64,000 bases of DNA from Prostheceraeus crozeri (lineage: Eukaryota; Platyhelminthes; Polycladida; Euryleptidae): the NCBI GenBank assembly GCA_907163375.1, contig CAJQUW010011501.1, positions 434,001 to 498,000 of the forward strand, in the 5' to 3' direction. Both the position numbers and the translations under genes were made by a program. The first letter of the stretch is position 1. Every line of letters starts with the position of its first letter. The notes under the pieces are model-generated. The model was not told the DNA's origin and searched no databases. It worked only from the letters and a program-made list of their open reading frames with translations. Positions 1-64,000 of the stretch are shown piece after piece.

Positions 1-1934
1 AGGATGAAATTTCGAGGGTATCATTCAACAGATTTACGTGGGTATCACTTATAATCAATAATAGCTCTGTTTGACATTAATAAGACTTAACATGTCATCT
101 TAAGATAATAAGCAATACCGAATTGATAATACTGACTTTCATGCACTGACAAGAATTCTCCATGCGAGAAGAAACAAGATTTTGTTCCGTGATTGAAAAG
201 GAGAACTACCTCATCCTGAAGTCAGTTGTATGCCCATATTGTCATAAAATGATCAAACGGAAATCTTTAAAAAATTACACACTTAGCATTTGATAATTTT
301 TCAGGGATATAAAGGAATATAAGTCGCCTATTCATGAAAGACATTTCATAACGAGGAGCTTTGGTAATTTAGCCCAAAAGATCGATGTCATCAGTCAATA
401 GATTGTCAAAATCCATGTCAGTACTCAACGCAATTAAATTACGGGTATAAACACCTAAAACAATCCAACATTGTTTTATTTCGGTTGACTAAAAGAAATT
501 ACAAAATCATTATCATATCTACAAACTTGATGTTTCTCAGTTTTAACAAAAAATAGCGAGTAAAATTACAATATAAATAATGACATAAAAACAGTAATTA
601 ATGGTAACGATGTGATTCATACGTTTTTTCTAAATCTCATTCCCACAATCAACACAACCAAACAATATGTGAGGGATTCTACACGTGACGCACCTGATTT
701 TTGGAGAAGCATATTTCAAATTTTGAACCACTTAAACTACTAATTTCTTCATACAAATTTGTAAGCATTGTGGCACAACTTTACTTATACCTGTAGAAGA
801 AATTGTATATGCTAATTTCTTCTCTGCAGACATTGATATAAACCTATATTCGTGCAAGACGGTAAAGAGGATGCAGTGTTTCACATACCTCAATTCAATT
901 TCAATCTGTCCTTCGGAAAAACACTTTTTGCCACTTAATCGATTTACAAGTATCTGCATCGAGACTACGAAAGCAAGCTTATATTAGCTCCTCTTGCTTA
1001 TGACAACTCAATTGTACCTGCATCTTGAAACCTGTTGCCTGTGACGTACGTGACCCTGTGCTATCTTCATGATGTTATTCATTACTAGCACTGGCCATCG
1101 CACGTGAATTTTTCTTTTAACGCTAAAAACTTATAATCTATTTAGTTGATCAAAAAAATGAATGAATTATTAGTTTAAAAAATATTTTACGTACGTATTG
1201 CAAGATGTGTCCCGTACAGAATAGGCCTAATAATTACGAAAAGATGTATCGATAAAACTGATCAGATATACTGTACAAACACATACAAAATAAGGCTTAG
1301 CAAGAAACATCTCGTTGAAATTAAACGCATCAGTCTAAGAAATTGCACTATAATGGTGATAAAGTGAAAATGTGTCTCTCGTTCATCCAATGATTAATCA
1401 GGTACATTTCGCAGAATCTCACCTTTCGTTATCTATGTGACAAGTATTTTGTAAGAAGTGCAGGCCCAATGCATTCAGGTATCTTGCTAGAATCAATGTA
1501 CGCACCGCAGTAGCCCTTGAAATGACGTTCCCTTTTTTTGGGGATTTAGGAAACACTTTTTCCAAATATATCCATGCTCTGTATACTGCTTTCATTTATG
1601 AAGTTTTGCTCCTGAAGGCAGATGTCTGAGTGGATGTTAAAGATAGAGAAGTAATTCTTTCGCTCTTCTTGCGATCCCTGTTTCGCTGACTTCTCGCTCT
1701 ACTCAATATTTTAGCTTTCCTTCTCTGTCTTACTATTTCTTTTAGTCGATTTGCTAGGCCGTCTTATTTCGCTTTCTCCTTACGTTATGCTGTTGGTCCG
1801 TTTGGCTCAGTATTGCTATGATCTTTCTGACGATTACTTATCCATGAGTTAACGCGTAGCTAGTTCTCTCGAATTAAAATGACTGTCTACACGTGTTTTT
1901 GAATTTTCTACACGACTGTCGACCAATGATGCAG
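1..1934. other. Non-coding, AT-rich; nothing recognised
   Basis: No frame in this stretch resembles a known protein, and I saw no RNA gene or clear repeat border. It lies on the 3' side of the minus-strand HSPA4-like gene, so it is probably intron of that gene, since its later exons are not in the window. Confidence 0.4.
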
Positions 1935-1943
1935 GAGGAAATG

Positions 1944-3760
1944 AAGTCGTTGAAGTTAGCATCAACATTAGCATTAATTTTTTCAAAATAATTTGCCCAC
2001 TTCTGGAAGTTCACCAGAAACCATTTATTAACAGGAGGAATTTGCTCATTGCTATCTCAAAGCCTAAAAGATAATGTAAATAGGTCAAAAGGTCATCTGA
2101 AAGAAAAAACTTAATGCCCAGTCAAAGAAACAACTCAGCATTCACAAATGAGTCACTGCCGAATTTACCCACATGTTTTCAATACTCTCCGACCTCTCAG
2201 GTAGCCCAAATACTCACCAACGTACCAAAATATTGATATCTAAATTAATGCTAACTTCATCGGTTAGCAAAACGAATCTGTCCGCTCAAAGAAACAACTC
2301 AGCATTCACAATTGAGTCACTACCGGATTTGCCCACATGTTTTCAATACTCTCCGATCGTCCAAATCGCATGTATTTGTGCTACCATTATATTGCTTTAT
2401 TTAATCTGATATTGTGTGAACTGAAGGAAGAACATAGCTTCGTTGTGTAATATTTACTTTATTTCAACTGTTACTGTATGAGTTGATCGAAAAATCAATG
2501 ATAGGGTAGTAGTCAAATGTGAAATGTAAATCTGATAGGACTGATTGAGGTCAACAAAAAAAACAAATCATACATAAAGATCTTGATGATGTGTTCCATG
2601 TCTCTGATTAACTAGCGTCAGCTAAAATTGCACGCTACCATGTTTCATAAAAGTATGCTCCGATCATTGATGCTGGATAAAGCTAAATAATTTGCTGCAA
2701 AGATCGAATATGACGATTTCAAGGCCAATACCGCGTTTCTCGATTTTTTTGAGGATCGCCATGAGATCATACATTTAGTTCTGTTTGCGGGAAATTGGCG
2801 ACGGCTAATTTCAACAGAGCAAATACAGTGTAATCGGAAAACATGAGTTATGTTAGTTGTTAGATTATACTTTTATGAGAGTGAGTTACTCAGAATTAAA
2901 CAGATTCCGTCATCTTTTCAATTGTTTTGTAGTAGGCCTATGGATAAGAATTATTTCGAACTGAAATACTTAAATCTTTATTGACATCTTACTATTCAGT
3001 GAGGAAACGCATCTTAAGAATATACGCTGTCCATATGCATACACAAAATTAAAGCAAGCTTAAACAATTCTATAGACATGAGTATAGGCAATCAAAACTT
3101 TTCTAATAACGAAATTTTTAAGCAGTCCCTTCAATTTCGTTATAGACAAGTTCTACTGTAGAAAGATAAGTGAAGAATCGATCGTCATTATTCAAGACAA
3201 ATAAACCAGCACATTTCGTGAAATCTATGTATGAATTCTTGAATGGGCCTTGACTGGTCATTTCCATTGTGAACAGTTGACACACTACAAAAATGAAAAT
3301 AAATGTTAAACAAAAATGCTTCAAGAATCAAGAGCAAGAGTTAGTAAATTTATCAAAGTTAGCAAAATAACGAGAAAGGCATTTATCTTCCCGAACCCTT
3401 CAGTGAAGGATAACTCAATTTTAGGTTTTGAGTTGGGCACATGTGTAGTTAGGCTATTTGAGAGGTCGGAGAGTATTGAAAACATGTGGGCAAATTCGGC
3501 AGTGACTCATTTGTGAATGCTGAGTTGTTTCTTTGAATGGGCAAATTCGTTTTGCTAACTGGTGAAGTTAGCATTAACTTTAGCAAGAAGTTTTTTCTTT
3601 CAGATGACCTTTTCACCTATTTATATTATATTTTAGGCTTTGAGATAGCAATGAGCAAATTCCTCGTGTTAATATGTAGATGGTTTCTGGTGGAATTCTA
3701 GATGTGGGCAAATTATTTTGAAAAAATTAATGCTAATGCTGATGCTAACTTCAGCGACTT
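1944..3760. mobile_element. Non-autonomous DNA transposon with long TIRs (MULE-like)
   Basis: The left arm (about 1944-2215) is an imperfect inverted copy of the right arm (about 3445-3760). The left end reads AAGTCGTTGAAGTTAGC and the right end, on the other strand, AAGTCGCTGAAGTTAGC. The flanks are GAGGAAATG (1935-1943) and GAAGAAATG (3761-3769), a 9-bp target duplication with one mismatch. Part of the arm (caactcagcattcac and neighbouring sequence) is repeated internally near 2290-2360. No transposase is encoded. Long TIRs with a 9-bp duplication fit Mutator-like elements; that class is an inference. Confidence 0.6.
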
Positions 3761-3769
3761 GAAGAAATG

Positions 3770-6700
3770 AAGAATGAAGGTTGCTGAGAATTAAGGCAGT
3801 TCGGAAATATTTCCAGGAATAATGCTGTTCACAGCTTCAGTTCTTATTGATAAATACTCTAATGTGACAAACCAGGAATAACACGTTCAATGCTGAGATT
3901 AAGCGTCTGACGTAGCAATGAGAATGACATTGAACGCTGAGCACAATGGTATGGTGCACTAGCTCCAAAGATCCAAAGATGTCAATGCAACGAGTTGTTG
4001 CTTTTCATCGCAGGAAATATTCATAAGCGCGTTGCTTCTTGTAAGAAGAGCAAAATTATTTTCCTCTTCGGCTTCCTAGGCCAATTCATCAGCACTGGAC
4101 AGCAAGTCTTCAATTTCAAGCGTTAAGCACTTCTTCTTTTCCCATAGTTCAACAAAATTTCGAGGGTTTTCGAGAATCTGCACGAACCCTGAGAACAATC
4201 GTCCAACCCAACGGAGGTGGAGAAATGAACGCTAAACTGATAAAGTAAGTATAGTGCTAATCACATGCTCGTGCACAAGTAATGAAGTATACGGTAAGCG
4301 TCGCAAATTAGTCAAAATGGTCGAATTTCAACAACTATTACGAAAGTACGTATAAAATGAATGCATATCCAGGTTGTCAGGTTCGTCCCACATACGAAGG
4401 CAGTGTAACTTGCTTACTCCACGTCACATGAAATTCGTTCAGTTCAGGTGAAGACATCAAGCAGAGTTACTGTATTATTCTAAATTTTTACTGATGACCA
4501 TCGCCTGTAAGCAAAGTGCCCAAAGCCTTCCTTTTGTAAGATAATGGAAGGCTTGCTGCCTATCTCTTCGCGGGTTCCGATACGTCAATATATTCATGAG
4601 CTGCGTCCAGGCAATGGCAGGTTTCAGATTGTCAAAAAACTACCCATATCACACATTTCATGAAAACAGATTTCATCTATGTATTATGGAAAGAGTGAGA
4701 GAAGAATGGACGTGAAGACGTGCATTGCGGTTGCTTTCGAGCACACTCGAACGAACGACGTCATCTAGCAAATTAACTTAATTAAAGATGTGCTCATCTC
4801 TTTTAATAGGCCTATCTTAGTCAATTTTGGAATGAAATCGACACCCACTTAAAGTCTCATGACACATTTCAACGCCTAGCTGTAGTCTCTTCTAGTAGCG
4901 AGTGAATCTGTCTTCCCTGCGCCTGTGCGTGACAACGAGATCATCAATTCTGTTTACGGCTGCTGTGCGATAACGACATCATTTGACATGGTCTTAAGAT
5001 TGAGAAGTCATAAAATTGATGCAAAGTCAAAAATTCAACCGAACTACACCTCTAAGCAACGACTTAACGTTCCATTAAATAATAACTGAACTTCCTTTCA
5101 TGATTTCCGAATATTTAGTTGATGTCCCCAAACTAGGGTTGCACTGCTAAAAGTATATGACTTAAACATGGTTCAAAAGTCTTTAATGTTCTTTTTCACT
5201 ATCTATATTCTATTATCCGGTAACAGCTATTTTATTATTCGATATACAATCCAACAATTCTTAAGACAATATAATTTCTGTGTGTAAAAAGGCGCACTTA
5301 AATCAGTGAATCATTCTTTTTGACAAATGCAATTTTGTATAGCAGTAGTAGAGCGACTACAGTTTATATCCATCACCAGATGTAACATGCGACTTCAAAT
5401 TGATTTTTTTGAGAATGATTTGCTGCATCTATACATTTTATACCGATGATGAGAGCGACGTTGCGCTGAGTAATGTTGAGTATAGAATATCGTATGATAT
5501 CCATCATACCGCATAGTTTTACCTATGATTCGGAGTGTGATATCTGATGGTTTTCGTTTATGATGTACATAATACACGGAAAATATTAGGCATAGCCATG
5601 GATTTCTAAATGCTACAGAAATCTATTCAAAAGTACATGAAAATATCCAAATCAATTCATTTCCATTCTAGTCATTTAGACGGCGTGAATGATTTCCATA
5701 ATTCCATTTTTTATACCACTACATCAATGGTGTGAAATTATTGTTTTCTAGCTTACCCATTGACAGACATGGAAAGCAAGAAAATTTTGAATCTTGACAT
5801 TCTTGACATATAGCATGACATATTATCATGTTCAAGATAGCATGACTCAAGCTCGATTAAATGCATAAATGGTTCAAAGGTCGTCTAATTCTGATGGCAT
5901 TCAAAGTTTGTCAACTAAAAATTGCGCATTTGTTTGTGAACTTCTCTCTGAAGAAGAATGAACTTACAGCAGCATCAACAATCAAACATGGCCGGAGTTG
6001 CTAAATGATTGAAGAGAATTCTGCGACATTTAATCAATACACAAGACAGAAATCGTGAAATATTGCCGTTGCAGGTCATGGAGCATTACTTACCACAGGT
6101 AACAACACCAAATGGACAGTGGCAGATTACAGTATGCGCTCAATTAAGATGGAATTCGTCGATGGACCCTATCATAAGAAACAAACAAGCCTCCAATCCA
6201 AGTTTCCTTTTCGCAAAATTTTGACACACTTCTTTTATGTTTTTAGCGACACACTAACAGATCATTTCTGTTGGACCCCAGCGCTTCAAATAATGTATAC
6301 GTGATATTTAGTTATCAAAGAATTCATGAAAATTTCCGTGTGATATTTTTTCATATAATACACTGAGATCATTGGAAGACCAGAGATATTTGCACTAAAC
6401 TGCATGCGCTATGTATCCATAATCATTGGTATCATAAAGAACATTTTTGTATTGTTATCTGCACGATGCGGTGGACTTTTGCATTCTTTTACGACATACC
6501 AGTAATATAGATTTCATTTATAACTTTGTCCTTATCATAATCTAATCACCTGTTGACCTGTTCATTAAGTTTCGTCTCTTTTTTAAAATTGTGTTTAAAA
6601 TGCTTTATTCACAGCTGAACCTGTATATAAAAATGAATTTGAAAGACAAATGATAAATCCCTCTGCATTTATCTTTAATAAGAGTCACCCATATTTTAAG

Positions 6701-7032
6701 TCTCATTATTAGTATTATGCCATGTTTCCCTTCGTTCATAAAGTCCTTTAAGGAAAATATTGATGCAATGTTGCCTAAAGAACTACCACAATTCTCGTCA
6801 ATTGTAAAAAGCAAGACAACATAAATATCAAATTTAAAGCATAACAATTTAAACAGCGATGTCTTGCAACCCCCACACACCATCTTCTTATTGCATTGCA
6901 GCCTTCACGTGTCAACATGGACTAGCCGACCTTTTTTAAACCTCGTTCAATCGAAAATATCGTGATGGACAAGCATTAATGCAAACATAATCATCGGCTT
7001 TCATCAATTTCTAACTTAATAAAGCAACTTAC
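3770..7032. other. Presumed intron, nothing recognised
   Basis: This begins right after the splice donor of HSPA4-like exon 6 on the minus strand. Only short ORFs without recognisable domains occur, and I did not find the next HSPA4 exon here. Confidence 0.4.
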
Positions 7033-7293
7033 TTGTGACACTGAGAATACGCCATGTAGATTCACACGAAGTTTTACAAGACATTTCATTGATTCATCCT
7101 CCGGTGTTGGCTTCACATTAGTAATTATGTATCGACCCAGAGATTTCTGCGTATGTCGAACTCCGTCAGGTTTACAGTAAACTGCTTCCAACATGAAAGG
7201 CTCCTTTCTGTAGAAAGTTATCTGTCTACTGAACGGAACTTGATGCCAAGCAGGAAATATCTCCATCGAATCTTCTGCGCCGGCATTGGGATC
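7033..7293 (-). CDS. HSPA4-like: HSPA4/HSP110-like chaperone, exon 6 (start of substrate-binding domain)
   Basis: The exon is 261 nt, phase 0 at both ends, and codes residues 410-496 of the assembled protein. On the minus strand it starts after an acceptor (tgatgatttcag) at GATCCCAATGCC and ends at a perfect donor (CACAA|GTAAGT). The peptide has the segment typical of the HSP110 substrate-binding beta domain (PFSRQITFYRKEPFMLEAVY), followed by a stretch ending VKLRVNLHGVFSVSQ. An acidic loop and helical lid should follow in this family. Neither was found to the left, so the gene is incomplete in the window. Confidence 0.88.
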
Positions 7294-7599
7294 CTGAAAT
7301 CATCAAATTAGGTAAGAAACAATCATACAAAATAATTAGATTCTGAAAATAACATAATGATATGATGTTAGACTTAATGAATAGAATTTCATTGCATAAA
7401 GAAATTGCAAAACATCTTCAATCACAGAATAGCAGCTGTAGCATGCAACAATAGTTTCCGGTATATTTAATAACAGAATACACCGGTAGTGTTTTTGTGA
7501 TATAACACTTACACTTATCGAATAGTTCACTATGAAGCTGGTGCATTCTAAGAACTGTTATTCGCTTAAGATGTGTTTAGTTTTTGTTGTAATACTTAC

Positions 7600-7635
7600 T
7601 ACTCCCTTGTTATTTTTCCATCTCGAATGGAATAT
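7600..7635 (-). CDS. Candidate 36-nt microexon of the HSPA4-like gene
   Basis: On the minus strand a good acceptor (gttttcacttgcag) is followed by 36 nt and then GTAAGT. The 36 nt keep phase 0 and would add 12 residues (IFHSRWKNNKGV) between exons 5 and 6 without breaking the frame. This is where the nucleotide-binding domain passes into the substrate-binding domain. Exons 5 and 6 also join in frame without it, so it could be an alternative exon or chance. No transcript evidence is available. Confidence 0.35.
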
Positions 7636-8045
7636 CTGCAAGTGAAAACCAATATTTATATTTTCTCTGTCCCTAATGCCTTTGACATAGAACATTGACC
7701 AATCATTTTGAATTGATGTAGGTCTTCAGTCAGGTGGATCTACATCCTGAAAGATCATGAGGATAAGTTTGCTACACGTTTGAACCACGGAAATTTACAG
7801 GTAGTTGTAGAATTGTAGCAAAACCTAGTAAAAAATAAGTTTCATAGTAGTTTTATGTGTAGTTGCACTACAACAGCAAGGCAATATTTGCTAACATTGC
7901 TTTAAGTCAGCTTGATATTAACTTTCATTCTACGCAGAAACCGTTGCTACGTGGAAGTACATGTACGTAGAAAGTCGGCAATGACCACAGACAGAGATTA
8001 GTGAGATAATATCTTCAAATCAGCTCATCAGTTGCTGACGTTACT

Positions 8046-11000
8046 TATTTTTTTTATTACTGAATATTCACCCCTAGCACAGCTATGAACCATGAACGAA
8101 GCTAGGGGTTACTCAATGAAAAGTAACAAATTGTATTATTTTAAATAAATAAAATAAAAAAACAGATCTTCTAATCTGATTAAGCTGTCCCCATCAGAAA
8201 CCTGTTCGCACGCCTCCTGAAAGTATCAAGATTGTATTGGTCAGGGAAAGTGATCTGGGGAAGCTGATTCCAAAACTGTGCCGTGCGAACAAAAAAGCTT
8301 TTCGAGCGACTCACAGTACGTGCGCGTTCTAAGCTCACATTATAGCATGTGAGTGCATTAGCTCTGCGTGTGCTTCTGGAGAAGATCTTAGGTTTGGGTA
8401 CGCAGTCATTTACTGCAGAGCTGTTTCTACCGAAATAGTACCTGTAGAAGAGACTGAGTGAAGCAACATACATTCCGTCTGACGGAGAGCGGCTGCAACT
8501 TGCTAGCAAGTTTTTCACCCATGAGATTCTTGACACATTTCTCAACCCGTTCAAGGAGGTTAAGATGCGTTTGTGGGGCGCCTGCCCACAGATGACAACA
8601 ATACTCCATCAGAGGACGAATAGTGGACTTGTAAAGATAGCAGACAGTCTGTGGAGGAAGATAGCTGCTGGCACGATAGAGACTACCAATGCGTTGAGCT
8701 GCCTGCTTGCTAATGGATTGGATGTACGGTTTCCACGACAAGTCTTTCGTAACCGCCAATCCAAGGAAGGAGATGGAATCTTGTTCTCTGATCCTATTAT
8801 CTGACATCTTAATGCTATGATCATCATCTCCTTTAAGTCGTGAGTGCAGAATACTTGAATACTGTTTTTGAAGGATTGAAGGAAACAAGCCAATTGGCGC
8901 CCCATTCTGAGACCCTGCGTAAGTCTTCAATAAGAACGTCGCATAACTGCTGACGTTCCTGAGTGTTTTTAGCGAGTCGCTCATTGGAATTGAAGAGTGT
9001 TGTGTCATCTGCATACATCACCAATTTACTCACTAGGCAGTCTGGGAGGTCTTTGATGTACAGCAGAAAAAGAGTGGGTCCAAAAAATTGACCCTTGAAG
9101 AACTCCTGTATTGACAAACTTGGAAGACTTTTGGCCATCTAAGACGACAGATATCTGCCGGTCACTAAGGAAAGAAGCAAGAAGTTTGTGTAGTTGATCA
9201 GCAACTCCATAGGACTTTAGCTTCATAAGGAGTCCTTGATGCCAGACTTTATCGAATGCCTTGGAAATATCCAAGGCAACTGATCTCGTCTCAGCTTGTC
9301 TGTCAAGGACACGACTCACATGTTCAGTGACATATGAAAGAAGATCTGCAGTTGATCGAGAGTGCCTGAAGCCATACTGTTCTTCTGATAGAAGGTTCTG
9401 AGTTTCAAGGAAGTTAACAATGTGTTGGTTAATCACTGCTTCAAGAATCTTGCCAGCAATTGGAAGCAGGCTGATAGGACGGTAACTAGATGGAAGAGAT
9501 GAGTCAGAACCTTTCTTTGGAACTGGAACCACGGAAGCTACTTTCCAACAAGAGGGAAACTCACCGGTGGATACACATCTACTGAACAGTTTAGATAAAA
9601 TTGGAGAAAGGTCAGGTGAGAGATGCTTGAAGACCGAAACCGGGATGCCATCTGGTCCACTAGACTTAGAGCTATCGAGACCGGTGATGATCTTTTTGAC
9701 GTTTCGGACTGTGACTGAAGGAGGACTATCTCATCAGTGCGCATGGGAATTGGAGGTGGAATTCTACCTCCATCGTCTAATGACGAATTCTTCGCAAACT
9801 CCTTGCAAAGAAGCTCGGCTTTGTCTGCTGAGGTTGTCGCCATAGAAGTACTGACTTCGGCATGACGGAGTGCTGGGATGGAGGATTTCTTCCTATTGGT
9901 GACACTGTTGTAAATCCTCCAGAAGTCCTTAGAGCCAAGCTTTTGAGTAGCAATGGATTTCCGTACATACAAAGCGTAACGGCTTTTGGCCTGATGTATG
10001 GTTTCCTTGCAATGTCTACGTGCGGTTTTGTACAATTCAAGATTGCCAGCGCTACTGTCACGCTGGCAACTTGCAGCTGCACATTCTGGTGTAAACCAAG
10101 GTTGTGAGTGGGGCTTCATTTGGAAAGCACGGTGAGGAATGTAGGCCAACATCCCTATCTGAAGCCACTCTGTCAGTTCTTGCGCCGACTTGTGGACGTT
10201 CTCGCTCAGAATCAAATTCTCAGCTTGAACTTGACTAAGAAAAGAGCGGAAGCCACACCAGTCTGCTTTGGAGAATTGATAAACTGTTCTATGGAAGGGT
10301 GCAGACGGTGTGGAGCAAATTTGTTTGCCAGAAACTGTGAGAATACAGTGATCAGACGTGCCGAGGGGAGAAGTAACCTTGTGTGAAAAACAAGTTGGAT
10401 TTGAGGTGAGAAACAGGTCAAGGAGATATCCAGTATCCCCAGCTCGGTCAGGCACTCTGGTAGGACAAGTGACAATTTGACTAAGGTTGTGAGAGACAGC
10501 GAAATCCTGGGCTGCCTGACCGGAGAGATCGGTGGTGCGTGAGTGCACAAGCCAGTCAACATTGTGCACGTTGAAGTCACCAAAAACGGCAACTTCAGCG
10601 CTGGGATACTCTTGTAGAAGAGAATCGATCTTGTCAGAAAGAATATTGAAAATATCCTCATTAGTTGATGGAGAGCGGTATAGGAAAAATAGAAGAGTGG
10701 TCTTCTGCAGCGGCGCAATGAAGGCAAGATACTCATGCCTTGGATCCTCTGAGCTACGAAGCCTTCTCAAGGGAAAGCTTGTCTTGGCATAGACTCAAAG
10801 ACCATGACAAGGTGCTTTATCCATCCGGTGAAATATGTATCCATCTGGAGTAACGTCGCTTGATGACACACTGGGATCTAACCTGGTTTCCGACAGGGCT
10901 AGAAGATCTGGTGACTTACCTTGCAGAAAGATGTTGATGTCGTCGTAATTGGACCTCAGTCCTCTTACGTTGCTGAAGCTGATCCTGAGAGGGGTTTTGA

Positions 11001-11046
11001 GCTTGACGGCTTGACTACGTTTCTTGTGTGTCTTTCTCATTTTCAT
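8046..11046 (-). mobile_element. Non-LTR retrotransposon (Jockey/CR1-type LINE), decayed
   Basis: A minus-strand LINE lies in the intron between HSPA4-like exons 5 and 6, in the same orientation as the host gene. It carries an APE-type endonuclease followed by a reverse transcriptase, both broken. The 3' side ends in an A-rich tail (plus strand attttttttt near 8049-8060). A 9-bp stem (ACCCCTAGC at 8070-8078, GCTAGGGGT at 8101-8109) lies just before it. The 5' limit is unclear; leader sequence may run to about 11.4 kb. The clade assignment rests on motif style only. Confidence 0.85.
8180..11046 (-). pseudogene. LINE ORF2: AP endonuclease plus reverse transcriptase, with stops and frameshifts
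   Basis: Read 5' to 3' on the minus strand, 11046-10795 holds the first endonuclease motifs (SFSNVRGLRSN, LLALSETRLD). A TGA at 10797-10795 interrupts, and the same frame resumes by 10770 with VAVFGDFNVHNVDW and TSDHCIL. The RT follows at 9532-9026 (SYRPISLLPIAGK, ALDISKAFDKVWH, GVLQGS), shifts frame, and gives LVMYADDTTLF near 9020. More shifts occur near 8900 and 8500. The last frame ends at 8180 with the usual C-terminal tail (FWNQLPQITFP...). The catalytic YADD is present, but at least four breaks rule out function. Confidence 0.85.
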
Positions 11047-11698
11047 AATTTCTCATAGAATATCAATCAAATAAACGAAAATTATACTGTACAACAAAGT
11101 GATACAAGAAACTTTGGAAGGCATCAGAAAAACGTAAATAATAGCAACAAAGCTGCAATAAATAATACGCAAAAAAAGACACAGGCACAGTTCATGTCGT
11201 AAAAGCTTGAAGAAACCCAAATGAGAACCCCTTTGCCGTAACAATGGGTATAAGTCAGGTAGGCCACAGAGGAACCGGATACAGCTACACGGGCTAAACC
11301 CCTCAGTAAAGCTACCCACGCATGTCCGTGGCAGTGGAACTGTACCACCTTTTTTCGAGCAGTTGATCGGGACTGCCTCCCAAAGCATTACCAGTGGGTT
11401 CGGAACCCTCGAACTACCTGACGCCCGTATGCCGTGAATACGTTGGATCTGTCACACCTTAATGATTCAACACTTATGATTCTTCTGCGTTGTATGTTTC
11501 TTCAATGCGATTAATCATGTCCTTAAATATGACTTACGTGCCTACATGCTTTTTTCCAATTGCTTAATAGGCCTACATGTCAATCAGGTTCAGAAATGAA
11601 TTTATGATATTGATATTGATAGATACATGAACTTACTTGTGCGACTCAGTCACAATAGGCGAATTTTTAAAAATTACATACACAAGTTAAGTACTCAC

Positions 11699-12011
11699 AT
11701 GCCATCGCAGTTGGATTGGATATGCTTGCGTATCTGTGATTTGGAAATTCTGAACACGTAAGGCAGGGGAGAAAATAGCTGATTGTAAAGCACAGCCGCG
11801 GGCAACGGCTTCATCGGCATTTAAGGTTGTTGATGGATCTAGGCCAGTAACTTCGCGAACAATTTTCTTGATAGCTGGCATACGAACACCCCCACCAACA
11901 ATCTCAACAGAAAACAAGTCTGATGCCTGCAATTGTGCTTCAGATAAAAGCTGCTTCAAACATTTCTGGAATCGCGTGAATAGTGGAGTAGCCAATTCCT
12001 CAAATTCTTCA
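11699..12011 (-). CDS. HSPA4-like: HSPA4/HSP110-like chaperone, exon 5 (nucleotide-binding domain, C-terminal part)
   Basis: The exon is 313 nt and codes residues 305-409. The acceptor is ctttgcag|TGAAGAATTT and the donor CGATGGCAT|GTGAGT. The first base completes an Arg codon with exon 4. It contains the third HSP70 signature region (VEIVGGGVRMPAIKKIV; the usual Ser/Thr after the third Gly is Val here). The family segment LNADEAVARGCALQSAI and a domain end PIQLRWH follow. The sequence is clean of stops, in contrast to the transposons around it. Confidence 0.92.
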
Positions 12012-13764
12012 CTGCAAAGAAAAATCTAATGTTTTAATGAAGTCGAAACATATCTCTATCAATATCCTGTTATCTTTAATCGATTACACATCTTTCAGTA
12101 TTTTCAAATTAAAGAATAACTCGCTTCCTGAAAGTTATGGGTGTCAAATATGGTGTGATGGATTCGTCTATGCGATGCAACGAAACGGTTTACACACAAT
12201 AGAGGAATAACATAATATGAATTTGTTCATTGATATGATGATAGAAATTCGCTTTGTCGCCAAAATACATTGTTTATTAGTCTCATATAAAGAATGTTTA
12301 AACGATGAAAACGTCTTTTCTCACCAATTCAACAAATATTTAGTATTTTATTCTCAAGAAGAATAAATATAATTCCCGATATTGAGATGTTCTTACGGGT
12401 ACCGTGCTTAGTCGGTTGCTGCTTCGAGATTGCGTGCGTCCATTCCATTCGATCGAACATCTAATATGGCAACTTACCATTGCCAAAGGATCAATAACTA
12501 GCATATCGCTTGAGAGACTGACGCATATATAAAGTTAAATTAATGTTTAACACACCCATTCTACAAGTACAGCTATATGCTCAATTGCACTCACTCCATG
12601 ATCTTTAATCCATTTTTCCCGTGAAGCGAGTGTTGTGCGGCAGCAAACGTCGATGCGACCTAAGTTCAACGTCTGGAAGTCAACACGTACGTTGCCGCAA
12701 CTTTTCTTCGGCAGACCCCTTGGTTTGCATCCCTCTACATCCAGAGACGCTTTTTCTTTGGCCAGCAGTCATCTTGCATCCTATGCAATGTCCATACCAA
12801 ATGAGCCTACTTCATCGAAAGACAGCTTACAAATGATGAACGCGAAACCGTCTCCAAAGTTGTTCTGTGGGAACCGGAGTAGCTGGTCGTTTTGAACGAA
12901 TCCACTAGATCATCGCAATGTCGCTGCGGCTCAAACGATGAAGATCAACCTTGTGATTGGCCACGTCTCAGTAGCATCACACCATGTGCACACTTGTTGA
13001 AAACATGGCATCGGGTTCTGACTGGAATGCTGCTCGAAAGTGAGGTGAGGAGTTCTCGAAAATTCTTCCATGCATTCATGACATCTCTGAAGCCATCAGC
13101 TTGACCAAGCATGTCTCTGAGATGATTATATTTGGGAGCAGCTTCATGCTGATCAATTGCTTTTCAAGCAATTTGCTCGATTATTCACATAGTTTACAAG
13201 CTCTACCATTTAAAGATCAGAGGGTTTAGGAAAATTTTTTGCCAGTGCTACAATCCATGAAATGCAGCCGAAGTAAACCTATTAACAACTTAACTACTCG
13301 TATATGCACAATTCACTTCCTTGTTATGATAAGGTAAATATTCAACACGATGTCGATATAACGCTGAGTTTAGCAATTTATAGACTTACTACGATACACC
13401 GGCAAACAGCAGAATGATATCATTGGCAACTTCTGTGCGCCTCGAAGTCTACATGAAAGTATGCTGTGTTGAATGGCACCAGCCGAACAACATATGATTA
13501 ACAATCTGGCAGTGAGACACATTCGATCTCATTAAATCAGATAAACATACTTTGTAAAAAATTGAATTAGGATTTGTATAAAACATACTTGTATATTTGA
13601 TAAAAGGCCACACATTGCATGCCATACAGTTGAAGCATTGATAAAATATGAATGTTGAAGATTTCTAATTCACAGTCATGTACTGTTATAATGAAGCCAG
13701 ATTCATTCACGCAATCTTTTAAATCAGTCTTTTGGAGTGACCAAGGTCTTTTAAAAATGAATCT
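12012..13764. other. Presumed intron, nothing recognised
   Basis: This intron part lies between HSPA4-like exons 4 and 5. Overlapping plus-strand ORFs at 12621-13104 show no domain I can defend. No element borders were seen before the TIR element at 13771. Confidence 0.4.
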
Positions 13765-13770
13765 CATATG

Positions 13771-15527
13771 CAGGCCTGTGATTAGCCTATTAGAAAAATT
13801 GAGGAATTTTTTTTGAAAAATCTGAGGAATGTAAACGGAGCCTAATATAATAATTGCAAGAAAAACTCCAAATTTTAACAGGGATTTTGGGCCAAACTTC
13901 ATGAAAAAAGTCATGAAGATGGCAACCCCAGAGTTGACCACACTCCACCACACTTTTTGAATTTATATGTATTACAAAAGGATATTGGCCTGGTCATAAT
14001 CACTTCCCGCGTTGTTGCGAAATTAATTTGTTACCTCAAGTACTATCTGCTTAGAATGTGTCGAACAGAGGATGTCAGATCAAGCTGCTGATATCGCTGT
14101 GCTTCACGCTATCGTCGCCAATTCAATTATGCATGTCAGATTTGTATACTGAATTTTTTATGTAGAAAATATCCTCAGCTATATGCATCTGGGGCTTTGT
14201 GAAGATTAATTTTTACGGATTTTAGACAAATTTGGGAGGAGAGCAACCCTTAAGCATAGAAAGCTTAAAATCGTAGACGGAATGCTTGTGGTTAAAAAAA
14301 GTCAGTAATTTATTATGAAGGATACGCCACATTACACACTAATTAATTAATATTACTTTATACTGCACAAGTTTTGGTGGCTCTTGTTTATCTGTTAGCG
14401 CTTTGATCATATCGCTCCGATCTACATTCAAATGAACATGAATTCTCTCATACAACACAAAAAACTGTTAGGAACAGGCTTGCCAGCTAAGTTGTTGGTC
14501 TCATCTAAGCGAGGAGTGAAAGATTATCACCTCTATTCGCATGAAGTTCCGCTGAGATATTGACATCCACATCTTGCAGTAGACCAAGGTTGAAAATCTG
14601 CCAACCCAGTAATATGTGGTTTGATGAATGTCTTAATTAATCCAAGTTCGCATGCAACGATACACAATCTGTGCATTACTTTCACACCAAGCTGTGTTCA
14701 GCAAATTATGAAAACGATCTATAAGTGGATAACTCATCCAGGATAAATGTCGGTCGTCAGACCCTGAAAACTGTAGCTGCAAACAGACTCATGGAATAGC
14801 AGAGCCTCATAAGCTTCCAACCTCCGCACGCTAGTGACCACGAGGCAGATAGACACTAAATTTGGAGAGCATCCGCTTTACCCCGTCGCATGTGTTCATG
14901 TTCAGCGGAAATAAAATGAGAGAATGAGTGAAACAAAAGCTTCAGTTGATAAGAGCACTGAAATCCAAGTGGGCTGGGATACCTATACGTTATCACATAA
15001 TGGATATAGAAGATCGATAGCCTAAAGTTCTTTAAGAAGTGCAGGCATGCATTTGGCAGCCATACAGTAGCAGAAACATATAATGAAGGCTGTGAAACCG
15101 GTTCAGATAATTAATGAAAATAATTGAATAAGCATTTTACTGTTGGAATTCTACGCAACATTATGAAGTTTGAAGAAAAAAAATTGCTGACAGTGTCTCT
15201 GCATAGCAAAATAAGTTCGGACGAACTTGAACATTTGCAACCCTGTAGCTTCCAGAAATTAAAACGACGTGAAACAAAATCAAATTATAAATCATGATTG
15301 ATTCATGTTTAGCAGTCAGGGAGTAGGATACATGTTATAGGATTCTATCTTAGCCTCCTACAGATAATCACCATTCGCTAAAAAACAATACATTGTCCGA
15401 CATTTAGTCTAAAATGTGTCACATTTGAGGAATTTCTCTTAGTTTAGCTATATTTGAGGAATTTTTCAGGATTTGAGGAGTGAAATTTTTTTTTGAGGAA
15501 TCTAGTTGAGGAGCAATCACAGGCCTG
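13771..15527. mobile_element. Non-autonomous TIR transposon (CAGGCCTGTGATT ends)
   Basis: The left end CAGGCCTGTGATT (13771-13783) is matched by its reverse complement AATCACAGGCCTG (15515-15527). Both ends are flanked by CATATG (13765-13770 and 15528-15533), a 6-bp target duplication. Subterminal runs of TGAGGAATTT or its complement occur on both sides. There is no transposase. The CAGG start suggests hAT, but 6 bp rather than 8 bp is unusual and CATATG is itself a palindrome, so the family is uncertain. Confidence 0.6.
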
Positions 15528-15817
15528 CATATGGAAAGCGACAATGTCTTATTCCCAAATACAACATTCCCCGCATACAATTTCTACTATGTTGTAGCAT
15601 TTGTTGACTGAATCATCTGAGCCGCAATTTCAGTAATTCAGTACATTATACTTGACCAATACTTCCTCAGGGTTTATACTCAAATAAGAATGAAATATCT
15701 CATCTTTCTGATATTCATCTAAACTTTCAATGTTTCAGTATATCTATTAATACATTTTTGGTGTTGAGATTTCCGGTTCGCCTACGTAAAAGTAAACATT
15801 CCATTGGTAGTTCTTAC

Positions 15818-16196
15818 CGCTTCATGCGAGACGAGACATCCTTGTCTTCCATAAAACATTCAATATTCAGTGGTAGTGGACTTGTATTGGCTGACATTAA
15901 TTTCTTCAACTTCTCACACTCAGTCATTAATCGAATACACGCCTTGGGAGATGTTTTGACGTCTAGCTTATATCGTTTTGCAAAATCTGCAACCATATGT
16001 TCAAAAATGCACCGGTCAAAATCTCGTCCACCCAAGTCTTGATCACAAGCAGTGGCGAGTACCTTCATCTTTCCTTCATTAAATGCAATTAATGCAGTTT
16101 TCGTGCTCGAGTGTCCGACATCCACAAACATCGTGACACGAGCGGGTTTGTCTGCTGCAGGAAGATCCTTTTTGAAGAATCCGTACGCAAGGCCGA
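15818..16196 (-). CDS. HSPA4-like: HSPA4/HSP110-like chaperone, exon 4 (nucleotide-binding domain, middle)
   Basis: The exon is 379 nt and codes residues 179-305. The acceptor is tgtttcag|TCGGCC and the donor ATGAAGCG|GTAAGA. It starts with two bases finishing the Val codon begun in exon 3 and ends with two bases of an Arg codon. It carries the phosphate-2 type motif (MFVDVGHSSTKTALIAF), ATACDQDLGGRDFD and the conserved LTEC-type segment ECEKLKKLMSANTSPLPLNI. These are hallmarks of the HSP110/HSPA4 class rather than canonical HSP70. Confidence 0.92.
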
Positions 16197-16535
16197 CTGA
16201 AACAAAAACAGTCATTGAATTCAATGTGTAAGAAAGAATACTATCAATCATTTTTCACACTAAATTTTACATGTCGTGCTTAATTTTGATTGTTCAGTCA
16301 AATATTTAATCCATCTGATATGCTATTTGAGAATAATAATAATGCTCTATTCCACCACAATGCAGTTATTGCAGCTTTGTTTGAAGATGTGGCAATGATT
16401 ATGTTATCTTGCAATCTCCACAAATTAGATAATGAATGTCTCCTCAATTAGCCGCTTTTAGTGACGTACTGCATCGATTGTGATCGTACATTTCCTTATG
16501 TTGCGTTTGATGCGATGTTTTCAGTTTTGATATGT

Positions 16536-16911
16536 TCACGCAATGCAATACGATTTGAAATATTCTTCTACTGCTACTGGTTTTCCTCCCACTTCAAGCA
16601 TTTTCTTCCTCCACTGCACTCTGTCCAACGCATCTTCTTTCACTCCTGTTTTCAGATCTTCCGTTATGCAGCCCTCCCATCTTCTCTTCGGCCTCCATCT
16701 CATTCGCTTCCCTAATTTTAGCTGTCTCATTATTCTTCCGACAATCTTCCTCTCTCCTCACCACATGTCTTAAACATCTCACACTCGTCTCTCTCAATTC
16801 ATCTATCAACTCTCTCACTTGCACTTGCCTTCTGATATTCTCTTTATTCGCTCGATCCAGCCTGATCAGTCCCAACGACCACCTTGATATGTCCATCTCT
16901 GCCACTTGCAT
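16536..16911 (-). pseudogene. 3' terminal fragment of a LINE reverse transcriptase ORF
   Basis: Two overlapping minus-strand frames resemble the extreme C-terminus of LINE ORF2 proteins. One has the segment RWSLGLIRLDRANKENIRRQ, followed by an RCLRHVVRREED segment. After a frame change the other has KRMRWRPKRRWEGCITEDLK and a RVQWRKKM-type ending. No catalytic RT domain is present, so this is a 5'-truncated dead insertion in the intron between exons 3 and 4. Confidence 0.65.
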
Positions 16912-16923
16912 TTCTCCACCAGT

Positions 16924-17060
16924 GGTCTCCGTGCCACAGTGGTTAAGTACTTGTCATAGCAATCTTTCGGTCCTGAGGTTCAGTTCCGAAAGTGTCATTA
17001 TAAATCGTCAGGAAGGGCACCCGAACCAGAAGAATACAGCGCTCCAGATGAAAGTACAAT
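16924..17060 (+). mobile_element. tRNA-derived SINE head with RTE-like tail
   Basis: GTCTCCGTGCCACAGTGGTTAAG resembles a pol III A box region, and 45-50 nt later GAGGTTCAGTTCC resembles a B box; spacing and start look like a tRNA head. Just downstream, CGTCAGGAAGGGCACCC matches a motif common in RTE-mobilised SINE and LINE 3' ends. It adjoins the LINE fragment at 16536-16911. The boundaries are approximate. Confidence 0.5.
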
Positions 17061-17203
17061 AGAACTATGTCAGCACCGTCCAAGCCCTCAGAAGAGAGAG
17101 TAGTGACGTCAAACCATTTCATTTGCATTTTTACCTCTCGCGCCTCTGTCACGTCTACCGTTTCCGTTCTATGCAGCATTGCTGGTCGCACCATCAAATG
17201 TCT

Positions 17204-17276
17204 GAAGATTGAAGGCTTTATGTGCGACAAGTATCAATTTCGCTGTTACTTGTCGCACATAAAGCCTGCAATCTTC
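17204..17276. repeat. 30-bp near-perfect hairpin
   Basis: The arms at 17204-17233 and 17247-17276 pair over 30 positions with one mismatch. The inner 21 bp (17213-17233 with 17247-17267) are perfect. The loop is 13 nt. The size fits a pre-miRNA-like or small foldback structure, but expression cannot be judged from sequence. Confidence 0.7.
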
Positions 17277-18242
17277 TTCCATGCTCCCCAGTCCGTCTGA
17301 ATTCGTTTCATCACATCTATGTCTGTCCCTCCATTCGCTTACAGTCGATCCAAGGTGCTAGCACACTTTCACCAGCCTCACCATCTCCCCCTTTAACTTA
17401 TAAATTGCGTGTGCATGTATATTGCAAACTATATTTGAAATGATTTATATAGTACTAGCATGTTTTCAAAACAGCCCATGAATAGTAATTTTTTCTCTAA
17501 ATATTTAAAATAGTACTAGCATGTTGTTGCACGTAGGCTGCAAACGAATCATTTGGAATTTCCGCATCGAGGTGAGGATTATCAACCCTGTCATATCAGG
17601 TTTTCAGCGATCGAGCCGGGTCAAGGGATGGATTCGATGATCCTAATTTTGTATTTTAGCTTTGCTGCAATTGTGGCCATAGAGAATGAGGGCAGAATTT
17701 AAGTGAATCATCCGTTTACGAAGCCTAAAATCATCAAGTCTAAGACAAAGTAGCTGCTACTCTTCCTATTATCTAAGTGATCCCTCCCCTCAGGATCAGG
17801 AATAGATAAAATTATCTGTTTGTCTGAAGAGATATTCTCTGCAATTTAAGTTAAAAGGAAGCTCGGTATAAGCTAAGCTTCAAATGTCTGATTTTCAAGT
17901 AAAGCAGTCTGACAAAATTATTTTTGAGGATAAACGAGTTATATTTCATTTTACCTGAATTGTTACTTAGCTTGATTGTAATTCGAGAAGTAACTCCTTA
18001 AAAGAAATATCATAGCATCGAAATTTGCGGATGAAATCGATGGGTGATAGCTGTCGCTCTGCTAAACTTTACATCTGAATTGAGAATATATTATCCTACA
18101 ATAATTTCGGCGGTCGCGCGAGGGACCCTTACTGATTCTTCAACTTTTGGCAAAGGCTGTCTACAACTTCTGCATTATATAATCTTGTGGTCAATCTTTA
18201 TTACTCAGCAAATATATCGGTAATTTAAATGACGAGTGACAA

Positions 18243-18326
18243 CTCGAATACTGAAAAATGAATATTTTGGGTTATCGATTCCAACTCGAATACTGAAAAA
18301 TGAATATTTTGGGTTATCGATTCCAT
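18243..18326. repeat. Perfect 42-bp tandem duplication
   Basis: The unit starting AACTCGAATACTGAAAAATG and ending TTATCGATTCC occurs twice head to tail without mismatches, inside the intron between exons 3 and 4. The identity suggests a recent duplication. Confidence 0.85.
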
Positions 18327-18916
18327 CGTAATTTGCCTCCTTACACTTGGTTCATAGCATCTATAGATACACAGCTGGTTCGAGTCTTCCCTAAGACTGA
18401 TAGCAGACAACAACCTTTTATTAGCCGCATTATCTATGGCGAAGTAGATTCACATCATCGTTGAACAGCTCATGTCAACCATGACATCGTCACATGAACA
18501 AAAAGACGTCGTTAACGATGTCATGTGATAGGTTGTCAAAGTGAAATATATGAGGTGCATTCAGCATTAAATAGGACTAGTGAAATCGATCGTTCCCTCA
18601 GTCAGCAAAAATATGATCATCTGCACAAGAAAAAATCAAATAATATTAACGGGGAGGCATGTGATGGTGATGCTATCTGATGCACGAAATTGATCGAACC
18701 GATTATATGGAAAATAGTTTACCGCAGCTAACGATCTGATTGAGCTATGTCGTAGATACTTAAGTACCCTTATGGTTATTTACCATTTAAGTTCGATTAA
18801 ACCGCTTCATTTATATGCATGGTGCATCAATCAGCACTCAACAGTTTCATGAGTGAAACTGAGCACTCGCAACTTATTCATACCATGTAGCAATGCCAAT
18901 GACACGTCATAATTAC

Positions 18917-19139
18917 CTGCAGTTGTATCGTTCAACAACCTTACACAATTCAAGCCAGCAATATTAACAGCATCTAACATAGCTCTCCGTTCAGTGTCTG
19001 TGAAGTATGTAGGAACTGAGATGACACAATCAACCATTCGAGCCTTGAGATTGTCTTCAACAATGTGCTTCAGTCTTGTCAGTAAGATGGCGGTTATTTG
19101 TTCTACTTCAAAATTCTGAGTCTCATTCATGTACCGCAC
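18917..19139 (-). CDS. HSPA4-like: HSPA4/HSP110-like chaperone, exon 3
   Basis: The exon is 223 nt and codes residues 105-179. The acceptor is catttgcag|GTGCGGTAC and the donor ACTGCAG|GTAATT. The peptide contains VEQITAILLTRLK, DCVISVPTYFTDTERRAML and NIAGLNCVRLLNDTTA, the region before the catalytic-loop signature in HSP110 proteins. Its final base starts the Val codon finished by exon 4. Confidence 0.92.
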
Positions 19140-20441
19140 CTGCAAATGGAAATTAAATGACAAACTAGAAATAATTGAGACCAACGACTAAAGCAATTAA
19201 AGCAGAAATACGCCTTCACAAATGACGTTGTTCATTCAACTACGTATTTAGTTTAGCCATGAATGGATGCAGATTGAATTTATAAGCTCATGTGATTTCA
19301 ATAAATTAAAATTCCATCTCACAATTCTACACATATGAAAATTGCACAGAAATCTAAACCGATATTGCTTAAGCATAATGGAGTAATTCTTTCACTTCTT
19401 TGCACTATTTGACCATAGGATATTCCTAGTACTATTCAATCAGCACGATACGTTCCCGTCAAATGAAATAATATTTTACCAGACTCAAGACATTGAGAAG
19501 ATTGAAGTGTAAATAATACAACGAAATGGAGTTAATCACGCCGTCTCTGCTGTCAGAATATGCTTACCACAGAAAAAGTGCTGTGAGTTGCGATCAATTA
19601 AGCAAATTTATGTTCGAGAACAAAATATTTTTGACATCTGTAAGATATAATGCAATTTACGAAGTGAATGTAATATTGAAAAGATCACACTGACGAAGTT
19701 CATATGGAAATATTCCACACAAGAAATATTTATGAATTATAAAAATAGATTTTGACATGGCCCATTACTTGAAATCATATAGGGATCGCTTCAAGATTTG
19801 ATTATCAAAATGGACAATCTGATGGTGCAAATGGGTTCACGTTGAAATGGAGGTCATAACAACGTCCTTTTTTCTTGAACTAATGTCATCGTCAGGGATG
19901 ATGGATGATGTACTTCACACAAGTCAAGCAGCAGCGATCCATGACTTTCGATCTGGATGAGGCATGCAATATAGTTTTAAACTGTAGTTTTCCATTTGCT
20001 TTGTCTATGAAGGTGTCCAAGTGTTTGCACTTTCACGAAATAATAGCAGTAAACGATCTCCGTTGCATGGGTATCTGCCAACATATCAGCTTACAATTAT
20101 ACAAGCATGTATATTTAAACGTGTTAAGTAAGCCGCTCTTACAGACTACTTAATTAAGTGCTAGCAAAAATACATTGCATCTTAATAAAAGTAATTCACT
20201 GGACAGGAAAATGCTGGGAAGCAACACAATCCGTGTACACGGATTTCTAAGTTACTTTAGAGCATAGACCAACAACACGGTATCAAATGCTATTTTGAAT
20301 GTAAATGGGACTCTTTATTCCTATAATGAATCTTGGTCAAGATTTTCTTGAAAATTTCTCAAAAGATTCTCGAATTATCAATCAGAGAGCAAAAAGATTA
20401 AACAAATCTGTATAAAATTCTGACACAAAATCACAACGTAC
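19140..20441. other. Intron between exons 2 and 3, nothing recognised
   Basis: AT-rich sequence bounded by a GTACGT donor and a TTTGCAG acceptor on the minus strand. No recognisable coding sequence or element border was seen. Confidence 0.6.
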
Positions 20442-20640
20442 TTGAACACATGCTTTTCCTTTGCCACCATCAACGATTTTAAATGGTGAAATTCGACTTT
20501 CTTCTTGGACTACAGGATCATCATATGTCCGTCCCAATAACTTAGTGAAACCGCTAACTGTGTTCTTGAAATTCGATATTTGTTGCTGCTTTGCTTGGGC
20601 ACCCACGAATCTTGATTTATCTCCAAAAGACACGCATGTT
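20442..20640 (-). CDS. HSPA4-like: HSPA4/HSP110-like chaperone, exon 2
   Basis: The exon is 199 nt and codes residues 38-104. The acceptor is cacattgcag|AACATGCGTG and the donor GTTCAA|GTACGT. The peptide reads TCVSFGDKSRFVGAQAKQQQ and continues with NTVSGFTKLLGR and DPVVQEESR, all recognisable HSPA4-class segments. The first base completes the Pro codon of exon 1. Confidence 0.92.
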
Positions 20641-22085
20641 CTGCAATGTGAAATCAGTTTGAATTTCAAAGCATTTTAAGAATTAATGACCAGTCGAAGA
20701 AAAAATAATGTGCCATTATTTCATGTTCGAATAATAGGCCTACATTTCCCATAATTTTCTTCCATTTCAGTACGCACATATAGCATGTAGAGCAAATGAT
20801 TATCTTTATAGGTATCACTGCGAAAATGGGTACAAAACATTACGCACATCAGTCTGGCTTAACTCATAATTCTATATATGAATCAGTAGCTTTATGTTTC
20901 ATGATACTTTTAAGTGCTATTCAGCCTTAAACAACAGTGCATCTTTATCATTTAGTGCATGCGCTTTAAGATGAAATACTTATGGATATTTGAAGTTGAG
21001 AGATGTATTATTTTTGAATTCCAAAACGTGGGAAAATCGGACCAGAAACGAAGACAAGTGCATTGCTTTTTTTGGCAATTTTGGGTGAAGTGCCCTTCTT
21101 CCCACACAAGGCAATAAATCTAAAGAGTCAAAATCTCATCTTGTATGCAGGGTGAGTAAATACCCACCCGGTGACCATTTCACCCGGGACGAGTGGACTA
21201 CATGGGTTTAACCCGCTTCACCCGGGAGAACTCGGCTTCCACCAGAATTTTCACATAGTTCATCAGAGATGCTCGAGAGAGCGTTAACACATACTGATGT
21301 CAAATACAGAAATGATAATGTTGCGAAGGATAACGGGAATGACCCGAGTTGAAAATGTCCAGAATAACAATATATGACGAGAGTAGGAGTGGCCTCTATA
21401 GATAGCAAGCAAGCTGAAAAGCACCCGTCTTCGCTGGGTCGATCAGTTTCGCAACGTGATGTTAAGTACCCATTTCGGAAAGAATATGGAGCATGGTTAC
21501 AGGATGAGGAGGAACAGAGCAGATAGAGCACAAGCGATAGACGTGACGACATGAGAAAAGCCAAAGACTGCAGCGATTTGAGACATTTTGAAACAATTTT
21601 CTGACTCTTTGACTGTAATTCAACGATGTCAGATTTTATACAGTACATCCAAGTTTTTGCTCAAAGAAAATATGTGCGACGTGAAATTGAACGGTTTGAA
21701 AGGTCACATCGAAGGCGCAATGCTGAAATTGCTATTTCTCAGAAGACAGCTCACTGAGCATAGGAACAAGAGGCCAAGTCGTTGATCTCAACGATACCCT
21801 GAAGCTGATTCATGAACGGAACTGAAAACTCGCATTTTTTTAAGGCATGGATCTCCTTTCCTAAAAGCCAAACCATGGTATAACACTAGAAGGACCGATG
21901 CCTCTTTTTATCACCAAGCTAACTGTTGACGTGTCATCACTGTGAGAGCAATTGCAATATCTTAGCTATCGGCAGTTCGATTTTTATACCTACGTTGAGC
22001 TACCTACGCTCAGTCAGATTGACAATATTGGTCACGCCAACCTGAAGATAATGATGGAAATACATTCAAATTTTAAAGGACACTA
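20641..22085. other. Intron 1, left part; possible piggyBac border
   Basis: No host coding sequence is visible. Near 21150-21240 there are repeated ACCCGG/CCCGGG motifs and TTAACCCGCTTCACCCGGG. A TTAA next to a CCC-rich end is typical of piggyBac termini, and a piggyBac relic follows at 22086. The matching right end was not found. Confidence 0.3.
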
Positions 22086-23095
22086 TGCCACGTAGGTCGC
22101 AACGTTCTTCTGATCATTTGACGCATATTCGTGAAATTTAGGAACGTTTTGTTTCAAATTGTGCTACTAAATACACACCTGAAAAGTAGTCTACCACTAG
22201 ACGAACATCTTCTACCGCCAAAAAGCAGATGTAAGTGGATCACGTTTACAAAAAATCCAGACAAATACAGTGTGAAGTTCAGGATACTAGTCGAAGTTAT
22301 GTCACAGTATATCGTAGTTCAAATTCCTTATCTTGGCAAAGATCCATCGGGTAGTCTTAGCAAAGATCTTGCGACAAAGGTCGTCTTATAATTTGTTGAA
22401 AAATCAGGCATAGGAACAAGCTACAACATAACTGGTGGTGACTTTTATACTTCTGTAAACCTAGCACAAAAATTGTACGATAATGTAGCAGAGTTGGAGC
22501 TTTTGACAATGAAAAAAAGAAGAACTTAAATCAATCAGAATTTTTGAATTTTTCTTTTGTACGGATCTTTAAGTGTTGACAGCATCGCAACAATGCAAGA
22601 AAGATAAAAATGTTATGTTGATGTCATCCATGCATAGCCAACCTGTCACTGGTACTGATGATATTGTATTATAATTTCTAAACAATTGTGGAGTCGATGT
22701 GGTTGATCAGATGACTCGACTCTATTCCACCAACACCCTATGTCGCCGTTGGACAATGTCTGGTATAATATGCTGGACATGGCTGGCATCAAAGGCTGGG
22801 TTAATTTATAAAAGGTTGACTGGTTCTACTATTACTTTTATTTGAACTGGCATTTTTATTTGAACTCATATCGGAACTGATTGGAGCAACGTCTTCCGGT
22901 AATGAAATTATACACTCTTCTGAGGATCATTTGACTATGACGAGACCATCTGTAGCTGACCAACCAACATCAGTTTTAAGTGGAAATATTGCGCATCTGT
23001 TGATTGCAAAATTATGACTTCAACTATTTGTTCAATCTGTCTAAAGTTAATATGTGGTACATGCACTGCTTTGTCAACCAAAAACGAACTTGCAA
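22086..23095 (+). pseudogene. piggyBac-type transposase relic
   Basis: Several frames together resemble a piggyBac DDE transposase. Around 22110-22190 a HIREI-stop-ERFVSNCATKYTP segment matches the helix before the first catalytic Asp. At 22191-22391 LPLDEHLLPPKSRCKW leads to IVVQIPYLGKDPSG. Near 22690-22810 are GVDVVDQMTRLYS and, in another frame, WYNMLDMAGIKGWV. Near 23010-23070 a Cys-rich end (TICSICLKLICGTC) resembles the C-terminal zinc-finger of the family. Stops and frameshifts are numerous. It sits in HSPA4-like intron 1 on the opposite strand to the gene. Confidence 0.75.
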
Positions 23096-25953
<2,858 letters not shown>

Positions 25954-25985
25954 TTACTTTTGCCGACTTGGGGGCAATCGGGAAA

Positions 25986-26031
25986 ATATATATATCTAAT
26001 TTTGAGAAGATCAATCGGGAAACTTCCAGAT
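25986..26031 (-). promoter_or_regulatory. Putative core promoter with heat shock element
   Basis: About 75 bp upstream of the start codon, GAAACTTCCAGAT (26019-26031) fits the GAAnnTTCnnGAn heat-shock-element pattern for HSF binding. Between it and the ATG, a TATATATAT run (about 25987-25996) could act as a TATA box. Both fit a heat-inducible chaperone gene, but short motifs can arise by chance in AT-rich DNA. Confidence 0.4.
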
Positions 26032-26522
26032 TTAAAGACACTCTCCCCGGTTGGCCTTGAAAAAAGGATACTAAAACAAGTCAAGACCATATTTCACTAA
26101 ATTAGCCGATTCAATTACGTATTACCATATAGCATGTTTGCCTGTATTCTACTGCACGCCTTCAAAATTAGAAACCAGCAAAAACGGGATGCGAATCGAG
26201 TAGATTAATTGGTTGAGAGACGTCACTTGTTGGCAGTTTTTTTCGGCTGAAAATTCAGATAATATAAGCGATCCACTTGCCACTGCTAAGCTGCAGAAGG
26301 GATACAGGAGGGCAACGTAGAATATACCTCTATTTCTCTCTGATTTGTAGTCTGACAACTGCTATGTCTAAATGCAAAACTTCAGGAAACACCTTTAGAT
26401 CAAAACCTGCGCTGACTTTTATAATTTACATCCCTCGCACTCGTCTCGAAAGTGTGTAATTTCCTTATATTCCGTATAACAGCTCTGTCTGCGCTCTCAG
26501 AGACAGTGATCACAACACCCAC

Positions 26523-26558
26523 AGACATCGAACATCAACAACTTAGTGTTCGATGTCT
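26523..26558. repeat. 12-bp perfect inverted repeat, 12-nt loop
   Basis: AGACATCGAACA (26523-26534) pairs perfectly with TGTTCGATGTCT (26547-26558). It lies about 0.6 kb upstream of the HSPA4-like start codon. Role unknown. Confidence 0.7.
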
Positions 26559-26635
26559 CAGACAACACCAAAGATATTTAATTGTTTAAAAGGGCGCGTG
26601 TTAAAAATTTGTTAAAATATCTTTGTACCATAGAC

Positions 26636-26667
26636 ATCGGATAACATTATTAGGACTAGACCGGACA
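26636..26667 (+). repeat. 32-bp repeat, left copy of an inverted pair 6 kb apart
   Basis: This 32-mer starts ATCGGATAACATTATTAGGA and is found exactly, inverted, at 32650-32681. The pair could be the ends of one element or two copies of a short family. Nearby, similar sequence (TTAAAGCC..TCG.TAGCGACAT) occurs at both sites in direct orientation, which favours a dispersed repeat family. Confidence 0.7.
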
Positions 26668-29600
26668 CAGCTGATTTCCCGTGGCCTTTAAAGCCGTTCG
26701 TTAGCGACATGGAAATATTGTTTGTCTAAGCAAATTTCTGTATGAGGGAATTTAAAATATCGATAACAGCATTTCTCTGATCAGCTGATAATGTAATGCA
26801 CGTTATCATTTGGAGTTGCTAGCTTAAACATTACTTTTAGGATCACAATTACACTTCCGAAGCAATTACAGCCGTTATTAAACTACTCATCTGTTGTTCA
26901 TTGTAGACATTTGCGTACATGCAGCAAACGACTTGGCAACTAGATGATATGTGATCATCTAGGTAAAATCATGAATTATAGAAAAATATGTCTTTTTACA
27001 ATATCTTTTGTCATGTCTTCTTGCAAAGTAGCAAGCATAGTCAAAGGGAATTGAGCTGACACATGTCACAGCTCAATCAAGTTACAAGGCGTAATATCAT
27101 GTCAATTATTGATCTTCGGTTGATGATCCCCAAAAATCCCTGATGGTGGTTATGAATCGAGTGGTTTCAGCATAGTGTTGCTCAGTGTCACCTCTCAATG
27201 ATTGTCATTTCCTCTCAGAATGTAGACACAACACCGCAGTCCTTCTTCTTAGAACATCGGAAATTCATTCCTAGTTCATCTTCTTTCTTAGGTCATCACT
27301 CCTGCGTCCATCGGCCAGTCTCACACCGCACATTCTTCTCACCATGTTTTTTCAATTTTCATGATCTGATCACTATTCACGGCCCTTGTCCCGTACATCA
27401 TCGTGCTGCGGACACAATCAGAACACACCTGACCTTTCATTTTGAAGGTTGGAGTTTTGGATGTCAGGAAAGGTGCATGTTCATGGAACTTCGACCATCC
27501 ACATCCGGCGCACTTTTGAGAGGGCGGCGCTCGGCGCGTTGTCGCGCACGGTTTTGGAGTTTGTAAATATAGATCTTACGCATAGCGCGTCAACCTTGCC
27601 AGGCACAGGTTTTGGCAAGCCTAATTTCAGGAATTATAGGAATAGATCGCTTACGTCTGGCGCGCTGGCACGTCAACCTGAAAAACCTGTTGTGCGTAGC
27701 ACTGGCTTCGCGCTTGTTTTTAGAAATTCGAGAAGTATAACGACGGGTCAACGTCGGATCTGGCACTCTGGTGCGTCAACCCGAATCTGGTGAGCTGGCG
27801 TACCGAAATAGAATCTGGGGCGCCTGGTGCTGGCATAGAATTCAGAATTTCAACCAGATTTCAGAATGCCAACGCAAACAGACTTATCTAAACCTTTTGT
27901 GACACAGGGCACACAAAAGCTCCATATAACAACAGTAGGCGCTCAAGTTATAATAACGTGCACAGATCTTCTATATTTATATAACATGCATATAAAGGTG
28001 TCGTATTTTTGTTAACTTAATCCTGTGTGTTGCAGCTCCAACTGTTTTCATGATCATGTTGACCTTATTTTAATTGATAACATCTGCAAATACACTTGGA
28101 TTCAGCCGTTTTACACTTGCCACAATACGGAAGTGGATCATCAGACAAGGATGATTGCCTAGTGGTTTCTACTAATGTCATCTGATCTTACGACAGTAAC
28201 CCGCTCTGATCAATAATCCTGGTGTATGTCCTGGTGGACGTCCACCTATCATTTTGAAAAATGTGAAAGTGAAATGTGATTCAGTAGATTGTAAGGACTA
28301 CCAGAAACACAGATTAATTAATTATTTTTAACTTTAAATTGTGTTTTTGAGGCTTATACTTTACAAACACTTTGTAAAGCGATTCATATAAAGCTAGCTG
28401 TTTAGGCCTGCTGATGTTGTACAGCGTGTGAAGCATTGAACAGAAATAAATCATTGACTGAAATTTTCCGAGGAAAAAAAATTAGAATTTCTGACGCAGA
28501 GAAAAAAGTAGAAACAGCAAAACCTACACAGCATCGAGAAAACTATACTATGTGATCAAGCTATCATGTGAATTTGATCTAAGTGAGGTATAGATGTCAG
28601 GGTGACAATCAAGGTGAGGTTATTGTTGTCAAAAGCCTCATCAACTTGAATCAATCACTGTACCCACCAAAGAACCACCTTTTCACTGCGGCTGATGGAT
28701 TCGAACCACCGGTTGTGAAAGAATCAGTTGATATGGCTTTCTGTACATTAAATTTGGCGATTCTGCTATTTCTTTATTTATTTTGTGCATCAAATCTGTC
28801 AATTCTTATACAATTTAAACGAAGCAAATGCGCATTTCTCTGACAAATTATTTGCACTGACAGCAAATAAATATAACTCTTTAATAAATTTGAATGATGT
28901 TGTTAGTTAGCACAGTCTCGTCAGCTTTCAATCTAAACTATCTCTTAACTATCAAACATGGCGAGTAGATTTACATCTATAACTTAGTGTGCAGGCATCA
29001 TTTTGTGATGCTGTTGAAGTATGTAATTAAGAATCACGGTGATGCTCTTTTGTTGTAGTGCTTCTCTTGTGTCAGTGGATGTGTCGGAGTTGAAATACTC
29101 CACTCTGGTGCTATAGGAGTTCGCATTCAATCCCTGACTCTAAAAGAGCTAAGCAGCGTCAGACTTATAAAAGTGGCAATGAGCATTTTTGGACATCTGC
29201 GTTCGGAGATGTTCTTAGCGAAATTGTAATCTCATGAGGTAATTTCATTGTACTCTTGTGACTTAATTGCTTCATCAATGGACATCCAGGAATATACATG
29301 GATTGAGAATACTTCCGTACTTGGAATTTTCGGATCCGATAATTTATTAAGTAGGCCATCCGAATTAATCAATCTTTTACCGTTTCATGTAACAGCTTCT
29401 ACAAACCCGAAAATTGAGTCAAAATATGAGTATTCTTCGAACCTTTGTACGACGACCAAGATGTACCACTGTAAATTTCCATGGTAATTAACTTAATTTC
29501 ATTCTAAGTCAAACATTCTTCGAGACTCTTGTTACAAGCTTGATATTTTGCACGTTCTATGCTATTCAAATATGAACACGCCTACATTGCACATCGTCTA

Positions 29601-29749
29601 GGCAGTATGTAGGAAACACAGGGATAATTTTCAAAAATAAAAGTTTTCAAATATTTGTCAGATAGTTCTTAAACACCGCGAACATAATGTCCGTAAAGAA
29701 AGTGATTCTTTCATATACAATTGATACATCAACTTTTTGAGTTGACACT
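26668..29749. other. Intergenic, nothing recognised
   Basis: A locally GC-richer stretch at about 27430-27840 repeats phrases such as GGCGCG and CGTCAACC. The overlapping ORFs there show no known domain. Short tRNA-like B-box phrases near 28690 and 29120 are not backed by complete tRNA folds. Confidence 0.4.
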
Positions 29750-29757
29750 GTGCCTAC

Positions 29758-30955
29758 CAGAGTTGGAAAAGTCGGAATTGGAATTAATTCCATTTTTCGT
29801 CGGAATTGGAATTGGAATTGACCCTGATAAACCTCAATTCCACTTTTTCGATAGACCTGTGATAAATCTATTTGTACAAAAATTGAAATCGCAACGTCCA
29901 ATCACAACAATTAACAATATTAATTTTTAAGAGATACGATACGCAACGATAAATGAAAAACTTTAAACTTACAGTTCACTTATTAATGTTGAATTCACTT
30001 TAATTCGATGGGACTCATTTATACCAAAATAATATCATAAATATCAGTGTCACTTATACCGTCAATCTTCAATCGTGCTCGCTGATGTGCTGCCGTATAC
30101 GCTGCTGTGTTGTTGTTCGCTGGCGGGCAGTTGTTTTTGTTATTTCTGTAGTTAAGTTACACCGCGAGAGCCCGGAGTTCTTCTAACAGCTGCTGAAGAT
30201 GTCGTATGTGTTGTTGTTGGTAGTTGTGGTTGTGTCAATTTCTCATCGTTTCTAATTTATACCAATTTTTGAGACTTGACGATAAATCCTCTTTCTTTTG
30301 AAAATTGAAAGAGTTTCCTTTAATCTCTGCCCGCTAGCTTTCGACTCGACTTCATTTCGCCCTTATCACGGAATTTCTAATACTCTTTTAACATGGACCA
30401 TTAATCAGTTTTCATGATATCATTTTTAGCGTCGTTTTCTCTGTCATCAACAATCACGTTATTCGCACATTGAATTTCTTTCTTCTATCAGTTTATTAAT
30501 CGATTTATTCGCATCTCATCTCTTTCTCTCTCTCTCTCTCTCAGCGTCTGATTCTTTGCTGACCGTTAATTTTCTTTTCTTTCTTTTTTTCACGAGATAT
30601 TGAATATCTCGTTTATGAAGCGAAAATGGCGTAGGCAGACCGGTTACACATATACATGTACACAGGTATTCTGAACTATGAACATGAGAACGCACATAGG
30701 AACGACGCAGGGAACGGCACACAGGAACAACGAGAATAGGATAAGGCACATGGGTTCGATTGAAGCGAACAAACGTTAGATACATTAGCATAATACACTA
30801 TACGCGACATGCAATTATCGGAATTGAATCTTATAATGGAATTGGAATTGAAGTGAACTGTTTCGACTGGAATTGGAATTGGAGTTGGAATTGAAATTTC
30901 TGCTCTGGAATTGGAATTGGAATTAAAAAAAATCAGTGGAATTTTTCCAGCTCTG
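29758..30955. mobile_element. Non-autonomous hAT element with 8-bp target duplication
   Basis: The element starts CAGAGTTGGAAAA and ends with the complement of CAGAGCTGGAAAA (12 of 13 matching). It is flanked by an exact 8-bp duplication GTGCCTAC (29750-29757 and 30956-30963), the hallmark of hAT insertion. GGAATT hexamer arrays lie just inside both ends (29780-29820 and 30837-30925). A (CT)n run lies near 30520-30542. No transposase is encoded. Confidence 0.82.
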
Positions 30956-30963
30956 GTGCCTAC

Positions 30964-32649
30964 TACATTGTAAGGCAGCTACTATTTTGGAAACACTAAG
31001 GCAACCCAAAGCTGCATTTAAAGCAAAAGTCAAAGTCGGGATGGTGTATATTTTGAATGACACTTTCAAGTGGAAATAATAGCCTATGGGCAACAATATC
31101 CACTCCCATTAGATTAGCAACAAACATGCTGTCATTTCAAGTGATGAAGCAACATTGCTCAACTAGGCGACTGAAACATGCGACCTTATTTACAAATCAA
31201 ACTAGGCTCAATTTTTTTGTTGACATGGCATGTTGAGAAATTCCAACCATTGCATCCATTTAGAGTACCTCAGAATGGTGACTATTTTTTCCACAAACAG
31301 TTTCAAAATATGCACTTTCACGGCGACTTTTTATTTTAAAACTGTTGACATGGTGTCTGCAGTGTAAAGCACTCTGAGACTTAATTTTAGGACATTATGA
31401 GACCAACTTTTAAAAATTTTCATTCAACGCTTTTTGTAACTAACTTATCGATTGAGCCATTTTGAACATACTCATCATTTTACTTTTACATTTTCTATTT
31501 TGTGAGCGATTTTGTTGTCTTGAAATTTATAGCATGCGACTTTAAAAAAAAAATAAAGCCAATTTTTTTAAAAATTATTTTGAGAACACTTTAGTGTCCA
31601 TGCCCCAAAAATTCAAAAAACGTGCTAACACCATGACGATGGCTACAGCGACTATCATTGATGAACATCAGAGGTCAATGCATCATTAATTAATTTTGTG
31701 ATAAAAAAATTTGCCACATTTGTGACAGAGAATTTTCAGAAGATAGCCAATAACAGTAGAAATTCATACATTCACAAGTTTTCCCCATTATGCAGCGCGA
31801 GAATTGTAAAACAAACCAAAAACAAACATATACATATTCAGAAATGGTGCTATTGTGGTAAATGCATGCATAATAGGGGTGGATCGGATTTGGAATTTCA
31901 TAATCCAGTTGGATTTGGAGAGTAGAACTAATCTTCTTGCGTAAATTTGTTTTTTTCTTCTAAACTGTGTCCACAGCCAGATACCAATTTCTGCCAAAAT
32001 ACAAGGTAGGATTATCGCCTGCCTATCAACAAATTTCATGTTTTTCAAAAGATGTATAACAAGAAAATGCACTACACACGTACATAAATTGAGGTCCTGT
32101 ATCGTTTACATTACTCGCAAGGATAGGTCGTTGGACTGTGTGGATTGCGCATCAATCAATCAATTCAATTTTATTCACTGCATGGAGCATGCGTGACTCA
32201 TACAACACCTTCGAAATGGCCAACTGCATTATTCGGACGTGAATTGTATAAATTCTGGATTAAGAGTTAACGACTCACTAATCAGAACACTTGTGATTGT
32301 GCTTATTACAAAAACATTTAAATGGTACGGCAAGTGGCTACCACTTAGTGGCATGGAAACTGTAATCTGAAGATTATGCGAAATCTAATCGAACAATTTC
32401 ATTCACGCCAAGAGTAGATTCATTTTCGATCTATCTTTTCAAGATTGGAGTCATTTCAAGGCACATTATCTTGGATTTTCAAAAGAAAGCATTCTATAGC
32501 CAGAGAAAATTTAATAAAAATTTCGCTAATTTAAAAATTGCGCTACTATTTGTTTACACAAATAGCATAGTAAAACAATTTTTCAGAATTAAAGCCACTC
32601 GGTAGCGACATTCGCTTGTGGCCATCAGCTGATAGTGTATTAAAAGGTG
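30964..32649. other. Intergenic, nothing recognised
   Basis: AT-rich DNA with short ORFs only; no domain, RNA gene or element border was recognised. Confidence 0.4.
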
Positions 32650-32681
32650 CTGTCCGGTCTAGTCCTAATAATGTTATCCGA
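32650..32681 (-). repeat. 32-bp repeat, right (inverted) copy
   Basis: Exact reverse complement of 26636-26667. It is followed within 30 bp by AGAGTAGGGATACAT and GTGTCGAC phrases that recur in the foldback repeats at 39.6-40.5 kb. Confidence 0.7.
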
Positions 32682-32929
32682 TTTCTCTGCTTTGGACAAT
32701 AGAGTAGGGATACATAGGTAGTGTGTCGACGATAGAGTAAATATATTATGTAGAGTGGTAACTACGCATTTATTGAATCCCCAATCTGTATACACTTTCG
32801 AATTTATTAAATGAACTCGTGGGTGATACAGTTGGCAATTATTGCCAAATGTGAGATATACGAATTTTTGCAGTTTTGAAGAAATCACCACGGGATAGAG
32901 TGATCATGTTTGTAATGCAGAACCAATGA

Positions 32930-35215
32930 TGGTGCTTTACAGATTATCATGACAGCCTTGGTTGTGTCTCCAAAGGTTCCTTACATAAGCAGTACTTCTC
33001 TTCTCCGGTCCTTAGAAGACCTAGAGGGCATGGGATTCGCAGTAATAAGAGAAATATCTTGGCTGGATGCTTGGAGTCTCTCTACGATAAAATTAATAGC
33101 CTTTGTTTTTCCAACATGTTTTACGAATTTTACATCACTTTGAAGTCTCTTAGTCGTACCACACTTAAGCAACTTCTTGCTTTTACTCTTAGCAAGCCGG
33201 GTACCTGCTCGTATCTAGTCGAATCCTTCTGTTCGAGATTCTTAAAAGTCGAAGATTCCATTGATAAGATCGACAGGGAAGTTATTATTATCCCTTTTGA
33301 GTGCAAAGAAGTAGATCTCTTAAAAGTTTCTTCCATTTTCGCTGATTCACATGTTAACAGTATGTTGCCTAATCCAATTCGTAGTAAATGTCCACTACAG
33401 GTTTTCTTTAAATACACCACCCCTATTGGTCGGAAGCTCTTCAATTACAACCAGATCTTGAAGAATGCTTCTATTGATGAAATCAGAGAATTTATTAGCA
33501 AGCCTTGTCTTTGTTCTGATTCTATCTTCTGCTACAAGCCCGCTTCACACGTGGTTACTGGTGACTTGAGTATTATATCCAACCCTAAACTTAGGGATTT
33601 GATGGCTAAGGGCACTAATTATAGAGAGCCTATTCACAAGTCTTGGGATTTTGTTAGGGTCAGTGTTAAAAATGCACTAGTTGCATTTATTGAAAAGTCC
33701 TGCAGAAAATACGCCCTTAAGAATTCTGACTTCCAGAATTGGTCGGAGGCTGTCCTTAAGATAATTAGAAATCGCATTTCCTTCCTGAGTTCTAGCTTTC
33801 CATCTTTGCATTCGCACGAGGTACTAAGATCTAAGGAGTGTAAAAACTTCATCTCAAACTTTCAGAAGAATTACGTCATTACTCCGGCGGATAAGGCCGC
33901 CAACAATTTTGTCATTGTGTGTAAGAAGTATTACCTCATTGTCCTCTTGAACGAACTAGGCTTTGACCTTAGAAGTTTCAATGCTGTTGGTAATCAGACT
34001 TACGCACCAGTAATTTCTTCCATTAATGACATAATTGCCGAACATTGCACCACCCTCAAGGATTCCTTTGGCATAACGGTTAAAGATAAATTTATGGTTT
34101 TACCTAAACTTTTCTGGATACCTAAATTGCACAAAGATCCGTATAAAAGTAGATTCATAGCTGGTGCTAGGAACAGCACTTCCAAAGATTTGGCCATACT
34201 GGTGAACAAAGGTTTGCAATTGATCCGGGACAAATTTAGTAGTTATTGCCTTTCCATCAAGCATAATTCTGGTGTGAACGCCTTCTGGAGCATTAACTCT
34301 TCTGGGGAATTCCTTGACAGGATGTCGTGTTTGAATTGCCACTCCTTACAAGTTTATGATTTCTCCACACTCTATACGAATCTTAATTTAGACCAGGTTA
34401 TGGAGTCCTTGAAAGACTTATGTGAGTTAATTTTTAGCAATTCCAAGAGCTTTATTTGCATTGGCTATTATAGAACCTTCTTCTCGAATAAAAAATACAG
34501 AGGGTATCACTGCTGGTCCAAAACCCAATTCCTTAATGCAATTAGTTTTATCCTGAATAACACTTTTGTCACTTTCGGGGGACTTGTCTTCAAGCAAATT
34601 CGAGGCATACCTATGGGTGGGAATTCCAGCTCGCTCTTAGCTGACCTGTTTTTGGCTTACAGGGAGTTTTATTTTGTGAGGGGACTCCTAGCGAGTAGGA
34701 GATTTGGCTTAGCAAAACTTCTCTCTCGTACCACTAGGTATGTCGATGACATTTGTGTTTTTAACTTCAAACATTTTGATAAGATCCTTCCTGAAATCTA
34801 CCCGGTAGATCTCTTGGCTTGCAGAAGCGGGGACAACAACAAATGTGTTAATTATTTGGATGTTAAAATCAGGATCGAAGATGGTGGCCATTACATCACA
34901 GAGGTTTACCATAAGGTTGATGAGTTCAGCTTCCCAGTGGTGCTGTATACTTTCCCCGAGAGTAACATGCCTTTGAACACTGGCTTAAACATCTTTGCTG
35001 CCCAACTCATCAGATTCGCTAGGATTTCTTCTGATGCTTCCGCCTTCATATCAAGAGCTAAGGGCATTTTTGATATCTTTAAAGGACGGGGTTATAAGAA
35101 TAATTTGCTGGTTAATTCTTGCATTAAGTCCTTCTCCAAGAATAGGTTCCTCGTTTTTAAGTTTGGTTGTTTTTCACCCCGCCAGATGCCATCCATCATT
35201 GGCATGTTGGGCTAA
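32930..35215 (+). CDS. Penelope-like reverse transcriptase, single long ORF, no endonuclease seen
   Basis: The frame is open from 32930 to the stop at 35215, but no ATG appears before the conserved region; the first internal ATG is near 33116. The 5' end is therefore truncated or supplied by an unseen exon. Counting from 33059, an ADKAANNFVIV segment lies near residue 275, WIPKLHKDPYKSRFIAG near 360, motif A (YDFSTLYTNL) near 433, motif B (GIPMGGNSSSLLADLF) near 514 and motif C (RYVDDICVF) near 559. The catalytic Asp pair is kept. The style matches Penelope-like RTs and their EN-less relatives. No GIY-YIG domain was found downstream. The long uninterrupted frame suggests a fairly young copy. 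Confidence 0.75.
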   Translation, partial: WCFTDYHDSLGCVSKGSLHKQYFSSPVLRRPRGHGIRSNKRNILAGCLESLYDKINSLCFSNMFYEFYITLKSLSRTTLKQLLAFTLSKPGTCSYLVESFCSRFLKVEDSIDKIDREVIIIPFECKEVDLLKVSSIFADSHVNSMLPNPIRSKCPLQVFFKYTTPIGRKLFNYNQILKNASIDEIREFISKPCLCSDSIFCYKPASHVVTGDLSIISNPKLRDLMAKGTNYREPIHKSWDFVRVSVKNALVAFIEKSCRKYALKNSDFQNWSEAVLKIIRNRISFLSSSFPSLHSHEVLRSKECKNFISNFQKNYVITPADKAANNFVIVCKKYYLIVLLNELGFDLRSFNAVGNQTYAPVISSINDIIAEHCTTLKDSFGITVKDKFMVLPKLFWIPKLHKDPYKSRFIAGARNSTSKDLAILVNKGLQLIRDKFSSYCLSIKHNSGVNAFWSINSSGEFLDRMSCLNCHSLQVYDFSTLYTNLNLDQVMESLKDLCELIFSNSKSFICIGYYRTFFSNKKYRGYHCWSKTQFLNAISFILNNTFVTFGGLVFKQIRGIPMGGNSSSLLADLFLAYREFYFVRGLLASRRFGLAKLLSRTTRYVDDICVFNFKHFDKILPEIYPVDLLACRSGDNNKCVNYLDVKIRIEDGGHYITEVYHKVDEFSFPVVLYTFPESNMPLNTGLNIFAAQLIRFARISSDASAFISRAKGIFDIFKGRGYKNNLLVNSCIKSFSKNRFLVFKFGCFSPRQMPSIIGMLG

Positions 35216-35290
35216 GATAACCTCTTCTAGTTTCAAGTGCGTCCTTTTGTCCAAATATATTAAAAAATTTATTTTCGGTTTGGTTCTGCT

Positions 35291-35476
35291 ATGTTTCCTC
35301 AGGCTTGGAGAGACCTTCCATATCGTACATTCGATATGGTTGGCCTGGCCCCGCCATGTGGTATAGGTTGGAGGTTAGGGGCCGAAACCTTGCTTCATGC
35401 AGCCACATGGTTCCTCCCTGATGACTCCATACATAGCAAACTTATTTTTGGTTTTTTAGGTTTCTTTCTTGTTTGA
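35291..35476 (+). other. Conserved-looking downstream frame of the RT element
   Basis: Just after the RT stop, another frame reads GWRLGAETLLHAATWFLPDD. I have the impression that similar GWRLGAET...LP phrases follow related RT ORFs in other invertebrate genomes; this is memory, not a search. It may be a second short ORF or a frameshifted tail. Confidence 0.3.
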
Positions 35477-35858
35477 TAAAAATTAAATCGTTTATAAGTT
35501 TTAATTTATTTCCCTTACCGTCTTTAGTTGAGTAGACTTGCCTTTATACGTATTTCAGTACCTGCTCTATACTAGAGTAGGTTACTCTATGTTGTCAGTA
35601 TTATTTCATTCATTCATGACTTTTAATTACCTAATTATTTACAAGATTCTCCACTAGGGTAATTGTTTAACTTTGGCGTCTTCCGTTTCCTGGATTCTTC
35701 GAATTTTTTAACCGTGTCGTGTCTTAATTTGATTGGAGATTTTATGTTTGTTAAATTAGCAATTCGATGAGTTCCAATTACTTTCATGCTCAACCTCAAG
35801 AGTATTTTCTTAAGCGTGATCATGTCAAAGGCAACCAGCCACTTGCAGAGCAAAATCA

Positions 35859-36310
35859 CATAATCTAAGACAATGACCATCAACTTTGAAAGATGTAAAT
35901 GGGTCTACATCGCTATTCAGATCCAACATGAATTATAGTGAATCATGAAATCATGCAGTTGAAAATTGAATTAAAAACATTGAATTTCAGCCAAAAAAAC
36001 ACAAATAAGACCGCGACTTTTTCATGAAAACTTCCATTATAGTGCCGCTCATTAGATATCCTTGATAATCAGCTTAATTTCCTCTTGGTTAGGATGCTTA
36101 TTAGCAAATATTCATTCCTTTTGATATTCAATTTGTTTCATACTACTTACAACGGAGAGTCATCTCGGTAGTATATAAATTGTCAAAATTTTGACTTCTT
36201 TGAATCTACTCAAATAATTTTTTGGACCACGGGAACGTAATCTCCGCAAAAGACTGAATCTGCTCATATAAAAATTTTCACTGTATACAGATACTTTTCT
36301 GAGTAGACAC
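35859..36310 (+). repeat. Foldback repeat family, copy 1
   Basis: This about 450-bp unit contains GATGTAAATGGGTCTACATC and, later, CGTAATCTCCGCAAAAGACT. It is repeated in direct orientation at about 39600-39950 (internally shortened) and inverted at about 39955-40355. The hAT element at 36311 interrupts it. Confidence 0.7.
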
Positions 36311-39300
36311 CAGTGGCGGCTCTATGGATTTCTGTTAGGTCATGCTCATCAATTTTTTCGCATCATGAGGAAAAAAGTATGTGTGACAGCTATCATACGA
36401 GGATTTTTAACCATGCAACTGATGTAGCATAATGTAGCTTAATATCATGCAACTTAAGAAACAGTTGCGAATTCGATGAACAAAATTTTAATCTCATTCC
36501 ATTTGCATTTGCCCTTTCCTAATTATAATTCAAACATGCAAGCCGCCTACTTTTCATATCAGCTAATCCAGTGAATATGGTGTAGGGCTAGGCATAATTC
36601 TAATGATCTACATACTGTATCAGCCAAAATACGCTTAAAATAAAATTCCAGGCGTAGGCTACATGATTTGTATGTTTGAGTACATCCGATGATAATCTGA
36701 TGCATGCATAGCCTATTATACTATTTGCTCCTAGACATATCTACATATGCAAGCATGTAGAAGACCACAGCTAAATTTAATCACCAGATAATGTATATTA
36801 AATAGTATTCAAGTTCTAGTTATTTGAAGCATGCATTTAAGATAGTAAAAACACCGTCAATCGCACAAAATCACAAGCTGTATTAACATTGGAAGATATT
36901 GAATTTCTTATAAAGGAAGTCAATTCGATGGGGTTTCAATCGTGCAAATTTTTCAGTTGTCAAATCAAAAAGTTCACTCTTAGGCAAACTTTCCAGAAAT
37001 TCTCTCTCGATAGAAATTCTTGCCAGAGAGGTCAATCGTTCCTGACCAATTGTATTATGCTGATAGGCTTTATTCTCTTCAATACCGAAAAATACCTTTC
37101 TGTACTGGCTGACGAAATAGGGATGGTCAAACACAGTTTCAAAAGTTTTACAACTTCGGGCAAGCTCTTTTGTAAATCCTCAGAGAAAATGAATTTTAAT
37201 AAGTCTGTCAATGGTTTCTTGAAGTCATCATCGTGATAAATAAATTTTAATTCATTTTGGAGACGACTTATATCAAAAAAATCTTCATATGCAGATTTTA
37301 GAGATCGGAGTAGATGGTGAGGGAAATCCCATTGATAAGAAGAAAAGAAATTCATGTCTAGGAGGCTCAGAAATTCAAAATCTTTGTGATCACGAAAGCG
37401 TGCTTCCATACCTTCAGAAATTGTGTCAATAATTTTAAACATAAGGGGACACAATTCTGATGCAATTCGTTTTTCCGTCTTATGATGGGGGAGCATCTCA
37501 AAAACCTTTGCTTTCAAATCATGATACTTATCATCAGATCGGATCGTTTCGAGAAAATCTGAGAACTTTTTGATTCTCTCATGAACAAAATTAACATCTG
37601 CCAATTTGCTCTGCATCAAATTGAACAAAATAGTAGTGTGTTCAAAAACCCGGTTGAAAAACAAAGTCAAGAACAAAAAGCAAGTATCATTCAAGTACCC
37701 CAATAGGCCAGTCGCCTCCTTCACCGTAACATCATCCCAGTCGCAAGTATCTTCCAAAATCTTTAATAATGCTTGTTCTGATCGACTCATAATTTTCAGC
37801 GAGAACATGAATGATGCGTCCGTGGTATGACCAGCGTGTAGGAACTGTGGCTGGAAAGCACAATCCAGTTTGTTTTGTCATGAAAGCTTTACGTTTGCTA
37901 CTCGATCCAGTAAAAGAACTAAATGCACCAATGTTAGCAGAGTATATGCGAACATCACGAATTTTTGATGAGCAGTTTCGAATCACTAGGTTTAATTTGT
38001 GAGCATAGCAGTGTACGAACTTAGCATGAGGAAATGCCTCAGAACGTATCAAAGACTGAACACCATGAAACTTGCCACTCATTACTGCCGCACCAACGTA
38101 TGTCTGAGAGACACTTTTATCAGTCAAATCACCGAAAGGTTTTAGAACTTCTATGATTGCATTTTTCAAGCCTTCGGCATTTCTCTTTTCACTGACGTCG
38201 TAGAATACTAGGAATCTTTCTTGAACATCGCCTACTTGATTAACGAAGCGTATGATAATTGATATTCGCAAGTAGAAATGTCTGAAGTCTCATCAGCTTG
38301 AATACTAAGATATTTTGCCTTCGAGACTTCACTTATTATCTGATCCACAAGAACGCTATCAACTACATCAATCAAACCATTTTGCACAGTTTTCGATGTG
38401 CCTTTAAAACTCGACCTTGAATTATCTGTGCCATGTAGCTGCTGGTCAAACGCATAATCGAAGTTGGAAAATACCTCCAACAGCTCTCGATAGTTCCCAC
38501 GATTGTTGCTACCTGTCGATTCGTCGTGTCCTCTGAAGGACATGGTTTGTTTACCAAGATACAAAGTTGCATGAAGTAAATAAGTAAGGTACTTCCTATT
38601 CTGTTTCACGCGCTCGTTGTGTTGATCTATTTCTAGACTTTTCAACTTAGATATGGTATAATCAATCGTCGCTCTTTTTCCAAATTGCTTCCACAATTTA
38701 TAAGAATCAAGATGGCCTTTACTTTGTGAATGCGAATCACTATCAACCAAAACCTGTCTAAAATTGGCGTAGCCAACACCAGTCCATGATGACTTTGGAT
38801 TCAAATTAAACAGCAAACAAGGGAAGCAATACAAGCGCTTGCTTTCCTCGCAGCCACACAGCCAATCTTTCGCTGCGTACCAAGACGTTTGGAAATTTCT
38901 TCCTTTGTATTTTACACCACTTAAGTGAGGTTTTGGTCTACCTCCTTCGATGATGTCCTTCTTCTCTTCGAAGTTCCTGCGTGAAAATGGTCTATTGATT
39001 AAGTCTTGAAGTCCTCTGCTTTTATCGGCTGAGGCCATTACACAGGACGTAAAATATAAATGCACACTTCACAAGTTCACAGCTGATGTCGTAAACAACT
39101 GAGACTCGAGACATCTCATGATCTCACTACACCGATAAAATCAGCAGATTGCCGTCCAATCAGCTACCGTTAGTTGGTTGAAACGAGCTATACGTATCAT
39201 TTGTGCTTCCCGTCCACGGCATGAGATGGAGTATGAAAATCGTCATCCGCAGATTTTGCTATTGTTCTCCCGTCAGATGATCCGGCCAATAACAAATGAG

Positions 39301-39571
39301 GTATGCTCGAATTGACTTGCGTTCCCCTGAAATTTTTAGAACAAGTTAGCTACTTGATAAATCTTAATTGAGTATGACCTTAATGTCACAGCAACATGAT
39401 CTGACATAGTAATCAAATGTTGTCAAAGCTTGAAAATGATGTTGGAAGTTTTTTGTTGATTCAAAACTTTCCCTTTCTTGTGGTTGACATCGTTGATTTG
39501 TGTGGAGGAAAATTAGACAAAATACTTCGTCATGCTGAGCATGAAGGGCATGATCGCTAAAGCCGCCACTG
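36311..39571 (-). mobile_element. hAT transposon with 8-bp target duplication, inserted in the foldback repeat
   Basis: The ends are CAGTGGCGGCT (36311-36321) and its complement AGCCGCCACTG (39561-39571). An exact 8-bp duplication GTAGACAC flanks it (36303-36310 and 39572-39579). Length is 3261 bp. Removing it rejoins the surrounding older repeat, so the order of insertion is clear. It carries a broken ZMYM1-like hAT transposase on the minus strand. Confidence 0.88.
36883..39038 (-). pseudogene. ZMYM1-like hAT transposase, frameshifted and missing a catalytic Asp
   Basis: The first frame starts at an ATG at 39038. It has a TTF-type zinc-finger region (DWLCGCEESKRLYCFPCLLF), a DUF4371-like part and the first catalytic region (QADETSDIS). 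After a frame change near 38250 comes QTYVGAAVMSGKFHGVQ. In this family the motif is YDGA; the Asp is replaced by Val here. HCYAHKLNLVIRN follows. A further frame from 37808 leads to the C-terminal dimerisation motif SSASTERYFSVLKRIK. A last shift gives GQERLTSLARISIE, ending at 36883. Three shifts plus the Asp loss make it inactive. Confidence 0.85.
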
Positions 39572-39599
39572 GTAGACACTCTACATCCCTACTCTCAAA

Positions 39600-40355
39600 G
39601 ACATAATCAAAGACAATGACTTCATTAACTTTGAAAGATGTAAATGGGTCTACATCGCTATTCAGATCCAATAAACGAAACATGAATTTAGTGAATCATA
39701 GAGCCATGCCGATGAAAATTTAATCAAAGGCTTGAAATTTCAGCCAAGAAAGCACGAATAAGATCGCGACTTCTTCATGAAGACTTTCATCATAATACAA
39801 TTCATGAATTTTCCTTGATAATCAGCTTAATTTCCGCTTAGTCAGAATGTTTATTATTATATAAATATCTATTCCTTTTGATATCCAACTTGCTTCATAC
39901 TACTTATAAAGTGGACGTCATGTCGGTACCACAGAGCAGGATGGGTAGAGTGTCGACTCAAAAAAAGCATCTGCATATAGTGAAACTTTTTATGTCAAAA
40001 GATTCAGTTTTTCGCGGAGATTACGTTCCCCTGGTCCAAAAAAATATTTGAGCACTTTTGAGTATAGTCAAAATTTGCCAATTTTACCGAGATGACTCTC
40101 CTGTATAAGTAGTATGAAACAAGTTGGACATCAAAAGGAATGAATATTTGCTAATAAGCATCCTAACTACGCGGAAATCAAGCTGATTATCAAGGGAATT
40201 TCATGATACGTATTATAATGGAAGTCTTCATGAAAAAGTCGCGATATTATTCGTGCTTTCTTGGCTGAAATTCAATGTTTTTAATTCAATTTTCACCGGC
40301 ATAATTCTATGATTCACTAAATTCATGTTTCATTTGTTGAATCTGGATAGTGGAC
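39600..40355. repeat. Foldback (palindromic) repeat: copy 2 direct, copy 3 inverted
   Basis: Sequence at 39600-39950 reads as copy 1 (35859-36310) with an internal deletion. From about 39955 to 40355 the reverse complement follows, including CGCGGAGATTACGTTCCC. The two form a large palindrome with arms of roughly 350 bp. The centre has GTAGAGTGTCGACTC, and similar phrases (AGAGTAGGGATA, GTGTCGAC) recur at 40390-40460 and near 32700. Confidence 0.7.
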
Positions 40356-41041
40356 CATATAGTAGGTATACTAGGTAGCATAGAGCAGGGATATAAAGTA
40401 GAGTGTCGACCATAGAGTAGGGATATATACTGTGGTGTATATATATATGGTGTCGACTCAAAAATGGATGTGTATTGCTTATTGCACAACAGCTCTTGTG
40501 CAAGTTATGTAAAACATAAAAATTTGGCTTTCTGATATAGTGAATAACTTATTCATAACCTATTTTCAACAGCTCGTGAATTACTTAAATATCTATGGTA
40601 ATTGTCACGAAATAGTTGTGACGTTGCATCTGATGTATCAGTGATGTATAGAGTGACGATTGTTGTCATGGTAATGAATCGACATTACGCACGTTTGACG
40701 AATCAATCCTGCCTTGTGACTCCTTCAATGTTTGGAATTTCAACGTTCACAAGCATCGAAAAAATGAATTAATTTTACTAATGTCGAGAAAGAATTGTTT
40801 TCTTCAATTATTCAAAATCACACTGTGATTGAAGATAAAAGGAAAACACGAAAACACCGCACATTGAAGACAGAAGGAGGGATGCATGGAGATCACCCAA
40901 TGCTTCAATGCGGATGAGAATGTTCAACTGCGTGATGAGTCTCAGCTCAAGGTAAGCGATTGCTTTACTAATCATATCAGCATGACTTGATCAAAAGTGA
41001 TCTATTGGTACTTCCATTCTTTCCCCAAATTTGTTGAGAAT

Positions 41042-42148
41042 CAGTGGCGTCGCGTGCGCCCAGACCATAGGCCTTCACTCGGCATTAGAATACTATTTCT
41101 ATACCAGACATTTTTTTTATGTTACAACATTAATTTTCATAAAAGTTGAATTCTTAATAACAGTTTCTCGAACATTTTTTAAGGCCAAGTGAATGTGCAC
41201 ATGAGAAGCGATTGCTCATGTCTCTTAACCGCCTTACTCAATATACCCTCTCTGTCCAGACCACATTTTCTCGAGAAAAAAGGAGGCAAGGTCAACAGTT
41301 TCTTGCGTTTGTCATGGCAGGTCAGCCGCTCACATGCTTGAAATTTTGATGCATTAAACTGTCTTGTATATTTCTTATTTCTTTCTCTGTGAGTACTTTC
41401 AATTTTTATATCAGGTGTTGGCCTACGTTGCTTGACTACTGTCATCTTTTCAGTATATTCCCTTCGGAAGAAAGGCGTGGTTATGATCTCATCTGCAGTA
41501 CTAAACATAGTGTCACATCAATCACGTAAAAACAAATTATGGAATTCTGCCGAATCTGAGTGTTCGAGTCAGATGCATTACCCTGCATTCATTGGAGAAC
41601 GCTCATCATCTGATCGCAGTATTGTCTGAACGTCAGCCATCTGCTACTGTTGACGTAGTGGCCTCTCTTACATCAAGCGAATCCAGGAACAATTGGGTTG
41701 CGCTTCCCTTACTATATTTAGATACCGTGCCTTGATCAAGAATCGCGTAGAATTTCATTGCAAAAATTGGAGAAGGCAAAGCATTACGATCGGAAAAGCC
41801 AATATTGCCGCGGGCGCGTGCGCTTACTGCCTCACACGCACACAACTCTCTTTCGCTCCGTCTGAACATCAATGTTCCGTCTGAACACACGACCAGCTTG
41901 TGTGTCTAATTGTTCGAAGAAAACAGCTGTGATTCGAGCGTGTGCTGCAAAACTGTTCAATGATGTTGAGCGTCTGACTTTGAGACGGAAAGCTGTGCGC
42001 AGCTGTCACAATAAGCTATGAATGATGAATGAATGATTATCTTTATTATCTATTAAATGAATGATAACACTTTTCATTTTTATAATTGTTGGAAATTTAT
42101 TTTTGAGGATGCGCCGAAGACCTCGCAGGTACGGAGAAGACGCCACTG
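41042..42148. mobile_element. Short hAT-like element with near-perfect 8-bp target duplication
   Basis: The left end CAGTGGCGTCG and the right end (complement of CAGTGGCGTCTTC) share CAGTGGCGTC. The flanks are TTGAGAAT (41034-41041) and TTAAGAAT (42149-42156), 7 of 8 identical. An ORF on the minus strand (41508-41179) has KKYTRQFNASKFQACERLTC. This looks like a worn zinc-finger region of a ZMYM1-like hAT transposase, so the element may be a deletion derivative of one. Confidence 0.65.
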
Positions 42149-42156
42149 TTAAGAAT

Positions 42157-42467
42157 CATAATATTATGTCAAAATATAGTCATAGCTTATTTGGTTTCGT
42201 ATAGACTTTGTCTGTGGTAGAGTGATGGAAGTGATGCACAAAGTCAAGTTGCCCCTTGGCATGAAAGATTGGTGACTTAAGAGCTAGGCCTAATGGACTC
42301 TAACTGACTCTAGAAAAAAATTAGAAAGTGAGAGAATAGAGGCACCGACCTAATGCTCCTAACTTAGAGATTGGACAATTTAGGTCATCTGGAGTTCTGG
42401 TGAAGTTCTACATTTACGTGGTATCAACTTTGTATTGATTTTCATTTCCCTATCCTCTAACTACAGA
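42157..42467. other. Presumed LINE 5' leader or intergenic sequence
   Basis: No coding sequence. It directly precedes LINE ORF1 and may be its 5' UTR; no border was found. Confidence 0.3.
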
Positions 42468-43022
42468 ATGTCTGGAACTGGTCGCGGACAAAAGAATGAC
42501 AGTCAAGCACAACGTCAGCTGAGATCGTCATCACTAACTGTTAGTGACGAAACAAAGTGTGACCTCAAGAAGCAACTGATTGCTGCATTGGAAGAGAAAA
42601 TCGTTGAATGTCATTGACACTAGAATCGATGCAATATCGAGTAGATTAGACAGTATTCAAACCGAACAAGTGCGAATCAGCAATGAAGTTGAAGTTATTA
42701 AGTCGGTCATTACTAATCAACAGCGAATAATAGAATCATATGATAGAGAAAAACGCAAAAAGAGAGTAGTAATTTCCGGCATATCAGAAACAACACTCGT
42801 TGTCGAAAATGATGTCTTAGATGATGATAAAGCCTTTCATGTGTTCAGTTTGATCTGTGATCATTTCGACTCTGATATGATAGTCAAATGCGAGCGAATA
42901 GGCAAAAAAAGCCAAAAGTATACACGACCATTGAAAGTTGATTTCGATGAGATAACTAAGCGAAACGAAATACTTCGCAATCAACGACAGATTAGAATGA
43001 ATTACCGTCAGACTTTTGGGAA
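42468..43022 (+). pseudogene. LINE ORF1, N-terminal part (coiled coil, RRM-like), split by an insertion
   Basis: The ATG at 42468 opens MSGTGRGQKNDSQAQRQLRS. A frameshift near 42612 moves the frame to that of 42580-43029. A coiled-coil-like segment follows (SSRLDSIQTEQVRISNEVEV). Then comes KKRVVISGISE with a nucleic-acid-binding look, as in ORF1 proteins of CR1/Jockey-type LINEs. The frame is cut at 43022 by another element. The rest of ORF1 resumes at 46370 in the matching frame. Confidence 0.72.
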
Positions 43023-46000
43023 CCCGTAGCAAGACGAATTGCATCTCAGATGCATTGAGCGGGATGTATTATTTTGGGCATGCATTGGAGGGGGAATGCA
43101 TCCCAAGATGCATTCTGGGATGCATCCAGAGATGCATCCCCACATCCAATGCATGCCCAAAATAATGCATCCGGATGCATTCCAGAAATCATCCAAAGAT
43201 CGCCAGATGCAACAATCTGGATGACATTTTCAATTAATTCAACCTTACCTACTGGTGCCAGTTGCCGAAAAATCAAAAGATCGGTTATTCCAATCAGCAA
43301 GCTATATTAATAGGAAATGTTAGAGATTTTGTTACAAAAGTTACCATGCAACTTTCGCGAAAATTTCAGTCTACTTATCACAATCTTGCTCACGTTTTGG
43401 CGACACGGTCGGAGATTCCACGGAGCCCATTGCTGAAATGACAGAATTGAACATGACAATAAAATGCCGACAGTGCGCAACGAAAAATGTATTCGGATAT
43501 GCATGTATCTACTATACCAATTTAGATAATGGAAATTTCAGTACACCAGGTCAACTTTGCAGACCTGCATTTTCTATGTAATGGTTCTGATGTTATCATA
43601 TTTGGCTTAAACAGAAATAATGCAGTAGGCGCCCCTCATGATCAGCTAATTTTTCGTATCAGGAATTGATAGAGTTCGAGGACACTTAGTATGTGACTGA
43701 ATTCAAATCTATTATGTACTTCAAAGGGAAACAGATTGTGTGTGAATATTTTTCTTCCATGTACACGTATTCAACAGTTGCTGACATGAAGAATCAGAAA
43801 ATATTGTAATTTCATTAAGATTTATGCAAAATTAATCCAGTAGGCCTATAGCATTATTTCAATTGTTTGCAGCATCTTATTATAGGCACAAAATAGATTC
43901 TCATCTAGACCTAAACAGATTCTCAGCCTAAACCATTTCTTGGATTTCTATGTAATTTGCCCGTAATTAGGTTACAATGAAAAATTGAAATCAAAAGGAA
44001 TAGACTGATTCGCACCGAGTGAACATTTAATTGAAGTAACCGGTTTCATTGAAAACTTGTCGCGGATCTCATCAAAATACAAATGCAGGTATTTTGAAAC
44101 AAACATACACGCATTCCCTAAGGCAGTTTTGGCCTACCATATGCCTAAGTACCCTACGATCAACACTTGTCTTTATCCTTGGTGAAGCGACTCTTGCATC
44201 ATTTAGTTTTCAGTCCAGTGCGATAGCTTCAGAATCGATCTAGCACAATGAGGGGCCTAATAAAAATAATTTTTCATGGAAAATTTCTGAATTACAATAG
44301 GTCTTAGGAATAAGAAAATCGGAAGCAAGGGAAAATGCATGAGAAACTAGGCATGCGGCAATAAAGATATTTTGCATTAAAACATTTCATTCAGGACTAT
44401 TATTATATATACACTGAAGGTCTGATTTTTCTATACTTTGGTTGTTCTGAGGCCATTGCGTTTGGCTAAAATCTAGACAACTTTAAAAAAACACGAAGTT
44501 AATAGCGTCAAAGATTCGCAAACGGAGGAAAGAAATATAGAGTGAAGTAAAAGCCCTAATGGAAAATCCTGGAAGAAATCAGACTAATGTCCATGTGATC
44601 AATACTGAAAACTTTGAGATTCATGCCCTGATGTAGAGCAGGTACATTATGCAAATGGCAAAGCAGATGGTAAAGTGAAAATGCCAGTAGAAGGGATAAT
44701 ATGAACTATGTAATGTAAATAAGTACGTATTAATTTTGTTTATAGAATTTATAAAAAATAGATTTTATTGTTTTCGGATCAATACTTCATAAATCATCCT
44801 TTTAGCGTTTGTAATTTAATTACGTATTGAAAGCACTGCACTTCATTTATTCGTGAGTAAGACTGATGGTATAAAATCACATAAGAATAGTCCTTCATTG
44901 ATATTGAATTCCTCAAAACAACAATTAGGAATCCAAGCAAGTATTTTGTGATTCTTTTGTAGAACCACAATATATTTCAAAAGGTTTCTTCATTTAATTT
45001 TGTATTAGCTGCATTTAATGAATTGTAAATTCAATTGATTTTTTAATGGTTGAAGTATTTCCCTCTATTCAAAATGATAAAAGGCTTAGTTATTTAATGT
45101 CATTAACTTTGGTCACAATCATGGATCGCATAATGGACGCATGAAAACTTACCTTTGAGAAGATGAATCCGTGTAGCCATCTTTGGAATTGATTACGACG
45201 GCTTACCCCTCTTTGCTGAATTACCGCTTTTACCGCCATGTACCGCTTCTTCTTCATATAGAGCCAACTGGTCGTTGATGAATTGATTCAGAGATTATAG
45301 GCAGACTATTCAATCCTGAGATTCATTTTTACAAAAATTCCAATGCTTGGATGAGATTGAATCTGCAAAAAATAGTCAGATTGCAGTATACATGTGCATG
45401 TGTGTCATAAGACAGTGTTTTTGTTAAGTTAAAATAGGGTCCGTTGCAACTTTTGGTTTTAGGCAAATGTAGACTTTTCTAGACGTATAGTAGTGAAGAT
45501 CATTGATCACTTAAACATTGTTGAAATTACCTTATTGTAAGATAGAAGCGCCTTCAAATAGATAAAAATTTAGAATAGGCCTATTAGATATTAGATTCAG
45601 TAGACCATCTGCATATAGAAAATCACAATCGCAAAAGGAAATCTATAAATACACTTTTTGGTTGAAAAATATAGGAGGTATGAATGCATGAATTGCGAGA
45701 CATAAATGGATTCGTCTCAAAAAATTCTTTCACTATTATAGACATTTTGAAACTCGAATTATTCAGACATCACACGACTCTCGGAAATGAATCGAAGTGT
45801 CCTACATACATTTTTCTGAATCGATAAGAACTCAGATCCGCATGAACTACCATACTTATCACGAATTTATACTTGTACGATATTTGATGACTGTAAAACC
45901 AGAGGTATTGAGACTTTTTTTGCGGACTTACCTTAAGATTCAATTGAAGGAATAAAGCACTGTGCATTGAGCAAAAAAACATATCCACGACTCCACGTAC

Positions 46001-46369
46001 AGCAGGTATTCTAACGAACAGTGACGGAAGGAAACAAAATGTCTTCTAGTTCGGGATGTTTGAAAATTCAGCAGTGTATGCCATTGGTCGTTGCCTTGCG
46101 CTATTGATTGAAGATCTGTCACATTAAAAAATGCTGAGCGGGGATGCATAACCGCGTTTACAGAAACTCGGATGCATTCCATAAGCATTCGATTGCTTCC
46201 ACAACTGTCAGTGCAGTTGCAGTTGAGGCTCATGTTTGAAGGGTGACTGCATTGGATGCATTGGAATGCTTTGGGATTCATCGAGATGCATCCTGGTATG
46301 CATCTAAGCGCAGTCAGATGCATCCAGATGTATCCAGATACATCCAACTGCATTTAATTTTGCTACGGG
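43023..46369. mobile_element. 3.35-kb non-autonomous DNA element inserted in LINE ORF1
   Basis: Ten-base terminal inverted repeats (CCCGTAGCAA at 43023, TTGCTACGGG at 46360) bound the element, with AA on each flank. Taking it out restores the ORF1 frame, which supports the borders. Just inside both ends are clusters of GATGCATC/GGATGCAT palindromes (43040-43215 and 46150-46345). The left cluster also holds a perfect 22-bp inverted repeat (43068-43089 and 43145-43166). No transposase ORF was recognised; short ORFs across the ATGCATC clusters are artefacts of the repeat. Confidence 0.72.
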
Positions 46370-46516
46370 AATGTGTATATAAACCCGGATCAATCAGTCA
46401 TCATGCGCAAAGAAAGCAAACGTCTACGTGACAAAATGAAAACTTTGAAGAAGTCTGCACCACCAGCAGACATTTTTATATCAAGCAAGGCAATCTTTAT
46501 CATAATTCAACAATAA
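46370..46516 (+). pseudogene. LINE ORF1, C-terminal part
   Basis: Directly after the inserted element the frame reads NVYINPDQS and ESKRLRDKMKTLKK, typical of the C-terminus of such ORF1 proteins. It stops at TAA (46514-46516). Confidence 0.65.
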
Positions 46517-46605
46517 TTGATGCTGTAGATATAGCTAATCAGTTATTCTTGTTTTGATGTAACGATGAGAACTCTGACATCGAGCCTATCACACTGCGAA
46601 ATGTT

Positions 46606-47886
46606 TTGAATGAGTACTTATTATTTGTATTATGTCATTATCCTACATACCTTTACAAAATATGTCCCTTGTTAATTTTGTTTTATACATACTCGAATGA
46701 ATTTTATGTCGACTCCTCAACGTTGTCCAATAGTAGCAAACTGTCTCATGAAACTAAGTGTTCAACAGAAAGGTCTTGTTTTTATGCAAATGTCCGGTCA
46801 CTAGTTCCTAAAATAGATGTGCTTCGTATCCATGCTATTGATAACAACCCGTCTGTCATTTTTCTTACTGAGACATGGGCTCATAACCAATTACCTGATA
46901 GCTATTTTTCCATTTCTGGCTACGTTCTCTACCGATGTGATCGCTCTGAGCGCAAAGGTGGTGGAGTCATGATATACATTAAAGAGGATATCTCTTCTGG
47001 TTGCTGTAAAACTATGTCTTGCACAGAATTTGATGCTATTTCATGTTACTTTATAGATAAGTCCAATTCAAAAATTGGACTCGCATGTATCTATCGACCT
47101 CCTAGCATTTGTGATAAGAACGAAAAGCTATTTGACTTTTTGAATTTGTGTTTCGAACATGATATATCTGAATACTGTGTTGTAGGTGACTTTAACTTTC
47201 CAAGTGTAAACTGGTCGACGCCTTCAGATAGTATTGACTTGCCTATTGTTGAATCAGACTAATAATTTGACACAAACTATCAATGTACCTACTCGCCCAG
47301 CATCAAACAATGTCCTCGACTTAATATTCACAACTTCGAATTTATCTGCTGTTGACATTCATGTATTAGAGCAATTTCATAACTCAGATGCTTGCCTGGA
47401 AATTAGATGTGTGTTTTCAAAATCGCAAATCAAGTGGAACGATCATCAATTCCTATTCGAAAGCACGATGGAGGAAACTGAACAAATTGTTGAAAAATCA
47501 TGATTGGAGTACCTTTCATAATATCAATGATGTGAACGAGCTTTGGACAAGTTTTCTTTGCACATTTACAGATATGATTGACGCGTGTGTACCGAAGAAA
47601 ACCAAAAGAAATTGGTGTCCAAGTTTTCGAAGCTATGTAAGAACTGCCTATCGACGGATGAGGCGCTGTTGTGCTAAAGTCAGATTCAATCCTGATCATT
47701 GCAATCAAATTGATTATGTCATCGCAAAATTGAACCTTAATCAAAGGATACATATGGCAAAGTTAGAGCACGAACAAAAAGTGGCCAAGAATTTCAAATC
47801 AGACAAGAAATTATTTTGGAAATTCATAAATGAAAAACTGAAATCCAGTGGTCTTCCAAATACTTTTTATGATTCGAATAGTACTT
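46606..47886 (+). pseudogene. LINE ORF2: AP endonuclease and linker, truncated before the RT
   Basis: In the first frame (to 47262) endonuclease motifs appear in order: CFYANVRSLVPK, VIFLTETWAHNQ, ERKGGGVMIYIKED, CIYRPPS and CVVGDFNFPSVNW. A shift near 47245 leads to INVPTRPASNNVLDLIFTTS. The following SDH motif reads NSDACLE, so the catalytic His is lost. Another shift near 47430 gives the linker that normally precedes the RT (FKSDKKLFWKFINEKLKSSG). Coding ends at about 47886, where GC-rich foreign sequence begins. No RT domain follows in the window. Confidence 0.78.
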
Positions 47887-47888
47887 AC

Positions 47889-48020
47889 CAGAGTTGTCCA
47901 TGGGTATGGGGCCTTATGGGAGGGCCCATAGGCCAGCGGGCCCATGGGCCTGGGATGGGCCTGGGACGGGAAGTTGGGCCCATGGGCCATGTGGGTTCCC
48001 AATGGGCCGAGAAATTTTTC
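47889..48020. repeat. GC-rich block of GGGCCCATGGGCC palindromes interrupting the LINE
   Basis: Starting CAGAGTTGTCCATGGG, this block repeats GGGCCCAT and GGGCCTGGGA phrases, quite unlike its AT-rich surroundings. The CAGAG start and abrupt loss of LINE coding suggest the left end of a hAT-like insertion. A right end with the duplication GTACTTAC was not found. Confidence 0.5.
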
Positions 48021-48427
48021 AAGATAAACCCTAGAATCAATGTTCGAAATATGTTTTTAATGTTTTTCAACATTTTGCTGTCTTACAGATCAATGGTAAC
48101 AAACAAGAGAATGCAGCTTTAATATTTTTTGTTGATGTTGGACTTCTAAGTTGCATTGTAGGCCCCTAACACACAGAACAAGTTAACATTCAGTGCAACG
48201 CGATAGTTTTTAACTGCAGCAAATTGACAGCATAGAAGTAGAAAAGGTGTTTGGCAGCCACAAGTCCATCACCATGAGCAACTTGCAATTTCCATGCATA
48301 GAAGTAGAAGACGGAAAAGGCCGACCTCATATTCGATTGCTTTAATGATAGTGCATCACCTGCTTCTGTTTACTTCCGTAACTCAACGTTCACTGCAGGT
48401 GCAGGGGCAAGAAGCGTTAGTAAACAC
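48021..48427. other. Unassigned sequence before the Harbinger element
   Basis: No recognisable coding. It may be the body of the element that begins at 47889. Confidence 0.3.
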
Positions 48428-48771
48428 ATTGGGCCGTATGCATAAACTTAAGCATTTACTTCTAGGAAAAAGCAAATAGAAAAAGCAAAAGCTTTTTAGC
48501 AAAAGCTCTCTGAGAAGCAAATGCTTAAATTCATATGTATAACAGTTTGCTTTTACTTAATAGCATTTGCTACAAGACTTAGTAAATGGTTGGACAGCGA
48601 AGACAATTGACGCTACCAAGTGATGATATCAGATCTATTTATAGTTTGAAACAAACGATATCTTCATTCATCAGTCCTCACGTGATCAGAACGTAAAACC
48701 AACCACGATTCAGTCTAATCGATCATATCACTTGGTGGAAGCACAGATTGAATAGATTGCTATCGTCAGAC

Positions 48772-49518
48772 ATGAGTGGTGCGAGTCGTACCCCCTATTA
48801 TGCGTGCGAGGAGTCTGAAGAGGACTCTGTTATCCAAGAAACGGAGGAGGTTGATAGTCAAAATGACGATAATCAGATGGCGTTTGTTGAACTGTTATCA
48901 TCTTACCCAGTACTACTCGAGAAAAGTCAGAAGCCTCACGTCAAGGTGCAGAAAATTGACGCTATTGAATCTTTAAGACAACTACTACAAACCAAATACG
49001 CAAAGATTTACACGAGACAGCAACTGTTGAAAAAGATAGCTAACATGAAGAAGATAGTGAAGGAGAAGACTGATGTAAAAAAGACTGGTAATCGCAAGAT
49101 AACTTTGAAGCCATGGGAACGGATGATGTTCGAATTATTGCAGGGGGATATTAACCCGATATTCTGTCGAATCCAAGGTGCTATTTCATCTGGCCTTCAA
49201 TCAACACAAAAGGCAGAAAGTGTAAATTTTCCGAAGGAAGCGGTGTCTTCGAATAGCTATACACCCACACCGGCAATTAAGCCTAAAAGAAAGCGACTCG
49301 TTGAGGAAACTGACGAAACAAGCAAACTAACAACTAGTGAATTACAGCGTCTTGTTCTTTTGGAGCAGTTGAAATACTATCGGATGAAAACTCGAAATTT
49401 AATGGAAAAATCTGCTGATATATTTACCAAAAGAAATCAAGAAAGTCAACAGCTTCTTCATGAAATGAATCAGTGTGCTGATTATGACGCTTATGTGATT
49501 GCAACGAATAATGTTTAG
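48772..49518 (+). CDS. Harbinger Myb/SANT-like DNA-binding accessory protein
   Basis: The 248-residue ORF starts at ATG 48772; the frame is open a little further upstream but without ATG. An acidic N-terminus (EESEEDSVIQETEEVDSQND) is followed by a helical region. That region has YPVLLEKSQKPHVKVQK and LLKKIANMKKIVKEKTD, the pattern of the Myb-like partner proteins of Harbinger elements. KTGNRKITLKPWERMMFELL and a basic PKRKRLVEE stretch (possible nuclear signal) follow. In this superfamily the partner brings the transposase into the nucleus and binds the element ends. It is uninterrupted and converges with the transposase gene. Confidence 0.8.
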   Translation: MSGASRTPYYACEESEEDSVIQETEEVDSQNDDNQMAFVELLSSYPVLLEKSQKPHVKVQKIDAIESLRQLLQTKYAKIYTRQQLLKKIANMKKIVKEKTDVKKTGNRKITLKPWERMMFELLQGDINPIFCRIQGAISSGLQSTQKAESVNFPKEAVSSNSYTPTPAIKPKRKRLVEETDETSKLTTSELQRLVLLEQLKYYRMKTRNLMEKSADIFTKRNQESQQLLHEMNQCADYDAYVIATNNV

Positions 49519-50494
49519 GTTTTTTCTTGGACTTTTTAATCTGTCTTATTATGTGAATACATTTATATTAGCTACCATACGAGCACATGTTACGGTTTTG
49601 TGTTGTGAGACAGGCTGAGAATTTTAAAAAAAGCGATTTATTACATTTGCTGCGGTACTGGAACAGGACAGCAAAGTTTATAAGAATTCGAATTGGGGGA
49701 AGAGATAGCTCTTTTATCAGTCTAAATAATACCTAGATAATTGGATGATGGGGATTTAATTGTAATTAATTCAAATTATTGATTGATAGATTTCTAATTG
49801 AAATAAAATTATTAAGAGAGAAATGATTGTTTCTTAATCAACAATAAATTGTCCTTGCTTTGATCCATATAATGCATCAGTTCATCAGTTAGGAATTATC
49901 ATGCTATTTTTAGTCTTTATTTTAGCAATAGTAAAATCCCATCGTAATTACTAAAATATAAGGTTCATTATATTTTTGAGTGAAAAATACTTCCTTGATA
50001 TATCGGTGCGAATCTTATATATATATCAGTCATACAATGAACTTAAATAATCGTATATCTAACAATGATAATATGGTTATTGATATATTTATATCAATAA
50101 TATAACAATACTAATAGGCCTATAACAATAATGTAATATAATAACAATATATTGATAATTATTAATAATTAATATAGTATATAGTAATACACAATAACAC
50201 ACAAAATAAATTGATAAACCTACTATCACTAGCTCATGCATTTGTTGCTACATTACTAATGCTGTTTTTTTCCTGCTAAACATTTGTTACAAGTAGACCC
50301 GTATGTATATTAACGACTAAAATAATATGATTTCATGAGGTCATGCAGATTCAGACTTGTGGATGTGGTGGAAGTTCATATTTGAAAGACGACATAAAAG
50401 ACTAACTGATCATTAATTTTAATACAAATATCAATTTAACTTTTACTTTACACAACATCAAAGCTCATTGATTTTGACACTATTTGGCCTAGCA

Positions 50495-51517
50495 TCAGCT
50501 AAGGCGTATGTTTCTGCGATTGAACAAAATATCCACTATGTCTAGGCGTCGACTTTCGGCTTGATTAGTAATCTCAAGCATTTCAGTAATGTCAATCATG
50601 TCTTCATCAGGTTCAACGTTTTCTTCATCATCGATCGAATCGGGTTCATTGAAGTATTTTGCTATGTTGTGTAAAATGGCACAACAAGTGATAGCAGTTG
50701 GAACACTTTCCAATTTCAATCGAAGTCCGTACCGCAGCATGGGAAAACGACGCTTCAGCTGGCCGAATGTTTGCTCGATAACGACGCGTTCCTTCGCGTG
50801 TGTTTTATTATAAAACGTCTGTTTTTCACTTCGGGGAACTTTGAAAGGAGTCATTAAAAATGGATACAAAGGATAACCTTCATCACCAAGCAAGATTACC
50901 GGAGGCTTTGAATCACGTAAATGTAGAAAAAGGTCCGAATTTCGAAGTACACGACTGTCATGCACAGAACCAGGCCAACTTACGTCGAGACTTGTTAATT
51001 CAAATCTAGCATTGCAAGTTGCCTGCACAATAATCGAAGCGTATACCTTCCTATTTACGTATTCATCACCAAATACACCAGGCGGCTTGTCAATACGCAC
51101 ATGTGTACAATCAATCGCTCCGATGGTTGATGGCATTGATTTATTTTCTTGCCATAAAATTTTTGATTCTTGGATTTCTTCTTGGGAAGTCGGATAATGA
51201 ATCCAAATATCTCTCTTCTTAATTATAGAATCCATTACTGAATGTATTTGCCGAGAAACAGTACTTTGATGAACTCCTAGATCCTCAGCAACACCCGTTT
51301 GAAAACCTGGATCTGCCATGTATCGACAAAATATTTTCATTTTTTCCAATGACGTCAGTGCAGATCCCCTTCTCTCACAATCCTTTCCCAGGAAATAATC
51401 GCTCATCCACAGTAGAGTGTCCTCTCTGAATCGATACAATCGTAAAAAATCACCTTTTTCATGATTACGACGAACTTTGTAATGTTTGGTCTCTCGGATT
51501 TTCATGTATTCCGCCAT
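50495..51517 (-). CDS. Harbinger (HARBI1-like) DDE transposase
   Basis: The 340-residue ORF has an ATG start at 51517. A helix-turn-helix at about residues 76-98 (VAEDLGVHQSTVSRQIHSV) precedes the DDE domain. The likely triad is D136 (GAIDCTHV), D212 (LLGDEGYPLYP) and E248 (RVVIEQTFGQLKRRFP). The last two are separated by 35 residues as in the family; D187 (GSVHDSRV) is also conserved. Length and motifs match complete transposases. With the intact ends and partner gene, the copy could still be mobile; that is inference. Confidence 0.9.
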   Translation of the reverse strand: MAEYMKIRETKHYKVRRNHEKGDFLRLYRFREDTLLWMSDYFLGKDCERRGSALTSLEKMKIFCRYMADPGFQTGVAEDLGVHQSTVSRQIHSVMDSIIKKRDIWIHYPTSQEEIQESKILWQENKSMPSTIGAIDCTHVRIDKPPGVFGDEYVNRKVYASIIVQATCNARFELTSLDVSWPGSVHDSRVLRNSDLFLHLRDSKPPVILLGDEGYPLYPFLMTPFKVPRSEKQTFYNKTHAKERVVIEQTFGQLKRRFPMLRYGLRLKLESVPTAITCCAILHNIAKYFNEPDSIDDEENVEPDEDMIDITEMLEITNQAESRRLDIVDILFNRRNIRLS

Positions 51518-51773
51518 GACTGCGATTTCTTAAAAACTGGAGCGACATCTATCTGCGCTCTAATTTGTAATAGCTTTTGCTTAAGAAATAAAGTCATTGG
51601 TCAGAATTATGCATACGAATTGAAGCAAACGCTACTTTTTGAAGCTTTTGCTTAAACTTAAAAGCAAAAGCTTTTGCTTAAAGAAAAAGCAAATGCCAAC
51701 GCATGCGAACTTAAGCTTTTGCTTAGATTATTGAAGCAAAAGCATTTGCTTATTTTTATGCATACGGCCCATT

Positions 51774-54130
51774 GGTTCAATGAGAAAAATGGAATGTTTG
51801 TACATTAATGGCTGTAACTTCTTGAGTTAGGCCTACTGGTCTGATTGACTCAATATTTGAGATTCTGATGATTCAGGGCATGGGGATCATTTCATGTAGC
51901 CTATTCATTTCACATACAAATTCTCAGTATTGAAAAAGTTAGTCACATCACACATTTTAGTAAACCGATGAAATTCGTGGTAATTTTGTGGTTTACTTAA
52001 ATGTGTGATCTGACTAACTTTTTGAATAAAGAGAATTTCTAGGTGACATGAATAGATAAAATAATCATCATACCCCGAACCATCTATGTTTCAAATATGA
52101 AATTAATTGGGCCACTAATTCAGAAGTTGAGAGATGTTTAAATACAAAATTTATTGTTGTTCACCACTGAAGCAATGTGCCAATATGTGCTCCTCAGACA
52201 CTAAAACAGTTTGCTGCAGAATTCTGTGTTAGACGCAAACAATGCACGCTTTCAACGGGAAGCTCAGCATTCTTCCCTTTTTACTTCTATGTGTCCATTT
52301 ATGTGTACATCTATGTGTTCACCCTGGAACTTGGTATAGAGGAAGGCGATGAGAATGAGTTTGATAAAAAACCCAAAATAAGTATATAAGGGAAGTATGC
52401 AATCAAAGCATGATTTGTGGGGACATCTATGATATTACTTTTTCGCCAGCTCTTATAAGCAGTTTTATTTGATATCTCAGTTGATAACAGAAGACCATTG
52501 AATTATTAAATGGAAGGGACTGAATAGCGATGTCAAAGCAATGAATCAGCGAAAAATTACATAGTTATCCGTAGATGTTTGGAAGACAAAAATATAGATG
52601 AAGATCCATTTCTATGGTTAGAAAGTCAGAGTTGATTTGGCATAGAAATTAATTGATTGTTAAGGTACTTAATAGACGACTGTAAACCACTCATTTATTT
52701 ACGCATTGATGTGGGCGCTATATGATTGTTTTCCCATATTATTGCATTTGCCAACTTTTGCCCACTGAACACATTGTAATCTTTATCCCGAATCTACAAA
52801 TACTTCATCTTCTTGTTGATAACCAGTTGTGCATGCATTCATTGATCAGTTTTAGATTTCGATTCACTAAAATGATCACTAAAGCATCGATATATCACTT
52901 AAATGATTGATAGTTAGTGATCGGTCTGATGCAAATAAGGAAAAATCAGCAAAGTTGTCCATCAGCAAACTTGGGATGAAATATGAAGAGCTTGATGAAT
53001 TTCATATAGGAATCAATTGGAAAATTGGCTTGTTGCCAAAAATTTTAGCCACAGTAACTTTTTGAAATTGGTAAATATGAATTTCTGAAAATCTTCTTGG
53101 CGAAAAAGATGGCGGACATGCCGCCAAAAAAAATACATTAGAGCAATGAGTTGATTGCACACTTAATATATTTAAACACTTTGGTCCATGTCATCATCAC
53201 AATATCACAACGATCATTACAGGGAAACCAAAATACGTCATCAGACTGACAACCAGCAGCCAGAACTAAAGACGATGAAATGAGAAAGACTAATCTCCGT
53301 TGAGAAATGGAAACTTCAATATCCTTGATCGGTAGTTTAAATATCTATGGCAATTCACAACTCGCAACGCTTAAGCTATTGTTCGATATCTTCATTAGGT
53401 AGCTGAAAGTATATAGTTTACCTCACAGAATTAGATTGCTTAAGCGTATCATTTTGCTAGAAGTGCAAGCTGATTCAAACAGATGCCACATGCAGGAACT
53501 TAATAAGTGGGCAAAAAGAAATTCTTAATACCTTACAGAGATAGGAAAAATAGTCGTGCATGGCTTGCGGATTGCTCTGAACTCCTTCAAAATGCTCCGA
53601 TCGCCACGACTCCTTCAGATTCGAAGAATTCAGATCATTGCGCAAAAGTTTTCTCGATAATGTTGAGTCCTCCGATCATTTTAAAAAAAAGTTAGCAGGC
53701 GCATGAAAAAAACGTTCACAAACTTCTCTGTAGAACTTGACATCGTCTGTGTCTCTTTGCTATGTGATCCGGTTGATAACAGTCACTGAAACTTTGCACA
53801 TTTTGGCGTGTTTAATGGTGAACTGGCTGCTCATTGTTCGATTGCTATGGCATTTAGTCAGGAGATTGTGCCATTTCATTAACGTTACATGTTCCAATGC
53901 TTCCCTTCTAGTCAAACGGAAGAAGAGACGACCTGTCTAGTTATGTGGTTTACCTACAAGTAGGCTACCTAAAGTACATGTCATGCCAATAATTTAAAAG
54001 CAATATTTTACTTATATGACTTTCAATCTTTTGAAATACATAAGTTTTTACTTATTTTGTTAATTTCATCTAATACAATGATGCGCACATATAGTGTATG
54101 CCAAACATTATATGATCAGCGAAATAGGCC
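51774..54130. other. Intergenic, nothing recognised
   Basis: AT-rich sequence with short ORFs and no recognised domain. Two phrases near 51940-52030 are roughly inverted (GTTAGTCACATCACACATTT and AAATGTGTGATCTGACTAAC), suggesting a small foldback. Confidence 0.4.
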
Positions 54131-55690
54131 TAGAGTAGTAAGCAAGTGACAAACACTCGACCGGCGCGCCCCCCCTCTGGCACGGCAGAGTGTCGTGGTC
54201 GGCCGCCGTGGTGCTTCGGGTCTGACCCCCCCCCTCTGGAACGACAGAGGTTGTGGTCTGTCGTGGTGTGCCGGCCAGGTTGGTTCACGTTCACAACATG
54301 TTCGCTGACTCCCCCCCCCTCTGGAACGACAGAGATTGTGGTCTGTCGTGGTGTGCCGGCCAGGTTGGTTCACGTTCACAACATGTTCGCTGACCCCCCC
54401 GCCTCTGCAACGACAGAGTGTGAGACTCGGGTGAGTTGGTCCGACCGCCTGCTTGACGTGGGCGACCGTCCAGGTTGACGTGGGCGACCGTCTAGGTTGA
54501 CGTGGGCGACCGTCTAGGTTGACGTGGGCGACCGTCTAGGTTGTCGTGGATGGTGAAATGGTTGCCAGATTCGGATTCAGCGTAAAATTCTGCATCGGTA
54601 GGGTGATTTCCAGCTCAATCGGCGAGAAAAAATTTTTCTTCAAAATTTTAACAGAGTTAGAATTTGGGACGTTTTGGTGTGTAGCGCCCAAACGAAGCAT
54701 CGGATGAGAAAACGGAGGCCAGATTCGGATTCAGCGTGAAATTCTGCATCGGTATGGTGAGTTTCAAGTCAATCGGAGAGAAAAATTTTCGCTGACGTCC
54801 CCCCCCTCTGGACAGCTTGCTTCGATTTTGGCTTCCAGTGGACGGATTTTGTCGTGCGATAGCTCGTTTGAAAGCTAAGAGTGAGACAAATTCAGTGAAA
54901 GAATCGGCTTGTTCCTATCTGTCTTCGTTCAAAAGTTAGAGCGGTTACAAGATTTTAGGTCGGAGCTCGCTCACCTGAAAAAATCCTAAGTGTCAGAGTG
55001 GCTTTGTATGGGTAAAATTTTGAAAATTTTCCAAAGTGTGGAATTTCGACCTGGGACCGTCACCAAAACATTTTTCATCAAATTTCACTGACCTCCCCCC
55101 CCCTCTGGACAGCTTGCTTCGATTTTGCCTTCCAGTGGACGGATTTAGTCGTGCGATAGCTCGTTTGAAAGCTAAGAGTGAGACAAATTCAGTGAAAGAA
55201 TCGGCTTGTTCCTATCTGTCTTCGTTTAGATGTGAGACGCCATTTAAGATTTTGGGACATTGGCGAAAAACGACAGAGTTAGAATTTGGCACGTTTTGGT
55301 GTGTAGCGCCCAAACGAAGCATCGGATGAGAAAACGGAGGCCAGATTCGGAATCAGCGTGAAATTCTCTATCTGTATGGTGAGTTTCAAGTCAATCGGCG
55401 AGAAAAAGTTTCGCTGACCCCCCCCTCTGGACAGCTTGCTTCGATTATGACTTCCAGTGGACGGATTTTGTCGTGCGATAGCTCGTTTGAAAGCTAAGAG
55501 TGAGACAAATTCACTGAAAGAATCGGCTTGTTCCTATCTGTCTTCGTTTAGATGTGAGACGCCATTTAAGATTTTGGGACATTGGCGAAAAACGACAGAG
55601 TTAGAATTTGGGACGTTTTGGACTCTAGCTTCAAAACGAAGCATCGGATGGGAAAACGGATTTCAGATTTGGAATCAGCTTGATGTTATT
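54131..55690. repeat. GC-rich nested tandem repeats, likely Polinton terminal region
   Basis: Three layers of repeats occur. An about 85-bp unit (CTCTGGAACGACAGAG...ACATGTTCGCTGAC) recurs from about 54226 to 54410. A 22-bp unit GTTGACGTGGGCGACCGTCT recurs four times at about 54451-54540. A unit of about 300 bp starting CTCTGGACAGCTTGCTTCGA occurs at about 54806, 55103 and 55427. Runs of C followed by CTCTGG stand before most units (seven sites). Internal repeats are known in Polinton terminal inverted repeats. ORFs through this block reflect the repeats. Confidence 0.75.
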
Positions 55691-55692
55691 GT

Positions 55693-55740
55693 CCAATGAG
55701 GATCATCATCCAATGAGAATCAAGCATTTCTGTATAAATA
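55693..55740 (+). promoter_or_regulatory. CCAAT/TATA promoter of the Polinton plus-strand genes
   Basis: Two CCAAT boxes (55693-55697 and 55710-55714) precede a canonical TATAAATA (55733-55740). The TATA box sits 98 bp before an ATG (55839) that is immediately followed by GTAAGT. The arrangement is that of a strong pol II core promoter pointing into the element. Confidence 0.65.
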
Positions 55741-55838
55741 GCGAGCCTTCCACAGTGAGAATCATTCCATCGTTGAATCATACGAGTGACGGACGCACAT
55801 TTTCTCTCTCTAGTTCCCTGTTCTATTATCCAACTAAA

Positions 55839-55937
55839 ATGGTAAGTCGCTACTTTCCTCCCTCTCCTCCCTTGAACGTAAACTTAATACAATCTTTTTT
55901 CATTTTCATGCATCTACTCCATCTGCTGCACTAGTAG
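55839..55937 (+). other. Start codon followed at once by a candidate intron
   Basis: ATG (55839-55841) is followed directly by a donor GTAAGT (55842-55847). A pyrimidine-rich stretch (tttcctccctctcctccc) lies inside the candidate intron. Two acceptors are possible, ending at 55934 or 55937. The second would place GACAAAATGGCGG after the ATG. This would make a one-codon first coding exon; not confirmed. Confidence 0.4.
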
Positions 55938-56615
55938 GACAAAATGGCGGTCAAACGTTACAAGGTTCGCTACGGTCAGATCATCTACAACTGAGGCCAG
56001 TGGAAGAAACAACCAAGGTACATAATCCTACACCGCTACAGCGTAAATTTAAACAAGTCTTGCGTTATGACGATCATAGCGTAGTACTCCAAACGGGAAT
56101 GCTCCCTTCCACGGATGTCAAGATAATGCGCAATCAGTATGGGGACTACATACTGATCCCCGTGAGTCCGTACATTCGCCACCAACTTGATATTATTGAG
56201 GAGTACGTGACATTAAAAATGGACATTCCTACTCCTCTTGCTCAAAGAGTGGAAGGCGAGAGATGACAAAGATACTCCCTATAGAAAGATTTGGGATGGT
56301 AATCACATTTGCCTACCGGTATCACATTGGTGTACTTACTATAAGAAGGAGGGAGATCAATCAATAGCCATCAGATGTGATGAGCTCGGAGAAGGTACTT
56401 GGGATATCCTTTTCAAAGTGAATGGGCTATATTATGGTCAACACAAGGATAATAAAATAGCCTCTCTCTCCATGCATATGGAATCCATCCTATATATTCC
56501 AAAACCACCCAACGTGGACGACATAATTGATCAAATCCTTAACAGCAGTGGTACGAAGCGCAAGTCGGAGAAGAATGCTACATCAAAACGCAAATCAAAG
56601 AAGGAGAATTACTAG
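55938..56615 (+). pseudogene. Polinton protein of unknown function, one frameshift
   Basis: A frame open through 56266 shows VLRYDDHSVVLQTGMLPSTD and QYGDYILIPVSPYIRHQLD. From 56238 an overlapping frame carries on with WKARDDKDTPYRKIWDGNH, ILFKVNGLYYGQHKDNK and a basic tail (KRKSKKENY), ending at 56615. The two overlap by about 29 nt, so a single-base indel probably split one gene of about 200 residues. I do not recognise the family. The VNGLYYGQHKDNK segment with a basic tail faintly suggests a nucleic-acid-binding protein. The start may lie in the upstream spliced ATG; no ATG stands at the start of the frame. Confidence 0.5.
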
Positions 56616-56775
56616 CCCTTTCCTAACTCTACCCTATGACAATTCGCTTATGTGCTTTGAGTGTCGTAGACGTGGTCTTATTAGATACATTTTACTTCTT
56701 CGTTGCCATCATATCATTTGTGTATTTTGTCGTGAAAAGCATCGATGTAATTCTTCATTTTGTAATATGTTATAG
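56575..56775 (+). CDS. Small RING-like zinc-finger protein
   Basis: Starting at ATG 56575 the ORF has 66 residues; a shorter start at 56650 keeps the finger. The Cys/His spacing is C27-x2-C30, C44-x-H46-x2-C49-x2-C52, then C58 and C63, close to the C3HC4 RING pattern with a compact last pair. It overlaps the end of the previous gene in another frame. RING proteins are commonly ubiquitin ligases. With so short a domain, function and even expression are uncertain. Confidence 0.45.
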   Translation: MLHQNANQRRRITSPFLTLPYDNSLMCFECRRRGLIRYILLLRCHHIICVFCREKHRCNSSFCNML

Positions 56776-56826
56776 AACGCTTCCTTAGATGTGTAATTTC
56801 CGTTTTAGGCTTCTATCATCATTTTT

Positions 56827-57349
56827 ATGGATTGTGAGGGTGAACCTGTACAGGAGCTCAGTGCTATTGCTATGAACAATTGGACATATCAGATTGTTAG
56901 TGTCTATCATCAACATGCCAACTGCGATCCCAATGTTGATCAATGGGCGAAAACACATTCATGGACTTAATCTGAAATATTTGCAAGACTATGGCTTTTC
57001 TTGTGAGAGTGCTCTTCTTATTGACTTTAAACGATGGTTAGCTGCTTTCAATGTTATACGCATCTTTTGTAATAATCCTGGTAAGGAGAGGAAAGTATTT
57101 CCCAATCTAATCATTGATGATATTTTGCTCCCGCCTTGGGATAGTAGAGTGAATCAACATTATCATGAAGTCACGAAACGTTTTAAGGATTTGTGTGTTC
57201 CTATTTTGTCTGTTCGTTGTAGTAGCTACGTTCATAACCAATGCTTCTTTCCTCCTTACCTCAACACTGCCAAAGTCCTGTATGGTTATCATTGCTCGCT
57301 GTATGATAGTTACCAGCTGTATCTATTTTATCTCTTTCAAAACCATTGA
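56827..57349 (+). pseudogene. DEDDh exonuclease-like protein, one frameshift
   Basis: ATG at 56827 opens MDCEGEPVQELSAIAMNNW, with a D-x-E first exonuclease motif followed by a QELSAI strand. The frame stops at 56970. From about 56950 another frame continues with HIHGLNLKYLQDYGFS, FKRWLAAFNVIRIFCNN, LPPWDSRVNQHYHE and GYHCSLYDSYQLYLFYL. The last has the H-x4-D spacing of the DEDDh motif III. The shift lies near an AAAA run at about 56950. DnaQ-type DEDDh enzymes are 3'-5' exonucleases. Similar proteins are, as I recall, frequent in Polintons, but this is from motif memory. Confidence 0.6.
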
Positions 57350-57378
57350 TTTATAATGCATGCTTGTTACCGTTATTC

Positions 57379-57384
57379 AATAAA
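57379..57384 (+). terminator. Polyadenylation signal AATAAA
   Basis: AATAAA lies 30 bp after the exonuclease-like frame and 60 bp before the next start codon. It is suitably placed to end a transcript of the first gene group. Confidence 0.4.
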
Positions 57385-57443
57385 TGTTACTATGAGAAGA
57401 GTTGTTGTTTTCATGCAATGGATGGGTTAGATAAAGGGCGATC

Positions 57444-57853
57444 ATGTCTTTCTCAAACGACTGCGGAACATTACGTTTTCATAGGCAAAGTTTAAAAGGA
57501 GCTGTTCAAGATTATGTGATAAATTTTCATAAAGATGAGACCGACATCGAAGCAGTGGTTGATGATGCTAGCACTCTATTTCTAGAGTTAATGAATACAT
57601 TCTCTGATAGCATTATCATGGCGCGATTAGTTGCGAAAATTAAGTTTAGTCATTTTGGAAAGGAAGAGGTGGAAAGTCGCTCTTTCCATTTTGCTTCTTA
57701 TTCAATGGAAGTGGTAGATCACCCCAAGAATTTTTTAAAAGACATATGATAAAAATTGCCGAACGTCTTAACGCATTTAACCATCATGGTAGCAGTCTAG
57801 TGATTGAAGCGATTTCAGATATTCACATTCAACTTTCCATAAAGAAAAATTGA
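57444..57853 (+). pseudogene. Small Polinton protein of unknown function, probably frameshifted
   Basis: ATG 57444 opens a 101-residue frame containing LKGAVQDYVINFHKDE and a Phe/Ser-rich end. At its last codons a second frame begins (ATG 57746) and reads ERLNAFNHHGSSLVIEAISD to a stop at 57853. In other Polintons I associate a LxxFNxxGSxLVI pattern with a domain ahead of a polymerase or helicase-like protein. Here it is a short stand-alone piece. Assignment is weak. Confidence 0.4.
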
Positions 57854-57855
57854 AA

Positions 57856-58179
57856 ATGCAGTGGTACTTGATTGTAGCACAACTGGTTTTCGAGCTATGT
57901 CTGCTCACTCTCGAAGTATATTCCTTCTGTACATGCGTCTATTATTTAGAAAAGGCTAGCAAATTCATATCTTCAAAAAGACTTGCTATAGACATCAGTA
58001 ACGGTGAAACTATGTGTTGCGATGTATGTAAGCGAAAGGATGGAAATGAAAAGCGCATCTTCAAGAGATGTAAGCATGCTTTTTGTCAACGCTGTTTCAT
58101 ACGTAATTGCATTCAACTTTGCCAATGTAACCACTGTGATATTGCTCATTTCGAGTGTCACTTATGTCGCAATAGTTAG
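57856..58179 (+). CDS. Membrane-anchored RING finger protein (C3HC4)
   Basis: The ORF has 107 residues from ATG 57856. Residues 3-30 are strongly hydrophobic (LIVAQLVFELCLLTLEVYSF), likely a membrane segment. A complete C3HC4 set follows: C55, C58, C72, H74, C77, C80, C91, C94, with extra Cys at 101 and 104. RING domains recruit E2 enzymes for ubiquitin transfer. In viruses such membrane RING proteins often act on host factors, but the target here is unknown. It is intact and lies just before the basic core-like gene. Confidence 0.65.
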   Translation: MQWYLIVAQLVFELCLLTLEVYSFCTCVYYLEKASKFISSKRLAIDISNGETMCCDVCKRKDGNEKRIFKRCKHAFCQRCFIRNCIQLCQCNHCDIAHFECHLCRNS

Positions 58180-58230
58180 TACCTATGCAAATGTGGTAAA
58201 GATAGGTTTTAGCAAAGACTAACACGGAAA

Positions 58231-58587
58231 ATGGCGAAACGTAAAATGACGAAACGTAAAAGTCAAAAGTTTTCTTCAGCCATTCAAGCTTTCCGACGAA
58301 TGAAAGCAAATCAGCGATACAATGCTATACGACATGCTAACGATAAATTCATTTGTGAAATTATTTCTCATGTGAGGAAGTTGAGGACGAAGAAATTAGC
58401 GCCAAAACAACGAAAGTTACTTAAGCGATATGCTACGAAATTGCGTTTCATCTCCAATCCTAAAGTCGCCCTTCAAAGAAAGAGGAAAACTCTAACACAA
58501 AAGGGCGGTTTCCTTTCAGCAATACTTCCAATGATAGCTCCTGCCGTGGGCAACCTATTGGGTAATATCTTTGGCTCTAAGCGTTAA
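58231..58587 (+). CDS. Basic core-like protein with hydrophobic Gly-rich tail
   Basis: The 118-residue ORF starts at ATG 58231 and is intact. The first 85 residues are very rich in Lys/Arg (MAKRKMTKRKSQKF, KLAPKQRKLLKRYATKLRFI). The C-terminus turns hydrophobic and amphipathic (QKGGFLSAILPMIAPAVGNL). The layout resembles Polinton and adintovirus virion proteins that combine DNA binding with membrane activity. It ends just before the ATPase gene. Expected role: genome condensation or entry; inferred. Confidence 0.6.
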   Translation: MAKRKMTKRKSQKFSSAIQAFRRMKANQRYNAIRHANDKFICEIISHVRKLRTKKLAPKQRKLLKRYATKLRFISNPKVALQRKRKTLTQKGGFLSAILPMIAPAVGNLLGNIFGSKR

Positions 58588-58618
58588 TTATGCAAATGTT
58601 GAATCTCAAAGTAATAAA

Positions 58619-59236
58619 ATGGATTTCAGACTTCAATGTGATAAAGTTCTGACTGTATCAGGTCCATCTCATGCAGGTAAAACTGTTTTCACGCTGAATT
58701 TATTGGATAAAAGAAGGGAGTTGTTTAAGGAACCTATCAATCGAGTGATTTGGTGTTATGGTATTTATCAACCGTCGCTGTTTCAGGAATTGCAAAGTCG
58801 CAACTTTATTTGACATGAAGGAATTATTCCAGTGGATAAACTTCAGTCTAATGATGTTGTTGTATTGGATGATTTATTAAAAGAAAGTAAGAATTCAAAA
58901 GATGTTACAGATATGTTCACTCGCGCAGCACACCATAAAAGGTGTTTTATCATCTATATTACACAAAATTTGTTTCCTCATGGAAAAGAAGCTCGTACAC
59001 GAAACCTGAATACACACTATTATGCTATTTTCAAGAATCCGCGAGATAAAAGTCAATTTGAAATTTTAGCGCGACAAGTTGCACCAAGAGGATCAAAAGC
59101 CTTAATTGAAATTTTTCAAGCAGCTACTGAAAAACCATACGGTTACTTATTCATTGACTTTACGCAAGAGTGTCCGGAAGAATTTAGATTTCGAAGTGAT
59201 ATTTTGAAAACTCCCATGATTATCTACAAACTATGA
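58619..59236 (+). pseudogene. FtsK/HerA-type genome-packaging ATPase, one in-frame stop
   Basis: The frame starts at ATG 58619 and spans 206 codons including stops. Walker A is GPSHAGKT at residues 15-22. Walker B is NDVVVLDDLL and a sensor-like FIIYITQNLF follows, all typical of the A32-like packaging ATPases that pump DNA into capsids. A TGA at 58811-58813 interrupts after the SRNFI segment, and the same frame simply continues. A CGA to TGA change, common at methylated CpG, would explain it. No other break is seen. The stop codon overlaps the next ATG (ATGA). Confidence 0.85.
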
Positions 59237-59925
59237 GTTCTTATTCTCGCATGATTGTTATTCCTCAGGATGAATATGTACAATTGACTGCCATGCAGCA
59301 AGTAAAGCAACCTCTTGCAAATCAAATGTATAGGAAAGAAATAGATTATCAGCAAAATGTTCACATCAAAGATCCACATCGTGCTGTATTATTACAATCG
59401 GAAACTGTTGAGCAATTGAAAAACTTGAAGAATTAGATGCGTGACTCTGTATCGACTGCTACACCTTTAGCATCTCGCGCACATGCCATATCTCTTTTCA
59501 ACAGTATTGAGCCCCATCTCAATGTAAATGATAGAGGAGAAATCATTACAGATGAAAATAAAGTGATTGATGCTTCACGTTATGAAGACTTGATTCAGTA
59601 TGCGACACGTAGAAAGCGCCGTCAGGGCTATGTTCCACCTGGTTGGTCATACTTTCTTAAACTATTGAAAAAGCATAATGTGCCAAAATTTGCTTTAAAT
59701 AATGAGACATTGAAAGAACTTGATTCAACAGTGGCTACTACTCCAATGCCTCAGGCGATGAAAATGCCAACAAATTGGTTTAAGACGTCACCTGCTACAT
59801 CCCCTCCCATACTCACTAAGCAAACAAGAGGAAGAACTCGACGTAGATCTACATCGCCACTAAAACTGGTAAAAGGAAAACGTAAAACAGCTCCTCCTAG
59901 GAAATACATGTTCTCAGACTATTAA
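59233..59925 (+). pseudogene. Conserved Polinton structural-block protein, split by a TAG
   Basis: The frame begins at ATG 59233 with MIVIPQDEYVQLTAMQQ, reaches TAG at 59434-59436 and continues in the same frame with ATG 59437 to 59925, about 230 codons in all. The second half contains RRKRRQGYVPPGWSYFLKLL and ends in a basic, Pro-rich tail (RGRTRRRSTSPLKLVKGKRK). Proteins of this layout sit between the ATPase and the integrase in many Polintons; their function is unknown to me. The TAG may be a mutated Gln codon, or the two halves may now be separate ORFs. Confidence 0.55.
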
Positions 59926-59926
59926 T

Positions 59927-60140
59927 ATGAAGCAGATGTGTTGCTTGCCATGTAATGAGCCGCCAGAGGTGAATGTCGTTGTCACTTGCACTTGCTGCGC
60001 CAGCTCTCATAATGAAACCCTAAGCAATGTGAACACGTCGCAAAACCGCTAAAGCTAAATGCTGCAGTTGTTGTAAATGTAGAAAGGCAAGAAAACAAAA
60101 AGATGAGAAGGAGGAAAAAGAGTCAGTCGTCATCGACTGA
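59927..60140 (+). pseudogene. Small Cys-rich peptide upstream of integrase
   Basis: ATG 59927 opens MKQMCCLPCNEPPEV and VTCTCCASSHNE, stopping at 60052. In a neighbouring frame, KCCSCCKCRKARKQKDEKEE continues to 60140, overlapping the integrase start. Together they look like one Cys-rich peptide broken by a frameshift. Short Cys-rich ORFs in this position occur in other Polintons as far as I recall. No function can be assigned. Confidence 0.4.
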
Positions 60141-61192
60141 ACGTTTGAAGTCAATCTATTATGATGTAAAACATCCGGCAGGATTTGCATCTATCAAGGA
60201 ATTATCAAAAGCGAGTGGTCTTCCACAATCACAAGTGAAACGATGGTTAAAGGGTCAGGCTACCTATACACTCCACAAACAAGCGAAAAAGAAGTACCGC
60301 ACCCGCCATTATATTGTTCATGACATCGATGAACAGTGGCAAGCAGATTTGTGTGATGTTGCCTCCATTTCAAAACATAACTCGGGCAATAATTTTATTT
60401 TAACCGTCATTGATATTTTCTCGCGTTATGCGTGGGCTCAACCTTTAAAAACTAAAGAAGGGAAAGGAGTAGCAAAAGCATTCCAAACAATTTTTCGAGA
60501 AGGTCGCATTCCAAAAAGAATTCAGAGTGATCAAGGAAAAGAGTTTGAAAATCAGCATGTGACAAGATTATTTGAGAGGCATGACATTGAGTTGTTTAGT
60601 GTAAAGAGCGCTTATAAAGCTGCACTCGTTGAACGTTTTAATCGCACATTAAAAAATCGTCTGTGGCGACATTTTACTGCCAACTTGACACAAAATTGGA
60701 CAAAGGTTCTACAAGATACACTCCATGCCTACAATCACTCTATCCATCGTTCTATTGGACTCAGACCAGTAGATGTAAATGCTGACAATGTAGATAAAGT
60801 GCGCGAATCGATTCCAACGTAAACGCACTCATGTGAAAAGTGATGTGAAAATTGGCGATAAAGTTCGTATCTCAAAAGTGAAAAGTGTTTTTGCTAAAGG
60901 GTACCTCCCGAATTGGACAGAGGAGGTATTTACAGTATCAAGGATTAATCAAAAGGACTCTCCGACCACCTACAAGTTGAAAGATTACGATAACGAAGAA
61001 ATTGAGGGTAGCTTTTACCGCGATGAGATTGAGGTAGTCACTGAAAGTGAAACATATTTGGTAGAGAAAATCATTCGATGTAAAAAACGGCAAGGTGAAG
61101 AATGGTGTCTTGTTAAATGGACTGGTTATCCTTCAAGTATGAACTCTTGGATGCGTCGTGCCGACATCTTTCATCTAAGTGATCGACAGTGA
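60103..61192 (+). pseudogene. INT: Retroviral-type (RVE) integrase with C-terminal chromodomain, one frameshift
   Basis: The first frame (60103-60822) holds an N-terminal helical domain and the DDE core. Likely catalytic residues are D82 (QADLCDV), D143 (IQSDQGKEF) and E177 (ALVERFNRTLKNR), with 33 residues between the last two. After the stop at 60822 an overlapping frame goes on with VKIGDKVRISK and a chromodomain near its end (ETYLVEKIIR, CLVKWTGYPSSMNSW). This order is that of Polinton integrases, which insert the element and may read histone marks. The break near 60815 separates the two halves, so the copy is probably non-functional. Confidence 0.88.
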
Positions 61193-61233
61193 TTCATGCA
61201 AAGTTGTAACTAACAATGTTTAGGGTTTGAGCT

Positions 61234-61566
61234 ATGAATCCAACTGCCTCATTTTATTCACGACCCTCCTACGTAAGTGGCGGAGGACAAATTTACATCG
61301 GTGCTCGCCGCCAACGTGGAGGTAGCATACTTGGTGCACTGAAATCTGTTGTAGCACCTCTCATATCCAATGTCGGTAGATCTTTAAAACGAAATGTTTT
61401 AAGTAATGCCGTTGGCTTTGCTGGTGATGTTGCTAGTGATCTTTCCAGAGGTAGAAGTTTTAAGAGCAGTTTGTTGAATCGTGGGAAGGAACGCGGTTTA
61501 TAAACATTGAAGCAGACCATTGCTGGTGTTACTCAAGGAAAGAAATCACCTAAACGAATGAAATAA
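61234..61566 (+). pseudogene. Gly-rich basic core-like peptide, in-frame stop near the C-terminus
   Basis: ATG 61234 opens 89 residues with YVSGGGQIYIGARRQRGGSI and ISNVGRSLKRNVLSNAVGFA, ending at TAA 61501-61503. The same frame then reads QTIAGVTQGKKSPKRMK to a second TAA at 61564-61566, so the stop is probably secondary. Small proteins with a GARRQ.GG start and amphipathic basic body are found beside the capsid gene in Polintons. They are compared with adenovirus core or membrane-lytic proteins. Function is inferred. Confidence 0.6.
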
Positions 61567-61601
61567 AGGAAGGAGGGAAATAACATCGCGGAGCTGGTAA
61601 G

Positions 61602-62994
61602 GTGCGATCTTCAGTCAAAAGGCATTCACGCAAAACCGTCGTAGAGGCTCTAATCATTCATTCAGGCGCTAAACCAACGACGCTGCTTATAACTTCTAAT
61701 CAATGTGGAGATAGTTTAAAACTTCCGGTTTTTGTGTTGTTTGAGATCAACAAGCCATACAGACAGAATATTCTTAGTTCAAGTATTGTAATTATCATCC
61801 TCGAACAGCTGAGAATGCTGGACCCATTGAATTTTGTTATTCCTGGGTGTAGTGAAGACTACATAGATTTGAGTTTATGCGATGCTTGATTTGAGATTTA
61901 GAATTCAGCAAGCACATTGAACTGCTATTGACGAGCACAAAAGTTTGGTCTGAACCATTAACCATTGACTACATTACTTGCGCGATGTTTCTCAAAAACG
62001 AGTGGATAGCACAAGGTTGAAGGTGGTCAAAGCGATAATCCCTAATAAATCATATTTCAATCATGTATCACAGTTTCATCCAGCAGCACAAAAAAGTCAT
62101 ATGGAAGCCATGGGATGGTACAGAGATGAAGCAGGAAAATTTGATGTTGAAACAAACAGTGGCTTTGTAAAGCGATCTGCTATGATTAAAGATAGTAGAG
62201 TATGTCAGCTATATGGTCCGCTGAATTTAGACTTCTTTAGACAGTCAAAGTTTTTACTCTGTAATACCAGCATGCGACTCAAGCTGACATTGAATAAGCC
62301 TGAATTTGCGCTGAATGCATTTGCTAAAGTTGACAATTTTAGAATTCATGTGGAAGATATTGCACTTTACATTCGTCGAGTAGTACCGAATCCAAGTGTC
62401 ATTAGAGGGCATGCTGAAGGCCTTAACCGCCAAAATGCCATTTACCCCGTTCAGCATACAAAGCTTCTCACCTTTACAATTCCGAAAGATCAAAAGAGTT
62501 TCATGAAAGATGGCCTCTTTCCATCGGAAGCACCGAAGCTCCTCATGGTGGCAATGGTTGAAAATGATGCATTTAATGGTAATATAAAGAAGAATCCTTT
62601 CAATTTTAAACACAATCAGTTAAGTGAAATTGCTTTACGTGTAAATGGTGTGAGTCATCCTGGTCCACCCTACAAACCAGATTTTGCTTCGGATCAATTT
62701 ATGCGCAGTTATGTTGATTTTATGGATGTCTTTGGCTTTTACAATACGGATGACACCAACGGACTGACTATGAAAGAGTTTAAGAGTGGATATACTATTT
62801 ATGCATTTGATTTGACTGCTGACAGCGATATTAGTGCACCCTATCGTCAAGCGAACGTGCCTCATAATATTCGTTTGGATTTGACGTTCAAAAGAACACT
62901 ACCTGAGACGATCAATGTATTAATTTATGCAGTCTTCGATTCAAATATTGAAATTACAAAGTATCGTGACGTGATTCTTCAGTATAATCGTTAA
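61602..62994 (+). pseudogene. MCP: Double-jelly-roll major capsid protein (F54H12.2-like), broken near the N-terminus
   Basis: The main frame (61978-62994) opens at a TTG, not an ATG, so it is N-truncated. It contains GWYRDEAGKFDVETNSGFVK, EDIALYIRRVVPNPSVIRGH, NDAFNGNIKKNPFNFKHNQL and GYTIYAFDLTADSDIS. These match the family known from C. elegans F54H12.2 and other Polinton capsid proteins. The missing N-terminal part is visible in an upstream frame ending at 61889 (DPLNFVIPGCSEDYIDLS). Between 61889 and 61978 no frame is clean, so at least one indel or stop is present. The last base of its stop codon is the first base of the protease ATG. Confidence 0.85.
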
Positions 62995-63455
62995 TGAGTT
63001 GGTTGACTGCTGACGATATTAAGACTAAAGTGCAGCGTAATGCAGACGAAGCGACGTTGAAAGCTTTCGATAATGTCTATTCACTCGATACCTTACCACC
63101 TGCAGTAAATCACTATCCCATCTTTATTGTGCTAAACACTCATTCACAGAATTTAGGCGGTGAGCATTGGAAAGCGATCTTTATTGGAGAAGACCGACGT
63201 GGTGAACTATTTGACTCTCTTGCTCAACCTCCAAATATACCAACACAGCAGTGGTTGAGAAAACATACGCGTCAATATCAGCGAAATGAACGCATACTAC
63301 AACATCCACTTTCATCAACGTGTGGTGCTTTTGTACTGTACTTCATCTTAAAACGTTTACATGTATCTCGATTTGCATCTGTTATTCAAAACTTTTCATG
63401 TAATCCATCCTCTAATGAAAAAATGATTTGTAAGTTCTATCATGATTTGAAATAA
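62994..63455 (+). CDS. PRO: Adenain-like capsid maturation cysteine protease
   Basis: The 153-residue ORF is intact and starts at ATG 62994, overlapping the capsid stop by one base (TAATG). Catalytic candidates are H58 (GGEHWKAIF), D74 (ELFDSLAQ), the oxyanion Gln Q103 (LQHPLSS) and C110 (SSTCGAFVLYFI). Their order and spacing match the adenovirus/Polinton ULP1-related protease, which cleaves capsid and core proteins during particle maturation. It is followed at once by AATAAA (63451-63456). Confidence 0.92.
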   Translation: MSWLTADDIKTKVQRNADEATLKAFDNVYSLDTLPPAVNHYPIFIVLNTHSQNLGGEHWKAIFIGEDRRGELFDSLAQPPNIPTQQWLRKHTRQYQRNERILQHPLSSTCGAFVLYFILKRLHVSRFASVIQNFSCNPSSNEKMICKFYHDLK

Positions 63456-63487
63456 AAACATCATGTTGGAAAAAATTGTTTTTTATT
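63451..63487. terminator. Back-to-back polyadenylation signals between convergent genes
   Basis: AATAAA on the plus strand (63451-63456) overlaps the protease stop. TTTATT (63482-63487), AATAAA on the minus strand, overlaps the stop of the TBP-like gene. Only 27 bp separate the two coding ends. This compact layout is typical of small DNA virus genomes. Confidence 0.6.
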
Positions 63488-64000
63488 TTACAATCCGCTG
63501 GGTACGTACATACTCAATGAGATAGTCTAGGATCATATTTGCTTGTACATGAGATTTTAGTCCAGTAATGATCACTTTACTATTATGAAAGATTGCCACA
63601 TGCACAGGTAACCAACAACTAATGAGAGCTGCAGGAAAAAGTTCGGGTTCATAACACAAACTGTAACTGCTGGTACGAATCTTCAAAAATGATAGACTGT
63701 CACTCAATTGAGTAGAGATCACCATATTGTCCACAGTCAGATTCGACATCACACACCTCTCCCTCTTCCATATCCGACGTAGTAGTCTTTGTAGCTCTAA
63801 GCGCATTGACTGCGCCGATGAATGAGAAAGGGCGCCGAGAATCTGTACAGTCCCATTTGGGAAGAGTTGAAGATTCCGTGAATTGTTCATCTTCACCACT
63901 AACATTTGAGGACGGCCCGGGTAATACTTGCTGTTTGGAAGCTGTTGGTGTAATGTTGTGAGATCGATTTTGGTGTAGAGTCTGAAGCGACGGAGAATGT
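63483..64000 (-). CDS. TATA-binding-protein-like protein encoded by the Polinton, 5' end outside the window
   Basis: The minus-strand frame is open from the window edge to TAA at 63485-63483 (at least 171 codons). An internal ATG at 63905 is probably not the true start, because homology begins upstream of it. Two repeats are seen, as in TBP. Lobe 1 runs from IDLTTLHQQLPNSKYYPGRP through LQLFPNGTVQILGALS. Lobe 2 runs from LTVDNMVISTQL through SLCYEPELFPAALI and HVAIFHNSKVIITGLKS. YEPELFP is identical to a TBP core motif. Of the four DNA-kinking Phe positions, three appear kept; lobe 1 has Pro in place of one. TBP binds TATA boxes to start transcription, so this could direct the element's own promoters. 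Host TBP is longer at its N-terminus and more strongly conserved, so a plain host copy is unlikely. Confidence 0.8.
   Translation of the reverse strand, partial: ILRRFRLYTKIDLTTLHQQLPNSKYYPGRPQMLVVKMNNSRNLQLFPNGTVQILGALSHSSAQSMRLELQRLLRRIWKRERCVMSNLTVDNMVISTQLSDSLSFLKIRTSSYSLCYEPELFPAALISCWLPVHVAIFHNSKVIITGLKSHVQANMILDYLIEYVRTQRIVK

Follow-up and report, generated by a model that had tools for sequence, protein, structure and literature searches.

The TATA-binding protein (TBP)-like gene at the end of the window (the whole stretch of 64,000 nucleotides of Prostheceraeus crozeri DNA analysed here) belongs to a Polinton-type element, and its product is identified as a TBP by profile match and predicted fold. 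Within the window the gene is represented by its last 171 codons and stop codon (63483..64000, minus strand; PF00352 match). Extended past the window (locus L009), the frame between its two flanking stops is 234 codons long; the start ATG was chosen by fit to relatives and lies 28 nt beyond base 64000, which takes the full gene as far as C9544:498028 and gives a product of 181 aa. As the preliminary description of this DNA had stated, the minus frame is uninterrupted (63483-63998 open) and is separated by 27 bp from the convergent protease gene (protease ORF end 63455, TBP stop codon start 63483). The same description regarded many of the neighbouring genes as broken, which applies to the integrase, presumed capsid and presumed ATPase frames but not to the adjoining protease, which is open. 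Beyond that description, we found an overlapping upstream ORF with a predicted Pur-alpha/PC4-type fold, invariant changes at DNA-contact positions and a recurrent non-TATA upstream element.

The identity of the gene was checked by profile searches and structure prediction. PF00352 matched the window frame in two stretches (E=1.9e-17, 63.3 bits), in agreement with the two TBP lobes claimed earlier, and scores of 63.3 and 70.1 bits exceeded the curated cut-off of 22.9; the NCBIfam TATA-box-binding protein models gave matches that were all under those models' own cut-offs. The motifs YEPELFP, HNSKVIITG and PNGTVQILG, which had been read from the translation, are all present in the frame. The 181-aa protein was modelled as the TBP fold alone, with the pseudo-symmetric two-lobe saddle predicted and without the herpesvirus-type N-terminal domain that binds the Pol II CTD. 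The pN/pS of the gene was 0.26 in its non-overlapping part, a figure that few changes underlie.

The COX1 frame of this genome is open under the invertebrate mitochondrial code and under other codes too, in keeping with a probable invertebrate. Copies of the element were searched for in the 2.05 Gb assembly, and the TBP genes read in DNA fall into three families: A (window, L009, L011, L012 and L014), C (L005, L061 and L062) and B, with TBP identities of 40% between A and B and 41% between A and C. Families A and C are the fuller elements and have an identical gene order: PolB-like gene, two PY genes, upstream ORF, TBP, convergent protease, presumed capsid, 152-aa ORF, integrase, a further ORF and presumed ATPase. 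TBP is found in the same place beside the protease in both. Because the order capsid-protease-TBP-upstream ORF-PY is common to these two diverged families and the protein has 248 relatives, TBP was assigned, as first proposed, to the Polinton rather than to the host, whose own TBP exons sit elsewhere, on contig C9306.

In the window, the protease (Ulp1/adenain-like; 62994..63455, plus strand) matched PF02902 with E=0.0012 and 19.2 bits, just under the cut-off of 20.7, which its C-family orthologue exceeded (Peptidase_C48, PF02902; 7.1e-5, 23.2 bits). The presumed major capsid protein gene (61718..62994, plus strand) is interrupted and was recognised by tblastn to an open 428-aa copy in L011. 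The retrovirus-type integrase with chromodomain (60037..61192, plus strand; rve E=6e-11) is likewise interrupted; the open copy in L011 gave rve 2e-10 and Chromo 6.2e-7, and copies of both A and C exceeded the cut-off for each of the two domains. The presumed packaging ATPase gene (58619..59236, plus strand) consists of two open pieces with weak AAA/A32 matches below cut-off, and this gene gave weak profile matches only. Capsid, PY, PolB and ATPase are presumptive names: the capsid protein had no sequence match in Pfam, NCBIfam or PDB, the PY genes were unmatched by any profile searched, and the PolB-like gene matched DNA_pol_B_2 in a B copy (E=1.7e-4, below cut-off), with no such match in the C frame and none in a PDB sequence search. 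The PolB-like frames include a recombination endonuclease VII-like stretch (L013:7499-8392, minus strand, and L061:2673-5279), matched by PF02945 with E=4.5e-6 in the B copy (above cut-off) and 1.5e-4 in C (below cut-off). Terminal inverted repeats were not found between two stretches of one B copy, and the window's contig ends inside the element. Near the element's left edge, direct repeats (54547-55688) share approximately 68-82% identity with those that a B copy has near its own left edge, and a small cysteine-rich frame (56527-56775), which we take by eye to be RING-like, has a counterpart in family B.

Family B retains left-end genes, the upstream ORF, TBP and PolB pieces. Integrase, ATPase, capsid, protease and PY genes had no match at E 1e-4 in the neighbouring loci L059 and L060, together 18 kb, nor in the B copies L010, L013, L056, L057 and L058; a capsid-less Polinton derivative was seen at L059/L060, L013 and L010. 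The B copies L056, L057 and L058 (C6222, C1764 and C381) form inverted pairs with TBP and the partner ORF on each arm and PolB pieces between, and these are genuine inverted dimers or else artefacts of long-read assembly. The genome contains at least 150 matches to the family B TBP, 2 of the 150 scored having an internal stop and 148 having none; an environmental TBP used as query also gave at least 150 matches (7 with a stop), some of which may coincide with loci of the first genome TBP match list, and 228- and 220-aa frames among them represent further families or subfamilies. Capsid matches numbered at least 98, all 98 of them open. Copy numbers are lower bounds, since 150 candidates were scored, best first, and such lists are biased towards intact copies.

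A profile of the A, B and C TBPs recovered 248 proteins at E<=1e-5 among 1055 candidates; the best 120 of these all contain the Pfam TBP domain and come from contigs of up to 20 kb. When the best 120 of the 248 TBP relatives were compared with the best 120 of 309 capsid relatives, four contig sizes of at least 3 kb occurred in both lists, against a mean of 0.32 and a maximum of 3 with one list offset, from which we infer that TBP and capsid are linked on some environmental contigs; the environmental proteins come without their DNA, so equal contig size is the whole basis of this linkage. Protein P0122, from a 10.3-kb JGI contig, is a listed 100% match to the A-family partner ORF, and P0121 and the capsid relative P0129 (99%) come from contigs both 12,876 in size, which argues that the family A element or a sister occurs in environmental DNA. 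Scans of IMG/VR used a single TBP, the TBP alignment and the presumed capsid protein as queries, and none of them yielded a confirmed relative; nor was one found in phage records or prokaryote genome contigs. In a 65-row tree, a 100/100 branch parted 61 Polinton-type TBPs from host TBP and TLF exons and from yeast and M. jannaschii TBP; A, B and C fell in different parts of the clade, with B and C within one subclade of ten rows. The tree tool flagged long branches, which make the origin of the clade unreadable from this tree, and giant-virus sequences were outside the 65 rows.

For residue counts, the family profile was aligned to yeast TBP and 61 rows were used, comprising the 3 loci and 58 of the 120 proteins listed. 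The yeast positions named here are DNA contacts, kinking Phe residues, altered-specificity sites (194, 203 and 205) and TFIIB contacts. F99 is replaced by P, L114 by Q, V122 by Q, V203 by H and I194 by L, each in 61/61 rows. At L205 the residue is Ala (57/61) or Ser (4/61), and at T124 it is Leu (46), Met (12) or Phe (3). Conserved in all 61 are F116, F190, F207, N159, V161, T215, E186 and E188; N69 is Asn in 56 rows, with 4 gaps and 1 Asp, and L189 is Leu in 56/61. A canonical TATA-binding TBP has four kinking Phe residues and hydrophobic contacts in the minor groove; of these, F99, L114 and V122 are replaced here and the other three Phe kept. The TFIIB-contact residues of the C-lobe stirrup are present. 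Both lobes are altered at several contact positions and retain others. No paper on the altered-specificity TBP mutant was found in the mostly open-access literature searched.

The upstream ORF overlaps the TBP gene in a different frame: its 3' tail (63700..64000, minus strand) lies over the TBP N-lobe, and its N-terminal domain is outside the window. This partner ORF is common to families A, B and C, and its predicted model has the bbbba-bbbba topology of the Pur-alpha/PC4/Whirly fold, an assignment that came from later fold comparison, in which identity to Pur-alpha, Whirly and PC4 structures was 6-14%. Foldseek gave nothing at E<=0.001 for Pur-alpha, Whirly or PC4, and the corresponding Pfam families had no match in 12 members. 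A PC4 identity suggested by eye was dropped, there being no match to Pfam PF02229, as was a uS10 identity based on a weak profile match (E=0.0046) that fell to 0.4 once more sequences were added.

Expectation maximisation (EM) was used to search upstream regions, taken as the 80 nt preceding each ATG, of 15 A genes and 13 C genes. The consensus obtained was TtATGCAA for A, TcTAaGCt for C and tTAtGCAA for A+C, with scores of 32.5, 26.0 and 43.6, respectively. Non-overlapping tiles from inside genes gave a mean of 26.4 and maximum of 30.8 for A, 22.3 and 28.5 for C, and 31.8 and 40.9 for A+C, so that C alone is not beyond this control. In a first null for A (20 shuffles, width 8), run with fewer restarts and iterations than the observed search, the maximum was 33.5, above the observed 32.5; a repeat null with 40 shuffles gave means and maxima of 22.5 and 29.8 (A), 18.8 and 24.4 (C), and 25.2 and 37.2 (A+C). 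Overlapping windows inside genes reached a mean of 36.7 and maximum of 47.3 for A+C, a maximum of 36.1 for A, and a mean of 29.8 and maximum of 39.8 for C, a control that we judged to be inflated by the overlap. An antisense run was unusable as a control because the EM search also finds the reverse complement. Matrices were also applied across families, and each scored higher in the upstream regions of the other family than in its gene interiors (A matrix on C, p=0.016; C matrix on A, p=0.0004).

Written as [CT]NA[AT]GCAA, the pattern was found upstream of 8/15 A genes (0/58 inside-gene tiles) and 5/13 C genes (5/89 tiles), counts that are optimistic because the pattern was written once both families had been viewed. 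Restricting the fourth place to T left it in 0/13 C genes, and restricting the second place to the letters of family A (A, C or T) left it in 3/13, not 5. Matches lay between -48 and -29 of the ATG in 6 of the 8 A genes and 4 of the 5 C genes. In the window, the plus-strand elements are TCATGCAA at 61194..61201 (40 nt upstream of the 152-aa ORF) and again at 57411..57418 (33 nt upstream of ORF57435), TTATGCAA at 58588..58595 (31 nt upstream of the ATPase-like ATG) and CTATGCAA at 58183..58190 (48 nt upstream of ORF58213). In family A, one match at -12 of PY2 precedes a downstream ATG by 43-46 nt in three copies; judged by eye, that ATG is the counterpart of the C start. A sister of family A, whose second partner ORF is identical at 99/118 residues, is represented by a 700-nt piece that keeps TTATGCAAA at the PY1 promoter, with differing bases from the element to the ATG. 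The A protease and capsid genes and 8/13 C genes are without the element, and in family B it was found in 0/6 genes. The plain k-mer signal is weak: the top 7-mer, ATGCAAA, was present in 5/21 A upstream regions (an equally frequent 7-mer in 6/200 shuffles), the frequencies of the top A 6-mer and 8-mer were reached in 32/200 and 76/200 shuffles, and the top C 6-mer, AAGCAA, was present in 6/15 regions (reached in 8/200 shuffles).

A canonical TATAAAAG precedes the TBP gene itself in both A and C, at -43 and -46 of the ATG, and 26/30 fetched B copies have TATAAA at -43. In TATAAAAG the bases encode a conserved Tyr-Lys of the partner ORF, so that the box may be a by-product of coding. TATAAA was over-represented upstream of B genes (2/6, shuffle P 0.003) but not of A (2/15, P 0.23) or C genes (2/13, P 0.26).

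Our preferred account is a switch of promoter specificity, in which the Polinton TBP, as a two-lobed saddle, would substitute for host TBP at the element's own promoters; we consider it about evenly balanced between right and wrong. Host TBP would read the canonical TATAAAAG inside the upstream ORF and so turn on the viral TBP, which would then bind a different minor-groove element, probably YNAWGCAA, some 30-48 nt before many start codons, including those of virion-type genes, and early and late timing could follow from this order. The conserved C-lobe stirrup would recruit host TFIIB and Pol II, perhaps with the help of the co-encoded protein of predicted Pur-alpha/PC4 fold. The main difficulty for such a switch is family B, which keeps TBP without virion genes or element; there the protein may serve other genes, act in trans or do something else. 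A more inclusive version, possible but on the whole doubtful, would join these steps into an old, separate lineage of animal-Polinton TBPs, with minor-groove specificity rewritten by Pro/Gln/Gln/His/Leu, virion promoters marked by YNAWGCAA and the TBP gene started by host TBP at the TATAAAAG hidden in the Pur-alpha/PC4-like partner, the whole acting like a sigma-factor switch, and with capsid-less derivatives that may live off or regulate capsid-bearing relatives.

The upstream element might instead be read by a host POU/octamer-type factor, or be due to chance, with the viral TBP using ordinary TATA boxes, which we consider unlikely. The sequence ATGCAAAT equals the octamer core, the C element alone stays within the inside-gene control, and TATAAA is over-represented upstream of B genes, but AAGCAA in C deviates from the octamer and ordinary TATA boxes are not enriched in A or C. 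If the protein bound TFIIB/TFIID partners and not promoters, it could compete with host TBP and dampen host transcription, in keeping with invariant TFIIB-contact residues beside several changed DNA contacts; the equal invariance of the three kinking Phe and of the C-lobe contacts N159, V161 and T215, and the presence of a recurrent upstream element in A and C, make this decidedly improbable. An architectural role in bending DNA for replication or packaging, in place of transcription, would suit the capsid-less family B, where TBP persists beside PolB pieces and 0/6 genes carry the element, and also the retention of the three kinking residues; since bending alone would not call for an invariant TFIIB-contacting stirrup, we give this role little credence. 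That a host TBP was recently captured and drifts as a passenger is scarcely credible and is contradicted by the present results: the window copy does lie among interrupted genes, but 61 members stand on a 100/100 branch (with long branches) apart from host TBP/TLF, yeast and M. jannaschii, the partner ORF is shared by A, B and C and the gene order by A and C, and pN/pS is 0.26 in the non-overlapping part, with few changes.

The ancestry of many eukaryotic DNA viruses is often traced to Polintons. With a TBP of their own and a partner protein, Polintons would possess a promoter switch like that of herpesviruses and, if the more inclusive version is true, the pair would correspond, in compact eukaryotic form and within a transposon, to a sigma-factor switch; the Polinton TBP would also offer mechanistic work a natural TBP of altered specificity, and it is a marker gene for finding such elements. 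The present element resembles Maverick/Polinton and adintovirus elements in its chromodomain integrase, Ulp1/adenain-like protease and PolB-like gene. A PolB with an N-terminal OTU-like domain is described as an adintovirus feature in passages of one paper (PMC11071296). No TBP, TFIID or Pur-alpha/PC4-fold gene in Polintons, Mavericks or adintoviruses, and no mechanism of Polinton gene transcription, was named in the passages of the mostly open-access literature searched, and the term-matched passages of PMC10675990, PMC11071296, PMC11071308 and PMC10120064 name no TBP in such elements. The partner ORF differs from Pur-alpha, Whirly and PC4 proteins in its low identity and its want of a Pfam match.

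With cellular TBPs (PF00352; yeast and archaeal) the Polinton protein shares the two-lobe saddle, three of the four kinking Phe, Asn159, Val161, Thr215 and the TFIIB-contact Glu pair; it differs in its identity of approximately 19-26% in structural alignments, in the invariant P/Q/Q/H/L at F99/L114/V122/V203/I194 and in having no long N-terminal domain. TBP genes of giant viruses and mirusviruses, as described in excerpts of PMC10132985, PMC11464507, PMC4602308 and PMC12085832, are similar in being encoded by a DNA virus; TFIIB genes are named beside TBP in giant viruses in passages of three papers, whereas the Polinton ORFs scanned with Pfam had no TFIIB match. A fold search of BFVD gave 36 matches at E<=0.001 to giant viruses and others, 8-20% identical, and matched Ranid herpesvirus 2 ORF75 (E=8e-6) and elephant herpesvirus U58 (E=0.002). 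The herpesvirus vTBPs (EBV BcRF1, KSHV ORF24 and HCMV UL87) are likewise viral proteins of TBP fold, and unlike them the Polinton TBP is small, consists of the TBP domain alone, has a recognisable TBP sequence and keeps the TFIIB stirrup. According to excerpts of the respective papers, late promoters have a TATT box to which EBV BcRF1 binds (PMC4893493), and KSHV ORF24 takes the place of TBP at late promoters, with an N-terminal domain of its own that binds the Pol II CTD (PMC7498053). Reading of a non-TATA core element, shown for herpesvirus vTBP in the former excerpts, is presumed for the Polinton TBP, and by this analogy the herpesviruses would provide a precedent for the promoter switch that is close in logic.
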